Notes under the pieces: model-generated
Databases searched by the model: none
What the model was told of the DNA's origin: nothing
The model's input: only the letters and a program-made list of their open reading frames with translations
Translations under genes and position numbers: made by a program
Shown here: one piece after another, positions 1 to 64,000 of the stretch
Layout of the letters: each line of letters starts with the position of its first letter
How positions within the stretch are numbered: position 1 is the first letter of the stretch
Assembly (NCBI GenBank): GCA_020445605.1
Contig: JAGRGH010000030.1
Coordinates: forward strand, 1 to 64,000
Length of the DNA: 64,000 nucleotides
From: Chromatiales bacterium
GTDB taxonomy: Bacteria; Pseudomonadota; Gammaproteobacteria; JAGRGH01
Direction: 5' to 3'

Positions 1-206
1 AGCACGATCTTGAGCAACACCCGCGGATCATAGGCCGGGCGGCCGCCGTCATCGTTGCGGTACCTTGCATCGAGCTGCGCAAGATCGAGCTCGTGGTCGA
101 CCAGCCAGGCCAGCGAATACTCGAAACTGCCCGGGAGAATCTGCCGCTCGAACGACACCGGGATCATCTTCATCTGCCCTTAGTCGTAATCCTTGTATCT
201 GGCCAT
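1..206 (-). pseudogene. IS1182-like transposase, N-terminal part, in-frame stop; runs off window
   Basis: On the minus strand the ATG at 206 opens with MARYKDYD, meets TAA at 182-180, and continues in the same frame as GQMKMIPVSFERQILPG and on to RPAYDPRVLLKIVL at the window edge. This matches the N-terminal domain (DUF772 type) of IS1182-family DDE transposases as I recall them. In that family a Tyr codon is expected where the TAA lies. Translation could restart at the ATG at 173. Only about 60 residues are visible, so the DDE catalytic part cannot be judged. It lies just beyond an attC site, so an IS has inserted at or near the end of an integron cassette. The family call is moderately sure; the stop codon is directly visible. 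Confidence 0.75.
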
Positions 207-271
207 TCACCCGATCATCGAATCGCTGATTTTTATGGCCTGATTTTACCAGTCCAGGGGTTTTCCGACAG

Positions 272-340
272 CCTCAACGCCCAGCTGAGGGGCGCTGAGG
301 TCGACAGACCGAAGCGTCACTCTCGAGCGGCTTGTTAGGG
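272..340 (-). repeat. attC site closing the NTPase cassette
   Basis: Read on the minus strand, the site runs from an R'' box CCCTAAC (340-334) to an R' box GTTGAGG (278-272). The inner L boxes are GCTCGAG (328-322) and CTCAGC (289-284). They pair as GCT/AGC and GAG/CTC and leave one unpaired C, the extrahelical base typical of folded attC bottom strands. The length of about 69 bp is normal. The stop codon of the last cassette gene lies inside R'', also usual for cassettes. The R' core deviates slightly from GTTRRRY and may have been altered by the adjacent IS. Confidence 0.75.
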
Positions 341-580
341 GCCGCTTACCAACTCAACCAACTTTATGAGCAAAAGACAGGTAGAAACGGCTAACGAGAA
401 GATAGAAACGGCAAGTACACGAAGATTTTGTTTTCTGCCATATACGATATCGACGTATTTCCCCGTATCCTCTATACCTCGTATTTTTTCAATGTGCGTA
501 GTGCAAAACATTGATGTGCGTATACCCTTATTAAGGATGCACCTTCTGTTCTGAAAGAAATAGCAAGTATTACATCGCAA
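335..580 (-). CDS. small Cys-rich protein with C-terminal membrane anchor, cassette gene 3
   Basis: 81 residues if started at the TTG at 580, which overlaps the end of the previous gene and has AGGGAG about nine bases upstream. The N-terminus holds four cysteines (C3, C6, C14, C26), CxxC style, suggesting a metal-binding or disulfide knuckle. Residues about 54-77 are a hydrophobic stretch fit for one membrane helix near the C-terminus. The stop codon TAA falls inside the R'' box of the attC, as expected for a genuine cassette-borne gene. I recognise no family. The overlap with the 113-residue gene and shared AT-rich composition suggest that the three genes act together, perhaps with this one as the membrane component. 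Confidence 0.6.
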   Translation of the reverse strand: MRCNTCYFFQNRRCILNKGIRTSMFCTTHIEKIRGIEDTGKYVDIVYGRKQNLRVLAVSIFSLAVSTCLLLIKLVELVSGP

Positions 581-911
581 TTTTCAAGTTCTCCCTATTG
601 AGAAGGGTTCCGGTTGGAAAGCGCCTCATCCCAAGCTCGCTTAACCTCTCTTCAAGTTTATGCGTTGTAATCTTATAGCTTTCAGTTGATTTTCTCGGGT
701 TTTTATAAACAGGGAATATCGCCCTCAAAACCATCAAAAATTCTTCTTCAGTAACCGACGGATGCACGTCTTTGTAAAGAACGCGAAATAATTCAAACAG
801 CTTTTCGCCATCCCGAAAAGTACGTTGTCTCCCTTTCGGAATAAGACGCAGCCCCATGGCAGTTATATCAAAGATAATGCTTTTCGGTATTAACTCATCA
901 TCGATATTCAT
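570..911 (-). CDS. 113-residue protein of unknown function, cassette gene 2
   Basis: The start ATG overlaps the TGA of the NTPase gene as ATGA, with GGAGG six bases upstream, so translation is probably coupled. The product is charged and mostly helical by eye, without signal peptide, membrane segment or cysteine cluster. No family is recognised. The gene is AT-rich like the NTPase and unlike the GC-rich chromosome around it, which fits arrival as an integron cassette. Its size and coupling suggest a partner or regulator of the NTPase; that is inference from arrangement only. Confidence 0.65.
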   Translation of the reverse strand: MNIDDELIPKSIIFDITAMGLRLIPKGRQRTFRDGEKLFELFRVLYKDVHPSVTEEEFLMVLRAIFPVYKNPRKSTESYKITTHKLEERLSELGMRRFPTGTLLNRENLKIAM

Positions 912-2407
912 AGAAACCTCCGAATGCTTGGGCCTGGTTTTCCGAATTTGTCAGGATAACATTCCCATGATGGATCAAACTCAACCATCTCTAGGTATTT
1001 GTCGCCTTTCATTGTGATTTTGTATTCTGTTTCCAGCATTACGTGACGCGCGCCTTTCAGACTTTCGTTGCTGCGAATAGGCACTATCAGCCTATGAGTC
1101 CGATCTTCCATGACTGAAAGGGACCGTAATACGCTGTCTTTCACATGGCCATGCTGTTCCAATATTTTGATCGCTTCGTTATCGATGACTCCTACATACT
1201 TGACCATCTCAAGCACGTTGTAATGCAAAGAGCATTTATTGCCGTCTTTGCTAACGCTATACTTCTCATTCAAATTAAAAAGCCTGTAGTTCGACTGATC
1301 GCCGCCTTCGTCAATCGAAAATAATGACAATATTGCCTCTCGCGGGACTATGTACTTTGTTTCACCGTCCTCGATTCGAGTTTCTAGTTCTTTTGCATGA
1401 GTGAATATATACCTGAGAACAGCTTCAGCGATATCAAACACTTCTCGATTGTTCCCGTTTGTAATTTCCGTCATGAACGTTAGGAGCCTCCCGGTAAATG
1501 GAAACTCAAATCGGGCCAACTGCTCGAGATTTTTTATTCCATATTGTTTTCTCAATATGCGGCAAATTGCAGAGTCCCTTCTAAACAGGCGCTTGATGTA
1601 GGTGTGAAATGGGGCTTCCGCGCTTTCTTTAATTAACGGGGCCAGCCGTTTATAAAGTATCTTTCTTATCGCTAGTGGCCCGAGGTCAATTCTTTTTGTG
1701 TTTCTCACTATATCCCGATACAAGACATCATTCTCAGTTCTAATTTTGTACTCCAATAGAGGACGAACCGACAAGACAAACGAAATTTTCGGCGAAGCCA
1801 CTAAATTGTGAATCGCAAGCAAGAATTCGAGCCAAAAGTCATCAGCGTAATCCAGGTCATCAACAAGCAACAAAAGACACTTATGATTCTCGTTTGCATC
1901 GTATTCGCCAAAATGTTCAGATATTTTGATAAGGTTGTAGTCAATTGTGCCTGCTTCCTTGGGCTTTTCCATAGTGTTCAATGGAAATTTTACAGCGCTG
2001 AAATAGCCATCTATTTTGTCAATGAAGTTTATTAGTGCAGCGTCCCTACTTACGGAACCTTTCCGAAAATCTATAAATATTGGGTAAACGTATTTATGAA
2101 GCTCATGGTTTTCATTTAGAAAGATCTTGTATAAGAAAGAGCTCTTGCCTATCCCTGCCTCGCCGACTATTAAGTAGTTCCGCCCGGTCTTGCAAAACAC
2201 ATCCAATGATTCGCAAAACTGATCAGTTTCGTTTGATCGTCCGTAGAAAAGCTCTGCAAATACATCTTTGTCTAATTCCCGAAGCGCAATTAGATCGCTA
2301 AATATTGCGCTTCTGATGCACTCATTCCATGCAGTTAATTCAGCGTCTGTACATTCGCTCAAATGAGCCAATTTCGCCTCGTCTTCCACCAGCCGTTCCT
2401 CTTTCAT
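908..2407 (-). CDS. P-loop NTPase (STAND/ORC-like), cassette gene 1
   Basis: 499 residues. A Walker A motif GEAGIGKS is at residues 82-89 and a Walker B run LLLLVDDLD at about 178-186. FVLSVRPL at about 210-217 looks like a sensor-1 strand with a basic residue. The N-terminal 50-60 residues are acidic and helical. The C-terminal half may contain winged-helix segments, but I do not recognise an effector domain. No signal peptide or membrane helix is seen. The ATG at 2407 has an A/G-rich Shine-Dalgarno (AGGGGGG) that overlaps the attC core GTTAGGG, so insertion at that core places the RBS. The gene heads a three-gene overlapping unit within one integron cassette. Such NTPases often serve in phage defence or signalling, but nothing here proves that. 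Alternative: an AAA ATPase of another mobile-element function. Confidence 0.85.
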   Translation of the reverse strand: MKEERLVEDEAKLAHLSECTDAELTAWNECIRSAIFSDLIALRELDKDVFAELFYGRSNETDQFCESLDVFCKTGRNYLIVGEAGIGKSSFLYKIFLNENHELHKYVYPIFIDFRKGSVSRDAALINFIDKIDGYFSAVKFPLNTMEKPKEAGTIDYNLIKISEHFGEYDANENHKCLLLLVDDLDYADDFWLEFLLAIHNLVASPKISFVLSVRPLLEYKIRTENDVLYRDIVRNTKRIDLGPLAIRKILYKRLAPLIKESAEAPFHTYIKRLFRRDSAICRILRKQYGIKNLEQLARFEFPFTGRLLTFMTEITNGNNREVFDIAEAVLRYIFTHAKELETRIEDGETKYIVPREAILSLFSIDEGGDQSNYRLFNLNEKYSVSKDGNKCSLHYNVLEMVKYVGVIDNEAIKILEQHGHVKDSVLRSLSVMEDRTHRLIVPIRSNESLKGARHVMLETEYKITMKGDKYLEMVEFDPSWECYPDKFGKPGPSIRRFL

Positions 2408-2420
2408 GGTTTTTGTTCCC

Positions 2421-2493
2421 CCCTAACGATTGGAGCTAAATCGCATTGGCGTAGCAACGCGTAGCCAATGTCGGTTTGAGCGACTTGTTCGAT
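2421..2493 (-). repeat. attC site between cassette 1 and the NTPase cassette
   Basis: On the plus strand CCCTAAC (2421-2427, R' complement) and GTTCGAT (2487-2493, R'' complement) flank the arms GAGCTAAAT and GGTTTGAGC. On the minus strand GCTCAAA pairs with TTTAGC, leaving an extrahelical C, the attC hallmark. The centre is a perfect stem CATTGGC (2444-2450) / GCCAATG (2464-2470) closing a 13-base loop. Length about 73 bp. The GTTAGGG core is canonical, while R'' is degenerate, as is common. The 111-residue frame upstream ends in its L' box. Confidence 0.8.
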
Positions 2494-2771
2494 GCGAGGC
2501 GCCACCGGATAACCGCAATGAAATGCCTGGCTTTCCGCTGATGGCCTCGGCCTGCTGACACTTTATATCTGCTGTTCGGATTGTGTCGCGGTGCTGCGAC
2601 TGCGAGGGATTCTCTGCCGTGAGTCCTTAGGGTTATCCGGCTGAACGAGTTAGCCGTGTAACCCGTGCGGCTCACGGTAACATATGACCCCATCGCTCGC
2701 GGTCGGGCTTGTTCTTTTCCGACGTCAGCCATTTCGCTTGTGCTCGTAGTCCTTTGCTGCTCTTTAAACAT
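2436..2771 (-). CDS. doubtful 111-residue ORF of the integrase-proximal cassette
   Basis: An open frame begins at the ATG at 2771, preceded by a weak AAGG, and ends with TAG in the L' box of the downstream attC. Its last residues (NKSLKPT and following) are the peptide typically produced when a frame reads into an attC, so the C-terminus is site-derived rather than functional. The composition is intermediate, without signal peptide or recognised motif. A perfect 10-bp inverted repeat and a partial attC-like half-site lie inside it, which suggests a scar of older cassette rearrangement rather than a conserved gene. Confidence 0.3.
   Translation of the reverse strand: MFKEQQRTTSTSEMADVGKEQARPRAMGSYVTVSRTGYTANSFSRITLRTHGRESLAVAAPRHNPNSRYKVSAGRGHQRKARHFIAVIRWRLASNKSLKPTLATRCYANAI
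2505..2655. repeat. inverted repeat and attC-like half-site inside the proximal cassette
   Basis: CCGGATAACC (2505-2514) and GGTTATCCGG (2631-2640) are perfect 10-bp inverted copies. Next to the second copy, the minus strand reads GGCTAACTCGTTCAGCC (2655-2639), which resembles the R''-L'' half of an attC. No matching R' box is found at the other arm. It may be a long or decayed attC. Confidence 0.4.
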
Positions 2772-2802
2772 TGCCTTTTTCTATTGTTTTTTGCGGCTTA
2801 AT

Positions 2803-2865
2803 GCATCGAACAGGTGATTATGCAGCTGGCACAATATCGGCAATATTGTGCCGGCACAATATTGG
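2803..2865. promoter_or_regulatory. attI-like junction and repeated palindrome upstream of intI
   Basis: GGCACAATAT (2828-2837) and ATATTGTGCC (2843-2852) form a 10-bp hairpin or operator with a five-base centre. A third copy, GGCACAATATTGG, follows directly at 2853-2865. This lies about 70-100 bases before the intI start, where a repressor or the integrase itself could bind. On the minus strand TGTTCGATGC (2812-2803) carries a GTT core and is an inverted copy of the R'' area of the first attC (2486-2495), so it may mark the attI crossover. No LexA box (CTG-N10-CAG) was seen. Roles are inferred. Confidence 0.5.
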
Positions 2866-2931
2866 TAATATGCGGCCAAATGCACTATTCTTGTTCGTCA
2901 TTGGTGGCGTGGGCAGCATGGAGCGACCCAG

Positions 2932-4338
2932 ATGGACAAACGCAGTTCGGACGACCCTCGGGTCGAGCGGTTTTGGGATCAATATCATCAGGTGCTGTCG
3001 CGCTTTCGGGTCCCCGAAAAGGCCAGGCCCTGGTACCAACGACACGTCGAGGCGTTCAGGGCGGATCACCCCGGCGAGAGGTTGCACGCCCACACGCCAG
3101 AATCGGTTCAGCGCTGGCTTGAATCGCAAGGCCGGAACCCGGCATTGGAGGGCTGGCAGTTTCGGCAAAAGGCGGATGCCCTGCGACTGCTGTTCGCCCA
3201 CCATCTGCAATTTGAGTGGGCCAAGGCCTTCGACTGGGCGCGTTGGCTGGATGGATCGATGCCCCTGGAGCGGGATCACGCCACGGTGGCCCGAACCTAC
3301 GCTCAGATCGACGCGGCGGTCGCCAATGCTGACAACCTTCTGGACGCGCACCACCCGGGCGTGTACCGGAAATTTCTGTCCATCATGCGAATTGCGGGCT
3401 ACGCCGCCAACACCGAGAAAAGCTATCTGGGCTGGATCAATCGGTTTGTTCGCTTCCAACACAATCGCCTCCCTTCAAAATCCGGCGAACCGGAAGTAGC
3501 TGCCTTTCTAGAACATCTTGCGTTGCAACGCAAGGTATCCAGCGGCACCCAGAGCCAGGCGCTCAATGCCCTGGTGTTTCTGTATGTCAAGGTGATCGAG
3601 GAACCCCTGGGCCAGATCGGGCCCTACCAGCGGCCGAACAAGCCCAGGCGACTGCCCACCGTGCTGAGCCCCGGCGAAATCGAGGCGGTCTTTGCGGCAT
3701 TGAGTCCGCACAACAGCCTGATGGTCAAGCTGATGTACGGTACGGGTATGCGGGTGATGGAGTGTGTGCGTCTGCGAATTCTGGATGTCGATTTCGACTA
3801 TCGTCAGATCCTGGTCAGAGGCGCCAAGGGCAACAAGGACAGGTCCGTCCCACTGCCGCGCCTGTTGGAAGCGGGCTTGAGGAAACAGATGCAGTTGGTG
3901 CGTGAACAGCATAAAAAAGTTCTGGCGGCCGGGTTCGGCTCGGTGTTTCTTCCGGACGCGTTGGCAAGGAAGTTTCGCAATGCCGACAAGGAGTATCGCT
4001 GGCAGTACCTGTTTCCGGCGAGCCGGGTTGCACAGGACCCGAGGACGGGCGTGCCACGCCGTCACCATATTCACCAGACGGTGGTTCAGAAGTCCATCCG
4101 TCAGGCCGCGCGCAGGGCGGGGCTGACCAAGCGCGTCACCAGCCATACCCTGCGGCACTCCTTTGCCACGCACCTGCTGAAAAGCGGATCGGACATCCGA
4201 ACGGTGCAGAAACTGCTCGGTCACGCAGATGTGTCCACGACCATGATCTACACCCATGTCGCGGGGCTCGGTGGGCAGGCTGTCGCCAGCCCATTGGATC
4301 AACTGCGAGCCGGGTCGGCCGAGAGCAAGCAGTGCTGA
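2932..4338 (+). CDS. intI: integron integrase IntI with N-terminal extension
   Basis: A tyrosine recombinase of 468 residues that inserts and excises gene cassettes at attI and attC. Catalytic residues are visible: R274 (in GTGMRVMECVRLR), K near 299, H405 and R408 (HTLRH), H431 (LLGH) and nucleophile Y440 (TTMIYTH). The IntI-specific insert between the second and third boxes is present at about 343-363 (LARKFRNADKEYRWQYLFPA), which separates it from XerC/D. The core-binding domain starts near residue 145. About 140 residues precede it, whereas typical IntI proteins total about 320-340. Start ATG 2932 has GGAG eight bases upstream. It is transcribed away from the cassettes, the normal integron layout. 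All catalytic residues are intact, so it is probably active. Confidence 0.93.
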   Translation: MDKRSSDDPRVERFWDQYHQVLSRFRVPEKARPWYQRHVEAFRADHPGERLHAHTPESVQRWLESQGRNPALEGWQFRQKADALRLLFAHHLQFEWAKAFDWARWLDGSMPLERDHATVARTYAQIDAAVANADNLLDAHHPGVYRKFLSIMRIAGYAANTEKSYLGWINRFVRFQHNRLPSKSGEPEVAAFLEHLALQRKVSSGTQSQALNALVFLYVKVIEEPLGQIGPYQRPNKPRRLPTVLSPGEIEAVFAALSPHNSLMVKLMYGTGMRVMECVRLRILDVDFDYRQILVRGAKGNKDRSVPLPRLLEAGLRKQMQLVREQHKKVLAAGFGSVFLPDALARKFRNADKEYRWQYLFPASRVAQDPRTGVPRRHHIHQTVVQKSIRQAARRAGLTKRVTSHTLRHSFATHLLKSGSDIRTVQKLLGHADVSTTMIYTHVAGLGGQAVASPLDQLRAGSAESKQC

Positions 4339-4444
4339 TCAAGTCCGCGCGAGGCGCGCCGTATCAATGCGGCGATCTGCGTTGGTCCAGCCTGCGCACG
4401 AATTCGCAATGGAATTCTGAGGGACCGACCAGGGTTTCGATCCG

Positions 4445-5089
4445 CTAATACCGGCTGCGCAGTTCAAGCGCGTTGCCCTTGTGTTCCATATCCACATTGC
4501 GCAGGAACGATGCGCCGAGCAGCACTTCCTCTGGGCTCGTGCCCGGCATGACGACGGCGGTGACGTTGCGCTGGGTGATGGGGCCAACGCGTACTTCGTT
4601 GAGCTGGATCTTGTAGCCGACGACGGTGCCGGAAGCGGTGCCGATCAGGCTCTGCTCGCCTTTCACCCGAAAATCGATTCCCAGTCGGCGCGCTTCGTGT
4701 TCGTTCATTGCGATGGACGTTGCACCCGTATCCAGCATCAGGTTCACGAGGCGGCCGTTGATGGTGCCGTGGGTGCGAAACATGCCGCTGGCGTCGCGAT
4801 ACAGCGTGGTGCTCTGTTGCTCGGGCGTTGCGAAGCTGCCGCCGATGTGGCCGCCCAGTGCAAGCTCGCGAGACTGGCCGTCGAATTCGACCACGGCGCG
4901 TTCGCTGGTCGAGGACACGAGGCGCACGCCTTCGGGCGAGGTTTCGCCCGCACGCAACAGTCGGCGCTCGCCGTCAATCTTCAGCAAGGCGCGATTGTTG
5001 AACAGCGCGACGGCATCCACGCGCTCGACCGCCTGCGCGCTCGTGGCGATCAGCGTCAGGGCGAAAAGCAGTGTTTGCAGTCGATTCAT
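4445..5089 (-). CDS. secreted retropepsin-like aspartic protease (clan AA, TIGR02281 type)
   Basis: About 214 residues from the ATG at 5089, which has GGAG eight bases upstream and is preferred over an in-frame ATG at 5122. An N-terminal signal peptide (LLFALTLIATSAQA) directs it to the periplasm. The middle has the single catalytic motif LMLDTGATS followed by a hydrophobic segment and then LLGASFLRN. This is the half-site of a retropepsin-like protease that would act as a dimer. Such proteins are widespread in proteobacteria and their substrates are mostly unknown. It is convergent with intI, and 106 bases between them show nothing notable. It marks the return to ordinary chromosomal composition. 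Confidence 0.82.
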   Translation of the reverse strand: MNRLQTLLFALTLIATSAQAVERVDAVALFNNRALLKIDGERRLLRAGETSPEGVRLVSSTSERAVVEFDGQSRELALGGHIGGSFATPEQQSTTLYRDASGMFRTHGTINGRLVNLMLDTGATSIAMNEHEARRLGIDFRVKGEQSLIGTASGTVVGYKIQLNEVRVGPITQRNVTAVVMPGTSPEEVLLGASFLRNVDMEHKGNALELRSRY

Positions 5090-5147
5090 CGCGGCGGCTC
5101 CATGCGCATTCGTGGCAATCATCGCGCAGGGCGCCAGCCCTTACAAC

Positions 5148-5624
5148 TCAGAGCCAGGGCTGTGCGAGCGTCAGAATCACGATCGCATACAGCGCGGCCG
5201 CAAGATCGTCCAGCAGGATGCCAAGCCCGCCGTGCACGCGCTGGTCCAGTGTGCGGACCGGCCAGGGCTTGGCGATGTCGAACAGGCGAAACAGCACGAA
5301 GGCCAGACCATATCCGGCCCAGTTCGGCGGTGTGAATAGCAGCACCAGCCACATCGCGGCGATCTCGTCCCAGACGATCGCCGGGTGATCGTGCACGCCA
5401 AGACGCTTCGCGCAGTGCCCGCAAATCCACGGACCGGTTGCGATGGCCGCAAGCGTCATCGCGATCTGAACGCCGAAACCGAGCGGCACGGTCAGCAGCC
5501 AGAGTCCGAGCGCGGCCAGCGTGCCCATGGTCCCCGGTGCCCAGGGAGACAGCCCGCTGCCGAAACCCAGCGCCAGAAAACAGCCTGGATTCGCGAGGTG
5601 TGAGACAGAGACGCGCGTACTCAT
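5148..5624 (-). CDS. pgpA: phosphatidylglycerophosphatase A
   Basis: 158 residues. It dephosphorylates phosphatidylglycerol phosphate at the inner membrane, the last step of phosphatidylglycerol synthesis. Family signs are FGSGLSPWAPGTMGTL near the N-terminus, VWDEIAAMW (acidic metal site) near 84-92, FRLFDIAKPWP near 112-122 and LDDLAA near 138-143. Several hydrophobic stretches fit membrane helices. The ATG overlaps the thiL stop as ATGA, so it is translationally coupled to thiL. The order nusB-thiL-pgpA is the usual one in gammaproteobacteria. Confidence 0.93.
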   Translation of the reverse strand: MSTRVSVSHLANPGCFLALGFGSGLSPWAPGTMGTLAALGLWLLTVPLGFGVQIAMTLAAIATGPWICGHCAKRLGVHDHPAIVWDEIAAMWLVLLFTPPNWAGYGLAFVLFRLFDIAKPWPVRTLDQRVHGGLGILLDDLAAALYAIVILTLAQPWL

Positions 5625-6613
5625 GCTTCGCGAAAGTGGTCGTAGCCGCCGGCGGGCTGGTCGAGTTCGGAACCGTCGGCCAGGATCCAGCGCAGGCCCG
5701 GCGCGCGTTCGATCCAGCCGATCCAGCGCACCGGAACACCGGCCGTGACGGCGAGTGCGTCGAGTTCGCCCTGGCGCCGTTCCGGGATGGTGAAGCCGAG
5801 TTCGTAGTCGTCGCCGGCCGCGAGCGGCAGATGCCAGTCGCCGGTCTCGCGCACGTATTCGGCGACGGTCTCGGACATCGGCACGCGCTCGACCTCGATC
5901 CGCGCCCCGCAACCACTCGCGGTGAGGATGTGGCCAAGGTCCGAGCCCAATCCATCGGAGATATCAATCGCGCTGGTGGCGAGTCTTCGCAACTCGCGGC
6001 CAAGCGCCAATCGCGGCTGCGGCCGGTCGAGTCGTTCCCGCAGCGCGGGCAGTGCTTCGAGCCGAACGTAAAGGCCCTGCTGGGCGAGCAGTGCCAGGCC
6101 GGCGGCACCCAGTTCGCCGCTCACGCAGACGAGGTCGCCGGGCGTTGCGCCGTCGCGGCGTAGCGCCTCGCCAGCCGGAACGAAGCCTGCGAGCTGCACG
6201 GTGATCGAACGCGGGCCGCGCGTGGTGTCGCCGCCGACCAGCGCAACGCCTTGTGCGCTGGCGAGCGCGCAGAAGCCTTGCGCGAATTCGCGCAGCCAGC
6301 TTTCGTCGGCGTTCGGCACAGTGAGTGCCAGCGTCGCCCAGGCAGGTTCGGCGCCCATCGCGGCGAGGTCGCTGAGATTGACCGCAAGCGATTTGTGACC
6401 GAGCGAGCGTGGATCGGCGCCGGCGACGAAATGCACGCCTTCAACCAGCGTATCCGTCGTGATCGCGAGTTCCATGCCCGGCGGTGGCGCGAGCAGGGCG
6501 GCATCGTCGCCAATGCCCAGGGTGACGTCGGGGCGCGTGGCGCCGCAGCGCCGGAAGAAGCGTTCGATCAGATCGAACTCGCTCAGTGGCCTGTCCCGCG
6601 AATGACGTCTCAC
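5621..6613 (-). CDS. thiL: thiamine-monophosphate kinase
   Basis: About 330 residues. It phosphorylates thiamine monophosphate to thiamine diphosphate in the cytoplasm. The N-terminal SEFDLIERFF, LGIGDDAALL, ITTDTLVEGVHF, the metal-binding NLSDLAAMGAEP and GGDTTRG are all family motifs, and IDISDGLGSDLGHIL follows in the second half. The start is uncertain: no ATG lies near the conserved N-terminus. GTG at 6613 (or TTG at 6616) is the likely codon, 20 bases after nusB ends. It partners thiE at 9.1-9.8 kb, which makes thiamine monophosphate. Confidence 0.93.
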   Translation of the reverse strand: MRRHSRDRPLSEFDLIERFFRRCGATRPDVTLGIGDDAALLAPPPGMELAITTDTLVEGVHFVAGADPRSLGHKSLAVNLSDLAAMGAEPAWATLALTVPNADESWLREFAQGFCALASAQGVALVGGDTTRGPRSITVQLAGFVPAGEALRRDGATPGDLVCVSGELGAAGLALLAQQGLYVRLEALPALRERLDRPQPRLALGRELRRLATSAIDISDGLGSDLGHILTASGCGARIEVERVPMSETVAEYVRETGDWHLPLAAGDDYELGFTIPERRQGELDALAVTAGVPVRWIGWIERAPGLRWILADGSELDQPAGGYDHFREA

Positions 6614-6632
6614 CAAGCGATTGCGAGCGCCA

Positions 6633-7061
6633 TCAGCGCGCGGCGCGTTCCGGCCCGTGCAGTTCGCGCGCGATGCGGTCTAGTACGCCGTTGACGAAGC
6701 GATGACCGTCCTCGGCACCGTACTGTTTTGCGAGTTCGATCATCTCGTTCAGCACGACGCGGTACGGCACTTCCGGGTGGTACTTGAGTTCGCAGGCGCC
6801 GAGCCGGAGCAGGGCGCGTTCGATCGGGTCGATCTCGGCGTTCGCGCGCGACAGGTGCGGCGCGGCGAGGGTGTCGAGTTCGGTGACGTGGTTGATGGTG
6901 TCCAGCAGCAGGGTGCGGAAGTACTGCTTGTCGATCGCGCCGGGCTTCAACTGCTGCGCGAGGACGTTCTGTTCCACCGAGTCGATGTCATTCGCGCTCA
7001 GGGCCCACTCGTACAGGCCCTGCAGTGCGCAGGCGCGGGCGCGTGATCGGGAGCGGCTCAT
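6633..7061 (-). CDS. nusB: transcription antitermination factor NusB
   Basis: 142 residues, normal length. NusB binds boxA RNA with NusE (S10) in rRNA antitermination. Typical elements are the basic N-terminus followed by RACALQGLYEW, LDPxERALLRLGACEL and VLNEMIELAKQYGAEDGHRFVNGVLDRIA. The start ATG at 7061 has GAGG about eight bases upstream. It sits between ribH and thiL. A structured repeat (7071-7205) separates it from ribH, so the two may not be a simple continuous transcript. Confidence 0.95.
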   Translation of the reverse strand: MSRSRSRARACALQGLYEWALSANDIDSVEQNVLAQQLKPGAIDKQYFRTLLLDTINHVTELDTLAAPHLSRANAEIDPIERALLRLGACELKYHPEVPYRVVLNEMIELAKQYGAEDGHRFVNGVLDRIARELHGPERAAR

Positions 7062-7070
7062 GGATTGAAC

Positions 7071-7205
7071 CTCTGATCAATCCGTCCCGGATTGACAGAT
7101 CGACGAAAACGAAAAAGCGCGGTTTTTCGCTTTCTGCATTTTCAACGGCTTGCGCGCGCTGAAAATGGAGACACTTCCCTGTGTCGCCGCAATTTCTTCA
7201 CGAAT
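7071..7205. repeat. structured intergenic repeat, copy A
   Basis: It starts CTCTGATCAATCCGTCCCGG and is nearly the same sequence as copy B at 12468. It contains successive hairpins: CGAAAAA / TTTTTCG around a six-base loop, ATTTTCA / TGAAAAT, and GACAC / GTGTC around a short loop ending in CGCCGC. Stems are conserved while loops differ between copies. It lies between ribH and nusB and could act as an RNA processing or attenuation element, or be a non-autonomous mobile repeat. Function is unknown. Confidence 0.65.
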
Positions 7206-7267
7206 CCGACATTTTTCCGCAGACGGAGTGTGCGAGCAGCCAGCGTGAGCGCTACATGCGGGGCGCA

Positions 7268-7741
7268 TCAGGGCAGCTGACGCATGACGTTCAACATCTC
7301 GATTGCACTGAGCGCGGCCTCGGCGCCCTTGTTGCCGGCCTTGGTGCCGGCACGCTCGATCGCCTGATCGATGGTATCGACGGTCAACACACCGAACGCG
7401 ACCGGCTTGCTGCGCTTGATCATCGCCTGACCGATGCCCTTCGTGCATTCGCCGGCGACGTACTCGAAATGCGGCGTGCCACCGCGAATCACGCAGCCCA
7501 GTGCGATGACGGCATCGACATCGTCGGCGGCCGCCATGCGATCCACGGCCAGCGGCAGTTCGAACGCACCCGGAACGCGCACCACGGTCAGTTGCTTCTC
7601 GTCCACGCCGTGGCGGCGCAGGGTATCGAGCGCGCCCTCGAGCAGGCGCTCGACGATGAAGTCGTTGAACCGCGCGACGACCAGCGCGAAGCGCGCGTCG
7701 CCGTCGGGTTGCAGGCTGCCCTCGATCATTTTGATTTTCAT
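7268..7741 (-). CDS. ribH: 6,7-dimethyl-8-ribityllumazine synthase
   Basis: 157 residues. It condenses the pyrimidine intermediate with dihydroxybutanone phosphate to form lumazine, the penultimate step of riboflavin synthesis. Visible motifs: [19 protein letters not shown] (substrate Phe/Trp-type pocket), [26 protein letters not shown] with the catalytic His region, and [17 protein letters not shown] near the end. The other riboflavin genes lie about 40 kb away at 48.1-51.5 kb, whereas in many relatives ribH directly follows ribBA. It is the first gene of the ribH-nusB-thiL-pgpA direction, though copy A of the repeat interrupts the spacing. Confidence 0.95.
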
Positions 7742-7806
7742 AACGAAACCTGTTTATAAAACATGTGCTTATGCGCGATAGTTTAGCCTGAATCCGGGAA
7801 ATATCG

Positions 7807-9090
7807 CTAGCCGAGGTTTGCAAATACTTCGCTGGCGGCATCCAGCGAGTCTTCGATGTCCTGCTCGGTGTGTGCGGCCGAGACGAAGCCGGCCTCGTAG
7901 GCCGACGGTGCGAGGTACACGCCGCGCTCGAGCATGCCGTGAAAGAAGCGCTTGAAGCGATCCTGATCGCAGGCCGTGGCACCGGCGAAATTGGTCACGG
8001 TTTCGGCGTCGGTGAAGAACAGGCCGAACATGCCGCCGACCCGGTTCGCCGTCATCGGGATGCCGGCGGTGCGCGCGCGCTCGAGCATGCCGTCGACGAA
8101 CAGCGCGGTCTTCGCCCGCAGCGCGTCGTAGAAGCCGGGCTCGGCGACCTTGCGCAGCGTGGCGAGGCCCGCCGCCATCGCAACCGGATTGCCGCTCAGC
8201 GTGCCGGCCTGATAGACCGGACCGAGCGGGGCGATCTTTTCCATGATCGCGCGCTTGCCGCCGAACGCGCCCACCGGCATGCCGCCGCCGATGACCTTGC
8301 CGAGCGTGGTCAGGTCCGGCGTGATGCCATAGTGGGCCTGCGCACCGCCGAGTTCGACCCGAAAGCCCGTCATGACTTCATCGAAAATCAGCACGGCGCC
8401 ATGCTGGTCGCAGCACTCACGCAGGGTTTCGAGGAAGCCCGGCACCGGCGGGATGCAGTTCATGTTGCCGGCGACCGGCTCGACGATGATGCAGGCGATC
8501 TCGGCGCCGATCTTTTCGAAGGTTTCGCGCACCTGCGCGCTGTCGTTGTAGGTCAGCGTGATCGTCGATTCGGCGAGCGCGGCCGGTACGCCCGGCGAGG
8601 ACGGCACGCCAAGCGTCAACGCGCCGGAGCCGGCCTTCACCAGCAGGGAATCGGAATGGCCGTGGTAACAGCCCTCGAACTTCACGATGCGATCTCGACC
8701 CGTTGCACCACGCGCAAGCCGGATGGCGCTCATGGTCGCCTCGGTGCCGGAACTCACCATGCGCACCAGTTCAATGGATGGCACGAGTTCGCACACCAGC
8801 CGCGCCATGTCGGTTTCACTCGCGGTCGGTGCTCCGAAACTCAGGCCGTTCTTCGCGGCGTTCTGCACGGCGGCGATGACGTCCGGATGCGCGTGGCCCA
8901 GCACCATGGGGCCCCACGAGCCGACGTAGTCGATGAACCGGTTGTCATCCGCGTCGATCAGGTACGCGCCACTGGCACGCGCGATGAACCGTGGCGTGCC
9001 GCCAACACCGCGAAAGGCGCGCACGGGCGAATTCACGCCGCCCGGGATGAATTGTTGGGCGAAGGCAAACAGGCGTTCGGATTCAGTCAT
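7807..9090 (-). CDS. hemL: glutamate-1-semialdehyde 2,1-aminomutase
   Basis: 427 residues, full length. PLP enzyme that converts glutamate-1-semialdehyde to 5-aminolevulinate in the C5 haem pathway. The PLP lysine is K265 in [16 protein letters not shown], the same position as in E. coli. Also present are [21 protein letters not shown] and FDEVMTGFR. It lies 22 bases downstream of thiE on the same strand and so is probably cotranscribed. The supply of haem fits the several c-type cytochromes encoded nearby. Confidence 0.96.
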
Positions 9091-9112
9091 CGTCAGATTC
9101 GGCTTGGTTTGT

Positions 9113-9754
9113 TCATGAACGGCGCGCGGTGAATGCGCGAACCAGGCGGGCGGCCGTCTGCGCGGGGTCCGCGGCGGCGTAGAAGGCGCTGCTCACGGCC
9201 ACGGCGCCGGCTCCGGCCGCGATCAGGACCGGGGCATTGTCCGGGGTTATCCCACCGATCGCAACGATGGGCAGGGCGACGCGCGCGCGGGCCTGTTCGA
9301 GCAGCTCGGGTGTGGCGCGCACTGCGCCGGGCTTGGTTGGCGAGGGAAAAAAACTGCCAAACGCGACGTAGTCCGCGCCGGCGGCCTGCGCCGCCAACGC
9401 CCGGTCGAGCGTGTTGTAGCAGGACGCGCCGATCAGCGCCTGCGGCCCGAGCCGGTCGCGCGCCGTGGCAATGCCGGCGTCTTCGCGGCCCAGATGAACG
9501 CCGTCGGCCGCAACTGCGCGCGCGAGCTCGATGTCGTCGTTGACGATCAGCAGTGCGGCATAGCGATCACAGAGCGTGCGCAGTGCGGTTGCGGCGTTTG
9601 CACGCGCCGTGGCGGAAGCGATCTTCGCGCGCAGCTGAACGATGCGGGCACCGGCGGCGAGGCCGGCCTCGGTCACCGCCAGCAACGCGGCCGGATCATC
9701 GTCCGGTTCCGGCGTGACCAGGTACAGGCCCGAGATGTGCGCTCGTTTGGGCAT
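9113..9754 (-). CDS. thiE: thiamine phosphate synthase
   Basis: 213 residues with a TIM-barrel pattern. It joins HMP pyrophosphate and thiazole phosphate to thiamine monophosphate. Seen: GLYLVTPEP at the N-terminus, IVQLRAK (normally QLRxK, pyrophosphate contact), [41 protein letters not shown] and [12 protein letters not shown]. All the usual phosphate-binding loops appear. ATG at 9754. It is upstream of hemL, and its product is the substrate of ThiL at 5.6-6.6 kb. Confidence 0.94.
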
Positions 9755-9800
9755 GCCTCATCGTCCGGCGCAGGGACGCGGCATGCAACTGTCGATCGGC

Positions 9801-10880
9801 TCAGGGCGTCACTACGGACCGCCCCGGGGTGGTCGGCAGGCGGGGCATGGTGATTTCCGGAAACGGTCCCGTCAGGGCATTCAGAAACGCGACCACATCG
9901 GCGACCTGACTGTCAGTCACGGTCTTGGCGAGCTGCGACGGCGCCATGGCCCGTACGGCTTCATCGAGTGTGCGGACCTTGCCGTTGTGGAAGTACGGCG
10001 CGGTCAGCGCGACGTTGCGCAGGGTCGGCACGCGGTATTTGTGCCGATCCTCCTCGCGGCCGGTCACGGCAAACCGTCCCGCGTCGTCACGCAGATTGTA
10101 TTTCGCGACATACGGACTGTCGTGGAACGGGAACGAGATGAAAAAGCCCGTGCCGTCGGCCATGGTCGGACCATTGAACGCCGGTCCGCGATGGCAGGCG
10201 ACACAACCGAGTTGCTCGAAGGTCTGCATGCCGCGGACCTGCTGATCGGTCAGCGCGCTCTTGTCGCCGCGAACATAGCGGTCGTATGCGGAGTCCGGCG
10301 TGATCAGCGTGCGCTCGAATGCCGCGACGGCCTTTGCTGCGTTTTGCACGGTGACCGGATTGTCGCCGGGAAACTCGCGTTCGAACTGTTCGACATAACC
10401 CGGTATGTCGCGCACGCGTGCGATGGCGGTGTCGAGATCCTTCATGCCCATCTCGACGGATGCGACGACCGGACCCTTGGCCTGATCCTCGAGATTCTTC
10501 GCACGCCCGTCCCAGAACTGCACGCTGTGAAACGCGGCATTCCACACGGTTGGCGCATTGCGCGGGCCTGTGAGGCCGTGCACGCCCATGGAGGTTTCGC
10601 GGCTGTCGTCGCCGCCCGCTGCCAGGTTGTGGCAGGAGTTGCACGAGACCGTGCCGGTGGCCGAAAACCGCGGATCAAAGTACAGCTGTTTGCCGAGTTC
10701 GATCTTGCCCGGCGTCTGCGGATTGTCGGCCGGCGCCGGGGCCACCCGCGGCAGGGCCTGCCAGTCGTAGGCGAGGGCTGGTCCGGGTGCGGCGAACAGC
10801 ACGCACCCGAACCAGATCGCCGGCGCCAGGCGCGGAACCGGGCGCGCACAACGCGCCCGTAAACCGGATTCACGCCTCAT
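9801..10880 (-). CDS. periplasmic di-heme cytochrome c peroxidase (CCP/MauG family)
   Basis: 359 residues with an N-terminal signal region ending near PGPALA. Two haem sites, CNSCH and CVACH, lie in the N- and C-terminal halves as in bacterial di-heme peroxidases. GKQLYFDPRFS, the VWNAAFHSVQFWDGRA segment and the late KYRVPTLRNVALTAPYFHNG loop are typical. The protein would reduce peroxide with electrons from small cytochromes, though MauG-like oxidation of a partner is possible. ATG 10880 has AGGGA upstream. It starts 19 bases after the stop of the pentaheme cytochrome, so the two are very likely one operon. Confidence 0.88.
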   Translation of the reverse strand: MRRESGLRARCARPVPRLAPAIWFGCVLFAAPGPALAYDWQALPRVAPAPADNPQTPGKIELGKQLYFDPRFSATGTVSCNSCHNLAAGGDDSRETSMGVHGLTGPRNAPTVWNAAFHSVQFWDGRAKNLEDQAKGPVVASVEMGMKDLDTAIARVRDIPGYVEQFEREFPGDNPVTVQNAAKAVAAFERTLITPDSAYDRYVRGDKSALTDQQVRGMQTFEQLGCVACHRGPAFNGPTMADGTGFFISFPFHDSPYVAKYNLRDDAGRFAVTGREEDRHKYRVPTLRNVALTAPYFHNGKVRTLDEAVRAMAPSQLAKTVTDSQVADVVAFLNALTGPFPEITMPRLPTTPGRSVVTP

Positions 10881-10899
10881 CGCTGCGGTCCCTGTTGGC

Positions 10900-12396
10900 T
10901 CAGATATTCATCGAGACCGTTTCGTTTTCCATCTCGATCACCGGGATCTTCACCGCGCCCGCGCCGAGGATCACGTCGGCCACGTGCTGCGAATACGACC
11001 GGTAATTCAGACGCACCTGCGCGTTGACCTGCTTGGCGCCGCCGGGTGCCGCGAACGTGTAGAACGAGGTCGCATGGCCCTTCGGCGGGATCGAGGTGTC
11101 GCGGACGAAGCGCGAAACTTCCCACGGGAAGTGGGTGACTTCGCCCTTGTCGTTGACGGCGACCGCATTGAAGATCGTGTCGCGGTCGTGATCGAGTTCG
11201 CCGTGACTGTCGAGGTGGCCGCTCTTGTAGAGCACCTTGCCGCTGTCGTCGGTCACCGTGACCTCGAGCCAGATCTCGCGGACATCGGTGAGGCTGGTCG
11301 GCAGGTTGTGACCGGCGCCGGTGTTGGTGACCTGCACGCGCAGATCGTAAAGCCCGTCGTCACGCTTGGCGATCTTCAGATCCAGCTCGGCGGCACTTTG
11401 CAGGCGTTTGCGCGCAGCGGCGGCATGCTCGGAGTTTCCGCCACCCATGAGTTCGGTCACCACCGCGTTGCCACCGACGAAACTGTGATCGTGCACGACA
11501 TCACGCTGCGTTGCCGCACCCATGCCGGCAAAACCGCCGAGGTTCTCGCCCTCGAGATCCTCCGGCCGCTTGAGTTCCTTCGCGACACGAACCGCGGTTT
11601 CGACCGGGTTCATGTGGCAGTCCTGGCAGACGATGTTTTCACGCGCATACACCGAGTACTTCCACTCGTCATAGGTGCGCTCGATCGGGAAGCCGTTCGT
11701 CGGATGGAAGATGTTGTGGCAGTTGCCGCAGAAATCCGCCTGCTTGTGCAGCGGCGAATAGACCGTTGCGTGATACGGCGAGCGGGCGTCCTCGAGCGGG
11801 CCGCGCTTCGGGCCGCCGGGTCCCATCGGGTCGATTTCGAACGAGGCGTTGCCATGCTCGAGCGTCGCGGTGTCGAGATAGTTCGTGCGCGTGATCGTGT
11901 GGCAGACGTCACAGGAAACGCCCTTCTCGGCCAGCGGGCCGGCGGTGAACTTGTCGTTCTCCTTGTCGTGCACGATGCTGCCGGTCAGCACACCGATCGG
12001 CGAGTGGCAGGCGCCGCAATGATTCATGAGCGCGCCATCGGTCGCCTTCTCGGCCATGGACCAGAGCTTCTGGAACACCGGGTCCTTGAACGAGTTGGAG
12101 TGCATCGAGCCGTTCCAGCCCTTGTACTGGCGCGGATGGCAGCCACCGCAGACCGCCGGGTCTTCCCAGTCGGATTCCTTGAGTTTGCGGTCGCCGGGCA
12201 CGGTCATGTAGGACGGTGCGTACTGGAATTCCTTGTCGCCAGTGGGCTGCATGTGCTTGGGCATTTCGCCCATGACCTTCGCGCCGTGGTGCATCATCGC
12301 GCCCATCGCGTCTAACGGTGAGGGGGGTGAGGCGAGGGCGGTGGCCGAGCCGGCCAGCGTCACGGCCAAAATCAGACTGCGTGCGGTTGCGATCAC
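10900..12396 (-). CDS. periplasmic pentaheme cytochrome c (cytochrome c554-like)
   Basis: About 498 residues from the GTG at 12396, chosen because GGAGG lies 10 bases upstream and a signal peptide (LILAVTLAGSATALA) follows directly. Five CxxCH sites are seen: CGGCH, CGACH, CDVCH, CGNCH and CQDCH, all in the first half. The second half is haem-free and beta-rich by eye, with a VTNTGAGHNLPTS segment. The haem-binding part resembles the c554/HAO-related multihaem family. It is followed by the di-heme peroxidase, so it may pass electrons to it. Substrate and partner are not known; sulfur or nitrogen compounds are both possible. Confidence 0.8.
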   Translation of the reverse strand: MIATARSLILAVTLAGSATALASPPSPLDAMGAMMHHGAKVMGEMPKHMQPTGDKEFQYAPSYMTVPGDRKLKESDWEDPAVCGGCHPRQYKGWNGSMHSNSFKDPVFQKLWSMAEKATDGALMNHCGACHSPIGVLTGSIVHDKENDKFTAGPLAEKGVSCDVCHTITRTNYLDTATLEHGNASFEIDPMGPGGPKRGPLEDARSPYHATVYSPLHKQADFCGNCHNIFHPTNGFPIERTYDEWKYSVYARENIVCQDCHMNPVETAVRVAKELKRPEDLEGENLGGFAGMGAATQRDVVHDHSFVGGNAVVTELMGGGNSEHAAAARKRLQSAAELDLKIAKRDDGLYDLRVQVTNTGAGHNLPTSLTDVREIWLEVTVTDDSGKVLYKSGHLDSHGELDHDRDTIFNAVAVNDKGEVTHFPWEVSRFVRDTSIPPKGHATSFYTFAAPGGAKQVNAQVRLNYRSYSQHVADVILGAGAVKIPVIEMENETVSMNI

Positions 12397-12467
12397 GATC
12401 GGGTTACCTCCGGGGGGTTGCGCAGCGCCCGGCCATGCCGGCGGCGCGCTTGTATTATTTAGGGAAG

Positions 12468-12625
12468 CTCTGATCAATCCGTCCCGGATTGCCAGAGCGA
12501 CAAAAACGAAAAAGTGTCATTTTTCGTTTTCTTTCATTTTCAACGGCTCATAGCCGTCGAAAACGGCGGCGCTTCCTTAGTGCCGCGGGAAACTCTGAAT
12601 CGTTCAGGGTTTCCCCTGGCCGGCC
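12468..12625. repeat. structured intergenic repeat, copy B
   Basis: Shares its opening CTCTGATCAATCCGTCCCGG and layout with copy A at 7071. Hairpins: CGAAAAA / TTTTTCG with a different loop from copy A, then AACGGC / GCCGT. A further imperfect dyad, AACTCTGAATCGTTCAGGGTT, closes the element. It occupies most of the gap upstream of the pentaheme cytochrome gene. The stretch 12397-12809 holds this repeat, a terminator and a pair of direct repeats, and no gene. Confidence 0.65.
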
Positions 12626-12660
12626 GGTGCTCCAGGCGGCGTCGGCGGCATCTGAAAGCG

Positions 12661-12693
12661 TAGAGCAAAAAGCAGGCCAGAAGCTAACCTGCT
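12661..12693 (-). terminator. rho-independent terminator of the RND efflux operon
   Basis: On the minus strand AGCAGG (12693-12688) and CCTGCT (12676-12671) form a six-base stem around an 11-base loop, followed directly by TTTTGCTC. It lies 117 bases beyond the stop of the RND pump gene, the right strand and place for an intrinsic terminator. The stem is short. Confidence 0.5.
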
Positions 12694-12732
12694 GAATTTC
12701 CGTTCCCTAAGGCGAATCGGAGTGTTGTGACT

Positions 12733-12781
12733 GCATCATCGGTGCAACATCGGGACGCAAACTGATGATCGATGCAACATC
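12733..12781. repeat. two direct repeats, 30 bp apart
   Basis: GATCGATGCAACATC (ending at 12781) repeats CATCGGTGCAACATC (ending at 12751) with an exact 30-base period, about three helical turns. It sits just beyond the 3' end of the RND pump gene. The role is unknown; tandem protein-binding sites are possible. Confidence 0.35.
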
Positions 12782-12809
12782 AAAGAAGTCCGCTCAGATC
12801 CCCGCTAGC

Positions 12810-16094
<3,285 letters not shown>

Positions 16095-16209
16095 TGGACG
16101 CCGGCCTCGTGGCGTGGAGTCGTGAGTATCCGGTTATCGGTCAAGGGCCGGCATGCGCGCGACCGGACGGCGGGCAGGGCGGATGCCGGCGGTGTGCGAT
16201 CGGCCCTGA

Positions 16210-17334
16210 TCAGGGCACCTGGATGCGTTCGCCCGGTTTCAGACCGGCGTAGACCTCGACCCAGTCGGGGTCGCGGGTCTCCTTCACCCGCAGCAGTCGC
16301 AGGCTCGGCGCGCCCTTGTCGTCGAGCACCTGCACCCCGGCCAGTCCGCCGCGGCGCACCAGCGCGGCACGCGGTATGCGCAACGTCGCGCGACCGGTCG
16401 CATGTGGATCGGGTACCAGCACTTCGGCATACATGCCGGGCGCGGCGCGCACGTCGGCGGGCAGGTTGAACTTCACCGTCACGGTGTGTTGCTGGGCGTC
16501 CGCGACCGGAAAGATCTGATCGACGACGACCTTCAGTTCGCCGCGCCCGCGATCGAGGCGCGCGTCGATGATCTGGCCCTGCGCGAGGCCGGCCGTGAGG
16601 CGGGCCGGGATGTCGGCCTGAATCTGGAGGGTGGCGACATCCGCATAGTCGAGCAGCGGTTGGCCGGGCTGGACGGTGTCGCCGATTTCCGCGAGCTTCT
16701 TGACGATGACGCCATCGAAGGGCGCAACGCTGCGCGCATCGCGCAGCTGGGCGTCGATCTGTTCGATCTGCGCGCGCGCCTGCTCGAGCGAGGCCTGCGC
16801 CTGACTCATCTGCGTGCCCTGCGCATGCAGGTCGGCACCGCGCTGCGCGCCGGAACTTTCCATACTCATCATGCCGGCCATGGGCCGTGAAAACATCTGA
16901 TCGAACATGCCGGGCATGCCCATGCCGGGCATGCTGGTAGCGCGTTCGCTCTGCGGCGAGACGAGTTCGCGCTGATACTGCACCTGTGCGTTGCGTACCG
17001 CCGCATCGGCATTGCGGTAGGCGGCTTCGGCCTGCTTGCGTTGCGCGCGAAGCTGTGCCTCGTCGAGCGAGACGAGCACCGCGCCGGTGTCGAAGTGATC
17101 GCCTTCCTTGCCGGCGATGGCCGCCACCCGGCCCGGGATCTGTGCGGCAAGCGTGACTTCTCGTGCGGGGACCACACTGCCGCCGATGGTGACGGAAGTG
17201 ATGTCCGCCTGCGGCACGACTACGAAGACGCTCGCCGCGTGGACGCCGCCAGCGGCCAGATTGAAGCCGGCGACCATGGCCAGGGTGCACAGACGCATGC
17301 GGGATCGAGCGGGGCGGCGGGTGGGCTTGCTCAT
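16210..17334 (-). CDS. RND periplasmic adaptor (membrane fusion protein) with Met-rich insert
   Basis: About 374 residues from the ATG at 17334, which opens a Tat-like or Sec signal (basic run, then a hydrophobic segment ending GGVHA). Next come the lipoyl-like half IPGRVAAIAGKEGDHFDTGAVLVSLD, an alpha-hairpin, the second lipoyl half VAPFDGVIVKKLAEIGDTVQPGQPLLDYAD, and a beta-barrel. Inside the hairpin is an unusual run rich in Met, Gly and Pro (SMPGMGMPGM, FDQMF, MAGMMSMESS). Met-rich segments bind Cu(I)/Ag(I) in some metal efflux proteins, so a metal substrate is possible but unproven. It forms an operon with the RND pump; an FNR-type box lies just upstream. Confidence 0.88.
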   Translation of the reverse strand: MSKPTRRPARSRMRLCTLAMVAGFNLAAGGVHAASVFVVVPQADITSVTIGGSVVPAREVTLAAQIPGRVAAIAGKEGDHFDTGAVLVSLDEAQLRAQRKQAEAAYRNADAAVRNAQVQYQRELVSPQSERATSMPGMGMPGMFDQMFSRPMAGMMSMESSGAQRGADLHAQGTQMSQAQASLEQARAQIEQIDAQLRDARSVAPFDGVIVKKLAEIGDTVQPGQPLLDYADVATLQIQADIPARLTAGLAQGQIIDARLDRGRGELKVVVDQIFPVADAQQHTVTVKFNLPADVRAAPGMYAEVLVPDPHATGRATLRIPRAALVRRGGLAGVQVLDDKGAPSLRLLRVKETRDPDWVEVYAGLKPGERIQVP

Positions 17335-17356
17335 GGTGATCGGATCGCGTGAGGTT

Positions 17357-17370
17357 TTGATGTGGATCAA
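17357..17370. promoter_or_regulatory. FNR/CRP-type palindrome upstream of the RND adaptor
   Basis: TTGATGTGGATCAA is a perfect match to the TTGAT-N4-ATCAA consensus of FNR/Anr regulators. It ends 23 bases before the adaptor ATG at 17334. It is symmetric, so it may act on either strand, but the only gene it can serve closely is the RND operon. Whether it activates or represses depends on the unmapped promoter. Confidence 0.5.
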
Positions 17371-17608
17371 CTTAGCACGGGCCTGCGTTGAAAAACACAG
17401 ATGGTCCGGACGAATCGCGTTTCATCCGATGAGACCTTGCAATGTGCAGTCGCCAATGCGGGAAAAGCGGTGCATCCCTGCACCCACAATTACAGGCCAA
17501 CAGAACTGGCACCCCCGGTGGCCTGCTGAGTCCCCGAAAGGCTTCCATACCGGAAATCGTGTTGAGCGGTGGTTTTGCCGAGCAGTGGGCGCACCGCAGG
17601 CCAAACCG

Positions 17609-17673
17609 AAACCGACCACACGTGCACGCGCGGTCGGTTTGGAAACGCGGGGATGCGTATAGGGCGCATCCCC
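17609..17673. terminator. two hairpins beyond fccB
   Basis: AAACCGACC (17609-17617) pairs with GGTCGGTTT (17632-17640), and GGGGATGCG (17649-17657) pairs with CGCATCCCC (17665-17673). Both are perfect 9-bp stems just past the fccB stop at 17693. No T-run follows, so they may be transcript-end stabilisers rather than intrinsic terminators. The gap 17335-17692 otherwise shows only the FNR-type box. Confidence 0.45.
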
Positions 17674-17692
17674 GGTTTCCTGTCTCGGGATA

Positions 17693-18967
17693 TTAGCCGA
17701 ACATGTCGGTGGTGATGTTGCGGAACCAGCTGCGTGCGTACATTGCCTCGGCCATGTGCCGGTCCGCGGTGCCGCCAACTGGCGACAGGCCGCCGGCACC
17801 CTTCACGCCACCGATTGCGCCGTCTTTCAGCTCATAGACGGCGGCGACCGAAATGCCGTAGTCCGGAGCGATCAGGCTGTAGCAGGTGTTGACATACGAC
17901 GGCGCGGGCATCGCAACGCCATGCAGGCGCGTGGCGATGGCCATGGCGCAGACCTTGCCCTGCGAATTCGCCGAGTAGCCGGACTTCGGCATGGCGCCGG
18001 CGATGCACGAATCGCCGATCACGAAAATGTCCTTGTGGATCGTGGATTCGAAGGTTTCCTGATTGACCGGACAGAAGCCGGTTTCGTTGGTCAGTCCCGC
18101 CGTAAAGGCCAGTTCACCGGCCTTCTGCGGCGGAATGATGTTCGCCACGGCCGGCTTGTGTTCCTCGAACTCGGTCTTCAGCACGCCGGCGGCGGCATCG
18201 ACACCCAGCACCTTGCCGTCGCTGGCGGCCGAGCGCCATTCGACGTAGCCGTCGTACAGCGCCTTGTAGCCTTCCATGAACAGGCCCTGCTTCGAGAACT
18301 TGTCCTTGGAGTCCATGATGATGAGCTTGGACTTCGGCTTGTGGTGTTTCAGAAAGTGCCCGATCTGCGCGGCACGTTCGTACGGCCCGGGCGGGCAGCG
18401 GAACGGATTCGGCGGCGCGGCCATCATCACGACACCACCGTCGGGCATCGCTTCGAGTTGCTTGCGCAGCAACACCGTCTGCGGGCCGGCCTTCCAGGCG
18501 TGCGGCATCTTGTGCGATGCGGCCTCGTCATAGCCCTCGATCGCGCCCCACTTGAAGTCGATGCCGGGCGAGACGACGAGCATGTCGTAGCTGACGGTCT
18601 TGCCGCCGGCCAGTTTCACGCTGTGCTTGGCGGCATCGACGGAGGTGACCGAATCGTGCACGACGTTGACACCGCGCGCGGCCATCTTTTCATAGCCGAA
18701 GGTGATGTCTTCGATCTTGGATTCGCCACCGAGGACCTCGTTGGAAAACGGACAGCTGACGTAATGCTTGTCACGTTCGATCAGGGTGACGTCCGCTTCC
18801 GGCGCGTACATCTTCACGTACTTGGCGGCCGTGGCGCCGCCGTAGCCGCCACCGACGACGACCACGCGCGGTTTGGCGCCGGCAAAGGAGCGGGAAGGAA
18901 GGCCGATCAGCGGGCTTGCCGCGGCGATGCCGGCCAGGCGAATGAAATCACGACGTTTGATTTGCAT
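17693..18967 (-). CDS. fccB: flavocytochrome c sulfide dehydrogenase, flavoprotein subunit
   Basis: 424 residues. Oxidises sulfide in the periplasm and passes electrons to the FccA haems. A Tat signal (RRDFIRLAG) is followed by a dinucleotide fold VVVVGGGYGGATAA. C72 (42 after removing about 30 signal residues) sits in SCPFSNEVLGG and fits the FAD-linking cysteine known from Allochromatium. C191 and C362 fit the redox pair. GDSCIAGAMPKSGYSANSQG is the C-terminal FAD loop. It starts 20 bases after fccA, in the usual order fccA-fccB. Strong evidence of sulfide oxidation by this organism. Confidence 0.94.
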   Translation of the reverse strand: MQIKRRDFIRLAGIAAASPLIGLPSRSFAGAKPRVVVVGGGYGGATAAKYVKMYAPEADVTLIERDKHYVSCPFSNEVLGGESKIEDITFGYEKMAARGVNVVHDSVTSVDAAKHSVKLAGGKTVSYDMLVVSPGIDFKWGAIEGYDEAASHKMPHAWKAGPQTVLLRKQLEAMPDGGVVMMAAPPNPFRCPPGPYERAAQIGHFLKHHKPKSKLIIMDSKDKFSKQGLFMEGYKALYDGYVEWRSAASDGKVLGVDAAAGVLKTEFEEHKPAVANIIPPQKAGELAFTAGLTNETGFCPVNQETFESTIHKDIFVIGDSCIAGAMPKSGYSANSQGKVCAMAIATRLHGVAMPAPSYVNTCYSLIAPDYGISVAAVYELKDGAIGGVKGAGGLSPVGGTADRHMAEAMYARSWFRNITTDMFG

Positions 18968-18987
18968 GGCTTATGTTCTCCGGCGGA

Positions 18988-19554
18988 TCACTGGGCGGAA
19001 TAGAACGCGGCGAGCGCGTCGATGTCGGCGTCGCTGACGTTGCCCAGCATGAAGCGCATCGTCATAGCCGAGGGGGAGACCGGCTTGGACGCATCCTTGT
19101 AGTCACGCATCTGCTGCGCGAGGAAACCGGCATATTGCCCGGCGATGCGCGGCGTCAACGGTGACGGGGCAATGCCGGTCGGGCCGTGGCAGCCCAGACA
19201 CCCAAGCTGGGTGTGCAACTGCTGACCACGCGCGGCGTCGCCACTGCCGGCGGTGATCTTCGGCCAGGTCTGGGCGGCGAAGAAGCCGGACATCGCCTTG
19301 ATCTGGGCGTCGTCGTAGCCCTTCGCGATACGGTCCATGATCGTTGCGTAGCGCGTTCCGTCGCGATAGGCGGTCATGGTGCTGACCAGGTACATCTCGC
19401 TCTGTCCGGCGATGACCGGGGCATCGCCGGCGCTGTCGCCGTAGGTGCCATGGCAGCCGGCGCACGGGGCGCTGACGACGGTTGCGGCCGGGTCGGCCAG
19501 CGCCGCCTGGCTGACGCCGAGCAGCGCGGCCGCCAATATCGCAAACTTGCGCAT
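18988..19554 (-). CDS. fccA: flavocytochrome c sulfide dehydrogenase, di-haem cytochrome subunit
   Basis: 188 residues with a clear signal peptide (FAILAAALLGVSQAALA). Two CxxCH sites, CAGCH near residue 32 and CLGCH in the second half, repeat the class I cytochrome c fold twice (GQSEMYL and GQYAGFLAQQMRDYKD are matching segments). It accepts electrons from FccB and hands them to a soluble cytochrome. ATG 19554 has AGGAGG close upstream. The facing sigma54-type promoters and a dyad upstream suggest control by the neighbouring activator. Confidence 0.93.
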   Translation of the reverse strand: MRKFAILAAALLGVSQAALADPAATVVSAPCAGCHGTYGDSAGDAPVIAGQSEMYLVSTMTAYRDGTRYATIMDRIAKGYDDAQIKAMSGFFAAQTWPKITAGSGDAARGQQLHTQLGCLGCHGPTGIAPSPLTPRIAGQYAGFLAQQMRDYKDASKPVSPSAMTMRFMLGNVSDADIDALAAFYSAQ

Positions 19555-19615
19555 TGAATCCTCCTGACAGGATTGTGGTGGGGGGGAATGATCGTAATCC
19601 GCGCTGTTTTTTCTG

Positions 19616-19632
19616 TTGGCGCGGCTATTGCA
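19616..19632 (+). promoter_or_regulatory. candidate sigma54 promoter toward the activator gene
   Basis: TTGGCGCG-GCTA-TTGCA matches the -24/-12 consensus TTGGCACG-N4-TTGCA with a single change and exact spacing. It points at the NtrC-type gene, with transcription expected to start near 19643. It faces and partly overlaps the next promoter entry. Confidence 0.5.
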
Positions 19633-19644
19633 GCCTAGTTTTCT

Positions 19645-19661
19645 AGCAGATTTCGGGCCAA
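19645..19661 (-). promoter_or_regulatory. candidate sigma54 promoter of fccAB
   Basis: On the minus strand TTGGCCCG-AAAT-CTGCT keeps the invariant GG and GC dinucleotides at the exact 12-base spacing, with two changes from consensus. Transcription would start near 19634, about 80 bases before the fccA ATG. The dyad at 19715-19735 is then centred near -91, a normal enhancer distance. Confidence 0.5.
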
Positions 19662-19714
19662 TAACCTAAATCATTGAAATCGTGAACGATTACATGTGCT
19701 ACTGGGCCGTTTGT

Positions 19715-19735
19715 GTGTTGCATGATGCGCAACAC
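19715..19735. promoter_or_regulatory. dyad, candidate activator-binding site
   Basis: GTGTTGC and GCAACAC are perfect 7-base arms around seven bases, 21 bp in all. It lies between the facing sigma54-type promoters and the activator gene, in the place for an upstream activating sequence of fccAB. It may also serve autoregulation. Confidence 0.45.
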
Positions 19736-19743
19736 CTGCGGCG

Positions 19744-21117
19744 ATGATGCCGTCGCTGGAGGGGCAATTGATCGACCGCAAGACCCTGCTGGAACTGTTT
19801 CGCCCGCTCATGGACCCGATCGTCGAGGGGGTGATCGTGACCAACCGCGCCGGGGCGTTGCTGGCCTGCAACACCGCGGTGCATCGTTTGTTTGATCTGC
19901 CACCGGAAGGACGGCCGCATTCGCTGGGCAACCTGAACGGCTTCAACCTTCGCACGGCGCTGATCAAGGCCGGGCTGGAGGTCGAGGAGCCGGACAAATC
20001 GCGCCACCACTGCGAGATGAGTGTCGAGTTCGACCAGGAGATCAGCGTCACGGGCGTGCCGCGCTGGCTGCGCATCAGTACCGCGCTGGTCGGGCTCCCC
20101 GGCGACGAGGAACCGCTGCGGCTGATCGTGCTGCGCGACATCACCGCCGAGAAGCGCCTGTTCGCGACCATGAGCGCCAAAGAGGCCTGCGGGGTCGCCA
20201 CTGAGGACCCGGAGATGCTGCGGCTGATCGAGCGGCTGAACATCGTCGCGGGTTCCGATGCATCGGTGTTGATGCAGGGCGAATCCGGCACCGGCAAGAC
20301 CGAGCTGGCGCGGCTGGTGCACGAGCGCAGTCGCAGGGCGCAGCGCCCGTTCGTCGAGGTCAACTGCGGCGCGATCCCGGCGAGCCTGATCGAATCCGAG
20401 CTGTTCGGTCACGTCAAGGGTGCGTTCACCGGAGCGCTGAAAGACCGGCCGGGGCGGTTCAAGTCGGCCGACGGCGGCACGCTGTTTCTCGATGAAATCG
20501 GCGAATTGCCGCGCGAGCTGCAACCGAAACTGCTGCGTGTCCTTCAGGACGGGGAATTCGAGCCGGTGGGTTCTGATCGCACCCAGCGCGCGGATGTGCG
20601 CGTGGTGGCGGCGTCGAACCGCGACCTGCGCGAAATGGTCGACAAGGGCGATTTCCGTGCGGATCTGTTTTATCGCATCGCGGTCGTGCCGCTGCACGTG
20701 CCGGCGCTGCGTGAACGCCCGGGCGACATTCAACTGCTGATTCGCGTGATCATGAAACGGCTTGCGCAGCGCGGTTACCCGGGCAACATTGGCGTGTCGA
20801 CCGATGCGATGCGCGCGTTCATGAACTACCCGTGGCCGGGCAACGTACGCGAACTGGCGAACGCCGTGGAACACGCCCTGATCTGCGCGCGCGATGGCAT
20901 GATCGACAGCGAGGCTCTGCCGTATGCGCTGCGTGAATACTGCTCGGCGCGCGTGCGCGCGGCGACCAGCGCGATGGGGGACGACTCGCGCAGCGAACGC
21001 GAAATCATCGAAGATGCCCTGCGCAAATCGCAGGGCCAGAAGACGCTTGCCGCGCAGCTCCTGGGCATCGACCGCAGCACACTCTGGCGGCGCATGCAGC
21101 GTCTGGGCATGGGCTGA
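19744..21117 (+). CDS. sigma54-dependent transcriptional activator with PAS sensor
   Basis: 457 residues. An N-terminal PAS-like domain (about 20-140) is followed by an AAA+ domain with Walker A GESGTGKT (179-186), the sigma54-contacting GAFTGA (226-231) and Walker B TLFLDEIG (246-253). R-finger region FRADLFYRI follows. A FIS-type helix-turn-helix ([19 protein letters not shown]) closes the protein. There is no receiver domain, so it probably senses a small ligand or redox state through PAS. Start is uncertain: ATG 19744/19747 lack a good RBS, while TTG 19768 has GGAGG five bases upstream. It is divergent from fccAB, which it probably controls (inference from position and promoters). Confidence 0.9.
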
Positions 21118-21186
21118 CTAAACCTCAGGGTTTCGGCCGGGCGCTGGCGCATTTGGCCACCCGATCCTTCCGATGGAGAACGATTC

Positions 21187-21672
21187 ATGAAATTCAATCT
21201 TGCGCCGTGGGCGCTTGTTCTGGCCTTGTTCATGGTGTCGGCCCCGGTGGCCGCCAACGGCGATTCGCTGGCCGGCGATCCGATCCGGGTCGTGACGGTC
21301 GAGAGCGAGTTCGAGTACGTGCTCGAAGACGTCAAGCTGGCCGTGACGGGTCGCGGCCTGAACATTGCCAACACCCTGCATGCCAGCGACATGCTCAATC
21401 GCACCGCGCGTGATCTCGGCTTCATGAAGGATGTCTACTCGCACGCCGAGTCGGTCGAATTCTGTTCGGCGGTGATCTCGCACAAGCTGGCCGCCGCGAA
21501 TCCTGCGAATCTCGTGCTGTGCCCGTTCACGATCGGCGTCTATGTGCTGACCGATGATCCGGGCCACGTGCACATCGCCTACCGCGTGCCCACGGGCATG
21601 CCGGGATCGCAGGCTGCAACCGACCTGGTGCAGTCGCTCCTGGACGATATCGTCGCGGAAGTGGCGCAGTGA
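21187..21672 (+). CDS. secreted DUF302 protein
   Basis: 161 residues with a signal peptide (LVLALFMVSAPVAA) and a DUF302-type fold: two beta-alpha segments, LAVTGRGLNIANTLHASDMLNR and, later, LCPFTIGVYVLTDDPGHVHIAYR. DUF302 proteins are common in sulfur oxidisers and metal-stress loci. Their activity is not firmly known. Start ATG 21187 with a GGAGAA upstream. It follows the sigma54 activator after 69 bases on the same strand and could be its target or be cotranscribed. Confidence 0.78.
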   Translation: MKFNLAPWALVLALFMVSAPVAANGDSLAGDPIRVVTVESEFEYVLEDVKLAVTGRGLNIANTLHASDMLNRTARDLGFMKDVYSHAESVEFCSAVISHKLAAANPANLVLCPFTIGVYVLTDDPGHVHIAYRVPTGMPGSQAATDLVQSLLDDIVAEVAQ

Positions 21673-21750
21673 CCGGGACTCGTTGATTCAGTCCCGGCTA
21701 CGTCGCCTGGTCCGACTCGGCTAACAGGCGCTCCGGGTTGGCCAGGCCAG

Positions 21751-21767
21751 TGTCGGAATTTTTTACA
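21751..21767 (+). promoter_or_regulatory. TGT-N11-ACA box upstream of the PEP-CTERM-like gene
   Basis: TGTCGGAATTTTTTACA resembles the upstream box that, as I recall, precedes many PEP-CTERM genes regulated by PrsK/PrsR with RpoN. It lies about 98 bases before the expected start of transcription. Confidence 0.45.
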
Positions 21768-21830
21768 ACCGCGGATGGCTCTCAGGCGGTTGCGGAAATT
21801 AATAATCTATAAATCAGCAGCTTATGATGC

Positions 21831-21847
21831 TGGCGCAGAAATTGCTT
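21831..21847 (+). promoter_or_regulatory. sigma54 promoter of the PEP-CTERM-like gene
   Basis: TGGCGCA-GAAA-TTGCTT has the invariant GG and GC at exact spacing and an ideal TTGCTT -12 box. It is on the plus strand, with transcription expected near 21857, about 120 bases before the ATG. The gap 21673-21976 holds this promoter and the box above, and no gene. Confidence 0.6.
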
Positions 21848-21976
21848 TCTGTTCGGGAATGGTGCCGGACCACGCCCAGCCGCCGATTCAGGCGTCGGGG
21901 AAGCCGGCAACAGTGGCGCCGCGTCCAGCGCGGGCTCGAAGCGGTTTTAGCGATTTGACTCCACGGGATTTTCGGC

Positions 21977-22648
21977 ATGTTTCAGCACAGATCGGCGCAT
22001 GGTCTTGCACGGGTTCTCGTTCTTGCGGGCGCGATCTGTGCATCGGGTTTTGCCCACGCCAACGTCATCATCAACCCCGGATTTGAAGATCCGATCACCT
22101 TTGACGGGGCCCCATTCGTCGGGTTCTGGGAGGGGTTTTCGGCCGGCGGAGCTTCCAGCGTCGCGAACTCCATGGCGATGCCGCGCAGTGGCAGTCAGTC
22201 CGCCGAGTTCATCATCGACGAAGCGCCCAACCTGTTTGCGGGCGTTCTGCAGGACGTGGCGATTACGGCTGGAAACCTCTACGACTATTCGGGCTGGCAC
22301 AAGCTGATCGGCGACGCCGGCGGCATCGAAATTCGCATCGAGTGGCGCAACTCAGGCAGCAATACCGAGATCAGCCGCACATCGAACTTCACTCCGGTGC
22401 TCACCTCCGGCGCGGATTACGAGATGTTCTCGCTGACCGGCCTGCTGGCGCCCGCGGGGGCGGACACCGCGCGAGTCGTCTACGCCATCCAGAGCTTCGG
22501 CGGGGCAATCAGTCAGGACGTGTTTCTGGACGATGTTTCGTTCATGGGGCAGGGCGCGGAAGCGGCAGCCCCGATCGCTGCCACCCTGGCGCTAATGGGC
22601 GGTGGGTTGCTTGGATTGCTCGGCTTCGCCCGACGTCGCCGTAGCTGA
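21977..22648 (+). CDS. PEP-CTERM-like secreted protein
   Basis: 223 residues. Signal peptide (VLVLAGAICASGFAHA), then a beta-rich domain opening with VIINPGFEDP, common in surface carbohydrate-binding proteins. The C-terminus is a sorting tail: a hydrophobic segment (LALMGGGLLGLLGFA) followed by RRRR. The usual PEP tripeptide is replaced by API, so it is a variant of the exosortase signal; recognition by the host exosortase is likely but not certain. A sigma54 promoter and TGT-N11-ACA box precede it. Its last 57 bases overlap the 3' end of the gene on the other strand. Confidence 0.75.
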   Translation: MFQHRSAHGLARVLVLAGAICASGFAHANVIINPGFEDPITFDGAPFVGFWEGFSAGGASSVANSMAMPRSGSQSAEFIIDEAPNLFAGVLQDVAITAGNLYDYSGWHKLIGDAGGIEIRIEWRNSGSNTEISRTSNFTPVLTSGADYEMFSLTGLLAPAGADTARVVYAIQSFGGAISQDVFLDDVSFMGQGAEAAAPIAATLALMGGGLLGLLGFARRRRS

Positions 22649-25360
22649 ATCATTCCATTCCTGCGGTTCGCGGATCAGCAGTCGCTGCTGACCGGGCACG
22701 TCGCGAAGCGCCTGCACCCGGCCCCCGGGCCAGCGCACGATGATCTGGTCGGCCTTTTCGGCGCTGCCGAGGCCAAAGGTCCGCCACAGACTGTGCTGAG
22801 ACGCATAGGACGCGCCCGCCGTAATCAGCTGTGTGCTGGCCGCTGAGCCCGACACCACGGTTATCGTCGCGCCGATTGCGTCCCGATTGACGTTCGTTCC
22901 GGTCAGTTTGATGGTGATCGAACGATTCGCACCGCCGCGGTTCAGGTACAGGGCGTTCTCGCCGACCTTGTTGGTGACATACAGATCCGGATAGCCATCC
23001 TGATTGTAGTCGGATACGGCAAGTCCCCGGCTCGCGAGACTGTTGGCAAGTCCGGATTTCTGCACCACGTTCGCATATTGTCCGTCGCCCAAATTCAGGT
23101 ACAGGGAATTCAGGTTCCGTTTGCTGAACCAGAACTCGTCCTCGTTCTTGATGTCCCCGGTGACCGTCAGACCATTGGCGATGATGAGGTCCTGAAGTCC
23201 GTCGTTGTTCAGGTCGGCGAAGGCGCCCCCCCAGCCGTAGCGCTCGCGATCATCCAGCAGCCGCGATACCCGCGTGCGCTTGAAGCTGCCGTCACCGTTG
23301 TTGATCCACAACGGGTTGTCTTCGATCGTGGTCTCGTAGATGTCGAGAAAGCCGTCGTGATTGACGTCGGTGACCGCAACGCCCATCCCGGTGCTGTACT
23401 TGAGCAGTCCGGCCGCCTCGGTGACATCCGAAAACCGGCTGTTGCCGAGGTTGCGGTACAGGTGACTGGTGCCGAAATCGTTGGCGACGAACAGATCCAG
23501 CCAGCCGTCGTTGTCGTAGTCCAGCCATACCGGCTGGAACGAACAGTGACAGGCTTCGGGAGTATCGGTACTTCTGCCTTCGACCATGGCCGTGTAGTTG
23601 CCGCGGGTCACGGTCTCAAAGCCGGCAACTCCAGCCAGTTCGGCCACCTCGACGAAGCTGCCATCGCCTTGGTTGCGGAACAGCTGATTGGGTTCCGACC
23701 TGACCGACTGGATGTTGTAGACACCGTCATCATTCGTTTCCGCGATCATCGTCCCGTAGTTCGAGACATACAGGTCGAGATCGCCGTCGTTGTCGTAATC
23801 GCCCCAGGCCGCGGCCGTGGTGTGATTCGGCAACACGAGCCCCGCCTGCCGGGTCGCGTCCGTGAACGTTCCGTCGCCGTTGTTGCGCCAGAGCATGTTG
23901 GTCTGAGCATACCAGCGGTGATCCCGGAGCACGCCGTAATACAGAACGAGCAGGTCCTGATCGCCATCGGCATCGTAGTCGGCCCACAACCCGCCGGACG
24001 AACCCGGGTAAGCGGTGATGCCGCTCGGCTCGGTGATCTCCTGAAATCCGGTGTTTCCGTCGTTGCGGTACAGGCGACCGCCACGCGCCGCCGATACCCA
24101 CAGGTCGTCATCGCCGTCGCCGTCGTAATCGCCCCAGGACGCACCGGCATGGATGAAGTTCTGAATGGAATGGAGAATGTCGAGCTGCGGCGCTTCGGAC
24201 AGGTCGTGCTTGATCGCAACCGTGAACCGCGGGACCGGAGTCGAGCTGTCGGTTTCGAGAACGGGCTGCAGGAAGCCGCCGATCACCCCCAGAACCGCGC
24301 CCGACAGCAGCATATAGACGGCGATCTTGCGCGAGACGTGCCGCCAAAGGACCAGCGATGCATAGATGCTGACCGGTCCGAGTGAAATCAGCAGCGCAGT
24401 AGCCGGACCGCGGTCGAGGCCGAAGCTCAACAGTCCGAGAACGATGATGATGTCCACGAACATCGGCGCCGGCAGCAATGCGCCAAGGCATGCGGCGGCG
24501 ACGATCGCCCAGCCGCCGGAACCACCGAAAAAAATGAATTTCTCGAGCGGAAAGAAACTGAGCATGAGCGCGCCCAGCACCGCGACCAGCAACATGAAGG
24601 GCACGGTCCACTTGATGACGAACCACAGTTGCAGCAGCACCTGACGCAAGGTTGCGGCGGCGGCCTCGGCCCATGACTCGTCGCGGGAATGCGGCGTTAC
24701 GGCGACAGTAGTGTCACACGCGACCGCCGGTGAGCGCCTCGCCGCGGTGGCGCGCAGGATCAGCGGGATCGCGATCAACAGCAGTACGAGCGCGGCGCCG
24801 ACTTTGAGGGCCGCCATGTCCACCGGGAACACCGTGAACACGATGATGATGCCGATCGGGTTCAGCGCCGGCGATGCGACCATGGTGGCGAGCACGGTCT
24901 CGAGCCGGATTCCGGAGCGATACATCGACAGCCCGATCGGCGTCGCGCAGTTCGCGCAGACCCCGAGCGGCGTGCCCATGGCGATGCCGCCGAGCAGCGA
25001 GCCCAGCGCGGAGCGTTGGGCCTGACGTCGGATCCATGCGGTCTGGTGGAGAAAGACCAGCAGACATGCCCCGAACAGCACGCCGAAAGTCATGCCCTTG
25101 GCGTTGGTCTGAACCCAGTTGAGGCTGGTCCTGAGAACGCGCTCGGCAACGGGTTGCTGGGCAGAGGTGGCCATCATTTCTGTTTTGGAAATGACGCCGA
25201 CGTTGCGGTCGAGCAGCGTGTCGGATTCCGTACGGTTCCATTCCGACCACAGATCCGGATACCGCGATGTGAACCAGAACGTGGCGAGCACAAGCAGACA
25301 AACCCCGAGTGCGGCCCACCAGCGCTTTCTCGAATAGTCCTCGGCGAAGTCGATATGCAT
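22592..25360 (-). CDS. permease fused to FG-GAP/VCBS repeats and ASPIC/UnbV domain
   Basis: About 922 residues from the ATG at 25360 (a TTG lies just before). Residues 1-370 form an integral membrane permease of the DUF318/ArsP-like type: about eight helices, with the family motif GTPLGVCANCATPIG at 130-144 (Cys136, Cys139). Residues about 405-790 hold seven FG-GAP-like repeats with DxDxDG calcium-type loops (e.g. DYDGDGDDDLW, DYDNDGDLDLY). Residues about 815-880 form an ASPIC/UnbV domain as in CRTAC1-type proteins. Such repeats are normally extracytoplasmic. The join is within one open frame with no sign of frameshift. Transported substrate unknown. It overlaps tail to tail with the PEP-CTERM-like gene. 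Confidence 0.85.
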   Translation of the reverse strand: MHIDFAEDYSRKRWWAALGVCLLVLATFWFTSRYPDLWSEWNRTESDTLLDRNVGVISKTEMMATSAQQPVAERVLRTSLNWVQTNAKGMTFGVLFGACLLVFLHQTAWIRRQAQRSALGSLLGGIAMGTPLGVCANCATPIGLSMYRSGIRLETVLATMVASPALNPIGIIIVFTVFPVDMAALKVGAALVLLLIAIPLILRATAARRSPAVACDTTVAVTPHSRDESWAEAAAATLRQVLLQLWFVIKWTVPFMLLVAVLGALMLSFFPLEKFIFFGGSGGWAIVAAACLGALLPAPMFVDIIIVLGLLSFGLDRGPATALLISLGPVSIYASLVLWRHVSRKIAVYMLLSGAVLGVIGGFLQPVLETDSSTPVPRFTVAIKHDLSEAPQLDILHSIQNFIHAGASWGDYDGDGDDDLWVSAARGGRLYRNDGNTGFQEITEPSGITAYPGSSGGLWADYDADGDQDLLVLYYGVLRDHRWYAQTNMLWRNNGDGTFTDATRQAGLVLPNHTTAAAWGDYDNDGDLDLYVSNYGTMIAETNDDGVYNIQSVRSEPNQLFRNQGDGSFVEVAELAGVAGFETVTRGNYTAMVEGRSTDTPEACHCSFQPVWLDYDNDGWLDLFVANDFGTSHLYRNLGNSRFSDVTEAAGLLKYSTGMGVAVTDVNHDGFLDIYETTIEDNPLWINNGDGSFKRTRVSRLLDDRERYGWGGAFADLNNDGLQDLIIANGLTVTGDIKNEDEFWFSKRNLNSLYLNLGDGQYANVVQKSGLANSLASRGLAVSDYNQDGYPDLYVTNKVGENALYLNRGGANRSITIKLTGTNVNRDAIGATITVVSGSAASTQLITAGASYASQHSLWRTFGLGSAEKADQIIVRWPGGRVQALRDVPGQQRLLIREPQEWNDSATATSGEAEQSKQPTAH

Positions 25361-25441
25361 CAAGGTCTGGCGATTGCTGCTATTGGGAGCTATGACAGTG
25401 CAGTCGGAAGATCGCAGTCCGGCGTGTTCGCTGTCTGATCG

Positions 25442-27781
25442 TTACTTTTCCGTCGGCGTCACCAGTTCGTCCGCGGCGCCGGGCATCTGCATGTTCGGCC
25501 AGCTGCGCAGGTGCAGGTCACGCTGCGGGAAGGCAATCTCGATGCCGGCCTTGCGGAACGCCGCGTCGATCGCGAAATTCAGATCGCTCAATACCGCAAG
25601 CCTGCGATCGACATTGCGTATGAAGCAGCGCAGTTCGAAATCCAGCGTCGAGTCACCAAAGCGCACAAAGATGACCGTGGGCTCGGGCACGCGTCCGTCG
25701 GTGATGACTTCCGGGTGCACGCGCCCGACCTCGAGCAGAGTCTGTTTGACCAGTTGCGTGTCGCTGCCGTAGGCGACGCCGACCGGTGCGCGAACGCGGC
25801 CCATGGAATCGCGCAGCATCCAGTTGGTGACCTGCCCGGAGATCAGCTCCGAGTTCGGCACGATGACGTCCGCGCGGTCGAAAGTCTGGATCTGCGTCGA
25901 GCGGATCGCGATCTTTTTCACATAGCCTTCGGTGCTGCCGACGACAATCCAGTCGCCGGTGCGGATCGGTCGCTCGATCAGCAGGATCAGACCGGAGACG
26001 AAGTTGTTGACGATATTCTGCAGGCCGAAACCGATACCGACCGACAGGGCGCCGGCGATCAGTGCGACATTCGTGAAGCTGACACCGGCGACCGACAACG
26101 CGATCAGCGCCGCGACGCCGGCGCCCAGATAACCGGCGGACAGGGCCGTCGCCTCGCGCGCACCGCGGTCCAGTCGGGTCTTTTTCAGCCAGCGCTGGTC
26201 CATCCTGCGCTTGACCCAGCCGGTCAGCGTCAGCAGGGCGGCGAACAGCAGCAGCGCGCCGAGGATGCGAACCGGGTGGACCGTGATGTCGCCGAGCGTG
26301 AACCCGTCGGCGACCCAGGACAGGGTGCGCTCGAACGCGAGATCGGAAAATCCCCAGGCGCGCAACAGCAGCAGCAGATAGCCGCCCCACAACACGATCT
26401 GCGTCAGAAACCGCAGCCAGCTCAGTCCCGGCGTCGTCTCGCCGGGCTTTACACCAAGACGCTCGCGCGCGCTGCGTTGCCAGCGATAGCGACCCTCGTC
26501 GAAGGCGTCGAAACCGTCCTCGGCGAGACGCGATATCAGCCACACCGTCGCGTAGCCGGCCAGCGTGATGGAAATGCCGCCGACCACGTAAAAACCGAGG
26601 TTGTGATAGCCGGCGAGGTCCGCGACCAGGGCTGCAAACAGTGCCAGCACCAGCACCACACGCAACAGCGCCGAGCGCCAGATCGGCAGGTCGCCGACCA
26701 GCCACAGCACCCAGGCGAGATTGACCACCACAACCACCGTGAACGCCGCGCGTGCCAGCAGCAGGGCGCCCGAGGGCAGGCTCGACCCGATTGCGCTGGC
26801 GAAGAACACCGCGCCGCCCAACAGAACGAAGGCCAGCAGGTGCAGCCGCCTGGCGAGTTGCACGGCGACCGTGTCCGGCACCGGCAGGAAGTGCACGGCC
26901 GGCGGCGGGGGCGCGAGCAGACCGTGAATGATGACGCGGGTGGGGGCGAAGACGGCCAGCGCCAGCCCGAGCACGAACAGGGTCGGCCAGGGCTGGTCCG
27001 GCACGCCGACAACGAACCAGAACGCGAGAATGCCGATCGCCAGCAGGATCCAAGGCAGTTCGCGAATCGCCGAGCAGCCGATGGCGCGCAGGGCGTCGGT
27101 GAGCAGGTCCGGCGGGTCGGCGCGCGCCGGCATCGCGGCGCTCAGCGTCCGCCGCAGTCCGAATCCGAACGCGAACGCAAGCCCGACGATCGAGATGAAA
27201 ACCGCCCGTTCGAGTTTGTCGAGCCGCATGAAGCTCGAGGAATCGGACAACAGGCTCGCGGCGGCGTCGCGCCACTGTCGGGCACTGCCCCAGTCCGAGG
27301 CGAAGATGCGCGTGATCGGTTCGCCGCGTTCGAGCAGCACGGCCCGCACGCGGGCCTCCCGATACGCCACCGCACGCGCGTACAGGTCGTCGGCACGCAG
27401 GTTCACGGCGCGACAGGCGGCCTGCTGTTTCTGCAGGGTCGGGATCTCGCTGTCGAGCGCGCGGCGCAGGTCCGTGGTCGCCTTGTCCTCACCGGCGATT
27501 ACATCGCCAAGTGCCTCGCGACGCGTCTGCGCCTCGACGAGCTTCGGATCAAGACGGGTCGAACAGTCCGCGAAATTGCGGCGCAGCGACAGCAGGTCGT
27601 CGAAGATCTGCGCCGGAATCGCGTCGTCGTCGCGCAGGCGCGAGAGCCTGAGTTCGATGCGATCCAGGCTGCGATCGCCCTCGGCCGGAACCGGCTGTCC
27701 GTTGGCGGGCGGTTCCGCGGCGTTTGTCACGCCCCAGATCAGCCACAGCAAGGCAAGCCCCGCGACACGAAGAGTATTCAA
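25442..27781 (-). CDS. MscS-family mechanosensitive channel, large (DUF3772 type)
   Basis: 779 residues. A signal peptide (LALLWLIWGVTNA) precedes a helical periplasmic region to about residue 190. Many membrane helices follow, then the MscS core: pore helix GALSVGIGFGLQNIVNNFVSG, the beta domain with GSTEGYVKKIAIRSTQIQTFDRADVIVPNSELISGQVTNW, and the C-terminal cytoplasmic part. It gates under membrane tension to release solutes. Its start overlaps the tamB stop as ATGA, so it ends a five-gene overlapping operon. A second channel of the same type lies on the other side of tamAB. Confidence 0.9.
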   Translation of the reverse strand: MNTLRVAGLALLWLIWGVTNAAEPPANGQPVPAEGDRSLDRIELRLSRLRDDDAIPAQIFDDLLSLRRNFADCSTRLDPKLVEAQTRREALGDVIAGEDKATTDLRRALDSEIPTLQKQQAACRAVNLRADDLYARAVAYREARVRAVLLERGEPITRIFASDWGSARQWRDAAASLLSDSSSFMRLDKLERAVFISIVGLAFAFGFGLRRTLSAAMPARADPPDLLTDALRAIGCSAIRELPWILLAIGILAFWFVVGVPDQPWPTLFVLGLALAVFAPTRVIIHGLLAPPPPAVHFLPVPDTVAVQLARRLHLLAFVLLGGAVFFASAIGSSLPSGALLLARAAFTVVVVVNLAWVLWLVGDLPIWRSALLRVVLVLALFAALVADLAGYHNLGFYVVGGISITLAGYATVWLISRLAEDGFDAFDEGRYRWQRSARERLGVKPGETTPGLSWLRFLTQIVLWGGYLLLLLRAWGFSDLAFERTLSWVADGFTLGDITVHPVRILGALLLFAALLTLTGWVKRRMDQRWLKKTRLDRGAREATALSAGYLGAGVAALIALSVAGVSFTNVALIAGALSVGIGFGLQNIVNNFVSGLILLIERPIRTGDWIVVGSTEGYVKKIAIRSTQIQTFDRADVIVPNSELISGQVTNWMLRDSMGRVRAPVGVAYGSDTQLVKQTLLEVGRVHPEVITDGRVPEPTVIFVRFGDSTLDFELRCFIRNVDRRLAVLSDLNFAIDAAFRKAGIEIAFPQRDLHLRSWPNMQMPGAADELVTPTEK

Positions 27782-30700
27782 TTGCGCTCCAGTTCGAATT
27801 CGATGCCAACGGCCTGCGCCTTGCCGGCGCGGGCCTTGAGTCTGAGTCGGTCGGTCAGTCGGTACTTCACCAGCAGGGCACCGCTCGGGTCGGCGAGCGT
27901 TGCCGCATAGCCGACGTAGAACTCCGGTTGCAGGTATTTTCCAATTTCCAGGCCGGCCTCCGCGAGTCCAGCGTCTGCGTCGATGCGGAATTCGTCCACC
28001 CCCAGCGCGGCGCCGATGCGCTGCAACAGCGGCTGGGCACGGTCCGCGCCGAGCGACAACGCCGCGCTGGCCAGCGCGTCGGCATCCGTGGTGCCGGCCG
28101 CGGCCAGCGGTTTTCCGGTGACGAGATACGCCAGCACCTGCTCGTCGGGCATCGCGGGTGTTGAGCTGAGCACCGCCTTGGGCTGCGAGACCGTGCCGCC
28201 GAGCTCGACCGCGGCGGTGACGTCGCCGGACGTGCGCTCTGCGCGCAGGTCCAGGCCGGGATCGTCCAGCGGGCCGGCGAACACGAACTCGCCGCGCGCC
28301 AGACGCAGGTCCTGCCCGTAGGCCTTGTAGCGCCCGTCGAGCACCACCAGTCGACCGTTGCCGCGCGGCGACTGACCCGGATTCTGGGTCAGGGCGACCT
28401 GGCCGCCGAGCCGCGCGCCGAGGCCCAGGCCATCGAAGCGGACATCCTCGCCTAGCGCAACCACGAGCTGTGCACGGATCGGCAGCGCCCGATCCGGTGC
28501 CACGGGGGTCTTCTGCGCCGCGGGGCCGATGATGACCTCGTCCGGGGACACCTGGACCGCGCCGCGCGGCAGTTCTTTCAGGCGGATTGCCGCGTGCGGC
28601 ACGTCCACGCGGCCGGTGAGGCTGAGTTCGCGGCCGTCGTGCGCAAGGTTCACCGTCGGACTCACATCGACCTGTGCCTCTGGCCAGTCGAGCGCGCGGA
28701 AGTCCTTGCCCTCGATCGCAAGGCGCAGCGGGAATCCGCTGTCGGCGTCCAGCATCAGTTTGCCATCGAGCCTGATGACACCGGTGCCGGACCGCGCGCG
28801 GCCGGCGATGGCAATGGCGTCAGCGTCGCCGCGGGCGGTCAGTTCGGCACCGGCCAGCTCGATGCCGGCGCCGACCAGTCGTGCGTGGCCGTCTTCGAGC
28901 CGGGCCTCGCCGGTCACGCGCGGTGCGACCGTGGTTCCGGACACCGCGAGGTTGGCCCGCAAGCGTCCGCCCAGTCCGTCGAGCTGGCCGATTAGCGGCT
29001 GGAACATGGCGATGGAATCGATCCGCGCGCTGGCCTGGCCGGAAAGCCGGCGATGACCGCTCGCATCGGTCGCGTCAGTGCTGAGTTCGGCGTCCAGTTT
29101 TCCGTCATCGGGTAACGCCGCCGTGAGCGTTGCGTGCAGCCGGTCGTCGGCAAAGCGCGCGGACGACCGTAGCGCGCTCAGCTGCAGGGGCGGGATCGCC
29201 GCGCCCGGGTCCGCGCTCGCGATGCCGATCGACTCGCTGCGAAGTTCCAGCAGCGCGGTGGCTGCGGGTGCGCCTGACCAGCGCAACTCGCCATCCACAA
29301 CGCCGGACGCCCGGACTCCGGCCGGCAGCCAGGGCGCTGCGAACGCGGCCGGAATCGCGCGAAACTCGGCGCTGGCCTGCGCTCCGTCGGGACCGTGTTT
29401 TGCCTGCGCGCAGACGCTGGCCTGCCCGCGCCGGATGCACATGCGCTCCAGGCCCGCGCGCCCGGTCCCGAGAAAGACCTTTGCCGGTTCGGCCAATTCC
29501 CAAGTGCCGGTGCCCGGCTCGTTCAATCGCAGGGTTTCCAGACGCCCGTTCCAGCGCTCGTCGGTCAGCGCGCCCGCGGCCGACAGCGAAACTTCAAGCG
29601 CGTCGGCACGCGCTGCGAGGGTCAGCGTGTGGGACTCGCGAGTGCCGTCGGCGGTCAGATCGACCCCATCGAGACCGATGGCGGCGCTGGTGATTTCCGT
29701 CGCCTTGAGCCCGATCCGCGACCGGGCGTTCGGCGCGAGGTCCAGCGCAGCGTCGAGTGCGGCCGTGCCGATCCGCCAGCCGGTCCAGCGGAGATTCCTG
29801 GCCGTTCCCGTCGCAGAGATGGCGGGCGCGGCGCTCGTCCCGGCGAGCTTGATCGCCGCCTTGAGCGAGCCGCCGAAATCTGCGCCCAGCCGCTGCAGCG
29901 CCGGGGCATCCAGCGTGAACTCGAGCGCATTGCGTTCGCCGAGCGAACCGTGTGCGTTGAGCCGGTTCTCGCCGAGACTCACCTCGAAATCGCGGAACTG
30001 TGTCTGGTTGCCAACCGCCACCGTGCCGCGACCGCTGAGCGGAAAGCCGCCGAGCGTCCCGCTGATCTGCTCCACCTCGGCGCGGACCACGGACGCGGCG
30101 GCGGGGTCGACTGTCAGCTTGATGCGGGCGTCGGCGCGTCCGGCCGCCACGGGCCAGAAGTTCGACGGATCGAGGCCTGCGGACTCCAGCGCCATGGTCA
30201 GAAACGGCACATCCGAAAACCGCACCTGACCACTGCCGGTCACGCGTCCGTCGAGCAGCGTCGCGTGCAGATCATCGATTGTCAGCTGCGAGCGGTCGCC
30301 GGAACCGCGAACCTTCAGGTTTCCGGGCGGAATCCCGGTTCCCGCGAACGAAGCCTCGGTCTCAAGGACATACTGATCGGTCGTGCCGGCGAGCTTGAGC
30401 TGCCCGCCGCCGCTGGTGACGAGCGCCGCGCCCTCCGGCGGCCAGCTGAGGTCGGCCCATTGCGCGTCCAGGTCGAAACGGGTCCGGGCGGCAAGCGGAT
30501 AGACGCCGCCGGTCAGACCCAAGGTCACGGGTGCCAAGAGGGTCTGGTCGAGTTCGATCCGCGCCAGCGTTCCGCCGAGTTTCCCGCGACCCGCGAATGG
30601 CTCGCCGTTCGCCGGTTCGAACCGCCAGCTGATTTCTGCGTCGAGCGGAAATCCTGTTACGAATCCGACTGTCGCGTGCCCCTGAACGGTGAGTGCGCCA

Positions 30701-31221
30701 CTGGCCGTTTTCAGTCTCGACAGGTGCAGTGCCTTCGCGTCCATGCGCGCCGACAGGTCGATGCGGTCGGCTGCATAGACATCGGTGCCGTCGTGCCATT
30801 GCAGGGCGGCGATCCGTGCGCGACCGATGCGCGCCGACCAGGCCGGGGCAAACTCCGGCAGCTCGATCCCGGCCGGTTCCGACGCCGGCAAGGCCACGCT
30901 CACACCCTCGGCGTCGATTTCGACGACATCCAGCATTCCAGCGAACAGCAGGGCCGGCCGCCAGTGCACATCGATTCGCGCAATCTCCACGCGGGTGTCG
31001 TCGATGCGCAGTCGCAGCTGATCGAATCCGAAGCGCTGGTCGATTCGCCCGCGAAATCCCTGGAATTGCGCGTCGATCGGCGCGCGGTCGAACAGGCGCG
31101 ATACCAGCCAGCGGCTGCCGCTTTCGGTCGTCGCCGCGCCGAGCAGGGCAGCCACCAACAGCGCCGCGACCAGCAGCAGCGCAAGCACGGTTCGCGTGAG
31201 CCAGCGGCCGGCGCGCGGCAC
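27778..31221 (-). CDS. tamB: translocation and assembly module protein TamB
   Basis: 1147 residues from the GTG at 31221, two bases after the tamA stop. A signal-anchor (TVLALLLVAALLVAALLGA) holds it in the inner membrane. A very long repetitive beta-taco region spans the periplasm. The C-terminal DUF490/TamB domain ends in a beta-rich tail (AGKAQAVGIEFELERN). TamB works with TamA to insert some outer-membrane proteins and in lipid transport between membranes. Length is slightly below the E. coli protein (about 1260). Order tamA-tamB is normal; flanking both with MscS genes is not. Confidence 0.92.
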   Translation of the reverse strand: MPRAGRWLTRTVLALLLVAALLVAALLGAATTESGSRWLVSRLFDRAPIDAQFQGFRGRIDQRFGFDQLRLRIDDTRVEIARIDVHWRPALLFAGMLDVVEIDAEGVSVALPASEPAGIELPEFAPAWSARIGRARIAALQWHDGTDVYAADRIDLSARMDAKALHLSRLKTASGALTVQGHATVGFVTGFPLDAEISWRFEPANGEPFAGRGKLGGTLARIELDQTLLAPVTLGLTGGVYPLAARTRFDLDAQWADLSWPPEGAALVTSGGGQLKLAGTTDQYVLETEASFAGTGIPPGNLKVRGSGDRSQLTIDDLHATLLDGRVTGSGQVRFSDVPFLTMALESAGLDPSNFWPVAAGRADARIKLTVDPAAASVVRAEVEQISGTLGGFPLSGRGTVAVGNQTQFRDFEVSLGENRLNAHGSLGERNALEFTLDAPALQRLGADFGGSLKAAIKLAGTSAAPAISATGTARNLRWTGWRIGTAALDAALDLAPNARSRIGLKATEITSAAIGLDGVDLTADGTRESHTLTLAARADALEVSLSAAGALTDERWNGRLETLRLNEPGTGTWELAEPAKVFLGTGRAGLERMCIRRGQASVCAQAKHGPDGAQASAEFRAIPAAFAAPWLPAGVRASGVVDGELRWSGAPAATALLELRSESIGIASADPGAAIPPLQLSALRSSARFADDRLHATLTAALPDDGKLDAELSTDATDASGHRRLSGQASARIDSIAMFQPLIGQLDGLGGRLRANLAVSGTTVAPRVTGEARLEDGHARLVGAGIELAGAELTARGDADAIAIAGRARSGTGVIRLDGKLMLDADSGFPLRLAIEGKDFRALDWPEAQVDVSPTVNLAHDGRELSLTGRVDVPHAAIRLKELPRGAVQVSPDEVIIGPAAQKTPVAPDRALPIRAQLVVALGEDVRFDGLGLGARLGGQVALTQNPGQSPRGNGRLVVLDGRYKAYGQDLRLARGEFVFAGPLDDPGLDLRAERTSGDVTAAVELGGTVSQPKAVLSSTPAMPDEQVLAYLVTGKPLAAAGTTDADALASAALSLGADRAQPLLQRIGAALGVDEFRIDADAGLAEAGLEIGKYLQPEFYVGYAATLADPSGALLVKYRLTDRLRLKARAGKAQAVGIEFELERN

Positions 31222-31223
31222 GA

Positions 31224-32942
31224 TCAGAATCCGATGCCGACGCGCAGATGCACCCGCAGGTCGGTGTCCGGATCATCCAGCGGGTGCGCGAGGTCGAGTT
31301 CGACCGGTCCCAGCGGCGAGTACCAGCGTGCACCGACGCCAATGCCGGAATTCAGCCCGCCCCAGTCGTTCCAGGCGTTGCCGGTGTCGGCGAACGCGGC
31401 AACGCCCCAGTCGGCGTGCACGGGCAGTTCGATCTCCGCGCTTGCGGTGGCGAAATATCGGCCGCCGATGACGTCACCGTCGTTGGACTTCGGGCCCAGC
31501 GTACGGTAGTCATAGCCGCGAACGCTGCGGTCACCGCCGGCGTAGAAACGATAGCGGGTCGGGAGTTTTTCGAAGTCGCTGACCCAGGTTGCGCCGCCGC
31601 CGGTGCGCAGCCGCAGTTTCAGCGGCCCGATCGTATCGAGCCAGCCGATTCCGGCCTCGATCTGGGTGAACTGTGTGCTTGGTCCCGGCGAGCCGCGCAG
31701 ATTCAGCGACCAGCGGCGACCTTTACGCGGGCGGCGGGCATCGTCCAGTGCTTCATGGTCGAAGCCCCAGAGCGGTGTCAGCAGCGTGACGGCACGATTT
31801 TTATCGCCGTCGTCGAAGCGCTCGTGCAGCAGCTCGATTCCACGGCGCTCCCGCCAGGCGTCTTCATGTTCGATTCGCCAGTCGCCACCGAGGCGTGCGG
31901 ATTGCGTGGTGCCGGTGTCGACCACGTCGTAAGCGAGTTCGGCGTCCAGCCCGAACGATTCCGGCCGCGCGGTTGCGATGCGCGGAAACCGGTATTCCAC
32001 ACCAAACTGTCCGGCGACCGGCGATGCCCGCAGTTCGGTACGCAGCGTGTGTCCGCGACGGTTCACCCGGCGGTTTTCGAAGGCTGCGGTGACCGCCGGT
32101 CCCAGGTCGGTCGAATACTCGGCGCCGACGCTGTAATGGAAGCGCTTGCGCGGGACGAGCGTCAGGCGCACGGGCACCCGGTTGTCGACTGCCGCGGCCG
32201 GGTCGGCATCGATCTCGACTCGCTCGAACCGGCCGCTTTCGCCGAGCGATCGGCGCAGCTCCAGCAGCCGTGCGGAGGTGAACGGCTCGCCTGCGCGCAC
32301 GCCGATCAGGTCATCGATCAGTCCCCGGTCGAAGGTGAGGCTGTCGTATTCGATCGCGCCAAACCGCAACAGCGGCCCGGTCGCGTACTCGATCTCCACA
32401 TCGGCGAAGCCGGCAACCGGATCGACGGCGAGCCGCGCGCGCGCGAACGAACCCAGCCGGTAGCCCTGCGCGACTGCGGCGTTCTCCAGGGCCTGTTTCG
32501 CTTCCTGATAGCGGCGGTGGTCGAGCCGGTCGCCGGTGTCGAGCCTCAGTGAGTCGGCGACCGGCCGCAGCAGCGGGTCTTCGGCACCGGGACCACTGTA
32601 GCCGGCGTCGACCTTGCGCAATCTCACCACCGGACCGGGGTCGATCGCGAGCCGCAGCCGCCAGCAGTCGCCGCCGCGCTCGAGGGCGGGCGTGACCGTA
32701 GCCTGGTAGTGACCGAATACCCGCAGGGCGGCGTCGACCTCCGCGGGCAGTCGGCGCAGTGCGCTCTGGAGTCTGGAATCTTCCGAATCGCATGGCTCCC
32801 CCGCGACCCCCAGGTGCGCGCGCACGTTGTCGGCGCGTGCGCCGCTGACGCCGTCAAGCAGGATCTGCGGCTCGGCGGGGTAAGCGGTACTCACGGTGGC
32901 CAGCAGCAGGGCCGCCGGCCACACGCGCGGAGCGGACCGCAT
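31224..32942 (-). CDS. tamA: outer-membrane assembly protein TamA
   Basis: About 572 residues; ATG 32942 overlaps the stop of the upstream channel gene (TGATG), with a GTG three bases earlier as an alternative. A signal peptide (LLLATVSTAYPA) is followed by three POTRA domains to about residue 270. A BamA-type 16-strand barrel begins near HYSVGAEYSTDLGP and ends in a terminal aromatic signal (LRVGIGF). The lid-loop motif GGDRSVRGYDY (normally R-G-Y/F) is present. Partner of TamB. Confidence 0.93.
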   Translation of the reverse strand: MRSAPRVWPAALLLATVSTAYPAEPQILLDGVSGARADNVRAHLGVAGEPCDSEDSRLQSALRRLPAEVDAALRVFGHYQATVTPALERGGDCWRLRLAIDPGPVVRLRKVDAGYSGPGAEDPLLRPVADSLRLDTGDRLDHRRYQEAKQALENAAVAQGYRLGSFARARLAVDPVAGFADVEIEYATGPLLRFGAIEYDSLTFDRGLIDDLIGVRAGEPFTSARLLELRRSLGESGRFERVEIDADPAAAVDNRVPVRLTLVPRKRFHYSVGAEYSTDLGPAVTAAFENRRVNRRGHTLRTELRASPVAGQFGVEYRFPRIATARPESFGLDAELAYDVVDTGTTQSARLGGDWRIEHEDAWRERRGIELLHERFDDGDKNRAVTLLTPLWGFDHEALDDARRPRKGRRWSLNLRGSPGPSTQFTQIEAGIGWLDTIGPLKLRLRTGGGATWVSDFEKLPTRYRFYAGGDRSVRGYDYRTLGPKSNDGDVIGGRYFATASAEIELPVHADWGVAAFADTGNAWNDWGGLNSGIGVGARWYSPLGPVELDLAHPLDDPDTDLRVHLRVGIGF

Positions 32943-35149
32943 CACTTCGGTTCGGGGGGCTCTGGTCGGGTTTCGCGCTCGCTCCGGTCGGCCGCGGCGC
33001 GGCGTTCGAGTGTCTCGCGATACCAGCCCGCGGCGTCGTCGCCACTACGGCCGAACAGGCTGCGCACGTGCAGATCGCGCTGCGGGAACGGAATCTCGAT
33101 GTCACGCTCCTTCAGCGCCTTGGCAATGGCGCGCCGGTATTCGGCCATCACCGTGCCCGGGCGCTTGACGGCATCGGGTTTCAGCCAGACGACGAGTTCG
33201 AAGTCCAGGCTCGAATCGCCGAACCCGACCAGCCACACCCCCGACGTTAGTCCGCCACGGGTCAGGGTATGCGGTACGGAGGCCGCGGCGGCCAGACCGG
33301 CGGCTTCGACCTTGTCGATATCCGTGCCGTAGGTAACGCCGAACGGAATGCGCTGGCGTCGAAACGCCTGGCGGAGGGTCCAGTTCGTCACGCGGTTCGA
33401 CATCAGGTCGGAGTTCGGCACGATGATGTCGATGTTGTCGTTGGTGTTGATCAGCGTCGAGCGGATGTTGATTTCCTTGACCTCGCCGGCGAGGCCGTCG
33501 GCGAGTTCGATGAAGTCGCCCACCTTCAGCGAGCGTTCGAACAGCAGCATCAGCCCCGACACGAAATTGTTCACGATCGACTGGAGACCGAAACCGATGC
33601 CGACGGACAGCGCGCCGGCGACGATCGCGAGATTCGTGAAGTCCAGGCCGATCGACGACAGCGCCACGACCACGCCGATGATCAGGATGACGTGATGGGC
33701 GAGGCGGCTGATCGAGTAGAAGCCGGACGCGCGCACCGCCTCGCGTTTTTCGGCGAGCCGGATCAGCGCATTGCGCACCAATCTGGAAATCCACCAGGCG
33801 ATCGCCACGATCAGCACCACGCGCAGCAGGCCGAGCGCGGTCACCGGGGTGTCCGAGATGGTGAACAGCGTTTCGCCGCTCCAGTTGCGCAGCGTCGCCC
33901 AGACCGTACCGAGCGCGGCCAGCGTGCTCGCCCAGAGTCGGCCGGCACTGCCGGATGCCGCGTTGCGGCGATGATCCAGCTCCGCGGCCAGCAGTCCGAG
34001 TTCGTCGAGCGTGTCGCGCGCCTGTTCGATCGCCGGCAGCGCCTTCTGCACGCTGTCGAGCACCCGCTGCAGCGTCTTGCGGGCAGCGCCGTCGGTTGGG
34101 TTCAGGCTCGCCAGCCGCGAACTGGCCTCGCGCTGATAGCGGTGCGCATCGCGTTCGAGTTCCGCCAGGCGCGTGGCGCTTTCCTTTCTGAGGTTCTGCG
34201 TGTCGGCTTCGCTTTCGCCACCGCCGGCCAGCGACTGGGACAGCGCGAGCCGGGTCTCGGCGGCGGCCACGGCGAGCACGGCGGCCAGTTCGGCGGCACC
34301 GGCCTCGGTGCCCCGCTGGCGGGCCAGCAGATTGTCGGCGTCGCCGACCGGGTGATCAGACGCCTCGCTGAGCGCCTGTGCTTCGGCACGCAGCAGCCGC
34401 GAGCGGGCCGCATCCAGCGCCGCGCGCTGGTTGATGAGTTCCGACTCGGCCGCGCTGACCTGCCCGGCATCCGCGTGCAGGTGGTCGTCGACCTTGGCGC
34501 TCAAGCCGCGCAGGGATTGCAGGTGCGCCGCGGCGGCCCGCGCCGCGGCCTCGGCGAGCCGCGCACGCTCCACCGCGGTGGCCAACGCCGCGCGATCGGC
34601 GATGAGTTCCATGCCGAGATCAATGTGTCCGGGATCGTGCGCCGCCTGGGCCAGGTACTCGGCCAGGCGGTTGTTGAAACGCTGGCGCGCCGCATCGACG
34701 CTGCGTTTGAGGATCCGGGCGTCGGTCTGCTTGTCGGTGGCATCCAGCTCGGCGCGCCGCAGTCCGTCGTGGAATTTCAGCCAGTCCGCAATGCTGTAGC
34801 GCGACGCGAGCTCGGGAACCGGCGGGTTCTGCGGGCCCTCCTGTGCCTTCAGGCGTGGCAGGGCAGTGGCGTTGAGCTGGTAGCGTTCGAAGCTGTCCTG
34901 TCGGGCCGGCGCGTCCGCGAGTTGCGCCAGATCCGCACCAATCTCGTTCAGGCGTGCGGTGAGCTGGTCGCCGGCGTCGTCGATGTACTTCCAGAATCCC
35001 GCGGCCAGTGCATCGGGGCGGGGCCGTACGCCATTTTCCGGCTCGGCCTTGTCGGCCGCCGGCAGCCCCGGGATCTGCGCGAGCGCAGTGGCGGCGGAGC
35101 ACAGGAGCCCGAGCAGGACTCCGGCCGCAGCACGCCGGATGCGGCTCAT
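32942..35149 (-). CDS. MscS-family mechanosensitive channel, large, second copy
   Basis: About 735 residues from the ATG at 35149, which overlaps the corA stop by one base; an ATG nine bases earlier is also possible. A signal peptide (GVLLGLLCSAATALA) precedes a long, Ala- and Arg-rich coiled-coil periplasmic domain to about residue 420. Then come helices and the MscS core: GALSVGIGFGLQSIVNNFVSG, the VKEINIRSTLINTNDNIDIIVPNSDLMSNRVTNW beta region and PFPQRDLHVRS. The core is nearly the same as in the channel after tamB, whereas the N-terminal part differs, suggesting an old duplication with new sensor domains. Stop and tamA start overlap. Confidence 0.9.
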   Translation of the reverse strand: MSRIRRAAAGVLLGLLCSAATALAQIPGLPAADKAEPENGVRPRPDALAAGFWKYIDDAGDQLTARLNEIGADLAQLADAPARQDSFERYQLNATALPRLKAQEGPQNPPVPELASRYSIADWLKFHDGLRRAELDATDKQTDARILKRSVDAARQRFNNRLAEYLAQAAHDPGHIDLGMELIADRAALATAVERARLAEAAARAAAAHLQSLRGLSAKVDDHLHADAGQVSAAESELINQRAALDAARSRLLRAEAQALSEASDHPVGDADNLLARQRGTEAGAAELAAVLAVAAAETRLALSQSLAGGGESEADTQNLRKESATRLAELERDAHRYQREASSRLASLNPTDGAARKTLQRVLDSVQKALPAIEQARDTLDELGLLAAELDHRRNAASGSAGRLWASTLAALGTVWATLRNWSGETLFTISDTPVTALGLLRVVLIVAIAWWISRLVRNALIRLAEKREAVRASGFYSISRLAHHVILIIGVVVALSSIGLDFTNLAIVAGALSVGIGFGLQSIVNNFVSGLMLLFERSLKVGDFIELADGLAGEVKEINIRSTLINTNDNIDIIVPNSDLMSNRVTNWTLRQAFRRQRIPFGVTYGTDIDKVEAAGLAAAASVPHTLTRGGLTSGVWLVGFGDSSLDFELVVWLKPDAVKRPGTVMAEYRRAIAKALKERDIEIPFPQRDLHVRSLFGRSGDDAAGWYRETLERRAAADRSERETRPEPPEPK

Positions 35150-36111
35150 CAGAGCCATTTGCGCCGCCGGAAAAACCACAGCAGACCGATCGTGATCAGG
35201 GCCATCGAACCGAGCAACATGAAGTAGGCACCGCGCCATTCGAGTCCCGGGATGTAAGCGAAGTTCATGCCAAAGATGCCGGTCAGCAGGCCCAGCGGCA
35301 GGAACACCACGGTGGAGATGGTCAGAACCCGCATGATCTGGTTCAGACGATGACCGCTGATCGAGATATAGCCGTTGATCAGGTCGCCGGCCGTTTCCAG
35401 GTACAGCCGCGACAGGCTCGCGTAGCGCTCGGAATGGTCGATCAGGTCACGAACCTCGTGTTCCGAAGCCTCGCCGGCATGCCCGGGCAGGGCGCCGAGC
35501 AACTGGCCGAACACGTGCGGGTAGTAGCCGAAGATCCGGCTGACCCGGCGCAGCGCGGTGTGCAGGGCGACGGTCTCGGCGAGCAGTTCGTCGTCGCCGG
35601 CCGTCAGGATCTGCGCCTCGATCCGGTCGAGCCGTTCCTCGACCGCGAGCAGGCGTGGCTCGATGTCATCGAGCAACTCGCGTGCCAGCCGGTAGGCCAT
35701 GGCGACGTTCCCCTGGATGCGTTCGCCGGCCTCGATGCGTGCCAGTGTGCTCTGCACGCCGGGCGATGGCGCCGGGTGGCGTGACACGACGAGATCGGCG
35801 GCCACGAAGATGGCGGTCTGCACGACCGGAGGCTCATCCAGTTCGGAAAGATCATCACTGAACTCCTTGAGTAGCAAGAGAAAATGATCTTCAAACGACT
35901 CGAACTTCGGAGGGTGTCGCGCGCGCAGCGCATCGGCCACTCCGAGCGCGTCAAAGCCCAGGGTCGCAACCAGCAGCGCCTGCTCGGCCGCGCGATCGGC
36001 GCCGTCCAGGTCCAGCCACACCCAGTTCCCGTTGCCACGTTGACTCAGCAGGGATGTGTCGGGCGCGCGCGCGACAACGGCCCCGGACTGGTCGAACAGC
36101 ATGGAAAACAT
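35149..36111 (-). CDS. CorA-family divalent cation transporter (ZntB-like)
   Basis: About 320 residues from the ATG at 36111, with GGAG six bases upstream; longer frames upstream run through a repeat and are rejected. A cytoplasmic alpha/beta funnel is followed by two C-terminal helices. The gate signature is GIFGMNF, then a loop and the second helix ending in a basic tail (FRRRKWL). Moves Mg2+, Co2+ or Zn2+; the zinc-exporting ZntB group is also GxN-type, so the ion is not fixed. First gene of the corA-mscS-tamA-tamB-mscS unit. Confidence 0.9.
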   Translation of the reverse strand: MFSMLFDQSGAVVARAPDTSLLSQRGNGNWVWLDLDGADRAAEQALLVATLGFDALGVADALRARHPPKFESFEDHFLLLLKEFSDDLSELDEPPVVQTAIFVAADLVVSRHPAPSPGVQSTLARIEAGERIQGNVAMAYRLARELLDDIEPRLLAVEERLDRIEAQILTAGDDELLAETVALHTALRRVSRIFGYYPHVFGQLLGALPGHAGEASEHEVRDLIDHSERYASLSRLYLETAGDLINGYISISGHRLNQIMRVLTISTVVFLPLGLLTGIFGMNFAYIPGLEWRGAYFMLLGSMALITIGLLWFFRRRKWL

Positions 36112-36249
36112 CAGTAGCTCCGCTGCGGAGGAAAATCGGCATCGCGGCCCCGGTGCGGGCGAGCCGGCCGGGTCTGCGCGGTGGTCAGGGCATCGCCGGG
36201 TCCGCCGGGATGATAGCAGTGCCATGCTTGAACCCAGCGGAGGCAACCC

Positions 36250-36392
36250 AACAGATTGTTGAAAAAGGCCCATCCATGGCCTTTTCAACATCGCAACCGA
36301 AAAGCGCGGTTTTCGGTTGCTCACGAAAAATAAACACTTGCGTGTTTGATTTTCGGGCGAGACGTCCCTGTCTCGCGGCATCAGGTCAGCCG
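36250..36392. repeat. structured intergenic repeat, copy C (divergent)
   Basis: Four successive hairpins: TTGAAAAAGGCC / GGCCTTTTCAA, GCAACCGAAAA / TTTTCGGTTGC, CGAAAAATAAACAC / GTGTTTGATTTTCG, and CGAGAC / GTCTCG. The last has the same CTTCCCT/GTCCCT-type loop and GC-rich tail as copies A and B. Sequence otherwise differs, so it is a distant member. It lies in the 379-base gap between corA and clpS, which are divergent; the rest of the gap shows no gene. Confidence 0.6.
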
Positions 36393-36490
36393 GGCGCCGA
36401 TCGTGGCATGGCCGGGCGGGGCTCGTTTCCCGATTCGGGCCGGATTCGGTGATTTGGTTGCCACCCATACTTGCTAAAATTCTGACGACG

Positions 36491-36826
36491 ATGAGCGGCG
36501 AGCACGAGCACGAAGAACACGAGGAAGGCGGCGACCAGGCGCTGGCGCTCAAGCCGGCGCGTCCGCAGCTGAAACAACCGCCGCTTTATCAGGTCATACT
36601 GCTGAACGACGACTACACACCGATGGAGTTTGTCGTCGAGGTGCTGGAGACCTTCTTTGGCATGAACCGCGAACAGGCCGTGCGGATCATGCTGCATGTC
36701 CACACCCGCGGGCGCGGGGTGTGCGGCGTGTTTCCGCGCGATATCGCGGAGACGAAGGTCGGCCAGGTCACGCGTCACGCACGTCAGAATCAGCACCCGC
36801 TGCTGTGCACGATGGAGGCTCGATAA
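36491..36826 (+). CDS. clpS: ATP-dependent Clp protease adaptor ClpS
   Basis: About 111 residues from the ATG at 36491. ClpS delivers N-end-rule substrates to ClpAP. Seen are [20 protein letters not shown] (binding pocket with N-D-D and the Met gate), [21 protein letters not shown] and the end LCTMEAR. The acidic, His-rich N-terminal tail fits the flexible arm. It precedes clpA by five bases, the standard pairing. An in-frame ATG at 36449 would add a hydrophobic tail and has no RBS. Confidence 0.95.
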
Positions 36827-36831
36827 CCGCG

Positions 36832-39090
<2,259 letters not shown>

Positions 39091-39095
39091 TTAGG

Positions 39096-39125
39096 GCACG
39101 GCGCGCACGGCAGCAGGTGCCGTGC
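39096..39125. terminator. hairpin between convergent clpA and infA
   Basis: GCACGGC (39096-39102) pairs perfectly with GCCGTGC (39119-39125). It lies between the two stop codons and could serve both directions. There is no T-run. Confidence 0.4.
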
Positions 39126-39131
39126 GTCCGA

Positions 39132-39350
39132 CTAGCGCGCGCGGTAGACGATGCGACCCTTGGTCAGGTCGTATGGCGTGAGCTGTACCGTGACCTTGTC
39201 GCCGGTCAGAATGCGGATGTAGTGCTTGCGCATCTTTCCGGAGATGTGCGCGGTCACGACATGGCCGTTGTCGAGTTCCACCCGAAACGTCGTGTTCGGG
39301 AGGGTCTCGACGACCGTGCCTTCCATCTCAATGCTGCTTTCTTTGGCCAT
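39132..39350 (-). CDS. infA: translation initiation factor IF-1
   Basis: 72 residues, exact family length. An S1/OB-fold: [63 protein letters not shown] in family order. It blocks the ribosomal A site during initiation. Its place between clpA and the aminoacyl-transferase genes bpt/aat is the usual one in proteobacteria. Convergent with clpA. Confidence 0.97.
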
Positions 39351-39463
39351 AGGCCCGATCGTGGCTCCGGCGAGCGCGCCGGCGGCCCGCTATTATCGGC
39401 AAACCGCGCGCCGGTGCAACTCACTGCCGACCTGATCGGACATTTGGAGCTGTCTTTTCCGGA

Positions 39464-40219
39464 TTACTCGCCGCTGGCGGCGGCGGATTCCGGAAGCGGC
39501 ATGCCGGGGCCGAGCCGGCGCCAATGGTCTCCAAGCCAGGCCTGCAAAGGCCGAAACCGCGCCTTGTATTCCATCTGCGGATCGCCGCCGACCCAGAATC
39601 CGAGGTAGACGAACGGCAATCCGGCCCGGCGTGCGAGGCGGATTTGCGTGAGGATCGCAAAGTTGCCCAGCCCGCGTGCCGAATGCGCGGGATCGAAAAA
39701 TGTGTAGACCGCGGACAGACCGTCGTCGAGTCGGTCGGTAATGGCGACGGCGAGGAGCTGGCCATCGAGCCGGAACTCGATTGCGTCGCTTGCCATCCAG
39801 TTGGAATACAGAAAGCCGGCAAGCCGACGATCGTCGAGGTCCTGCATGGGGCTTTCGGCGTGGCGCGCGGCAACATAGCGACGGTACAGCGCGATGTGCT
39901 CCGAGTTCAGGGCGCCGGGTCGCTCGATGACGCCGAGGTCGGCATTCTCGCGCAGGCAGCGGCGGTCGCGCCGGCGTGGCTCGAACTCGTCCACGGGCAC
40001 GCGAATGGCGACGCAGGCGTGACACTCCGGGCACTGCGGTCGGTAGATCAGATCGCCGCTGCGGCGGAAACCGCGCCGTGACAGGCGGCTGTAAAGGCGC
40101 GCGTCGGTCTCGGTCGATGGATCGACGAACAGCGTCGCGGCCCGGCGCGTTGCGATGTAAGGGCAGTCATGCACGGGTGTGACGAAACAGCTCAGGCGGT
40201 CGGTGCTGGGGCGTTTCAT
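39464..40219 (-). CDS. bpt: aspartate/glutamate leucyltransferase (arginyltransferase family)
   Basis: 251 residues. Transfers leucine from Leu-tRNA to N-terminal Asp or Glu, making N-degrons for ClpS. Family motifs: CPYIATRRAATLFVDP near the start, LIYRPQCPECHACVAIRVPVDEF (the Cys cluster), DPAHSARGLGNFAILTQI and FVYLGFWVGGDPQMEYKARFRPLQ. The start ATG overlaps the aat stop as ATGA, so coupled. Confidence 0.94.
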   Translation of the reverse strand: MKRPSTDRLSCFVTPVHDCPYIATRRAATLFVDPSTETDARLYSRLSRRGFRRSGDLIYRPQCPECHACVAIRVPVDEFEPRRRDRRCLRENADLGVIERPGALNSEHIALYRRYVAARHAESPMQDLDDRRLAGFLYSNWMASDAIEFRLDGQLLAVAITDRLDDGLSAVYTFFDPAHSARGLGNFAILTQIRLARRAGLPFVYLGFWVGGDPQMEYKARFRPLQAWLGDHWRRLGPGMPLPESAAASGE

Positions 40220-40920
40220 GTCCAGACCTCATCCGACCAGGCGCCGTCGTGCAGGGGAAGGTCAGCATAGACCTCCAGGCTCGCGGTGAAGTCCGCACGC
40301 GGCACCAGTTCGGCGCCCAGTGACATCACGTGCGTGCTCGCGACCTGGCAGTCCACCAGCGCCAGCCCGAACGGCGTGAGCCGCTCGATCAGCTTCACCA
40401 GGGCAACCTTCGAGGCATCACGCGCCCGGGCGAACATCGACTCGCCGAAGAACACCCGACCGAGCATGACGCCGTACAGGCCGCCGACCAGTTCCCCGGT
40501 TTCCGACCAGGTTTCGATGGAATGTGCGTGTCCGAGCGCGTGCAGGCGCGCGTAGGCATTGCGCATCTCGGAGGTGATCCAGGTGCCGCGCTGATCCCCG
40601 CGTGGCGCCGCGCAGGCGTCCACGACCGGCGAAAAAGCGCGGTCCGCGGTCACGCGATAGCCACGATTACGCAGGCTCTGGCGCAGACTTCGGGTTACAC
40701 GCAGACCGCCCGGGTAGAGCACGGCGCGTGGATCCGGTGACCACCACAGGATCGGCTCGCCGGCGCTGTACCACGGGAAAATTCCGCGCCGATAGGCGCG
40801 CAGCAGGCGAGCCGTGGACAGGTCCCCGCCGATCGCGAGCAGGCCAGACGGATCCTCCAGCGCCTGGTCAACCGGCGGGAAGGCCGCAAGCGGGTCGCCG
40901 GGGTCGATCATTGCCAGCAT
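40216..40920 (-). CDS. aat: leucyl/phenylalanyl-tRNA-protein transferase
   Basis: About 234 residues from the ATG at 40920; a GTG nine bases earlier is an alternative. Transfers Leu or Phe to N-terminal Arg/Lys. Seen: AFPPVDQALEDPSGLLAIGGDLS, GIFPWYSAGEPILWWSPDPRAVL, AHSIETWSETGELVGGLYGVMLGRVFFGESMF and LVDCQVASTHVMSLGA. Together with bpt it feeds the clpS-clpA degradation path encoded on the opposite strand. Confidence 0.95.
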   Translation of the reverse strand: MLAMIDPGDPLAAFPPVDQALEDPSGLLAIGGDLSTARLLRAYRRGIFPWYSAGEPILWWSPDPRAVLYPGGLRVTRSLRQSLRNRGYRVTADRAFSPVVDACAAPRGDQRGTWITSEMRNAYARLHALGHAHSIETWSETGELVGGLYGVMLGRVFFGESMFARARDASKVALVKLIERLTPFGLALVDCQVASTHVMSLGAELVPRADFTASLEVYADLPLHDGAWSDEVWT

Positions 40921-41043
40921 TTTGCGCACTACCGGGGTGGGTAGAACAAATGGGGCTATGCTAACCTCATTACCTTTCCAGGCACGAACCGGCCCGCGCG
41001 GGTCGCTCTCGTAACGTACGACACCACCAGACGAGGAACGAGC

Positions 41044-42051
41044 ATGAAGTTCTCCACCCTTTCCCGCGCGCTCGGCGCCGTGGCGGCCGCCACGCTGACC
41101 ATGACTGCGGGCTGCGTGACGACGGGCACCGAGACCACGGTGACCTCCGGGCAGAATTCGCCGGGCATCCAGGAGGCGCAGGCCGAGGCCTATGACGGCC
41201 CGAAGGCCCGCATCGCGGTCGCCCAGTTCAAGGACAAGACCGGCAAGGGCTGGTGGACCGGGTCGATCGGAAACGGCATGGCCGACCAGTTGACCACGGC
41301 GCTGTTCAACAGCAATCGCTATATCGTCCTCGAGCGGCAGGCACTCGAACACGTGCTGACCGAACAGGACCTCGGCGCGTCCGGCCGCATCCGGCAGGAT
41401 ACCGCTGCGCCGATCGGCCAGATCGAAGGTGCCGAACTCCTGATCGTCGCTGCGGTGACCGAGTTTGAAGGCAACGCTGGCGGTGCGGGGGGCGGTGTAG
41501 GCGGCGGTGGCGGCGGCATCTTTGGTGCGATTGCCGGCGGTATCAAGCGCGCGCACATGGCCATCGACCTGCGGGTCATCGACGCCAAGACCTCGCGCAT
41601 CCTCGCTGCGACCAGCGTCGAGGGCAAGTCCACCGACTTCAACGTTGGCGGTGCCCTGGGCGGCTACGGCGGTGGCGGCGCGCTGGTCGGTGCGCTCGGC
41701 GTCTGGGAAAACACCCCGACCGAGAAGGCGCTGCGGCAGGTGATCCAGAAGGCCGTGGAATTCGTCGTCAGCAAGACCCCGCAGAACTACTACCGCTACG
41801 GTGGAACGCGGCGTGCCGCGCCGGCGGCCGCGGCGGTTTCGGCACCGGCCTATGGCCCGAGCCGCGATGAGATTCGTGACCTGCAGGGCATGCTCAACGG
41901 GCTCGGCTACGACACCGGCACCCCGGACGGACTGCCGGGTCGCAAGACTGCGCAGGCCGTGACTGCATTCCAGCGCGACCAGGGCATGACGGCGTCGGGC
42001 GAACTCGACAGCGCGACCATTGCCGCGATCCGCAAGGCCGCCGGCAAGTAG
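41044..42051 (+). CDS. CsgG-like lipoprotein with C-terminal peptidoglycan-binding domain
   Basis: 335 residues. The N-terminal signal leads to a lipobox-like TAGC with C24 as the probable lipidated residue (the -3 residue is Thr, less usual). A CsgG-type domain follows (KARIAVAQFKDKTG, GNGMADQLTTALFNSNRYIVLER). A glycine-rich insert (AGGAGGGVGGGGGG) near 142-155 sits where CsgG has a loop. The last 70 residues form a PG_binding_1 domain (IRDLQGMLNGLGYDTGTPDGLPGRKTAQAVTAFQRDQGM). It probably anchors an outer-membrane or wall-linked assembly. ATG 41044 has AGGAACG upstream; a strong terminator follows. Confidence 0.85.
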   Translation: MKFSTLSRALGAVAAATLTMTAGCVTTGTETTVTSGQNSPGIQEAQAEAYDGPKARIAVAQFKDKTGKGWWTGSIGNGMADQLTTALFNSNRYIVLERQALEHVLTEQDLGASGRIRQDTAAPIGQIEGAELLIVAAVTEFEGNAGGAGGGVGGGGGGIFGAIAGGIKRAHMAIDLRVIDAKTSRILAATSVEGKSTDFNVGGALGGYGGGGALVGALGVWENTPTEKALRQVIQKAVEFVVSKTPQNYYRYGGTRRAAPAAAAVSAPAYGPSRDEIRDLQGMLNGLGYDTGTPDGLPGRKTAQAVTAFQRDQGMTASGELDSATIAAIRKAAGK

Positions 42052-42086
42052 TACCGCCGGGCGGCCTGAAGCCCTGAAATCGACAA

Positions 42087-42123
42087 GGCCCCGTGCGCCA
42101 GCCGGCGCCCGGGGCTTTTTTTT
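42087..42123 (+). terminator. rho-independent terminator
   Basis: A GC-rich stem (GCCCCG 42088-42093 / CGGGGC 42110-42115) is followed by eight Ts at 42116-42123. It lies 36 bases after the CsgG-like stop on the plus strand. Confidence 0.88.
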
Positions 42124-42153
42124 GCGACAAAAAGACGGCGGTGCCCGCCCGCT

Positions 42154-43320
42154 TCAACCGTCCTGTCGATAGGCCGAGTGTGCAGCGAGTTCCGCGCAGT
42201 AGTCGCGCACGGCCGCTTCTTCATGTGCCAGTGACCGACGCACCGCGGAGTCCAGTGCGGCGTCGGCGATCCAGTGCGCCGAGCGGGTGAGCACCGGATC
42301 GAAGCCGCGCAGGATCTTGTATTCGCCCTGGGCGCCGGGCTCGAAACGCAGCAGGCCTGACTCGATGGCGTGTTCGATGCCCTGGTAGTAGCAGGCTTCG
42401 AAATGCAGGGCGTCATAGCTCTCGAATGCGCCCCAGTGGCGTCCGTACAGGACGTCGCCCCAGATGAAATTGAGCGCTGCCGCAACGATGCGTTCGCCGG
42501 CCCGACACTGCACAAGCAGCAACTGATCGGGCAGTTCGTCGGCGATGCGTTCGAAGAATTCCAGTGACAGGGTCGCGGCTCCACCACGGCGCTCGAAAGT
42601 CGAGCGGTACAGGGCGTACCAGGTCGCCCACTCGGCCGCGGTGATCTCGCCGCCGGACTTGCGTACCAGACGGATCCCTGCGTCGCCGACCTTGCGCCGT
42701 TCACGGCGGATTTCCTTGCGTCGCTTTGAGTTGAGTGTCGCGAGAAATGCGTCGAAGTCCTCGTACCCGCGATTGACCCAGTGATACTGGCAGTCGTAGC
42801 GGGGCGCATGTCCGGCCGAGACGAGCCGCGCGTGATCCTGTTCGTGCGTGAACAGCCAGTGCACGGAAGACAGGTTTTCGGCCCTCGCCAGCGCGGGCGC
42901 CGCAGCGATCAGTCGCTCCGCGGCGGATGGTGTCTGTGGGTCGACCAGCAGTCTGGGGCCGGTGGCCGGGGTGTACGGGACGGCGACAACCAGCTTCGGA
43001 TAGTACGCAATCCCGGCCCGACGCGCGGCGTCGGCCCAGGTCCAGTCGAACACGAGCTCGCCATAGGAATTGAACTTGCGGTAGGCGGGCGCCGCGCCGA
43101 CCAGCCGATTCGAGCCATCGCGCACCAGCAGATGCGCGGGCAGCCAGCCGTAGCGCTCGCCGAGGCAGCCGGTGGCCTCGAGAGCGTGCAGGAATGCATG
43201 CCGCAGGAATGGTGCCTGCGGCCCGGCGAGGCGATCCCATTCGCTGGCGTCAATCTGATGGATCGCATTGATGACCTCGACCCGCAAACCCGCCGCGCAA
43301 GCGGGTGCAGTATCGCTCAC
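42154..43320 (-). CDS. GNAT/FemAB-like acyltransferase (COG3146)
   Basis: About 388 residues from the GTG at 43320, which overlaps the sbcB stop as GTGA. Matches the COG3146 family: DASEWDRLAGPQAPFLRHAFLHALE at the N-terminus, FDWTWADAARRAGIAYYPKLVVAVPYTP, the middle LNSKRRKEIRRERRKV, and LYGRHWGAFESYDALHFEACYYQGIE with LRGFDP. Two GNAT-like folds are expected. The substrate is not known; FemAB relatives add amino acids to lipid- or tRNA-linked acceptors. Confidence 0.85.
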   Translation of the reverse strand: MSDTAPACAAGLRVEVINAIHQIDASEWDRLAGPQAPFLRHAFLHALEATGCLGERYGWLPAHLLVRDGSNRLVGAAPAYRKFNSYGELVFDWTWADAARRAGIAYYPKLVVAVPYTPATGPRLLVDPQTPSAAERLIAAAPALARAENLSSVHWLFTHEQDHARLVSAGHAPRYDCQYHWVNRGYEDFDAFLATLNSKRRKEIRRERRKVGDAGIRLVRKSGGEITAAEWATWYALYRSTFERRGGAATLSLEFFERIADELPDQLLLVQCRAGERIVAAALNFIWGDVLYGRHWGAFESYDALHFEACYYQGIEHAIESGLLRFEPGAQGEYKILRGFDPVLTRSAHWIADAALDSAVRRSLAHEEAAVRDYCAELAAHSAYRQDG

Positions 43321-44774
43321 CCGTCGATCCCGTAGCGCGCGGCAAGCGCATTGCCGTGGGCGGTGAGCTCGTCGAGGATTGCTACGGCCCGCGCATCCGC
43401 ATCCGCGCCCAGCGCCGCGATTCTGGCGCGATATTCGGTCAGCCCCAGGACCTTTGGGTCGTCGCCGGCGAGCCGCCTGCGGCAGTGCGTGTTCCATTGC
43501 TGATGTTCGTCGGGCGTCAGTGTGTCCGGCTGGTTTCGCGCGCGCATGCGCAGCAGCAGCGTGTCGAGGCGGGGGTCCTGGAAGCGGCCCTGCCATTCGC
43601 GCCAGGTCGCGGGCGGGCTCGCGTGCAGCTCGGCCAGCCGGCGGCGGTCGGCGTCCGGCAGGAATCCGCCGGAATAGATCGAGAAATCGGCATCGACCGG
43701 TTCCGGCAGGTCGACCCTGCGGTTCGCCTCGACAAGGTTCGCGATGAAATCCGCGGCGGCCCGCAGCTTCTGCGCATGCTGGGCGCAGGTGTCGAGATCG
43801 AGCGCGCAGCGGGTGGCCGACACCGAATCGAGCGTGGCGACCGGCGCCAGCAACGGACAGTGGTTCAGCGCGATGGTCTTGACCGGCAGGCGCGGCGTGT
43901 CGGCAGGGAGTTCGGCGGCGGGCGTGAACAGGCGTTCACGCATCTGTGCGACCGAAAGCCCGAAGAACGGCGCGGGATCGTGCCGCAGATCGTAGGCCAG
44001 CACGCCGTTGCCGTTCTCTGGGTGGGGCGCCAGGCTTGCGACGGCGCTCAACCGGCAGTCTGCATCCGGATACATGCCCGAGACGTGCAGCCACATGGCC
44101 TGAGCGGGATCATCCAGCAGCTGCTGAACCGCGCGTTTTCCGCGCAGGCCGAACGCGTAGTCATATAGCCGTGGCTGCTTTTCACGCACGAGGCGCGCGA
44201 GTGCGATCGTGGCCTGCACGTCGGACAGCGCATCGTGCGCCTGGTCCTGCGCGAGCCCGTTCGCACGCGCGAGGTCCTCGAGCCGGTAACTCGTCGCCCC
44301 GGAGTCATGGTTCGGCCAGGCGATGCCGTACGGGCGCAGCGCACGGCACGCACGCACGGTGTCGATGATGTCCCAGCGCGATCGCCCGGCGCCGTACTCG
44401 CGCGCGTAGGGATCGAGCAGGTTGCGAAACAGCGACTGGCGCACGACTTCATCGTCGAAGCGGATGGAGTTGTAGCCGAGACTGCACGTGTTCGGTCGTG
44501 CCATCGCGCGGAGCAGCGTCTGGATGGCAGCCAGCTCGCCGACGGCACCTCTGGAGGCGACCCGCTGTGGCGTAAGCCCGGTGATCAGACAGGCCTCGGG
44601 CGCAGGCAGCAGGTCGTCGTCAGGCCGAACCCAAACGACAAGCGGTGCTTCGACCGGGTTGAGTTCCAGGTCCGTGCGCTGCGCGGCGATCTGCACGATG
44701 CGCGCGACCCGCGGATCATCGCCCGTGGTCTCGAGGTCGTACCAGAGCAGACTCTCGGCGCTGCGGCGGTTCAT
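43317..44774 (-). CDS. sbcB: exodeoxyribonuclease I
   Basis: 485 residues. A 3'-5' single-strand DNA exonuclease of the DEDDh type: DLETTGDDP holds the first acidic pair, NSIRFDDEVVRQSLFRN the second, and HDALSDVQATIALARLV the His-Asp end. An SH3-like and a C-terminal ExoI domain follow. It is involved in mismatch repair and recombination. The start overlaps the DUF4124 stop as ATGA. Confidence 0.95.
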   Translation of the reverse strand: MNRRSAESLLWYDLETTGDDPRVARIVQIAAQRTDLELNPVEAPLVVWVRPDDDLLPAPEACLITGLTPQRVASRGAVGELAAIQTLLRAMARPNTCSLGYNSIRFDDEVVRQSLFRNLLDPYAREYGAGRSRWDIIDTVRACRALRPYGIAWPNHDSGATSYRLEDLARANGLAQDQAHDALSDVQATIALARLVREKQPRLYDYAFGLRGKRAVQQLLDDPAQAMWLHVSGMYPDADCRLSAVASLAPHPENGNGVLAYDLRHDPAPFFGLSVAQMRERLFTPAAELPADTPRLPVKTIALNHCPLLAPVATLDSVSATRCALDLDTCAQHAQKLRAAADFIANLVEANRRVDLPEPVDADFSIYSGGFLPDADRRRLAELHASPPATWREWQGRFQDPRLDTLLLRMRARNQPDTLTPDEHQQWNTHCRRRLAGDDPKVLGLTEYRARIAALGADADARAVAILDELTAHGNALAARYGIDG

Positions 44775-45565
44775 TCGCCCGGGTAACCCTGAAGCACGGC
44801 GGCGATCTGCGGGTGATAGAGCGTCTCCGGGTCTGTGTCACGAATGCGCAACTGGTCGAACACGATCGGATCGCGGCGCGTGCGTTCGAAATTGCGCTCC
44901 TCGAAGGACTTCGGTCGCGATGCGGCGATTCGCTCGATCGGGCAGGCGGTTGGTGCGCAACGCGCACCGGCCTCGGTCGCCCAGGCCGCGAGTGCGGCAC
45001 AGGGCAACCCGTAATCGGCCCGGCAGCCGGCCTCGTCGGCGAGTTCCGCACAGTAAAAGCCCGAGCGGGCCAGACAATCGGCATCCGCGGGCGTCAGCGC
45101 GCCAGTGCGCGGAAATGGCTGGCGATGGTCGCGGATCAACAGCGCCGCGGGTCGCTCACGCAGGATGCGCAACGGCGCGTCGCAGTAGCGCTCGCGCCGC
45201 TGCGTACAATCCGCGGAAGCGAGCCGTTTCCATGTGAACAGCCGTTCGCAGGGCAAGCCATAGCGAAGCCAGCAAAAACGTTGATCGAGCCCGGGGTCGG
45301 GGATGGATGCGGGCCCCGGGGCGCTCAGCGCTTCGGGGAGCGGGCGTTCGGCAGGCGGCGCGGGCCGGGGCGCGATCGGCATCGTAACGATATTGGGATT
45401 CACCCGGATCGGTCGGGCCGAATCATTCGGCGGGTGGTCCGTGAAATGCACCTGTCCGGCGGCGTCCACCCAGCGATACATGGCCGCCGTCGCGACACCC
45501 GGCTGCCCGACGATGAGGCAGGCAACCAGCGCGAGAATTGCGGGCCCGAATGGGTTCGCTGACAT
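44771..45565 (-). CDS. secreted DUF4124 protein with a Cys-rich C-terminal region
   Basis: 264 residues. Signal peptide (ILALVACLIVGQPGVATA) then the DUF4124 motif MYRWVDAAGQVHFTDHPP, a short beta domain found in many gammaproteobacterial envelope proteins. The rest holds about ten cysteines in three loosely repeated stretches (CWLRYGLPCERL, CLARSGFYCAEL, CRADYGLPCAAL), which look like internal repeats stabilised by disulfides. Function unknown. ATG overlap with sbcB downstream suggests cotranscription. Confidence 0.78.
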   Translation of the reverse strand: MSANPFGPAILALVACLIVGQPGVATAAMYRWVDAAGQVHFTDHPPNDSARPIRVNPNIVTMPIAPRPAPPAERPLPEALSAPGPASIPDPGLDQRFCWLRYGLPCERLFTWKRLASADCTQRRERYCDAPLRILRERPAALLIRDHRQPFPRTGALTPADADCLARSGFYCAELADEAGCRADYGLPCAALAAWATEAGARCAPTACPIERIAASRPKSFEERNFERTRRDPIVFDQLRIRDTDPETLYHPQIAAVLQGYPGE

Positions 45566-45648
45566 GCGGCCATCATAAGCCGCCGGTTCGGCCCGCGTTC
45601 GCTGGTTCGGGCGTTCTGTCCGTGAACGCCCGTGGCCCGGGCGGGCGT

Positions 45649-46152
45649 TCAGCCCTGGCAGAGCGCCAGGGCCGATTCGAACGCGCCGGCGTTGGTCCGG
45701 CTCTCCATGACGACCGATTGCAGGTGCGAAGCCATGCGGGCGTGCGCGGCGAGGTCGTGGTAGTAGATCGCCGCCCGCGGGTCCACACGCAGGCCCAGTC
45801 CGCCGACCTCATAGGCGCGTGCGAGTACCTTGGCTGGAGCAATTGCCTCGGCGGGCGAGTGGTTGTGTGCCCCCGCGCGCAGTACCTCGTAGCCGCGCCG
45901 GTGTTCGACCGGCTGCGAGGAATCCGCGTAGGCCGATGACAGCAGCACGCTGGCCGTGCCCGAGCCGGCCAGATGCATGCAATGCAGGCGTGCGAGCGAC
46001 TCGCGTGAACCCGTGGCCTCGAAGTCACTCAGGTGCTGGCGTGCCTGCGCGGCTGGGGCGGCGGCGGTCGTGGCGCCGGTCGCGCTGGTCGTGGCGGCGG
46101 CGAGCGTGATCAAAAGCCCCGCGGTGATGGCGGAAAAGGTGTTGCGTTTCAT
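45649..46152 (-). CDS. secreted protein of unknown function
   Basis: 167 residues with a clear signal peptide (AITAGLLITLAAATTSATG). No family is recognised. The mature part is helical, with HLSDFEATGSRESLARLHCMHLAGSG and a later YYHDLAAHARMASHLQSV. It might be a small Sel1/TPR-like fold, but that is weak. The two cysteines could pair. It has its own space either side, and the start ATG is 209 bases from the divergent glyA. The gap shows no riboswitch that I can recognise. Confidence 0.65.
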   Translation of the reverse strand: MKRNTFSAITAGLLITLAAATTSATGATTAAAPAAQARQHLSDFEATGSRESLARLHCMHLAGSGTASVLLSSAYADSSQPVEHRRGYEVLRAGAHNHSPAEAIAPAKVLARAYEVGGLGLRVDPRAAIYYHDLAAHARMASHLQSVVMESRTNAGAFESALALCQG

Positions 46153-46360
46153 GAACCCCCCTTGCGAAATGAGTCTGTAGACGATTGCGGCGGGCGGTAC
46201 GGCCGGCCCGTGGTCGGCAGAGAGGGTAGGCGGGTGCCAGGGGGTGGCCTATCGGAGCCCCCTGCATTCTTTCGTAGGCCAGGGCTTACAGGCCGCGCGC
46301 TGGCGCGGTGCGATACCATTACTGGCTTGTCCTCCCGACTGATTCGAGGTTCCAGGCCCG

Positions 46361-47614
46361 ATGTTTCCGAAAGATATGCAGATCGCCGGTTTTGATGACG
46401 AGCTCGCCGCGGCATTGGCCGCCGAGCGCCGCCGTCAGGAAGAGCACCTCGAACTGATCGCCTCGGAGAACTACGCGAGCCCGCGCGTGCTCGAGGCACA
46501 GGGCAGCGTGCTGACCAACAAATATGCCGAGGGTTATCCCGCGAAGCGCTATTACGGCGGCTGCGAGAACGTGGATGTCGCCGAGCAGCTGGCGATCGAT
46601 CGCGCGAAAAAGCTGTTTGGCGCGGACTACGCCAACGTGCAGCCGCATTCCGGTTCGCAGGCGAATGCCGCTGCCTATCTTGCGCTGCTGTCGCCGGGTG
46701 ACACGATTCTCGGCATGAGCCTGGCCGACGGCGGCCATCTGACCCACGGCGCGAAGGTCAATTTCTCCGGAAAGCTGTTCAACGCCGTACAGTACGGGCT
46801 TTCGGCCGATACTGGCGAGATCGACTATGCGGCGGTGGAACGCTTGGCGCAGGAACACCGGCCGAAGATGATCGTGGCCGGTTTTTCGGCCTACTCACGT
46901 GTGGTCGACTGGCAGCGGTTTCGTGACATTGCCGATGCCGTCGGCGCATATCTGGTCGTGGACATGGCACATGTCGCGGGCCTGGTGGCGACCGGTGTCT
47001 ATCCGAGTCCGGTTGCAATCGCGGACATCACGACCAGCACCACGCACAAGACCCTGCGCGGCCCGCGTGGCGGTCTGATCCTTGCAAAGGCCAACGCCGA
47101 AATCGAAAAGAAGCTCAATTCGCTGGTGTTTCCGGGTACCCAGGGCGGTCCGCTGATGCACGTGATCGCCGCGAAGGCGGTGGCGTTCAAGGAGGCGATG
47201 GAGCCCGGGTTTGCCGACTACCAGAGGCAGGTCGTCGCCAATGCGCGCGCGATGGCGAATGTCATGATCGAACGCGGCTACGAAATCGTCTCCGGCGGCA
47301 CCGACAATCACCTGTTCCTCGTCAGCCTGATCTCGCGCGGCATGACCGGCAAGGCTGCCGATGCCGCCCTTGGCCGAGCGCACATCACGGTCAACAAGAA
47401 CGCGGTCCCCAATGATCCACAGTCGCCATTCGTCACGAGCGGTCTGCGCATCGGCTCGCCGGCCATCACCACGCGCGGATTCGGCCTGGACGAATCCCGC
47501 GCGCTTGCAGGCTGGATCTGCGACGTGCTCGATGATCTCGATGACGAGTCGGTCAACGCACGCGTACGTGAACAGGTGCTGGACATCTGTCGCCGGTACC
47601 CGGTGTACGGCTGA
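46361..47614 (+). CDS. glyA: serine hydroxymethyltransferase
   Basis: 417 residues, standard length. PLP enzyme interconverting serine and glycine with tetrahydrofolate. [62 protein letters not shown] and the lysine motif [14 protein letters not shown] are present. It opens the glyA-nrdR-rib line, where nrdR begins four bases after its stop, a common order in gammaproteobacteria. Confidence 0.97.
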
Positions 47615-47617
47615 GCC

Positions 47618-48130
47618 GTGCATTGCCCGTATTGCGGTCATGCCGACACGCGGGTCGTGGATTCGCGTCTGGCCGTTGAATCGAATCAGGTTCGACGCCG
47701 GCGCGAGTGTGGCTCCTGCAACGAACGCTTCACGACCTTCGAGACCGCCGAGCTGAATCTGCCGCGGATCGTCAAGCGCGACGGTCGAATCGAACTGTTC
47801 AACGAGAGCAAGCTCGGGCATGGCGTGATGCTGGCGCTGGAAAAGCGCCCGGTTTCGAGTCCCGAGATCGATGCGGCGCTGGCACGAATCCGGCATCGTC
47901 TGCTCGCGTATTCCGAGCGTGATGTGCCCTCGTATCTGCTCGGCGAATGGGTCATGGACGAGTTGCGGGCGCTCGATCAGGTCGCCTACGTGCGCTTCGC
48001 ATCGGTCTATCGCAGCTTTCAGGACGTGCAGGCCTTCCGTGAGGAAATCGACCGTCTCACGGCCGAGCCGACGCCGGAGCAGCGGCGGCGCCAGATCAGC
48101 CTGCTCGATGACGAGGGCTCCGAGTCGTGA
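47618..48130 (+). CDS. nrdR: transcriptional repressor NrdR
   Basis: 170 residues from a GTG. An N-terminal zinc ribbon (CPYCGH with the second pair CGSCNERF) is followed by an ATP-cone ([30 protein letters not shown]) that senses nucleotide state and represses ribonucleotide reductase genes. The C-terminal tail is longer than some homologues but typical of proteobacteria. The stop overlaps the ribD start as GTGA. Confidence 0.96.
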
Positions 48131-49236
48131 GTTCCGGTGAGCGCGCGGCCATGGCGCGCGCGATTCGACTCGCCAGTCGCGGGCTGTATTCGACCGATCC
48201 CAACCCGCGCGTGGGTTGCGTCATTCTTCGCGATGGCGAGATCGTCGGCGAGGGTTGGCACGAACGCGCCGGTGGCCCGCATGCGGAGGTTCTGGCACTG
48301 GCGGCCGCCGGTTCACGGGCACGCGGCGCGACCGCGGTCGTGACGCTGGAGCCGTGCAGTCACCACGGACGTACGCCGCCGTGTGCGGAGGCGCTTCTGG
48401 CCGCGGGTGTCGCGCGAGTGGTCGCCGCAACCGTCGATCCGAACCCGGCGGTTTCCGGGCGCGGCTTAGAGCAATTGCGTGATGCGGGCGTCGAGGTGGA
48501 AGTCGGACTCCTGGCCAACGAGGCCGGGGCGCTCAATCCGGGCTTCATGAAACGTATGCGCAGTGGGCGGCCGTATGTGCGCATGAAACTCGCCATGACA
48601 CTCGATGGACGTACCGCGCTCGCCGCGGGCGAAAGCCGCTGGATCACCGGGCCGGCCGCCCGCGCGGACGTGCAGCGTCTGCGCGGGCGTGCCTCGGCGA
48701 TTCTGACGGGCGTGAACACCGTGCTGGCCGATGACCCGTCACTGGATGTGCGCGCCTCGGAATGTGCGGTGAACGGAGTCATTCGCCAGCCGTTGCGGGT
48801 GATTGCCGATAGCACCGGGCGCACGCCGGCCGCGGCCCGCACGCTTGGCTTGCCCGGGTCGGTGTTGATTGCCACGAGGGCGACGGGTGCGGAGGCCCTG
48901 CGCCAATCCGGCGTCGATGCGCCGCTGGAGGTCTGCGCGGAACGCGGCGGACGGGTCGATCTGGCCGACCTGCTCGATCGCCTGGGACGGCGCGGGATCA
49001 ACGAACTGCACGTCGAGGCCGGTGCGACCCTGGCCGGTGCGCTGCTCGCCGATCGGCTCGCCGACGAGATCGTGCTCTATGTGGCGCCAGCGCTGCTTGG
49101 CAGCGGTGCGCGGGGGCTTGTTGATCTCGAGGTCGCAAAGATGTCGGATCGCGTTGAACTGCGCACGATTGACTCGCGCTCCGTGGGTGATGACTGGCGC
49201 ATCACCCTGATGCCCGTATACAGTCCGCGCTCGTGA
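48127..49236 (+). CDS. ribD: bifunctional pyrimidine deaminase/reductase
   Basis: 369 residues from a GTG overlapping nrdR. N-terminal deaminase: PNPRVGCVI, zinc site HAEVLAL and the [11 protein letters not shown] loop. C-terminal reductase: [23 protein letters not shown] and [12 protein letters not shown]. Carries out two steps of riboflavin synthesis from the GTP-derived pyrimidine. The following small gene begins in its stop codon. Confidence 0.96.
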
Positions 49237-49640
49237 GTGAGCTGGTCTGCTGCTTCCAGGGCCCCGTGATCGCCCGGACTTTCGCTTGCCGCCACGCGGA
49301 GGAAGTCGCCGCGCGCAATGGCCCGGCGGTGCTCTGCCACGACCCGGCCGCCCATGCGCGTTGCGCCCGGCTGCTTGCACGGCTCAAAGACGTCGGGTTG
49401 CCGGCACTGGGCTGCGAGGACGACCTGCTCAGCATGCCCGCGAGCGCGATGGTCCGGGTCCAGGCCGGCGGCGTGCTGGCCATTCAGGGTGCGCTGGCAC
49501 CGCAGGCAGCGGCACAAACGACTGTCGCGGACGTGGCGGGATTGCTCACAGACGAAGACGCCATTGCGACAGTGGCGGACGCATCCATTGCGCGGCGCAT
49601 CGTTGCCTACAAGGTCGAGCGTCGGCGCGGCCGACACTGA
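49233..49640 (+). CDS. protein of unknown function between ribD and ribE
   Basis: 135 residues from a GTG that overlaps the ribD stop (GTGA). No family is recognised. The N-terminus has two adjacent cysteines (LVCCFQG) and more follow (FACRHAE, VLCHDP, GCEDDLL). No signal or membrane segment. Its coupling to ribD and place inside the riboflavin operon suggest translation, and the 22-base gap to ribE also fits a real gene. A role in flavin synthesis is a guess. It could instead be a spurious frame in GC-rich DNA. Confidence 0.5.
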   Translation: MSELVCCFQGPVIARTFACRHAEEVAARNGPAVLCHDPAAHARCARLLARLKDVGLPALGCEDDLLSMPASAMVRVQAGGVLAIQGALAPQAAAQTTVADVAGLLTDEDAIATVADASIARRIVAYKVERRRGRH

Positions 49641-49662
49641 CATCGATTGGAACGCAGTTTGT

Positions 49663-50325
49663 ATGTTTACCGGAATCGTTGAAGCGATGGGGCAGGTGCG
49701 TGGCGTCGAACGCCGCGCAGGTGACGCGCGACTCGTGATCGCCGCCGGGGGGCTTGATCTCGGCACCGTCGCGCTCGGCGATTCGATCTGCGTGAGTGGC
49801 GTCTGTCTGACCGTGGTCGAACTGGGCGCCGACAGCTTTGCGGCCGATGTGTCGAACGAAACCCTCCAACGCACGACGCTCGGGGAACTGGGCGTTGCCT
49901 CGCCGGTGAATCTCGAACGCGCGCTGACGCTGTCGACCCGGCTGGGCGGACATCTTGTGAGCGGACATGTGGATGGCGTCGCGCGGGTGCTCGGCCGCCG
50001 GCGCGATGCGCGTTCAGAACGATTCGAAATCGAGGCGCCGGCCGCGCTGGCACGATACATCGCGGAAAAGGGTTCGGTCACCATCGACGGCGTGAGTCTC
50101 ACGGTCAACACGGTAGATGGCGCACGGTTCTCCGTGAACATCGTGCCGCACACCGCGACCATGACGACGATCGGTCGTCGGCGCACCGGTGACGCGGTCA
50201 ATCTGGAGGTCGACCTGCTGGCACGCTATCTGGAGCGCCTGATGCTCGGTGATCGCGCGGCCGATGCGGACAATGGCTCGGACACGATGGCTGCCCTGCA
50301 GCGCGGCGGTTTTCTGGAACACTGA
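49663..50325 (+). CDS. ribE: riboflavin synthase, alpha subunit
   Basis: 220 residues from ATG 49663. It dismutates two lumazines to riboflavin. The two barrel repeats start MFTGIVEAMGQV and, in the second half, GHLVSGHVDGVARVL. GVCLTVVELGADSFAADVSNETL and the matching GVSLTVNTVDGARFSVNIVPHT are the paired substrate sites. Directly followed by ribBA after three bases. Confidence 0.96.
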   Translation: MFTGIVEAMGQVRGVERRAGDARLVIAAGGLDLGTVALGDSICVSGVCLTVVELGADSFAADVSNETLQRTTLGELGVASPVNLERALTLSTRLGGHLVSGHVDGVARVLGRRRDARSERFEIEAPAALARYIAEKGSVTIDGVSLTVNTVDGARFSVNIVPHTATMTTIGRRRTGDAVNLEVDLLARYLERLMLGDRAADADNGSDTMAALQRGGFLEH

Positions 50326-50328
50326 TTC

Positions 50329-51453
50329 ATGAAACTGAACACGACCGAAGAACTGTTGGAGGAACTGCGCGACGGCCGCATGATCGTCGTCATGGACGAC
50401 GAGGATCGCGAGAACGAGGGCGATCTGCTCATGGCGGCCGAATGCGTGAAGCCGGCCGACATCAATTTCATGGCCAAGTACGGTCGCGGCCTGATCTGCC
50501 TGACACTGACCCGTGAGCGCTGCCAGCGTCTGCGCCTGCCCCTGATGGTGCTGGGCAATGACCCGCACGAAGCGACGAACTTCACGGTCAGCATCGAGGC
50601 CGCGCACGGCGTGACCACGGGCATATCAGCGGCGGATCGCGCGACCACGGTGCGCGCGGCGGTTGGCAAGGACGCGCAGCCCGGCGATCTCGTGCAACCC
50701 GGGCACATCTTTCCGCTGATGGCCCAGCCCGGCGGGGTGCTGGTTCGCGCGGGCCATACCGAGGCCGGTTGCGACCTGGCGCGACTCGCCGGCATGGAAC
50801 CGGCGGCCGTGATCGTGGAAATCCTCAACGAGGACGGCACGATGGCGCGTCGTGCGGACCTCGAACACTTCGCGGCCGAGCACAAGCTGAAGATCGGCAC
50901 GATCGCCGATCTCATTCACTACCGGATACAGAACGAAAAGACGGTCGAACGTCTGAATGGCTGTTCGATCGACACCCGGCACGGGCGCTTCGAGGTCATT
51001 GCCTATCAGGATCTGGTCAGCGAAGTGGTCCATCTGGCGCTGGTGCATGGCGAGGTCGGGCCGGAACGTCCGGCTTTGGTCCGCGTACACATGCAGGACG
51101 CGCTCTGCGATGTGTTCGGCGCGCGTGGCCCGGAATGCGGCTGGCCGCTCGACGACGCGATGCAGCGCATCGCCGAGGCGGGATCGGGGGCCATCGTGCT
51201 GCTGCGTTCCAACGATACGCCGCGCGCAGTGGTGCAACGCATTCGCGAGTGCCAGGAGGGCAGGGCTGGCGAACATGAGCCCAGCGGCGACCCGGTCGGC
51301 GATCTGCGCACCTACGGTGTTGGCGCGCAGATTCTGCTGGACCTGGGCGTGCGGCAGATGCGCCTGCTCAGCGCGCCCAAACAGCTGCATGCGCTCAGTG
51401 GGTTCGATCTGGAAGTGATCGAGTATGTCTCGGGGCGTCAGGCCGGTGACTGA
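50329..51453 (+). CDS. ribBA: dihydroxybutanone phosphate synthase fused to degenerate GTP cyclohydrolase II domain
   Basis: 374 residues. RibB part (1-205): MDDEDRENEGDLLMAAE metal site, GHIFPLMAQPGGVLVRAGHTEA and the rest are intact. The RibA part (about 210-370) lacks the usual zinc cysteines: where a functional enzyme has the SEC...RCDC pattern, this has HMQDALCDVFGARGPECGW. So the second domain is probably not an active cyclohydrolase (a RibBX-type protein), and a separate ribA is expected elsewhere. It ends the rib line; no FMN riboswitch was seen upstream. Confidence 0.9.
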   Translation: MKLNTTEELLEELRDGRMIVVMDDEDRENEGDLLMAAECVKPADINFMAKYGRGLICLTLTRERCQRLRLPLMVLGNDPHEATNFTVSIEAAHGVTTGISAADRATTVRAAVGKDAQPGDLVQPGHIFPLMAQPGGVLVRAGHTEAGCDLARLAGMEPAAVIVEILNEDGTMARRADLEHFAAEHKLKIGTIADLIHYRIQNEKTVERLNGCSIDTRHGRFEVIAYQDLVSEVVHLALVHGEVGPERPALVRVHMQDALCDVFGARGPECGWPLDDAMQRIAEAGSGAIVLLRSNDTPRAVVQRIRECQEGRAGEHEPSGDPVGDLRTYGVGAQILLDLGVRQMRLLSAPKQLHALSGFDLEVIEYVSGRQAGD

Positions 51454-51471
51454 GCCAAGCGTCGTTATAAT
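51445..51471 (+). promoter_or_regulatory. possible promoter with perfect -10 box before the ParA-like gene
   Basis: TATAAT at 51466-51471 is a consensus -10 box in otherwise GC-rich DNA. A weak GTGACT at 51446 could be a -35, but the spacing is short. It lies 34 bases before the ATG. Confidence 0.4.
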
Positions 51472-51504
51472 CCCGCTGGCGGCCGGTGCCGCAGAGGAAA
51501 CTCG

Positions 51505-52140
51505 ATGATCGACGTCATTGCCAGCCTGAAAGGCGGCTCGGGCAAGAGCACGGTCACTTTCAATCTGGCCGTGTATCTGGCGCTCGCGGGCGAGTCGCCG
51601 ATCCTGCTGGATCTGGATCCGCAGGCCACGCTCACCGATGTCGTCGAGGTGCGTCGCGAGGAAGGCTTCGAGCCGGCGATCGAGGTGCTGGGCCCGGACG
51701 CCCTCGGCCGCAGTCTGAAGAAGGCCACCGTTCCGGTGCTGATCGATATCGGCGCATCGGATATCAAGTCCATGCACGCGGCCTTGGGTCTGGCCGACCG
51801 TGTCATCGTGCCGGTCCCGCCGAGTCAGGCGGATATCTGGTCGACCCAGCGCTTTCTGCGCATCGTCGCCCAGTACGCGGACCAGGCCAAACCGCCGCAG
51901 ATGCTCGGGTTCATCAATCGGGCCGACACCCACCAGGCGGTGCGGGAGTCCGACGAAGCGGCGGCGGCGCTGGTTGCTCTGCCCGGAATCCGCTTCATCA
52001 AGCCACGGCTCGCGCAGCGCACTGCGTTTCGCCGGTCCTTCAGTGAAGGTCTGGCGGTGTTCGAGCTGGAGCCGCGCGGAAAGTCGGCGCGCGAGCTGAT
52101 GGCGCTGGCGGCCGCCCTGTACCCGGGGGTGCTGGGCTGA
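51505..52140 (+). CDS. ParA/MinD-family ATPase
   Basis: 211 residues. Deviant Walker A KGGSGKST at 9-16, the switch DLDPQATLTDVV, a second DIGASDI and PPSQADIW. Short for plasmid ParA (no N-terminal HTH), so it belongs with orphan ParA/MinD/McdA-type positioning ATPases. It is followed at 45 bases by a membrane TPR protein, suggesting it places or partitions an envelope or cytosolic assembly. AGAGGAA lies upstream of the ATG. It is not near chromosomal parAB or an origin. Confidence 0.88.
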   Translation: MIDVIASLKGGSGKSTVTFNLAVYLALAGESPILLDLDPQATLTDVVEVRREEGFEPAIEVLGPDALGRSLKKATVPVLIDIGASDIKSMHAALGLADRVIVPVPPSQADIWSTQRFLRIVAQYADQAKPPQMLGFINRADTHQAVRESDEAAAALVALPGIRFIKPRLAQRTAFRRSFSEGLAVFELEPRGKSARELMALAAALYPGVLG

Positions 52141-52185
52141 TGCGCGCCGGTAGCAGCCGGCGACACCTGCGCGGGATGCTCGGCA

Positions 52186-53478
52186 ATGCCTGAATGGCTC
52201 AAGCGAGGTCTGCGCTGGCTCGCCAGTCACGGCGTGATCGCGATTGTCGTGGCGTTCCTGCTTGCAGCCTGGATATGGCGGGACGCGATTTTTGGTGCCG
52301 CGGGACAGGAGGCGTCGATCCCGCATACGGCGGTTCCGGCACAGGCGGGATCGGGCCCGGCGGCTGCCGAAAGCTTGCCTCCCACGCCGGCCCTGTCGCA
52401 GTCGAATGTCGTGAATCCGCGCACTACGCCGGTCGAATCGGAACCACCAACGCTGAAATGGCGCGATGAGCTTCGGCCGGAAACGGCTCCGACCGCTGCT
52501 GTCGGTCATGGTGATCCGTCAACGGCGACCGAAATGCAATCGAGTGTGCCTGCCGCGCCGGGGTTGTCGCCCGAAAGCGCTGTTTCCCCACCAGGCTTCG
52601 GCGATCCCGCGTCCGGCGGTCTGACAGCTTCCGGATCGCCCTGGGAATCGGCAACCGGCTGGCCACCACCACCCGGCGATGCTTCGCCTCCCGCAGACCA
52701 TGGCGACCGATCCGCGTTGCCGTCGGCCGGTGACCGGCCTCCGCCTGCGGGCTTTGGCGGTGTGGTCGGGCCGCCGGCCGAGGACGGATCACCGGCGTTT
52801 TGGGCGGACCCGACCGGAGTGTCTCCGTTCGAGTATCGGCCGTCCGTGGGTCCGGCGCCGACCCGGGCCGGGCGTGCCGACGCGCCGGGCGCGCACGGAT
52901 ATGGCCGGTCGGCCGCCACCGATGCATCGACTTGGGCGCCGCCGGTCGACCCAGCCGAAACGATGCCGCCAACGCCTGGGATGCCTGGCGATCGTCGCGT
53001 GGGCGGAGATTTCGGACGGCCGTCCGCTACGCTGTCCACCCCTTGGGGCGAATCCGAAGCGGTTGCGCCCGCGCCAGCGCGATCGGTCGCGCCCGCGCCC
53101 GACCCACAGCGCGTCTCCGATGGTGCCGGCCCGTCGGTCGACCGGCTCGTGGTTGTGGCCCGGCGGGCGTTCTGGTCCGGTGAGTACGCGGCCGCCGAGG
53201 AGGCCTACCGCCGGGCGACGCAAGCAGACCCGGCTGGCCCCGATGCCTACGGAGAACTCGGCAATCTCTACGTCTACATCGGCCGTGTCGACGAGGCGCC
53301 ACCGCTGTTTCTCGAGGCCGGTCGCCGTTTGGTGGCCCTGGGTCGGTTCGCGGAGGCGTCCCGGCTCGTCGGCTTCATGCGCGAGAGCGGCGCGCCCGAG
53401 GCCAATGTGCTCGAACGGCTGCTCTACGATCACGGGCTGATTGATCTGCCTCACTCGCCGGCCTACTCCGAAAAGTGA
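52186..53478 (+). CDS. membrane-anchored protein with long Pro-rich linker and C-terminal TPRs
   Basis: 430 residues. One membrane helix near 17-31 (HGVIAIVVAFLLAAWIW), then about 250 residues very rich in Pro, Gly, Ala and Ser with no cysteines. The C-terminal 110 residues form TPR-like helices (ARRAFWSGEYAAAEEAYRRA, then YGELGNLYVYIGRVDEA). The likely topology is N-in with TPRs in the periplasm, reaching across by the linker. No family recognised. It is tandem with the ParA-like gene. Confidence 0.7.
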   Translation: MPEWLKRGLRWLASHGVIAIVVAFLLAAWIWRDAIFGAAGQEASIPHTAVPAQAGSGPAAAESLPPTPALSQSNVVNPRTTPVESEPPTLKWRDELRPETAPTAAVGHGDPSTATEMQSSVPAAPGLSPESAVSPPGFGDPASGGLTASGSPWESATGWPPPPGDASPPADHGDRSALPSAGDRPPPAGFGGVVGPPAEDGSPAFWADPTGVSPFEYRPSVGPAPTRAGRADAPGAHGYGRSAATDASTWAPPVDPAETMPPTPGMPGDRRVGGDFGRPSATLSTPWGESEAVAPAPARSVAPAPDPQRVSDGAGPSVDRLVVVARRAFWSGEYAAAEEAYRRATQADPAGPDAYGELGNLYVYIGRVDEAPPLFLEAGRRLVALGRFAEASRLVGFMRESGAPEANVLERLLYDHGLIDLPHSPAYSEK

Positions 53479-53555
53479 GATAATGATGGACGGGCCACGC
53501 CGCTTTCGGCTGCGAGCCCCGCCCCGCGCCCGCCTGCCGGACCACCGAGGTACCC

Positions 53556-54080
53556 ATGTCCAACAAGCCAGATACGTCGACCGACTCTGCCCAGGTGGAA
53601 CGCGAGATCGCGCGCGGGGAATCCATCGAGCGCCTGGCACGGACCTTCGAGTCCAGTGCGCGCCGCTGGGAGATCGTCGTCTATCCGGCGCTGCTCGCAT
53701 TTGTGGTGCTGGCAATCTACGGGTTCTATCTGGTCTACCACCTGAGCCGTGATGTGAGTCGTCTGGCCGACAGCGTCGGCAGCAACATGACCACGCTCTC
53801 GACTCACATGCGCGATGTTTCGGACAACGTCCGCTCGATGACCGGGACGATGCGGGTTGTGGCGACCAGCATGACCGACATTTCCGATGACGTCGGCGCC
53901 CTGCAACCGATGCTGACGAAAATGCAGACCATCACCGACAACATGGGCAACCTGAACCAGTCGATCGCACGCATGACCAACGCAACCCAGTTCATGCAGG
54001 TCGACATGGCGCGCATGAATCACAGCGTTGGCAAGATCGGCCGGCCGATGTCCATGTTCAACGCGTTCATGCCATGGTGA
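53556..54080 (+). CDS. membrane protein with Met-rich coiled-coil region
   Basis: 174 residues. A single helix at about 43-63 (YPALLAFVVLAIYGFYLVY) is followed by a long heptad-like segment rich in Met, Thr and Asp (SNMTTLSTHMRDVSDNVRSM, then MTDISDDVGALQPMLTKMQTI). It resembles the coiled coil of chemoreceptors and MCE-type proteins but has no HAMP or signalling tip. Function unknown. It lies after the TPR gene on the same strand. Confidence 0.68.
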   Translation: MSNKPDTSTDSAQVEREIARGESIERLARTFESSARRWEIVVYPALLAFVVLAIYGFYLVYHLSRDVSRLADSVGSNMTTLSTHMRDVSDNVRSMTGTMRVVATSMTDISDDVGALQPMLTKMQTITDNMGNLNQSIARMTNATQFMQVDMARMNHSVGKIGRPMSMFNAFMPW

Positions 54081-54111
54081 TCATTGCGTATCCACAGCGA
54101 ACCGCGGACGC

Positions 54112-55092
54112 TTGAATAAGGAGCCACTCGGGTCCCGTCTGGTTGTCGCGATTTCGTCGCGCGCGCTGTTTGACCTGGATTCCTCGCACCGCGTCTTCGA
54201 ACAGGAAGGCGTGGAGCAATATCACCATTACCAGATGGAACATGAAGACACCCCGCTCGAACCGGGTGTCGCGTTTGGTCTGGTGCGCAAGCTGCTGAAG
54301 ATCAATCAGCAACTTCCGGATGGTCCACGGGTTGAAATGATCCTGCTGTCGCGCAACAGCGCTGACACGGGGCTGCGCATTTTCAACTCCATCGTTCATC
54401 ACGGGCTGGACATCACAAGGGCCGCATTCACGGGCGGCCGCAGCCCGTATCGCTATGCCGCCGCTTTCGGCGCGCAGCTGTTTCTGTCGGCAAATGCCGA
54501 AGATGTGCGTGACGCGCTGGGTGCCGGCGTTGCTGCGGCCACGCTGCTTCCAGGCGCGTTGCGGTTTGCCCGCGATGAACAGGAACTGCGCATTGCGTTT
54601 GACGGGGATGCGGTGCTGTTTTCAGACGAAGCCGAGCGGATCTACAAGTCGGCCGGGCTGGATGCCTTTACGGCGTCGGAAGTCGCCGCTGCGCGCGAGC
54701 CTCTGGGCGGTGGCCCGTTCAAGCCATTTCTGGCGGCCCTGCAGGCGATCCAGTCGGGTGTGGCCGATTCGCGGCGCCTGATTCGCACCGCGCTGGTCAC
54801 CGCGCGTTCAGCGCCGGCTCACGAACGCGTGGTTCGCACTCTGCGCGACTGGGACATCCGCATCGACGAGGCGCTGTTCCTCGGCGGAAAGGAAAAGGGT
54901 GCGTTCCTCAAGGCCTTCGGCGCCGACATCTTCTTTGATGATCAGACGGGCCACTGCGAATCGGCCGCGCAGCACGTGGCGACCGGACATGTGCCGCACG
55001 GCGTCGCAAACGAATTGCAGACGTCGACAGCCAGGGAAGAAGCGCCGATCGAGGTGGCTGGATCAGCCGCGCGGAAAACGGTGTCGCGCTGA
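54112..55092 (+). CDS. cytosolic 5'-nucleotidase (COG5610/NT5C1 type)
   Basis: About 326 residues if started at TTG 54112; the first 12 codons are uncertain. Family sign is LVVAISSRALFDLDSSHRVF with EGVEQYHHYQMEHEDTPLEPG, a pattern of bacterial relatives of cytosolic nucleotidase I. LLSRNSADTGLRIFNSI, FTGGRSPYRYAAAF and FDGDAVLFSDE (acidic nucleophile region) are consistent with a HAD fold. Would hydrolyse nucleoside 5'-monophosphates. Follows the membrane-protein gene on the same strand. Confidence 0.8.
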   Translation: MNKEPLGSRLVVAISSRALFDLDSSHRVFEQEGVEQYHHYQMEHEDTPLEPGVAFGLVRKLLKINQQLPDGPRVEMILLSRNSADTGLRIFNSIVHHGLDITRAAFTGGRSPYRYAAAFGAQLFLSANAEDVRDALGAGVAAATLLPGALRFARDEQELRIAFDGDAVLFSDEAERIYKSAGLDAFTASEVAAAREPLGGGPFKPFLAALQAIQSGVADSRRLIRTALVTARSAPAHERVVRTLRDWDIRIDEALFLGGKEKGAFLKAFGADIFFDDQTGHCESAAQHVATGHVPHGVANELQTSTAREEAPIEVAGSAARKTVSR

Positions 55093-55115
55093 ATCGATGA
55101 GGGCTGGCAAGCCCC

Positions 55116-55138
55116 GTGCCCGAACAGGTGCGGGGCAC
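55116..55138. terminator. hairpin between convergent genes
   Basis: GTGCCC (55116-55121) pairs with GGGCAC (55133-55138). It lies between the nucleotidase and the FimX-like gene, which converge, and may end both. No T-run. Confidence 0.35.
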
Positions 55139-55154
55139 ACGCCGTTGGCTGGTC

Positions 55155-57251
55155 TCAGCCGGTCCCGAAATCGTAGTTCAGCGACTCCGAAGGCTCCTGC
55201 AGGAAGTAGCTCTGGATGTAGTCCACGCCGACGGTCCAGAGCACCGCCAGGCTGTTCGCGTCTTCAACTGCACGCGCAATCGTTCGAACCTTGTAGGTCT
55301 GCGCGAGTTTGTTGATCTCGCTGAGTGCGAGCTGCCGATCTTCGCTGCCGGCCAGGTTGTGCGTGAACGAGGTGTCGATACACGCAAAATCGATCGGCAG
55401 GTGTTTGAGAATCTTGCCCGCATTCGGCTCGATGCCGAATCCGTCCAGGGCGATGTGGCAGCGAAGTTTGGCAAGTCCGGTGATGAGCTTTCGTGCCGGT
55501 TGCAGGTGTTTGCGGATGATGCTGTCCTCGATCTGAAACACGATCCACGAACCTTTCACGCGGGCGTCACGCAGCGCTTCGACGATCCACAGCAGGCTTG
55601 ATTCCTGGCTGATGCTCGCGACCGACAGCGGCAGGAAAAACACCACACGGCGACCGTCGCGACGCAATTGTGCCAGCGCGGCGAGTGCCTTGGTGATGAG
55701 CCAGCGGTCCATCTCGCCCATGAGACCGGAGCGTGCAGCAGCGTCGATGTAGTTTGCCTTGTTGACTTCCTTGCCATCGCTGTCGAGCAATCGGGCTGAC
55801 ACTGCGAAATTTTCCTTCGCGTCGCCTTGCAGGCTGACCATCGGCTGAAACACCAGCTGCATGCGATCGTGCGCGAGCGCAAAGCGGATGGTCTCTATGA
55901 CCGATCGGTCGCCGGCGTTCTTGAGGTCTTCGGCGGTCTCGATCGGGTCAAACTTCTTGACCTGGTTGCCCTTTGACGCGATGTCGTCGCACGCGCGCTG
56001 GGCCTGCGAGATCAGATCAAGCGCGGATTCGCCGCGATCGCCGGAGGCGGTGGCGAGCCCGATTGAGCAGGTCAGGGATGCGACCTGGCCGGCGGTCTCG
56101 AACATCTGTTCCTGAACAGTGTTCCGCAGGTCCTCGGCAAGGTTTTCGACTTCATAAAGCGCCTTGCGACGAACGATCAGCGCCAGTGACGGGTCGCTGA
56201 AACGGGCGAGTTCATCGCCGAGCTGCAAGTGCTTGGTGAGGGTGACGCCGAGTTCGCGCAGCAGCGCGTCGGTGCCGTCAATGCCCAGTTCGTTGCGCAG
56301 GTCCTTGAAGCCATCGACCTGCAGATACATCACGGCCAGCTCCTCGCTGGTGTGATCGAACTCGCCGATCGCCCGGTCGAGCGCGCGCAGATAGTAATGG
56401 CGATTGCGCAGGCCGGTGGCGAGATCCTGATTGGAAATCTCCTCGATGCGACGCTGCAGCTCCTCGCTGTCGGACTTGTCGCGAATCACGATCTGGGTGC
56501 AGGGCTCGCGATCGACCGTTGCTGCGGAAAAGCTCATCGAAATTTCAAACTGGTCTCCGGCGAGGTTTTTGGCCAGTACGTCGATGGCCGGCGGTTCCGC
56601 CCCGTCCCGCCGGTTGGGATCGAGGCGGCGCAGGAAGTCCTTGAAGCGTGGCCGATCCTTTTCCGCAACCAGGTCCATGACGGGCACGACCTCGATGTCG
56701 GAGAACGACTCGTAGCCGAACATCCCGAGGTAGACGGGATTCGCGAGCACGTGCATGCCGTCGTGCACATAGGCGATTGCGTCGCGCGACGACTCGATCA
56801 GTCGCGTGCAACGGGCCTCGGCTTCGTTCAGCTGGACCTCGAAGCGTCGCAGTTTTTGCCGCGTCGCGTGATTGGCAAGCTCGCGCTGCACCACGGCCTG
56901 GAGGCGCCCGATGTGATCCTCGACCAGCACGTCGTCGGCGCCGGACTCGATCAGGCGCGCGGTCTCGTCGTCGTCTGTCGATGCGGTCACGACCACAATG
57001 GCCGCGTCCGGCTCGCGCAGACGCAGCCGTTTGAGCAGGCCGGGCAGGGTCGCCGAACTGGTCGAGGAGGTATGGACCAGCAGCAGGTCACGGCCCTGGC
57101 GACTGTCGAGACTCTCCTCGAACGCATCCTGATTGGCGGACTTTTCCGCGTGTACGGCGATGCCCACGTTTCGCAACGCGCTGCAGTAGCCTTCGGCGCG
57201 GTTGGACGACGCGTCCAGGATCAGGGCGCGCGCGGTGATGGTATCGCTCAA
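55155..57251 (-). CDS. FimX-like receiver-PAS-GGDEF-EAL protein with both catalytic sites lost
   Basis: About 698 residues from TTG 57251, with GAGGAG six bases upstream. A receiver-like domain (1-130) is followed by a PAS (about 150-270), a GGDEF-like and an EAL-like domain. GGDEF is SDPSL. EAL's glutamate motif is FAVSAR, and DDFG is DGFG. So it should neither make nor degrade c-di-GMP, and more likely binds it. This matches FimX of Pseudomonas (about 690 residues), which governs type IV pili. The adjacent upstream gene may be its partner. No pilus genes are in the window. Confidence 0.82.
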   Translation of the reverse strand: MSDTITARALILDASSNRAEGYCSALRNVGIAVHAEKSANQDAFEESLDSRQGRDLLLVHTSSTSSATLPGLLKRLRLREPDAAIVVVTASTDDDETARLIESGADDVLVEDHIGRLQAVVQRELANHATRQKLRRFEVQLNEAEARCTRLIESSRDAIAYVHDGMHVLANPVYLGMFGYESFSDIEVVPVMDLVAEKDRPRFKDFLRRLDPNRRDGAEPPAIDVLAKNLAGDQFEISMSFSAATVDREPCTQIVIRDKSDSEELQRRIEEISNQDLATGLRNRHYYLRALDRAIGEFDHTSEELAVMYLQVDGFKDLRNELGIDGTDALLRELGVTLTKHLQLGDELARFSDPSLALIVRRKALYEVENLAEDLRNTVQEQMFETAGQVASLTCSIGLATASGDRGESALDLISQAQRACDDIASKGNQVKKFDPIETAEDLKNAGDRSVIETIRFALAHDRMQLVFQPMVSLQGDAKENFAVSARLLDSDGKEVNKANYIDAAARSGLMGEMDRWLITKALAALAQLRRDGRRVVFFLPLSVASISQESSLLWIVEALRDARVKGSWIVFQIEDSIIRKHLQPARKLITGLAKLRCHIALDGFGIEPNAGKILKHLPIDFACIDTSFTHNLAGSEDRQLALSEINKLAQTYKVRTIARAVEDANSLAVLWTVGVDYIQSYFLQEPSESLNYDFGTG

Positions 57252-57533
57252 CTCGGACTCCTCATGCGTTGTTCTTGGGCTGCTGCGGGCGGGTGGAAGC
57301 GGCGAAAAATCCTCCCGCACGAGTGCCTTACCGGGCAATCTAGCAGAATTTTCGAGACGGAAACGCGAACTGCTTCGTAATTTTTCGTGACGGCGGCGGG
57401 CGACCGGCCGCGTCCCGGGGTTACCGCGGAGCGCTGCGTGACGCGCGCGCGGCACTTGGCCGGAGGGCTCGCGGAGCGGCTTTTCGCGCGCCCGGACCGT
57501 TCAAACAAGTGCCTGAGAAGGCGACCCGCGAAG

Positions 57534-57550
57534 CTCTGAACGGTTCAGAG
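57534..57550. repeat. short dyad related to the structured repeat family
   Basis: CTCTGAAC and GTTCAGAG are perfect 8-base arms about one base. The same dyad in imperfect form ends copy B at 12468-12625. It lies six bases beyond the stop of the next gene and could aid termination. Confidence 0.45.
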
Positions 57551-57555
57551 TTGTC

Positions 57556-59472
57556 CTACAACGAACTCCACAGCGAGGTGAAATCGTCGTCCGGCGTCTG
57601 GTCGTCGCCGCTCGATTCGTGCTCGTCGACCTCTACATATTGAAACTGCCGGAAGGCTCCGGAGCTTTCCAGCAGTCGCGTCAGGCGTACGTAGGAGAAC
57701 TTGCCGTCCCGATCGACCCGCACCACGGTGCCGACTTCGTAAGGGATCGTCTCGGTGATCAGGCTCGCTGGGCGGTTGGCCACCCGCATCTCCGGTAGCA
57801 GCAGGCTGCGATCGTAGGCGCCATTCGCCGTGGACGGCTGGGTCATGATCGCGACGGCATGCGGCGCGATCATCTGCAACCCGACGCGCAGTTCGCTGCG
57901 TCCGGCAACCCGCAGCCAACGCACGACGGCGACACCGAACTGGGCGTCGGAATTCTGCGACTGAATGCCCACCAGTTCGCCGATCTTGACCTTCGGCATG
58001 TTCCGCACATGCCATTGCAGACAGTAACCACCGGCCGACTCGTTTAGGCTGTTGCAGGCGTAGGTTTCTGGCACCTCGGTCGTGGTGTTCAGGGGCAGCG
58101 TTGGCTGATTCAGGACGGGCGGCGCGCCGAACACGGGGTCCGCCGCGGGTGCAGCCATCGGCCCGAGTTGCGCGTCCATGGGTACGGCCGTGAGTTCGCC
58201 GAAGCTGACGCCGCGCCATGGTTCGGCGTTGTCCCGTTCAAACAGCGATTCGATGCGCTGCGCGTCTCCAACCGGCCTTGAAGCAGGACCGAAGGTCGAC
58301 AGCCGCGACCCGGAATCCTGACGAGGCGCCGGCGTGGGTGGAGGCGGAGGGGCGGCTGTGCGAGATTCTTTGCGTACCAGTCGATGGATGGTTGAAAGGC
58401 TGGTTGCGACGGTCAGCGACAACCCCATGCGCGTTCTTGTGAGCTGCCGGCGCGGCCCCATGCCCCAGCGCTGGATCGCACGGCGCAGGATGTTGCGGTT
58501 CGCCTCCACCGTAGCCGTCGAGCGCGTGTTGGGGTCGGTTTCACGAAATGCCGTGCGCAGGGCCTCGCTGAGGGCCGCGGTGTCGAGGTAGCGAAGCGTA
58601 CGACTCGGTGCGATCTGGGCCAGCGATGCGTGGCGGGGCGGGCGGTCGGACCAGAGGTCAACGACGAAGGTCTGTTTCGCATGATCGCTGCCCGCATCCG
58701 CGCCGCGCATTTCGGCCTGACCGGCCCATTGCCCGCAGCGAATCCAGGTCGTCTGCGTTTCGCTCTGGCGCATGCTGTAGGGGTCGCTCAGCGAGAACAA
58801 CAGATTGCGGCGGTAGGCCGCGGAAACGGTCAGATTGGCGGCCTCGTCCGATTCGGGGTCCCGCACCGCGACGGCATCGACCTGGTTCTTTTCCGCCAGC
58901 AGATACAGCAGGTTGATTTCGCGCCAGAGCTTCGTCGACGGCGTCAGATACAGCGTGGCGGACTGCAGGAGGTGACGGCCCAGGTAAAAAAGTGCGCGAT
59001 GGATCGCCACTGACAGCAACCGTCGGTCGACCTCGCCGCCGCGTGCCGTCAGCAGATCGTCGACGGCGATCCGGTACATCGTGCCGATCTCGCTCAGGAG
59101 CTCGCGCTGGAGCGACGCGATCTTGCGGGCCTTGTCCGAGATCGGTTGCGCGGTGCCAATCAGATGTTTGTCGAGATTCGATGAGACATAGTGCACCGTA
59201 TGGCGCACCTGTTCGGATGCCTTGATGCGGGTCAACGCCGTCATCTGCGTCCGGTTCATTTCGCTCAGCGCCCCGAAGAGGCTGCGCGCGGTCTCGCCGA
59301 TATTGGCAAGTGGCAGGGCGCTGAGCCATTCGGTCAGGCGCCGTGAACTGCCGTCGAAACTGCTCGGCCCCGGCGGCAAGCGGGCCGGGAGTTCCAGACC
59401 CGTGACGCTGGCGCCAGGACCCGTGTTCCCCGGCCGTCGTTGCAGGTCGGCGACATTCATTGAATGACTCAA
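57556..59472 (-). CDS. large protein of unknown function next to the FimX-like gene
   Basis: 638 residues, no signal peptide. The N-terminal 300 residues are helical (ARSLFGALSEMNRTQMTAL, ASLQRELLSEIGTMYRIAVDDLL). A proline-rich linker with a run of eight Pro residues follows near 370. The C-terminal 200 residues are beta-rich (CLQWHVRNMPKVKIGELVGI, GVAVVRWLRVAGRSELRVGLQMI), which looks PilZ-like in general shape, though the RxxxR motif of c-di-GMP binding is not seen. It is 304 bases upstream of the FimX-like gene on the same strand. A shared pilus or c-di-GMP role is inferred from the pairing only. Confidence 0.7.
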   Translation of the reverse strand: MSHSMNVADLQRRPGNTGPGASVTGLELPARLPPGPSSFDGSSRRLTEWLSALPLANIGETARSLFGALSEMNRTQMTALTRIKASEQVRHTVHYVSSNLDKHLIGTAQPISDKARKIASLQRELLSEIGTMYRIAVDDLLTARGGEVDRRLLSVAIHRALFYLGRHLLQSATLYLTPSTKLWREINLLYLLAEKNQVDAVAVRDPESDEAANLTVSAAYRRNLLFSLSDPYSMRQSETQTTWIRCGQWAGQAEMRGADAGSDHAKQTFVVDLWSDRPPRHASLAQIAPSRTLRYLDTAALSEALRTAFRETDPNTRSTATVEANRNILRRAIQRWGMGPRRQLTRTRMGLSLTVATSLSTIHRLVRKESRTAAPPPPPTPAPRQDSGSRLSTFGPASRPVGDAQRIESLFERDNAEPWRGVSFGELTAVPMDAQLGPMAAPAADPVFGAPPVLNQPTLPLNTTTEVPETYACNSLNESAGGYCLQWHVRNMPKVKIGELVGIQSQNSDAQFGVAVVRWLRVAGRSELRVGLQMIAPHAVAIMTQPSTANGAYDRSLLLPEMRVANRPASLITETIPYEVGTVVRVDRDGKFSYVRLTRLLESSGAFRQFQYVEVDEHESSGDDQTPDDDFTSLWSSL

Positions 59473-59631
59473 CGGCCGCTACCGAGTGACTCGTCGGTGT
59501 GGAGGGGTCTGCGCGTCGGGCATGTTGGCAAGCATAGCAATTCCGCTGGACACGGGTGGCGGTCAGGTTGCGGGCGCTGATCTGCGGTTCGATGGTCCGC
59601 GTATGTGTTCCGCAGTGAGCGCTCGCGCCGG

Positions 59632-60639
59632 TCATCCAAGCGGCAGCTTCGACCGTGCGCCCGCGATCTCGCGCACCAGGCGCGGCACCAGATAGCCGGG
59701 CAGGCGTGAGCGGAGGTCATTGAGCAACTGCACGGCACGCTCGTCCGGAACTTCGAAGTGCGCGGCCCCGGCGACCCGGTCCAGCGCATGCAGATAGTAG
59801 GGGGTGATGCGGGCGTCGGCGAGCCGCAGGCTGAGATTGGTCAGGGCATCAAGCGAATCGTTGACACCGGTCAACAGAACAGACTGGTTCAACAATATGG
59901 CCCCGGCCTGCGCCAGCCGATTCGCGGCGTCGATCACCGCTGCGTCGATCTCGTTGGCGTGGTTGATGTGCAGAACGACGATCACGGTGAATCGGGTTGC
60001 GCCCAGCCAGCCGACGAGCGCGTCGTCGACGCGCTGCGGGAGCACGACCGGGACTCGCGTGTGAATGCGAAGTCGTCGAAGGTGCGGGATGGCCTCGATG
60101 CGGCGGACGACGGTGGCGAGCCGTTCGTCGCGCAGACTCAGTGGATCGCCGCCGCTCAGGATGACCTCGTCGATCGAATCATCGTCGGCAAGCTGTTCAA
60201 GCAGAACGTCCAGATCGCGGTCGCGTAGTGCGTCCTCCGCGTAGGGAAAATGGCGTCGGAAGCAGTACCGGCAATGCACGGCACAGGCGCCGGTTGCGAT
60301 CAGCAGCGCGCGACCGTGATATTTCTGCAGGAGTCCGTATCCGCGGCGCGCCGCGTGGTCGCCGACCGGGTCCGAACCGAATCCCGGGGCCTTCACGAGT
60401 TCGTTGGCCGATGCGGCGATCTGGCGCAGCAGCGGATCATCAGGATCGCCGGGGCGCATCCGTTCGGCGAACGGTCGCGGCACCCGCAGGGGAAAGCCCG
60501 CCGCATCAAACGGGACCGGCCCCAGCGCGTCGGCGGGCAGACCAAGGTACGCGAGCAGGGCTTCCAGGCTCGTGAACGAACGGGCCAGCTCATGCTGCCA
60601 GTCCGGCGTCTGCCGCGCGAAGTCGCTTCGCGGTATCAT
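59632..60639 (-). CDS. epmB: EF-P beta-lysylation protein (lysine 2,3-aminomutase-like)
   Basis: 335 residues from the ATG at 60639. A radical-SAM enzyme converting lysine to beta-lysine for EF-P. The iron-sulfur triad is in CAVHCRYCFRRHFPY. GGDPLSLRDERL, RIHTRVPVVLPQRV and NQSVLLTGVNDS are typical of lysine aminomutases. The length lacks the extra domain of clostridial KAM, as in EpmB. It is divergent from efp by 36 bases, so they share a control region. Confidence 0.93.
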   Translation of the reverse strand: MIPRSDFARQTPDWQHELARSFTSLEALLAYLGLPADALGPVPFDAAGFPLRVPRPFAERMRPGDPDDPLLRQIAASANELVKAPGFGSDPVGDHAARRGYGLLQKYHGRALLIATGACAVHCRYCFRRHFPYAEDALRDRDLDVLLEQLADDDSIDEVILSGGDPLSLRDERLATVVRRIEAIPHLRRLRIHTRVPVVLPQRVDDALVGWLGATRFTVIVVLHINHANEIDAAVIDAANRLAQAGAILLNQSVLLTGVNDSLDALTNLSLRLADARITPYYLHALDRVAGAAHFEVPDERAVQLLNDLRSRLPGYLVPRLVREIAGARSKLPLG

Positions 60640-60675
60640 GCGCGCCCGTTTCCCCCGACCTGAAAGCCCCCAGTA

Positions 60676-61251
60676 ATGGCCACCTATAGTACCAACGAGT
60701 TCCGTTCCGGCCTCAAGATCATTCTCGACGGCGATCCGTACAACATCGTCGAAAACGAGTTCGTGAAACCCGGCAAGGGACAGGCGTTCAATCGTGTTCG
60801 GGTACGCAACCTGAAGACCGGTCGCACGGTCGAGAAGACCTTCAAGTCCGGCGACACGGTCGAGGCCGCCGACGTCATGGATACCGAAATGCAGTACGTC
60901 TACACCGACGGCGAGTTCTGGTATCTGATGGACCCGACGAGCTTCGAACAGCTCAGCGCCGACAAGACCGCCATGGCCGATGCCGCACAGTGGCTCAAGG
61001 GGCAGGAGACCTTGCTGGTGACCCTGTGGAACGGTGCGCCGCTCAACGTTCAGGCACCGCAGACGGTCATTCTGCAGATCACCCAAACCGATCCCGGTGT
61101 GCGCGGGGACACCTCCGGTGGTGGCGGAAAACCGGCGACGCTGGAGACCGGTGCCGTGGTCCGTGTGCCGCTGTTCGTGCAGGAAGGCGAGTTCGTCAAG
61201 GTCAACACCTGGACGGGCGAGTACATCTCCCGCGCGAAAGAGGAAGGCTGA
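60676..61251 (+). CDS. efp: elongation factor P
   Basis: 191 residues. Rescues ribosomes at polyproline. Three beta domains: the modified lysine is K34 in [13 protein letters not shown], the middle [14 protein letters not shown], and [23 protein letters not shown] at the end. The KPGKG loop fits lysylation by EpmA/EpmB, both encoded alongside. The many Pro-rich genes in the window (e.g. 52186-53478) would depend on it. Confidence 0.97.
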
Positions 61252-61299
61252 GGCGCGCGGCAAGCCAATCCGGCCAAGCCGCGGGTCAGGCCCCGCGCG

Positions 61300-62247
61300 A
61301 TGTCCGACCTCGACTGGCGACCGGCCTGTTCGGTTGCGGCGCTGCGCCGGCGTGCAATCTTGCTCGCCGCGATTCGCGAGTTCTTTGCCGGTCGCGACGT
61401 TCTGGAAGTCGACACCCCGATCCTTTCGCGCGCCGGGAATCCCGATCCCAACATTGAGCCCGTGCGCACTTCGCCGGGCGCCGGGCTCTCGGCACTCTGT
61501 CTGGCCACCTCGCCCGAGTTTGCGATGAAGCGCCTGCTCGCGGCCGGCAGCGGTGCGATCTACCAGATCGCACATGCGTTCCGGGCCGGCGAGCGTGGGC
61601 GCTGGCACAACCCCGAGTTTTCCATTCTGGAGTGGTACCGGCCGGGATTCTCGGTCGAGGACCTGGTCGGGGAGATCGATGCATTGCTCGATGCGGTCGG
61701 ATTGACCTCCGTTGCGGGCCCCATGCGCAGGATCGAATACCGGGATGCGTTCGTGACGGCGCTGGACGTGGACCCGCTTTCGGCATCGCTCGGCCAGCTG
61801 GCCCGACTCGCGCCGCAACAGGACTTTGGTCAGGAGCGCGAGACCTGGCTGGACTACCTGTTCAGCCACCGGGTTCAACCGACACTGGCCGGGCGCGTCT
61901 GCGTCTCCCACTGGCCGGCCTCGCAGGCGGCGCTCGCGCGGCTGGTGCCCGGGCGGCCCGAGCTTGCCGAGCGCTTCGAGATCTTTGTCGACGGGCTGGA
62001 ACTCGCCAACGGCTTCCACGAGTTGGCCGACGCAGCCGAGCAGCGGCGCCGGTTCGAGTCGGATCGCGCGCGCCGCGCCGGGAACGGTCAGCCGGATATC
62101 GCCCTCGACGAGGCCCTGCTTGCGGCGCTCGGCGACGGGTTTCCCGACTGCAGCGGCGTCGCGCTGGGCCTGGATCGACTGCTGGTGCTGCTGAGTGGCG
62201 CGAAGTCGCTCGACGACGTCTTGGCGTTTCCGATCGAGCGGGCCTGA
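61300..62247 (+). CDS. epmA: EF-P lysyltransferase
   Basis: 315 residues. A class II lysyl-tRNA synthetase core without the anticodon-binding domain: VDTPILSRAGNPDPNIEP, LATSPEFAMKRLLAAG, IYQIAHAFRAGERGRWHNPEFSILEWYR and the C-terminal GVALGLDRLLVLL motif 3. Attaches beta-lysine to K34 of EF-P. Starts 48 bases after efp on the same strand. Confidence 0.95.
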   Translation: MSDLDWRPACSVAALRRRAILLAAIREFFAGRDVLEVDTPILSRAGNPDPNIEPVRTSPGAGLSALCLATSPEFAMKRLLAAGSGAIYQIAHAFRAGERGRWHNPEFSILEWYRPGFSVEDLVGEIDALLDAVGLTSVAGPMRRIEYRDAFVTALDVDPLSASLGQLARLAPQQDFGQERETWLDYLFSHRVQPTLAGRVCVSHWPASQAALARLVPGRPELAERFEIFVDGLELANGFHELADAAEQRRRFESDRARRAGNGQPDIALDEALLAALGDGFPDCSGVALGLDRLLVLLSGAKSLDDVLAFPIERA

Positions 62248-62271
62248 TTACGAAACGATCTCCGACCGCGG

Positions 62272-63144
62272 TCAGTCGCAGATGCTGCCGATTGTCTGGC
62301 CGACGCGTACGGTGGCATCCGCTACGACCGGTTCATTCCAGGCGATGTTCGGACCAGTGAGCACAATCACGGTCGAGCCCATGTTGAAGCGACCGAGTTC
62401 TTCCCCGCGAGCGATACGGACGGCTTCCGCCCCCCGCGGGAACTCCCGGCGCACGACTCGCCGGCCGGCCGGCGGCGTGATCTCACCGGCCCAGACGGTC
62501 TCGATGGAACCCACGAACAGGGCGCCGACGAGCACGATTGCCATGGGGCCGGCCGGCGTTTCGCCGTAGCACACCACACGTTCGTTACGGGCAAACAGGC
62601 GTGGGCGCGCCCGCGTCGTGGCCGCATTCACGCTGTACAGGCGCCCCGGCACATGAACCTGGGTGCGAAGCTCGAAATCCAGCGGTGCATGTACCCGGTG
62701 ATAGTCGCGCGGCGAGAGGTACAGCGTCGCGAACCGGCCGCCCGCGAACGGCGAGGCGAGATCGGTCTGGCCACCGAGCAGTTCCAGCACGTCGAAATCG
62801 TGGCCCTTGGCCTGGAAGATTCGGCCGGCCTGGATCGCGCCGGCCTGGCTGACCACGGCATCCGCCGGGCTCACGAGGGTGAGTGAATCGCCCTGCACCG
62901 GTCGGCGGCCGGGCGCCAGCGCGCGGGTAAAGAACGCGTTGAAGCTCGGGTAGCCATCTTCAGGGGCCGGGGCGGCGTCTGCGAGATCGACCTTGTAAAT
63001 GCGTTGAAACACCCCGATGAGGGCGGTTCGAACGAAGCGCGCCCGCACGCGCGTGACCGCATGCACGGCGCGCGACAGGGCATGCTGCGCCAGGAGCCCG
63101 ACCAGGGCCGTAAAGGCGCGGTCGGAAAAGCTGGACCCGGCCAC
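62272..63144 (-). CDS. psd: phosphatidylserine decarboxylase proenzyme
   Basis: About 290 residues from the GTG at 63144; no ATG lies near and the RBS is weak. Makes phosphatidylethanolamine at the membrane. The self-cleavage motif is present as MGST (usually LGST) near the end, the catalytic His in DYHRVHAPLD and the Asp in SPADAVVS. The pyruvoyl serine is thus retained. It is convergent with epmA by 24 bases. Confidence 0.92.
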   Translation of the reverse strand: MAGSSFSDRAFTALVGLLAQHALSRAVHAVTRVRARFVRTALIGVFQRIYKVDLADAAPAPEDGYPSFNAFFTRALAPGRRPVQGDSLTLVSPADAVVSQAGAIQAGRIFQAKGHDFDVLELLGGQTDLASPFAGGRFATLYLSPRDYHRVHAPLDFELRTQVHVPGRLYSVNAATTRARPRLFARNERVVCYGETPAGPMAIVLVGALFVGSIETVWAGEITPPAGRRVVRREFPRGAEAVRIARGEELGRFNMGSTVIVLTGPNIAWNEPVVADATVRVGQTIGSICD

Positions 63145-63166
63145 GGCCGGTAGCGGGCGACGCTGA

Positions 63167-64000
63167 TCAGGCGGCTTTGAGCGCGGCCTCTGCGGCGGCC
63201 ACGGCGCGACCGGCCTCGATTTGTGCCGACATCTCGCCGAGCACGGTTTCGAGCGCGCCGAGCGCAAACAGCACATTCTGCGGGCGGGCGGCATAGCCCA
63301 TGAGCCCAATGCGCCAGATCTTGCCGGCCAGTGCGCCGAGGCCGGCGCCGATTTCCAGATTGAACTCGTTGAGCAGGCGTGAACGCACCTTGGCGTCGTC
63401 GATACCCTCCGGAATATGCACGGCATTGAGCTGCGGGAGACGGTGGGGCTCGTCGACCAGCATGCTGATGCCAAGCGCCGCAAGACCGGCCTTGAGGGCT
63501 TCATGGTGCCGTGCGTGGCGCGCCCAGGAGGCCTCGATGCCTTCCTCGTGCAACATGACCAGTGATTCGTGCAGTCCGTACAGGGCGTTGATCGGCGCGG
63601 TGTGGTGATAAGCGCGTTTAGTTGCGCCGCCCCAGTAGCCCATGACCAGGTTCAGGTCCAGGAACCAGGACTGCGCCTTGTCCGTGCGCGAGCGAATCCG
63701 CTCGGCCGCACGTTCGCTGAACGTGACCGGCGACAACCCCGGCGTGCAGGAGAGGCATTTCTGGCTGCCGGAGTACACCGCGTCCAGCCCCCAGGCGTCG
63801 ACTTCCAGCGGCGTGCCGCCGAGTGAGGTCACCGCGTCGACGATCGTCAGGCAGTCGTGGCGGTCGGCAAGCTTGGCGAGGGTCTGCGCGTCGGACTGCG
63901 CGCCGGTGGAGGTTTCCGCGTGCACGAACGCGAGCACGCTCGCATCTGGATGCGCCTTCAGTGCGTCCTCGACCTTGTTCGGGTCGACCGGTTTGCCCCA
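63167..64000 (-). CDS. class V aminotransferase (serine/alanine-glyoxylate type), partial
   Basis: At least 277 residues; the N-terminus lies past the window edge. PLP lysine in VYSGSQKCLSCTPGLSP, preceded by TIVDAVTSLGGTPLEVD. TKRAYHHTAPINALYGLHE and the C-terminal RIGLMGYAARPQNVL fit the alanine/serine-glyoxylate family. Would link glyoxylate with glycine, serine or alanine. 22 bases upstream of psd on the same strand. Confidence 0.9.
   Translation of the reverse strand, partial: WGKPVDPNKVEDALKAHPDASVLAFVHAETSTGAQSDAQTLAKLADRHDCLTIVDAVTSLGGTPLEVDAWGLDAVYSGSQKCLSCTPGLSPVTFSERAAERIRSRTDKAQSWFLDLNLVMGYWGGATKRAYHHTAPINALYGLHESLVMLHEEGIEASWARHARHHEALKAGLAALGISMLVDEPHRLPQLNAVHIPEGIDDAKVRSRLLNEFNLEIGAGLGALAGKIWRIGLMGYAARPQNVLFALGALETVLGEMSAQIEAGRAVAAAEAALKAA

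Follow-up and report, generated by a model that had tools for sequence, protein, structure and literature searches.

A three-gene integron cassette encoding a predicted ORC/STAND-type NTPase, a winged-helix-like protein and a Cys-rich membrane protein as a candidate defence module

An integron in a Chromatiales bacterium carries a cassette of three overlapping genes that recurs, in the same order, in distant genomes. Comparison of four loci shows that its NTPase and a 113-residue protein form a constant pair, and that the third position is taken by a Cys-rich membrane (Cys/TM) protein in three loci and by a metallo-beta-lactamase-fold (MBL) protein in one. Sequence comparison and structure prediction lead us to consider, on balance and by a little more than even chances, that the cassette encodes a self-contained conflict system of three components, probably directed against phages and possibly abortive. 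Below, "the window" denotes the whole analysed stretch, 64,000 nucleotides of contig JAGRGH010000030.1.

The cassette and its integron

A sequence-only reading of the window had described a unit of about 2.1 kb between two attC sites. This description held, and the unit adjoins an integron integrase, with the qualification that the left attC is split by the end of an insertion sequence (IS). The right attC site (2421–2493, minus strand) is part of the preceding cassette and its arms (2422–2492) beat all but 1 of 2000 shuffles; the three-gene cassette begins at about 2426, within the core of this site. In the left attC site (273–340, minus strand) the arms (273–338) beat all but 4 of 2000 shuffles, and the inner core (334–340) contains the stop codon of the third gene. 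Its outer core is supplied by the right end of the IS (1–279, minus strand), which was inserted there and which by our reading encodes a transposase N-terminus. An intact attC as the left boundary of the unit was rejected because the IS end sits inside it. Similar copies of this end are present at C63, C52 and C21 of the same genome, together with a bare terminal repeat at C31; three of the four matches stop at query position 279 or 280, and the C63 match extends to 294. Since the contig starts within the IS, the rest of the array is unassembled. Single-strand folding is unremarkable for both 2415–2505 (z −1.7 on the plus and +0.4 on the minus strand) and 258–345 (−1.2 and −2.4), and an inverted-repeat search of the two attC stretches reported none. 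A strict attC core-motif scan gave 0 matches in the whole window and thus missed both sites.

On the other side of the right attC lies the first cassette, of about 0.3 kb (2493–2811, minus strand), with no recognised gene; a Pfam search with its 111-residue frame (2436–2771) gave nothing at E 10 or below. Next comes a region with a palindromic repeat (2806–2912, minus strand), which is attI-like by position and reading, not by a model, and most of which is 86–90% identical in copies at C14, C52 and C50 of the same genome. The adjacent integrase gene intI (2932–4338, plus strand) encodes a protein with about 145 extra N-terminal residues, a Pfam Phage_integrase match (E 1.1e-39) and IntI4 of 2a3v as the best PDB match (E 4.5e-90, residues 151–458). 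Same-orientation attC sites, an attI-like region and an integrase thus adjoin one another, as in an integron cassette, which supports the earlier view of the trio as one mobile unit. A SEFIR/TIR gene is present in a further integron-like fragment of this genome.

Open reading frames confirm the three minus-strand genes. The NTPase gene (908–2407; 499 residues), first in the operon, encodes the proposed sensor or switch. It is followed by the gene for the 113-residue winged-helix-like protein (570–911), the proposed adaptor, and by that for an 81-residue Cys-rich protein (335–580), which has a TTG start and one C-terminal hydrophobic stretch and is the proposed membrane effector. Both junctions had been described as ATGA-type overlaps. 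This is true of the NTPase/113-residue junction (4 nt, ATGA) but not of the second one, where the overlap is 11 nt (570–580) and the third gene begins with TTG. As had been noted, each gene has its own candidate ribosome-binding site, a Shine-Dalgarno-like stretch before the start (GGGGGG, GGAGG and GGGAG), and the genes are more AT-rich than the host (G+C 41.6% for 335–2407 vs 65.8% for 4339–64,000). In 300 Markov-1 randomisations of 280–2425 the longest open stretch reached 287 residues (mean 110); by this randomisation, together with the recognisable homologues of all three products elsewhere, the reading frames of the trio exceed chance. We rejected a cassette promoter, as promoter-like sites in 250–3000 are not in excess (4 vs 4.7 expected); the sole minus-strand one lies inside the NTPase gene. 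Expression would instead depend on the integron platform or on read-through.

The trio recurs in distant genomes

A genome scan for the trio, proposed at the outset, found it in another gammaproteobacterial integron (G306; identity 32, 23 and 43% for the three products), where attC sites again flank it on both sides, and in a Tannerellaceae MAG. The order and the overlapping reading frames are the same in three genomes of two phyla, and the two integrons carrying the trio have different attC types. In a Binatia MAG the first two genes are retained, and the MBL gene takes third place. Leave-one-out HMMs recover every member: the NTPase in 4/4 at E 5.5e-92 or better, the 113-residue type in all four loci at 1e-8 to 4.8e-4, and the Cys/TM homologues, in loci L002 and L008, at 2.1e-11 to 1.9e-18. 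None of the full-length NTPases was found alone with an unrelated known function, all four adjoining a 113-residue-type gene, and the small frames proved conserved, the former in 4/4 and the Cys/TM gene in 3/4 loci (both counts include the window's own locus).

The whole-genome searches counted 1732 genomes, including repeat draws of some. The window NTPase as query matched 1 of 56 genomes (its own) and 3 of 369 (its own, G306 and, weakly, G360). Profile searches matched 1 of 4 genomes (G306), all 4 named genomes, 26 of 375, 19 of 247 and 5 of 398; with the limit tightened to 1e-8, the numbers were 1 of 228, 1 of 1 and 0 of 48. Full-length matches throughout were confined to G000, G306, G370 and G371. 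The other 48 genomes (1, 25, 18 and 4 in the searches of 369, 375, 247 and 398), matched at E 3.2e-6 to 9.7e-4 and mostly around the P-loop, were set aside as containing other NTPases: their frames stay at or below 28 bits, against 722 or more for members, and in their loci, with flanks no longer than about 1.5 kb, no homologue of the 113-residue or Cys/TM protein was found (best non-member E 0.23). No relative of the window NTPase was found among viral contigs, phages and the first genome-contig scan, and plasmids gave a single partial match (residues 53–164, E 0.1). Plasmids also yielded no blastn match to 1–3000, none to the NTPases of L002, L008 and L009 at E 0.01, and none to the Cys/TM proteins of L002 and L008 at E 1. 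Searches of viral contigs with alignments A4, A6 and A5 confirmed no relative.

The surroundings of the copies differ. A VapBC-like pair adjoins the trio in the G306 array (by reading of the sequence), the Tannerellaceae copy lies among genes reading as housekeeping, and no known defence gene was recognised beside the two integron copies (G306 neighbours by reading). Toxin-antitoxin cassettes are common in integron arrays, and the VapBC-like neighbour raises the question whether the trio could itself be an addiction cassette that stabilises the array, with the Cys/TM protein as membrane toxin, the winged-helix protein as autorepressor or antitoxin and the NTPase as regulator. Small overlapping genes and a winged helix would fit a repressor. 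However, the NTPase is the largest part and comes first in the operon, an MBL-fold third gene does not resemble a toxin kept in check by a constant partner, and the trio is also present outside any recognised integron, the attC search there being a weak test: no clear attC pair was seen around the Tannerellaceae and Binatia copies by an inverted-repeat search that also missed both attC sites of the window. In the family searches none of the products matched a toxin or antitoxin family. We regard an addiction cassette as unlikely.

An exchangeable third gene

The third gene of the Binatia locus is MBL-fold by PF00753 (E 3.6e-11), and its nearest PADLOC models are RTasMBL (E 7e-11) and LmuA (E 2.9e-9). 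It resembles the MBL proteins of known MBL-effector systems (RTasMBL of DRT, LmuA of Lamassu, and Avs1a), and an MBL-fold gene in this position would fit the label of effector. The 113-residue-type protein of this locus has an extra C-terminal domain (residues 130–206), which is common to the adaptors of three plasmid operons with a GHKL/adaptor/MBL arrangement. Against the Pseudanabaena adaptor this domain gave E 5e-4 by tblastn and 2e-11 by blastp, and an HMM comparison gave E 1.4e-4; the Burkholderia adaptor had no significant blastp match to the Binatia protein. In these operons the adaptor precedes an MBL 37–41% identical to that of Binatia and follows a GHKL-type protein (ATPase-domain matches in 2/2 scanned, of three), and a methylase gene stands in front in 2/3. 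With an MBL in place of the Cys/TM gene and an adaptor domain shared with MBL operons, the third gene appears exchangeable on a constant two-gene core; by sequence, the exchange itself is seen in one locus among the four full-length members found. The window differs from the MBL systems and the GHKL operons in that its third gene encodes a membrane protein and its first a P-loop NTPase, not a GHKL protein.

The NTPase probably belongs to a broad ORC/STAND-like class

The Walker A (82–89) and Walker B (about 178–186) motifs read earlier are present, and G82, G85, G87, K88, D183 and D184 are invariant in the four aligned homologues. Pfam gave AAA_16 at E 2.5e-8, just above the cut-off of that family, and the G306 copy showed weak NCBIfam similarity to orc1/cdc6 (E 6.5e-4). 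Among 105 PDB sequence matches to the NTPase profile at E up to 1, the best 60 were mostly GTPases and other P-loop proteins, the first being 8bns, an "AAA ATPase" (E 3.1e-4, 42 residues); the window NTPase alone gave six, all with E above 0.3. By sequence, the searched libraries name this protein only generically.

The structure model is weak (mean pLDDT 61.3, pTM 0.43). Foldseek placed ORC/Cdc6 replication proteins on top, yet the alignment with 2qby_A (Z 15.6, 261 aligned) has an rmsd of 16.2, and a closer superposition is that of a single domain with 7cte_B (Z 14.0, rmsd 3.3, 168 aligned). The other fold neighbours include MalT (8bob_C: Z 13.0, rmsd 3.2, 172 aligned), RdrA of RADAR (8hr8_A: Z 13.0, rmsd 4.4, 213 aligned), the plant NLR ZAR1 (6j6i_C: Z 13.0, rmsd 3.6, 167 aligned) and Avs3 (8dgc_A: Z 12.6, rmsd 3.8, 199 aligned). 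A Z of at least 8 is shared by 668 of the 997 chains aligned, and the predicted fold points to a class, not to a function. Walker A and B plus a matching core fold, at the pLDDT of this model, are those of the STAND/AAA+ (ORC-like) class. The secondary structure of residues 394–443 would fit a winged helix, and full-length ORC alignments have rmsd mostly above 15. With low to moderate confidence, the model suggests an ORC/STAND-type AAA+ protein with a possible C-terminal winged helix.

The ORC/Cdc6 matches and the weak orc1/cdc6 similarity, taken with a winged-helix-like partner, also suit a DNA-maintenance or replication/segregation module, in which ATPase and DNA-binding partner act on the element's own DNA and the third protein is a membrane anchor. 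We consider this very unlikely: integron cassettes are not known to self-replicate, the same fold class takes in immune NTPases, and such a module would have no obvious use for an MBL hydrolase and its shared adaptor domain in place of the membrane protein.

The two small proteins

In the best AlphaFold2 model of the 113-residue protein, helices and strands follow one another as in a winged helix, with a mean pLDDT of 69.5; the remaining four models lie at 43–56. The best model is closest to Fur/Zur and PadR-type folds at Z 7.6 or less; no fold match attains Z 8, and a Foldseek search had no match with an E of 0.001 or lower. The profile of the protein had no match among PDB sequences. The model suggests, with low to moderate confidence, a winged helix and a probable nucleic-acid-binding partner. 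These folds, together with MalT among the neighbours of the NTPase, would agree with a sensory or transcription-regulation operon (ATPase co-regulator, winged-helix transcription factor and membrane protein) in metabolism or stress. However, no common target gene was seen travelling with the trio, and a compact unit whose third gene can be exchanged and which is found in distant genomes is more typical of conflict systems, so that we give a regulatory role little credence.

Hydropathy of the Cys/TM protein (19-residue window) reaches 2.24 at residues 55–73. All three Cys/TM proteins have a C-terminal hydrophobic stretch, which is only moderately unlikely by composition (reached by 33, 24 and 9 of 1000 shuffles). 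Zinc binding is uncertain because the Tannerellaceae protein has another residue in place of the leading Cys of the CxxC. The profile had one match only among PDB sequences (E 1.4), and the searched libraries held no name for either small protein.

Relation to known systems

The suggested search against defence profiles was run on all three products, and it gave no PADLOC match over most of a protein, as would be seen for a listed anti-phage system: the best was PDC-S60 (E 7e-6), over NTPase residues 67–138 only, with none for the two small proteins. A PHROGs search with six proteins returned nothing of use. RADAR was rejected by sequence, as the three products match no RdrA or RdrB model at E up to 10, and so was BREX, no model of which is among their PADLOC matches. 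Compared with STAND/NLR proteins and RdrA, the window NTPase has 499 residues, and the proposed effector has its own gene, a winged-helix-like gene standing between the two. BrxC of BREX is described in a passage of PMC12839542 as an ORC/Cdc6-clade ATPase with a C-terminal winged helix; the window NTPase falls in the same broad ATPase clade, possibly also with a winged helix after its ATPase core, but the three-gene unit has no PglZ/PglX-type gene.

Defence is reported as a frequent function of integron cassettes (Darracq et al. 2025 and Kieffer et al. 2025, as summarised in passages of PMC12409362 and cited in PMC13092281). The trio is likewise cassette-borne and was not matched to a described system in the present analysis. 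We found no description of it in the literature covered, including passages of PMC12409362, PMC7159879, PMC13092281, PMC12839542 and PMC10853773; the Darracq and Kieffer papers and their supplements are outside this scope.

Discussion

The best reading of these sequences and models is probably that of a sensor NTPase, a winged-helix adaptor and a swappable effector serving defence. The pointers to defence are circumstantial, namely a divergent NACHT/SNaCT13 gene among the neighbours at the Binatia locus, the PADLOC models that its MBL resembles, and the SEFIR/TIR gene. In such a system the NTPase would be an ATP-dependent sensor or oligomerisation switch of ORC/STAND type, triggered perhaps by a phage product or abnormal nucleic acid. 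It would then act through the winged-helix protein, which would bridge to the effector. The effector of the window would be a tail-anchored protein with a cytoplasmic, perhaps zinc-binding, Cys cluster, and its release or clustering might damage the membrane so that the cell stops.

It is tempting to go further and to propose a modular immune-like family absent from the searched libraries, whose fixed trigger, an ORC/NLR-type NTPase with a winged-helix "socket", would accept plug-in killers: a tail-anchored Cys-cluster protein in 3/4 loci, and an MBL, with the adaptor domain of GHKL operons, in 1/4, the whole fitting into one integron cassette. We hold this idea tentatively, at somewhat less than even chances. 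If true, it would extend what integrons carry by a compact, mobile system of trigger plus effector. It would also provide a natural pair, the same kind of trigger with two effectors, for addressing how a winged helix may link NTPase sensing to killing, in a three-gene cassette of about 2 kb that can be transferred and assayed as a single piece.

Integron and cassette layout

The left edge of the window falls within an insertion sequence (IS; 1-279), and the following 4 kb form an integron laid out from right to left. Its integrase (2932-4338, plus strand) has IntI4 as the closest PDB relative, and about 145 residues precede the IntI-like part (of 468 residues, the PDB match starts at 151 and the Pfam N-terminal domain at 146). 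Between the integrase and the first cassette lies a palindromic attI-like region (about 2806-2912). The first cassette (~0.3 kb), in which we recognised no gene, is separated by the right attC (about 2421-2493) from a unit of three minus-strand genes, encoding an NTPase (908-2407), a 113-aa protein (570-911) and an 81-aa Cys-rich membrane (Cys/TM) protein (335-580). This unit is tightly packed: at most 20 bases separate the right core from the NTPase start, and the stop codon of the last gene sits inside the left attC core. As the sequence-only reading had noticed, these genes are markedly AT-rich compared with the host (G+C 41.6% versus 65.8% for 4339-64000). Its placement of the unit between two attC sites holds in that both sites could be assigned, based on core motifs, location beside the integrase and arm complementarity, but the outer core of the left one (about 273-340) is supplied by the IS end. 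The observed arm-pairing score was reached by 1 of 2000 shuffles for the right site and 4 of 2000 for the left. The folding energy of these sites, taken alone, is unremarkable, an inverted-repeat search reported none in either, and a strict core-motif scan missed both.

The same IS is present elsewhere in this genome (L068 1-126; L066 1-180). Its terminal repeat ends in ...CCTCAACG, giving an attC-like core, and an attC adjoins it at two places, the window and contig C52 (the latter by reading); attC sites may be its target. The attI-like stretch also recurs, with 86-90% identity, on contigs C14, C52 and C50 (loci L076, L077 and L078, near 1501-1600), next to GTTAG cores at two copies and GTTATAC at the third. 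On the C52 fragment, such a copy occurs together with the IS of the window and, by reading, an attC. Between its attI-like copy and attC lies a gene for a 478-aa SEFIR/TIR-domain protein (L077 41-1477; Pfam PF08357, E 2.9e-16), possibly another defence cassette.

Relatives of the three genes

When 369 genomes of the class were searched at the protein level, one further full-length member came to light, in genome G306, with a 32% identical NTPase followed by both small genes in the same order. The 113-aa proteins of the pair share 21% identity pairwise and 23% in the four-row alignment. The G306 trio is flanked on both sides by long, near-perfect attC hairpins (z below -10; 0 of 2000 shuffles), in an array with an integrase of its own. 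An adjoining cassette there carries, by reading, a VapBC-like toxin-antitoxin pair (L002 639-1040 and 1037-1231, minus strand).

A two-row profile scan of genome contigs added two members (2 of 584 pattern matches confirmed). A Tannerellaceae MAG has the complete trio, so that the proposed genome scan for the same trio found it entire twice, here and in G306. In a Binatia MAG, the NTPase is accompanied by a 213-aa protein, which matches the 113-aa family over its first part, and by a 327-aa protein of the metallo-beta-lactamase (MBL) fold. At the Tannerellaceae locus, nested imperfect palindromes with TTGAC/GTCAA units lie upstream of the NTPase gene (L008 4543-4707), possibly a binding-site array.

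The families were checked by leave-one-out HMMs, with the member sought left out of the build, searched in open frames of 64 loci. All four NTPases were recovered (E 1.3e-93, 3.2e-117, 5.5e-92 and 3.6e-115; best other NTPase 4.9e-8), as were four of four 113-aa family members (E 4.5e-6, 1e-8, 2e-4 and 4.8e-4; best non-member 0.16) and three of three Cys/TM proteins (E 1.9e-18, 3.8e-18 and 2.1e-11; best non-member 1.3). Another 48 genomes gave weak matches to the NTPase alone, chiefly around the P-loop, and no small-gene homologues were found in their short loci. The small number of members is partly due to the contig-collection scan, which demanded exact short peptide patterns, and to the exclusion of metagenomes from the searches.

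Predicted structures

The NTPase model, built from the four-row alignment, has a mean pLDDT of 61.3; by ten-residue block, it is 67-85 across 121-240 and 61 at the P-loop (81-90). Its P-loop core matches ORC/Cdc6, CED-4, plant NLR, MalT, RdrA and Avs3, as would be expected for the ORC/STAND side of AAA+ proteins. With 668 of the 997 chains at Z 8 or more, the fold search points to a class and leaves the function unspecified. Pfam AAA_16 is just over the cut-off for the window and Binatia NTPases and under it for the other two.

The best model of the 113-aa protein (mean pLDDT 69.5; the remaining four 43-56) has the winged-helix order of helix, strand, helix, helix, strand, strand, and matches mainly winged-helix proteins (Z up to 7.6). 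We have the impression that the conserved segment leading into and including the wing may be similar to RFX-type domains. Two of the three Cys/TM proteins have the pattern C-x2-C-x7-C-x(9-11)-C; in the Tannerellaceae protein, another residue takes the place of one Cys. Close to the C-terminus, these proteins have a hydrophobic stretch that follows basic residues; by the positive-inside rule, it would be a tail anchor that leaves the Cys-containing part in the cytoplasm.

An exchangeable third gene

Of 63 plasmid records that match the Binatia MBL at all, three hold close relatives (37-41% identity; Hymenobacter, Burkholderia and Pseudanabaena). In all three operons (L087 883-6017, L088 830-5999, L089 1061-5837), a gene annotated as sensor histidine kinase or ATP-binding protein is followed by one for a 226-228-aa adaptor, in one case annotated 'response regulator', and by the MBL gene. 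In Hymenobacter and Burkholderia, the two scanned, the first product matches two GHKL ATPase-domain models each, and a DNA methylase gene lies further upstream. In Pseudanabaena, an IS982 transposase gene splits the MBL annotation in two. These operons are possibly a conflict system in their own right.

The last part of the plasmid adaptors has a homologue in the Binatia 213-aa protein, at residues 130-206 (HMM E 1.4e-4); blastp gave E 2e-11 for Pseudanabaena, 2e-5 for Hymenobacter and nothing significant for the Burkholderia adaptor. By this homology, the MBL and adaptor domain are attached to the NTPase/winged-helix pair in Binatia and to a GHKL protein elsewhere. The exchange, seen at one locus, is the strongest evidence on the division of labour and suggests that the first two genes form a trigger module and the third the output. 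Next to the Binatia locus, a divergent gene encodes a SNaCT13-domain NACHT protein, and the nearest PADLOC models of its MBL are defence-associated MBLs.

Proposed working and role

Sequence comparison identifies a conserved trio with overlapping frames, carried as one cassette in two integrons, in which the NTPase/winged-helix pair is constant and the third component exchangeable. The NTPase would be the sensing component, the winged-helix protein would relay its signal, and the membrane protein would be the output. Defence seems the likeliest purpose, since units of an NTPase and a swappable effector are typical of conflict systems and integrons are reportedly rich in defence cassettes. On the former, see Kaur et al. 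2020 (PMC7159879); for the latter, a study cited in PMC12409362 reportedly puts the share at about 10% of its cassettes. The antiviral role suspected earlier gained no named counterpart from defence-system profiles: in the PADLOC sequence comparison, no RADAR, BREX or other system matched over the length of the trio. As a kind, the trio fits sensor-adaptor-effector conflict systems.

Follow-up and report, generated by a model that had tools for sequence, protein, structure and literature searches.

ArsP is a methylarsenite exporter, with the export of trivalent organoarsenicals as its defining trait, and bacteria commonly encode CRTAC1/ASPIC proteins, whose conservation extends to humans; for the bacterial ones, no molecular role was found in this work. 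The window analysed here, a stretch of 64,000 nucleotides (positions 1 to 64,000 of contig JAGRGH010000030.1, Chromatiales bacterium), carries a single gene that joins a permease to a propeller, both halves of which belong to known families. No description of this pairing was found in the open-licence papers searched, which is not proof of its being undescribed. The gene and its parts, all on the minus strand, are:

22592-25360 (-): whole fusion gene, 922 aa, with an ATG start at 25360
24257-25330 (-): helical membrane part, a DUF318/ArsP-superfamily permease (residues 11-368; PF03773 and model)
24938-24970 (-): PLGVCANCATP motif with the CxNC pair (residues 131-141)
22919-24235 (-): predicted seven-bladed FG-GAP/calcium-blade propeller (residues 376-814; Pfam and model)
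24113-24130 (-): blade motif 1, DYDGDG (residue 411)
23963-23980 (-): blade motif 2, DYDADG (residue 461)
23783-23800 (-): blade motif 3, DYDNDG (residue 521)
23504-23521 (-): blade motif 4, DYDNDG (residue 614)
23351-23368 (-): blade motif 5, DVNHDG (residue 665)
23198-23215 (-): blade motif 6, DLNNDG (residue 716)
22994-23011 (-): blade motif 7, DYNQDG (residue 784)
22679-22879 (-): ASPIC/UnbV domain (PF07593)

The frame runs uninterrupted from 25360 to 22592 (-), as the initial annotation had claimed for the path from permease to ASPIC domain, and a TTG is present one codon upstream of the ATG. No ATG, GTG or TTG was found between residues 360 and 457, a segment that covers the join at about residue 370 and the first blade, so the propeller half is without a start of its own. 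GC3 is even across the gene, at 0.81 in the permease half and 0.79 in the propeller half.

The pairing is not a one-off: 14 other copies were analysed, eight of them from other genomes and six from plasmid loci of Roseobacteraceae. A search of 94 genomes with the permease half yielded five strong relatives, all open frames of 961-1140 aa, and profile searches added fused copies from the same class (G232) and from other classes of the phylum (G424, G745), together with a permease from the class that is unfused and 371 aa long (G283). Pfam assigned an identical domain order to five of the genomic fusions. Eight plasmid records from Roseobacteraceae and allied bacteria matched as well, all annotated as 'FG-GAP-like repeat-containing protein', and six intact plasmid loci (L136-L141) and one broken locus (L142) were read. 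The nearest genomes compared with the window were class-level kin only. A check of the domain architecture, as proposed at the outset, found the matching fusion conserved in distant relatives, and since the domain order recurs there, the fusion in the window is neither a chance product nor a chimeric assembly.

Neither a frameshift nor a separate start between the two halves was found among the relatives. A one-base shift in one genome (G033, in the region of L105:9570) lies within the first membrane segment of an otherwise intact fusion gene and is either a sequencing error or the mark of a decayed copy; on a Parasedimentitalea marina plasmid (L142:12046-15067), the fusion is annotated as three pieces and broken inside the propeller half, and is probably a decayed copy. 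A pattern scan for related loci gave relatives of the propeller half only, none of them fused, since most of the patterns used as seeds had been drawn from that half. In the phylum to which G747 (Edaphobacter; Acidobacteria) belongs, 297 genomes were searched; the clear permease matches were unfused, with 360-390 aa, and no FG-GAP gene was found beside them at the three loci read. The permease-propeller fusion is real and rare, and occurs in scattered Proteobacteria.

For the N-terminal half, the initial assignment to the ArsP/DUF318-like permeases was confirmed with Pfam: PF03773 (ArsP_1) scores 45.1 bits against a curated cut-off of 32.3, the match spanning residues 91-362 (numbering +1, counted from the TTG), and the permease motif quoted at that time, GTPLGVCANCATPIG, is present in the protein. 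It is the only ArsP_1 protein of the window genome. Every member of the subfamily that was checked, fused or not, retains the CxNC pair except L130, where nearby residues differ (TNCATP), and the pair aligns with the CxC motif (CSC/CSCC) in the first re-entrant segment of ArsP-like permeases. The permease halves of the relatives are about 30-37% identical to that of the window. Six distant fusions show no variation in the whole permease, its CxNC pair and many of its buried Gly/Pro residues. Together with five unfused members, the fused ones form a branch apart from the sampled ArsP-like permeases (support 100/99; 100/100). Scores against two efflux families were weak, with 29.1 bits for SO_0444 Cu/Zn efflux (NF033936, cut-off 300) and 37.9 bits for SaoE efflux (NF040736, cut-off 325). 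A profile search found no solved structure related to the permease by sequence, and a model of the permease by itself, made from the single sequence, was poor (pLDDT 51) and was not used.

In the C-terminal half, FG-GAP_3 (169 bits) and FG-GAP (76.5 bits) both score above their curated Pfam cut-offs, and the ASPIC domain named in the initial annotation was recovered as UnbV_ASPIC (PF07593) at residues 829-895 (numbering +1, counted from the TTG) with 56 bits against a cut-off of 23.4. Of the seven DxDxDG repeats listed there, all seven are present in the relaxed form Dx[DN]x[DN]G and only four in the strict one. The Dx[DN]xDG-type motif binds calcium in other blades (PMC3123361), and the seven blades are predicted from their motifs to be of the calcium type. 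The window genome encodes four ASPIC proteins. On its contig C51 (L184:4975-10215), a 1079-aa ASPIC protein with a long N-terminal part lies next to a small secreted protein and to the sole S74/tail-fibre-like secreted protein that the genome encodes.

An AlphaFold model of the fusion was built with 25 related sequences, with plasmid-derived rows left out of the alignment, and has a mean pLDDT of 81 and a pTM of 0.66. Residues 11-368 are helical in this model, from a helix at 11-41 to one at 344-368. Matches to the propeller filled the structure search with the whole model; residues 374-900 match mouse CRTAC1 (9etn_A) with a Z score of 42.8 and an rmsd of 2.4 over 453 aligned residues, well above the next matches, and Foldseek agrees on the CRTAC1 fold (E 2.6e-24). 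In 14 sequences, the loops at 1-14, 107-118, 205-229 and 341-346 contain K/R and almost no D/E, and most fused members have a net negative charge in the loop at 42-70; this charge pattern would place the N-terminus in the cytoplasm and the propeller in the periplasm. The number of cysteines is even in the propeller halves of all 15 fusions, which fits an oxidising compartment. The propeller half is thus predicted to lie outside the inner membrane, in line with the extracytoplasmic module proposed initially.

Against stand-alone proteins of other phyla, the window's propeller half scores about 255 bits; against its fused relatives, it scores only about 60-83 bits. A stand-alone protein of 695 aa from G035 carries the Cys-rich insert shared by the other fusions and matches their propeller half over its full length, with 448 bits. 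Propeller-half trees group this protein with the other fusions in a supported branch (99/96) that excludes the window, which is placed among stand-alone proteins and adjoins one from G079. A single fused clade had a p-value of 0.021 in the first propeller set, which had been chosen with the window's own half, and of 0.136 in a broader set. With modest support, the permease trees separate the window from the other fusions, and one fused clade was not rejected (p 0.226 and 0.123). With these values for the broader propeller set and the permease trees, two fusion events are not regarded as proven. The window half is similar to CRTAC1-type proteins that stand alone and has no Cys-rich insert like that of the other fusions, so a single permease type was probably combined with two distinct propeller modules. 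The trees favour such an origin, either by two separate joins or by one join and a later exchange of the propeller half.

The genes around the fusion in the window are:

35149-36552 (-): CorA, first gene of a packed run leading to the fusion
32942-35239 (-): MscS type, following CorA in the packed run
31224-32945 (-): TamA, in the packed run
27778-31221 (-): TamB, in the packed run, before the MscS-type gene that adjoins the fusion
25442-27781 (-): MscS/MscK-type mechanosensitive channel, 81 bases upstream of the fusion
21977-22648 (+): PEP-CTERM-like secreted protein, convergent, with 57 bases shared with the 3' end of the fusion

Within the run from CorA to the adjoining MscS-type gene (25442-36552, -), most neighbours overlap by a few bases, and joint transcription with the fusion is possible. 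None of the neighbours assigned to families is an ars or other metal-resistance gene. Neither a Pfam family nor a clear PEP motif was found for the PEP-CTERM-like protein. The linkage to PEP-CTERM and exosortase genes, suggested for checking, is not conserved: among the loci read, such a neighbour occurs only in the window and at L104, the two proteins share no homology, and the one exosortase of the window genome sits on another contig. Further away in the window, a di-haem cytochrome c peroxidase (CCP_MauG) adjoins a multihaem cytochrome c554-like protein (9801-12477, -).

Among the relatives, a small secreted protein is encoded upstream of the fusion at all seven intact loci of one alphaproteobacterial branch (L131, L136-L141), and six of these seven also encode an S74/tail-fibre-like secreted protein with a C-x4-C motif. 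Genes for SEL1-repeat, type II secretion, tail-collar, sulfotransferase and giant Ig-like proteins are often found near these fusions. S74-like proteins were present in only 2 of 25 genomes searched, the window's own and G424, in the latter upstream of the fusion. Sulfotransferases lie near several fusions, one of them a TPR-sulfotransferase beside the fusion at L104. The unfused permease of G283 (L133:8370-13129) is encoded between an MbnP gene and a gene for an MbnH-type di-haem peroxidase, a pair linked to methanobactin operons (PMC3621798). No one partner recurs at every fusion locus, so the partner may differ between lineages.

Our tentative reading is that of an inner-membrane permease for a thiol-coordinated ligand with a tethered periplasmic CRTAC1-like module that docks an envelope or secreted partner, an account which we prefer while giving it somewhat less than even chances. 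The N-terminal half would be a DUF318/ArsP-superfamily permease with its N-terminus in the cytoplasm, and its last membrane helix would hold the C-terminal CRTAC1-like module in the periplasm. The permease would carry a small ligand coordinated by thiols, most likely a soft metal ion, past the CxNC pair and through the inner membrane, and the tethered propeller would dock a secreted or envelope partner at the exit, where ligand and partner could meet. Both the transport of a metal and the docking of a partner are suggested by the CxNC pair, the distant kin and the neighbours. A metal is indicated as ligand by the alignment of CxNC with the CxC of ArsP-like permeases, by the weak SaoE and SO_0444 matches and by the position of L133 between MbnP and the di-haem peroxidase; a secreted partner is indicated by the small secreted and S74-like proteins at the alphaproteobacterial loci and by the envelope genes (TamA/TamB, MscS) next to the window gene. 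Against this reading, no S74-like partner was found at the gammaproteobacterial fusion loci, the neighbourhoods of the fusions differ widely, and there is no metal-resistance gene among the annotated neighbours of the window gene.

The permease might instead have ceased to transport and serve as an anchor for the CRTAC1-like propeller, which would help to fold, hold or deliver secreted surface proteins. The type II secretion, S74-like, tail-collar and giant Ig-like secreted proteins nearby, TamA/TamB near the window gene, and the fact that CRTAC1-type proteins elsewhere function without a permease all fit such a role; yet a single helix would suffice as an anchor, whereas the permease, CxNC and many buried Gly/Pro are invariant in six distant fusions. 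We regard this explanation as less likely than the preferred one. We consider it rather unlikely that the protein is an efflux pump for a thiol-reactive compound (an organoarsenical, Cu or Zn) in which the propeller would sense calcium or a ligand in the periplasm. Membership in PF03773, the CxNC pair and the weak similarity to the Cu/Zn and SaoE efflux families speak for it, but the scores are far below both efflux equivalogs, no ars genes occur in the neighbourhoods read, and the propeller is no known sensor.

It is improbable that the protein exports a secondary metabolite whose biosynthesis is encoded nearby, or confers immunity to it. At L108, the fusion lies between NRPS genes, with a sulfotransferase, and in G745 (L132:3992-16413) it lies within a lasso-peptide-like cluster that encodes two tail-collar proteins, a PqqD-like protein, a sulfotransferase, an HprK-like kinase, an asparagine synthetase, an ABC exporter and a protein of the B2-type transglutaminase fold; these are, however, only 2 of 15 loci, and the window, L104-L107 and the roseobacter loci are without such a cluster in the stretches read. 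Finally, despite the N-terminal frameshift in one relative and the broken copy on one plasmid, we reject as wholly implausible that the join is an assembly chimera, a read-through frameshift or two genes with a separate internal start, given the shared architecture of distant genomes, the lack of a start codon at the join and the even GC3.

Returning to the preferred reading of a permease with a docking module, the same permease subfamily may have been joined in separate lineages to two different CRTAC1-like propellers because transport and partner docking must coincide, with the fusion acting as a membrane station that metallates exiting surface proteins; we offer this as a speculation of low probability. 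Through its covalent link to a permease, which distant Proteobacteria have retained and which may have arisen twice, the CRTAC1/ASPIC module is connected with an inner-membrane transporter, and this offers a concrete test of the module's role. The fusion also corrects the public annotation, in which the names cover the FG-GAP half only and hide the transporter half.

Compared with the ArsP_1/DUF318 permeases (ArsP, SO_0444, SaoE), the fusion shares the Pfam match, the helical membrane fold and a cysteine pair at the CxC position; it differs from them in belonging to a subfamily of its own, in having CxNC in place of CSC and in carrying a large C-terminal module. With the fused family of Gamma- and Alphaproteobacteria annotated as 'FG-GAP-like repeat-containing protein', it shares the permease subfamily and the domain order, whereas the propeller half of those fusions has an insert, usually with six conserved cysteines, that the window protein lacks. 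Like CRTAC1 and the bacterial CRTAC1/ASPIC-UnbV proteins, it has a putative seven-bladed calcium-type propeller followed by an ASPIC domain; those proteins, however, stand alone and are secreted, while the module described here, without a signal peptide of its own, is tethered to a permease.
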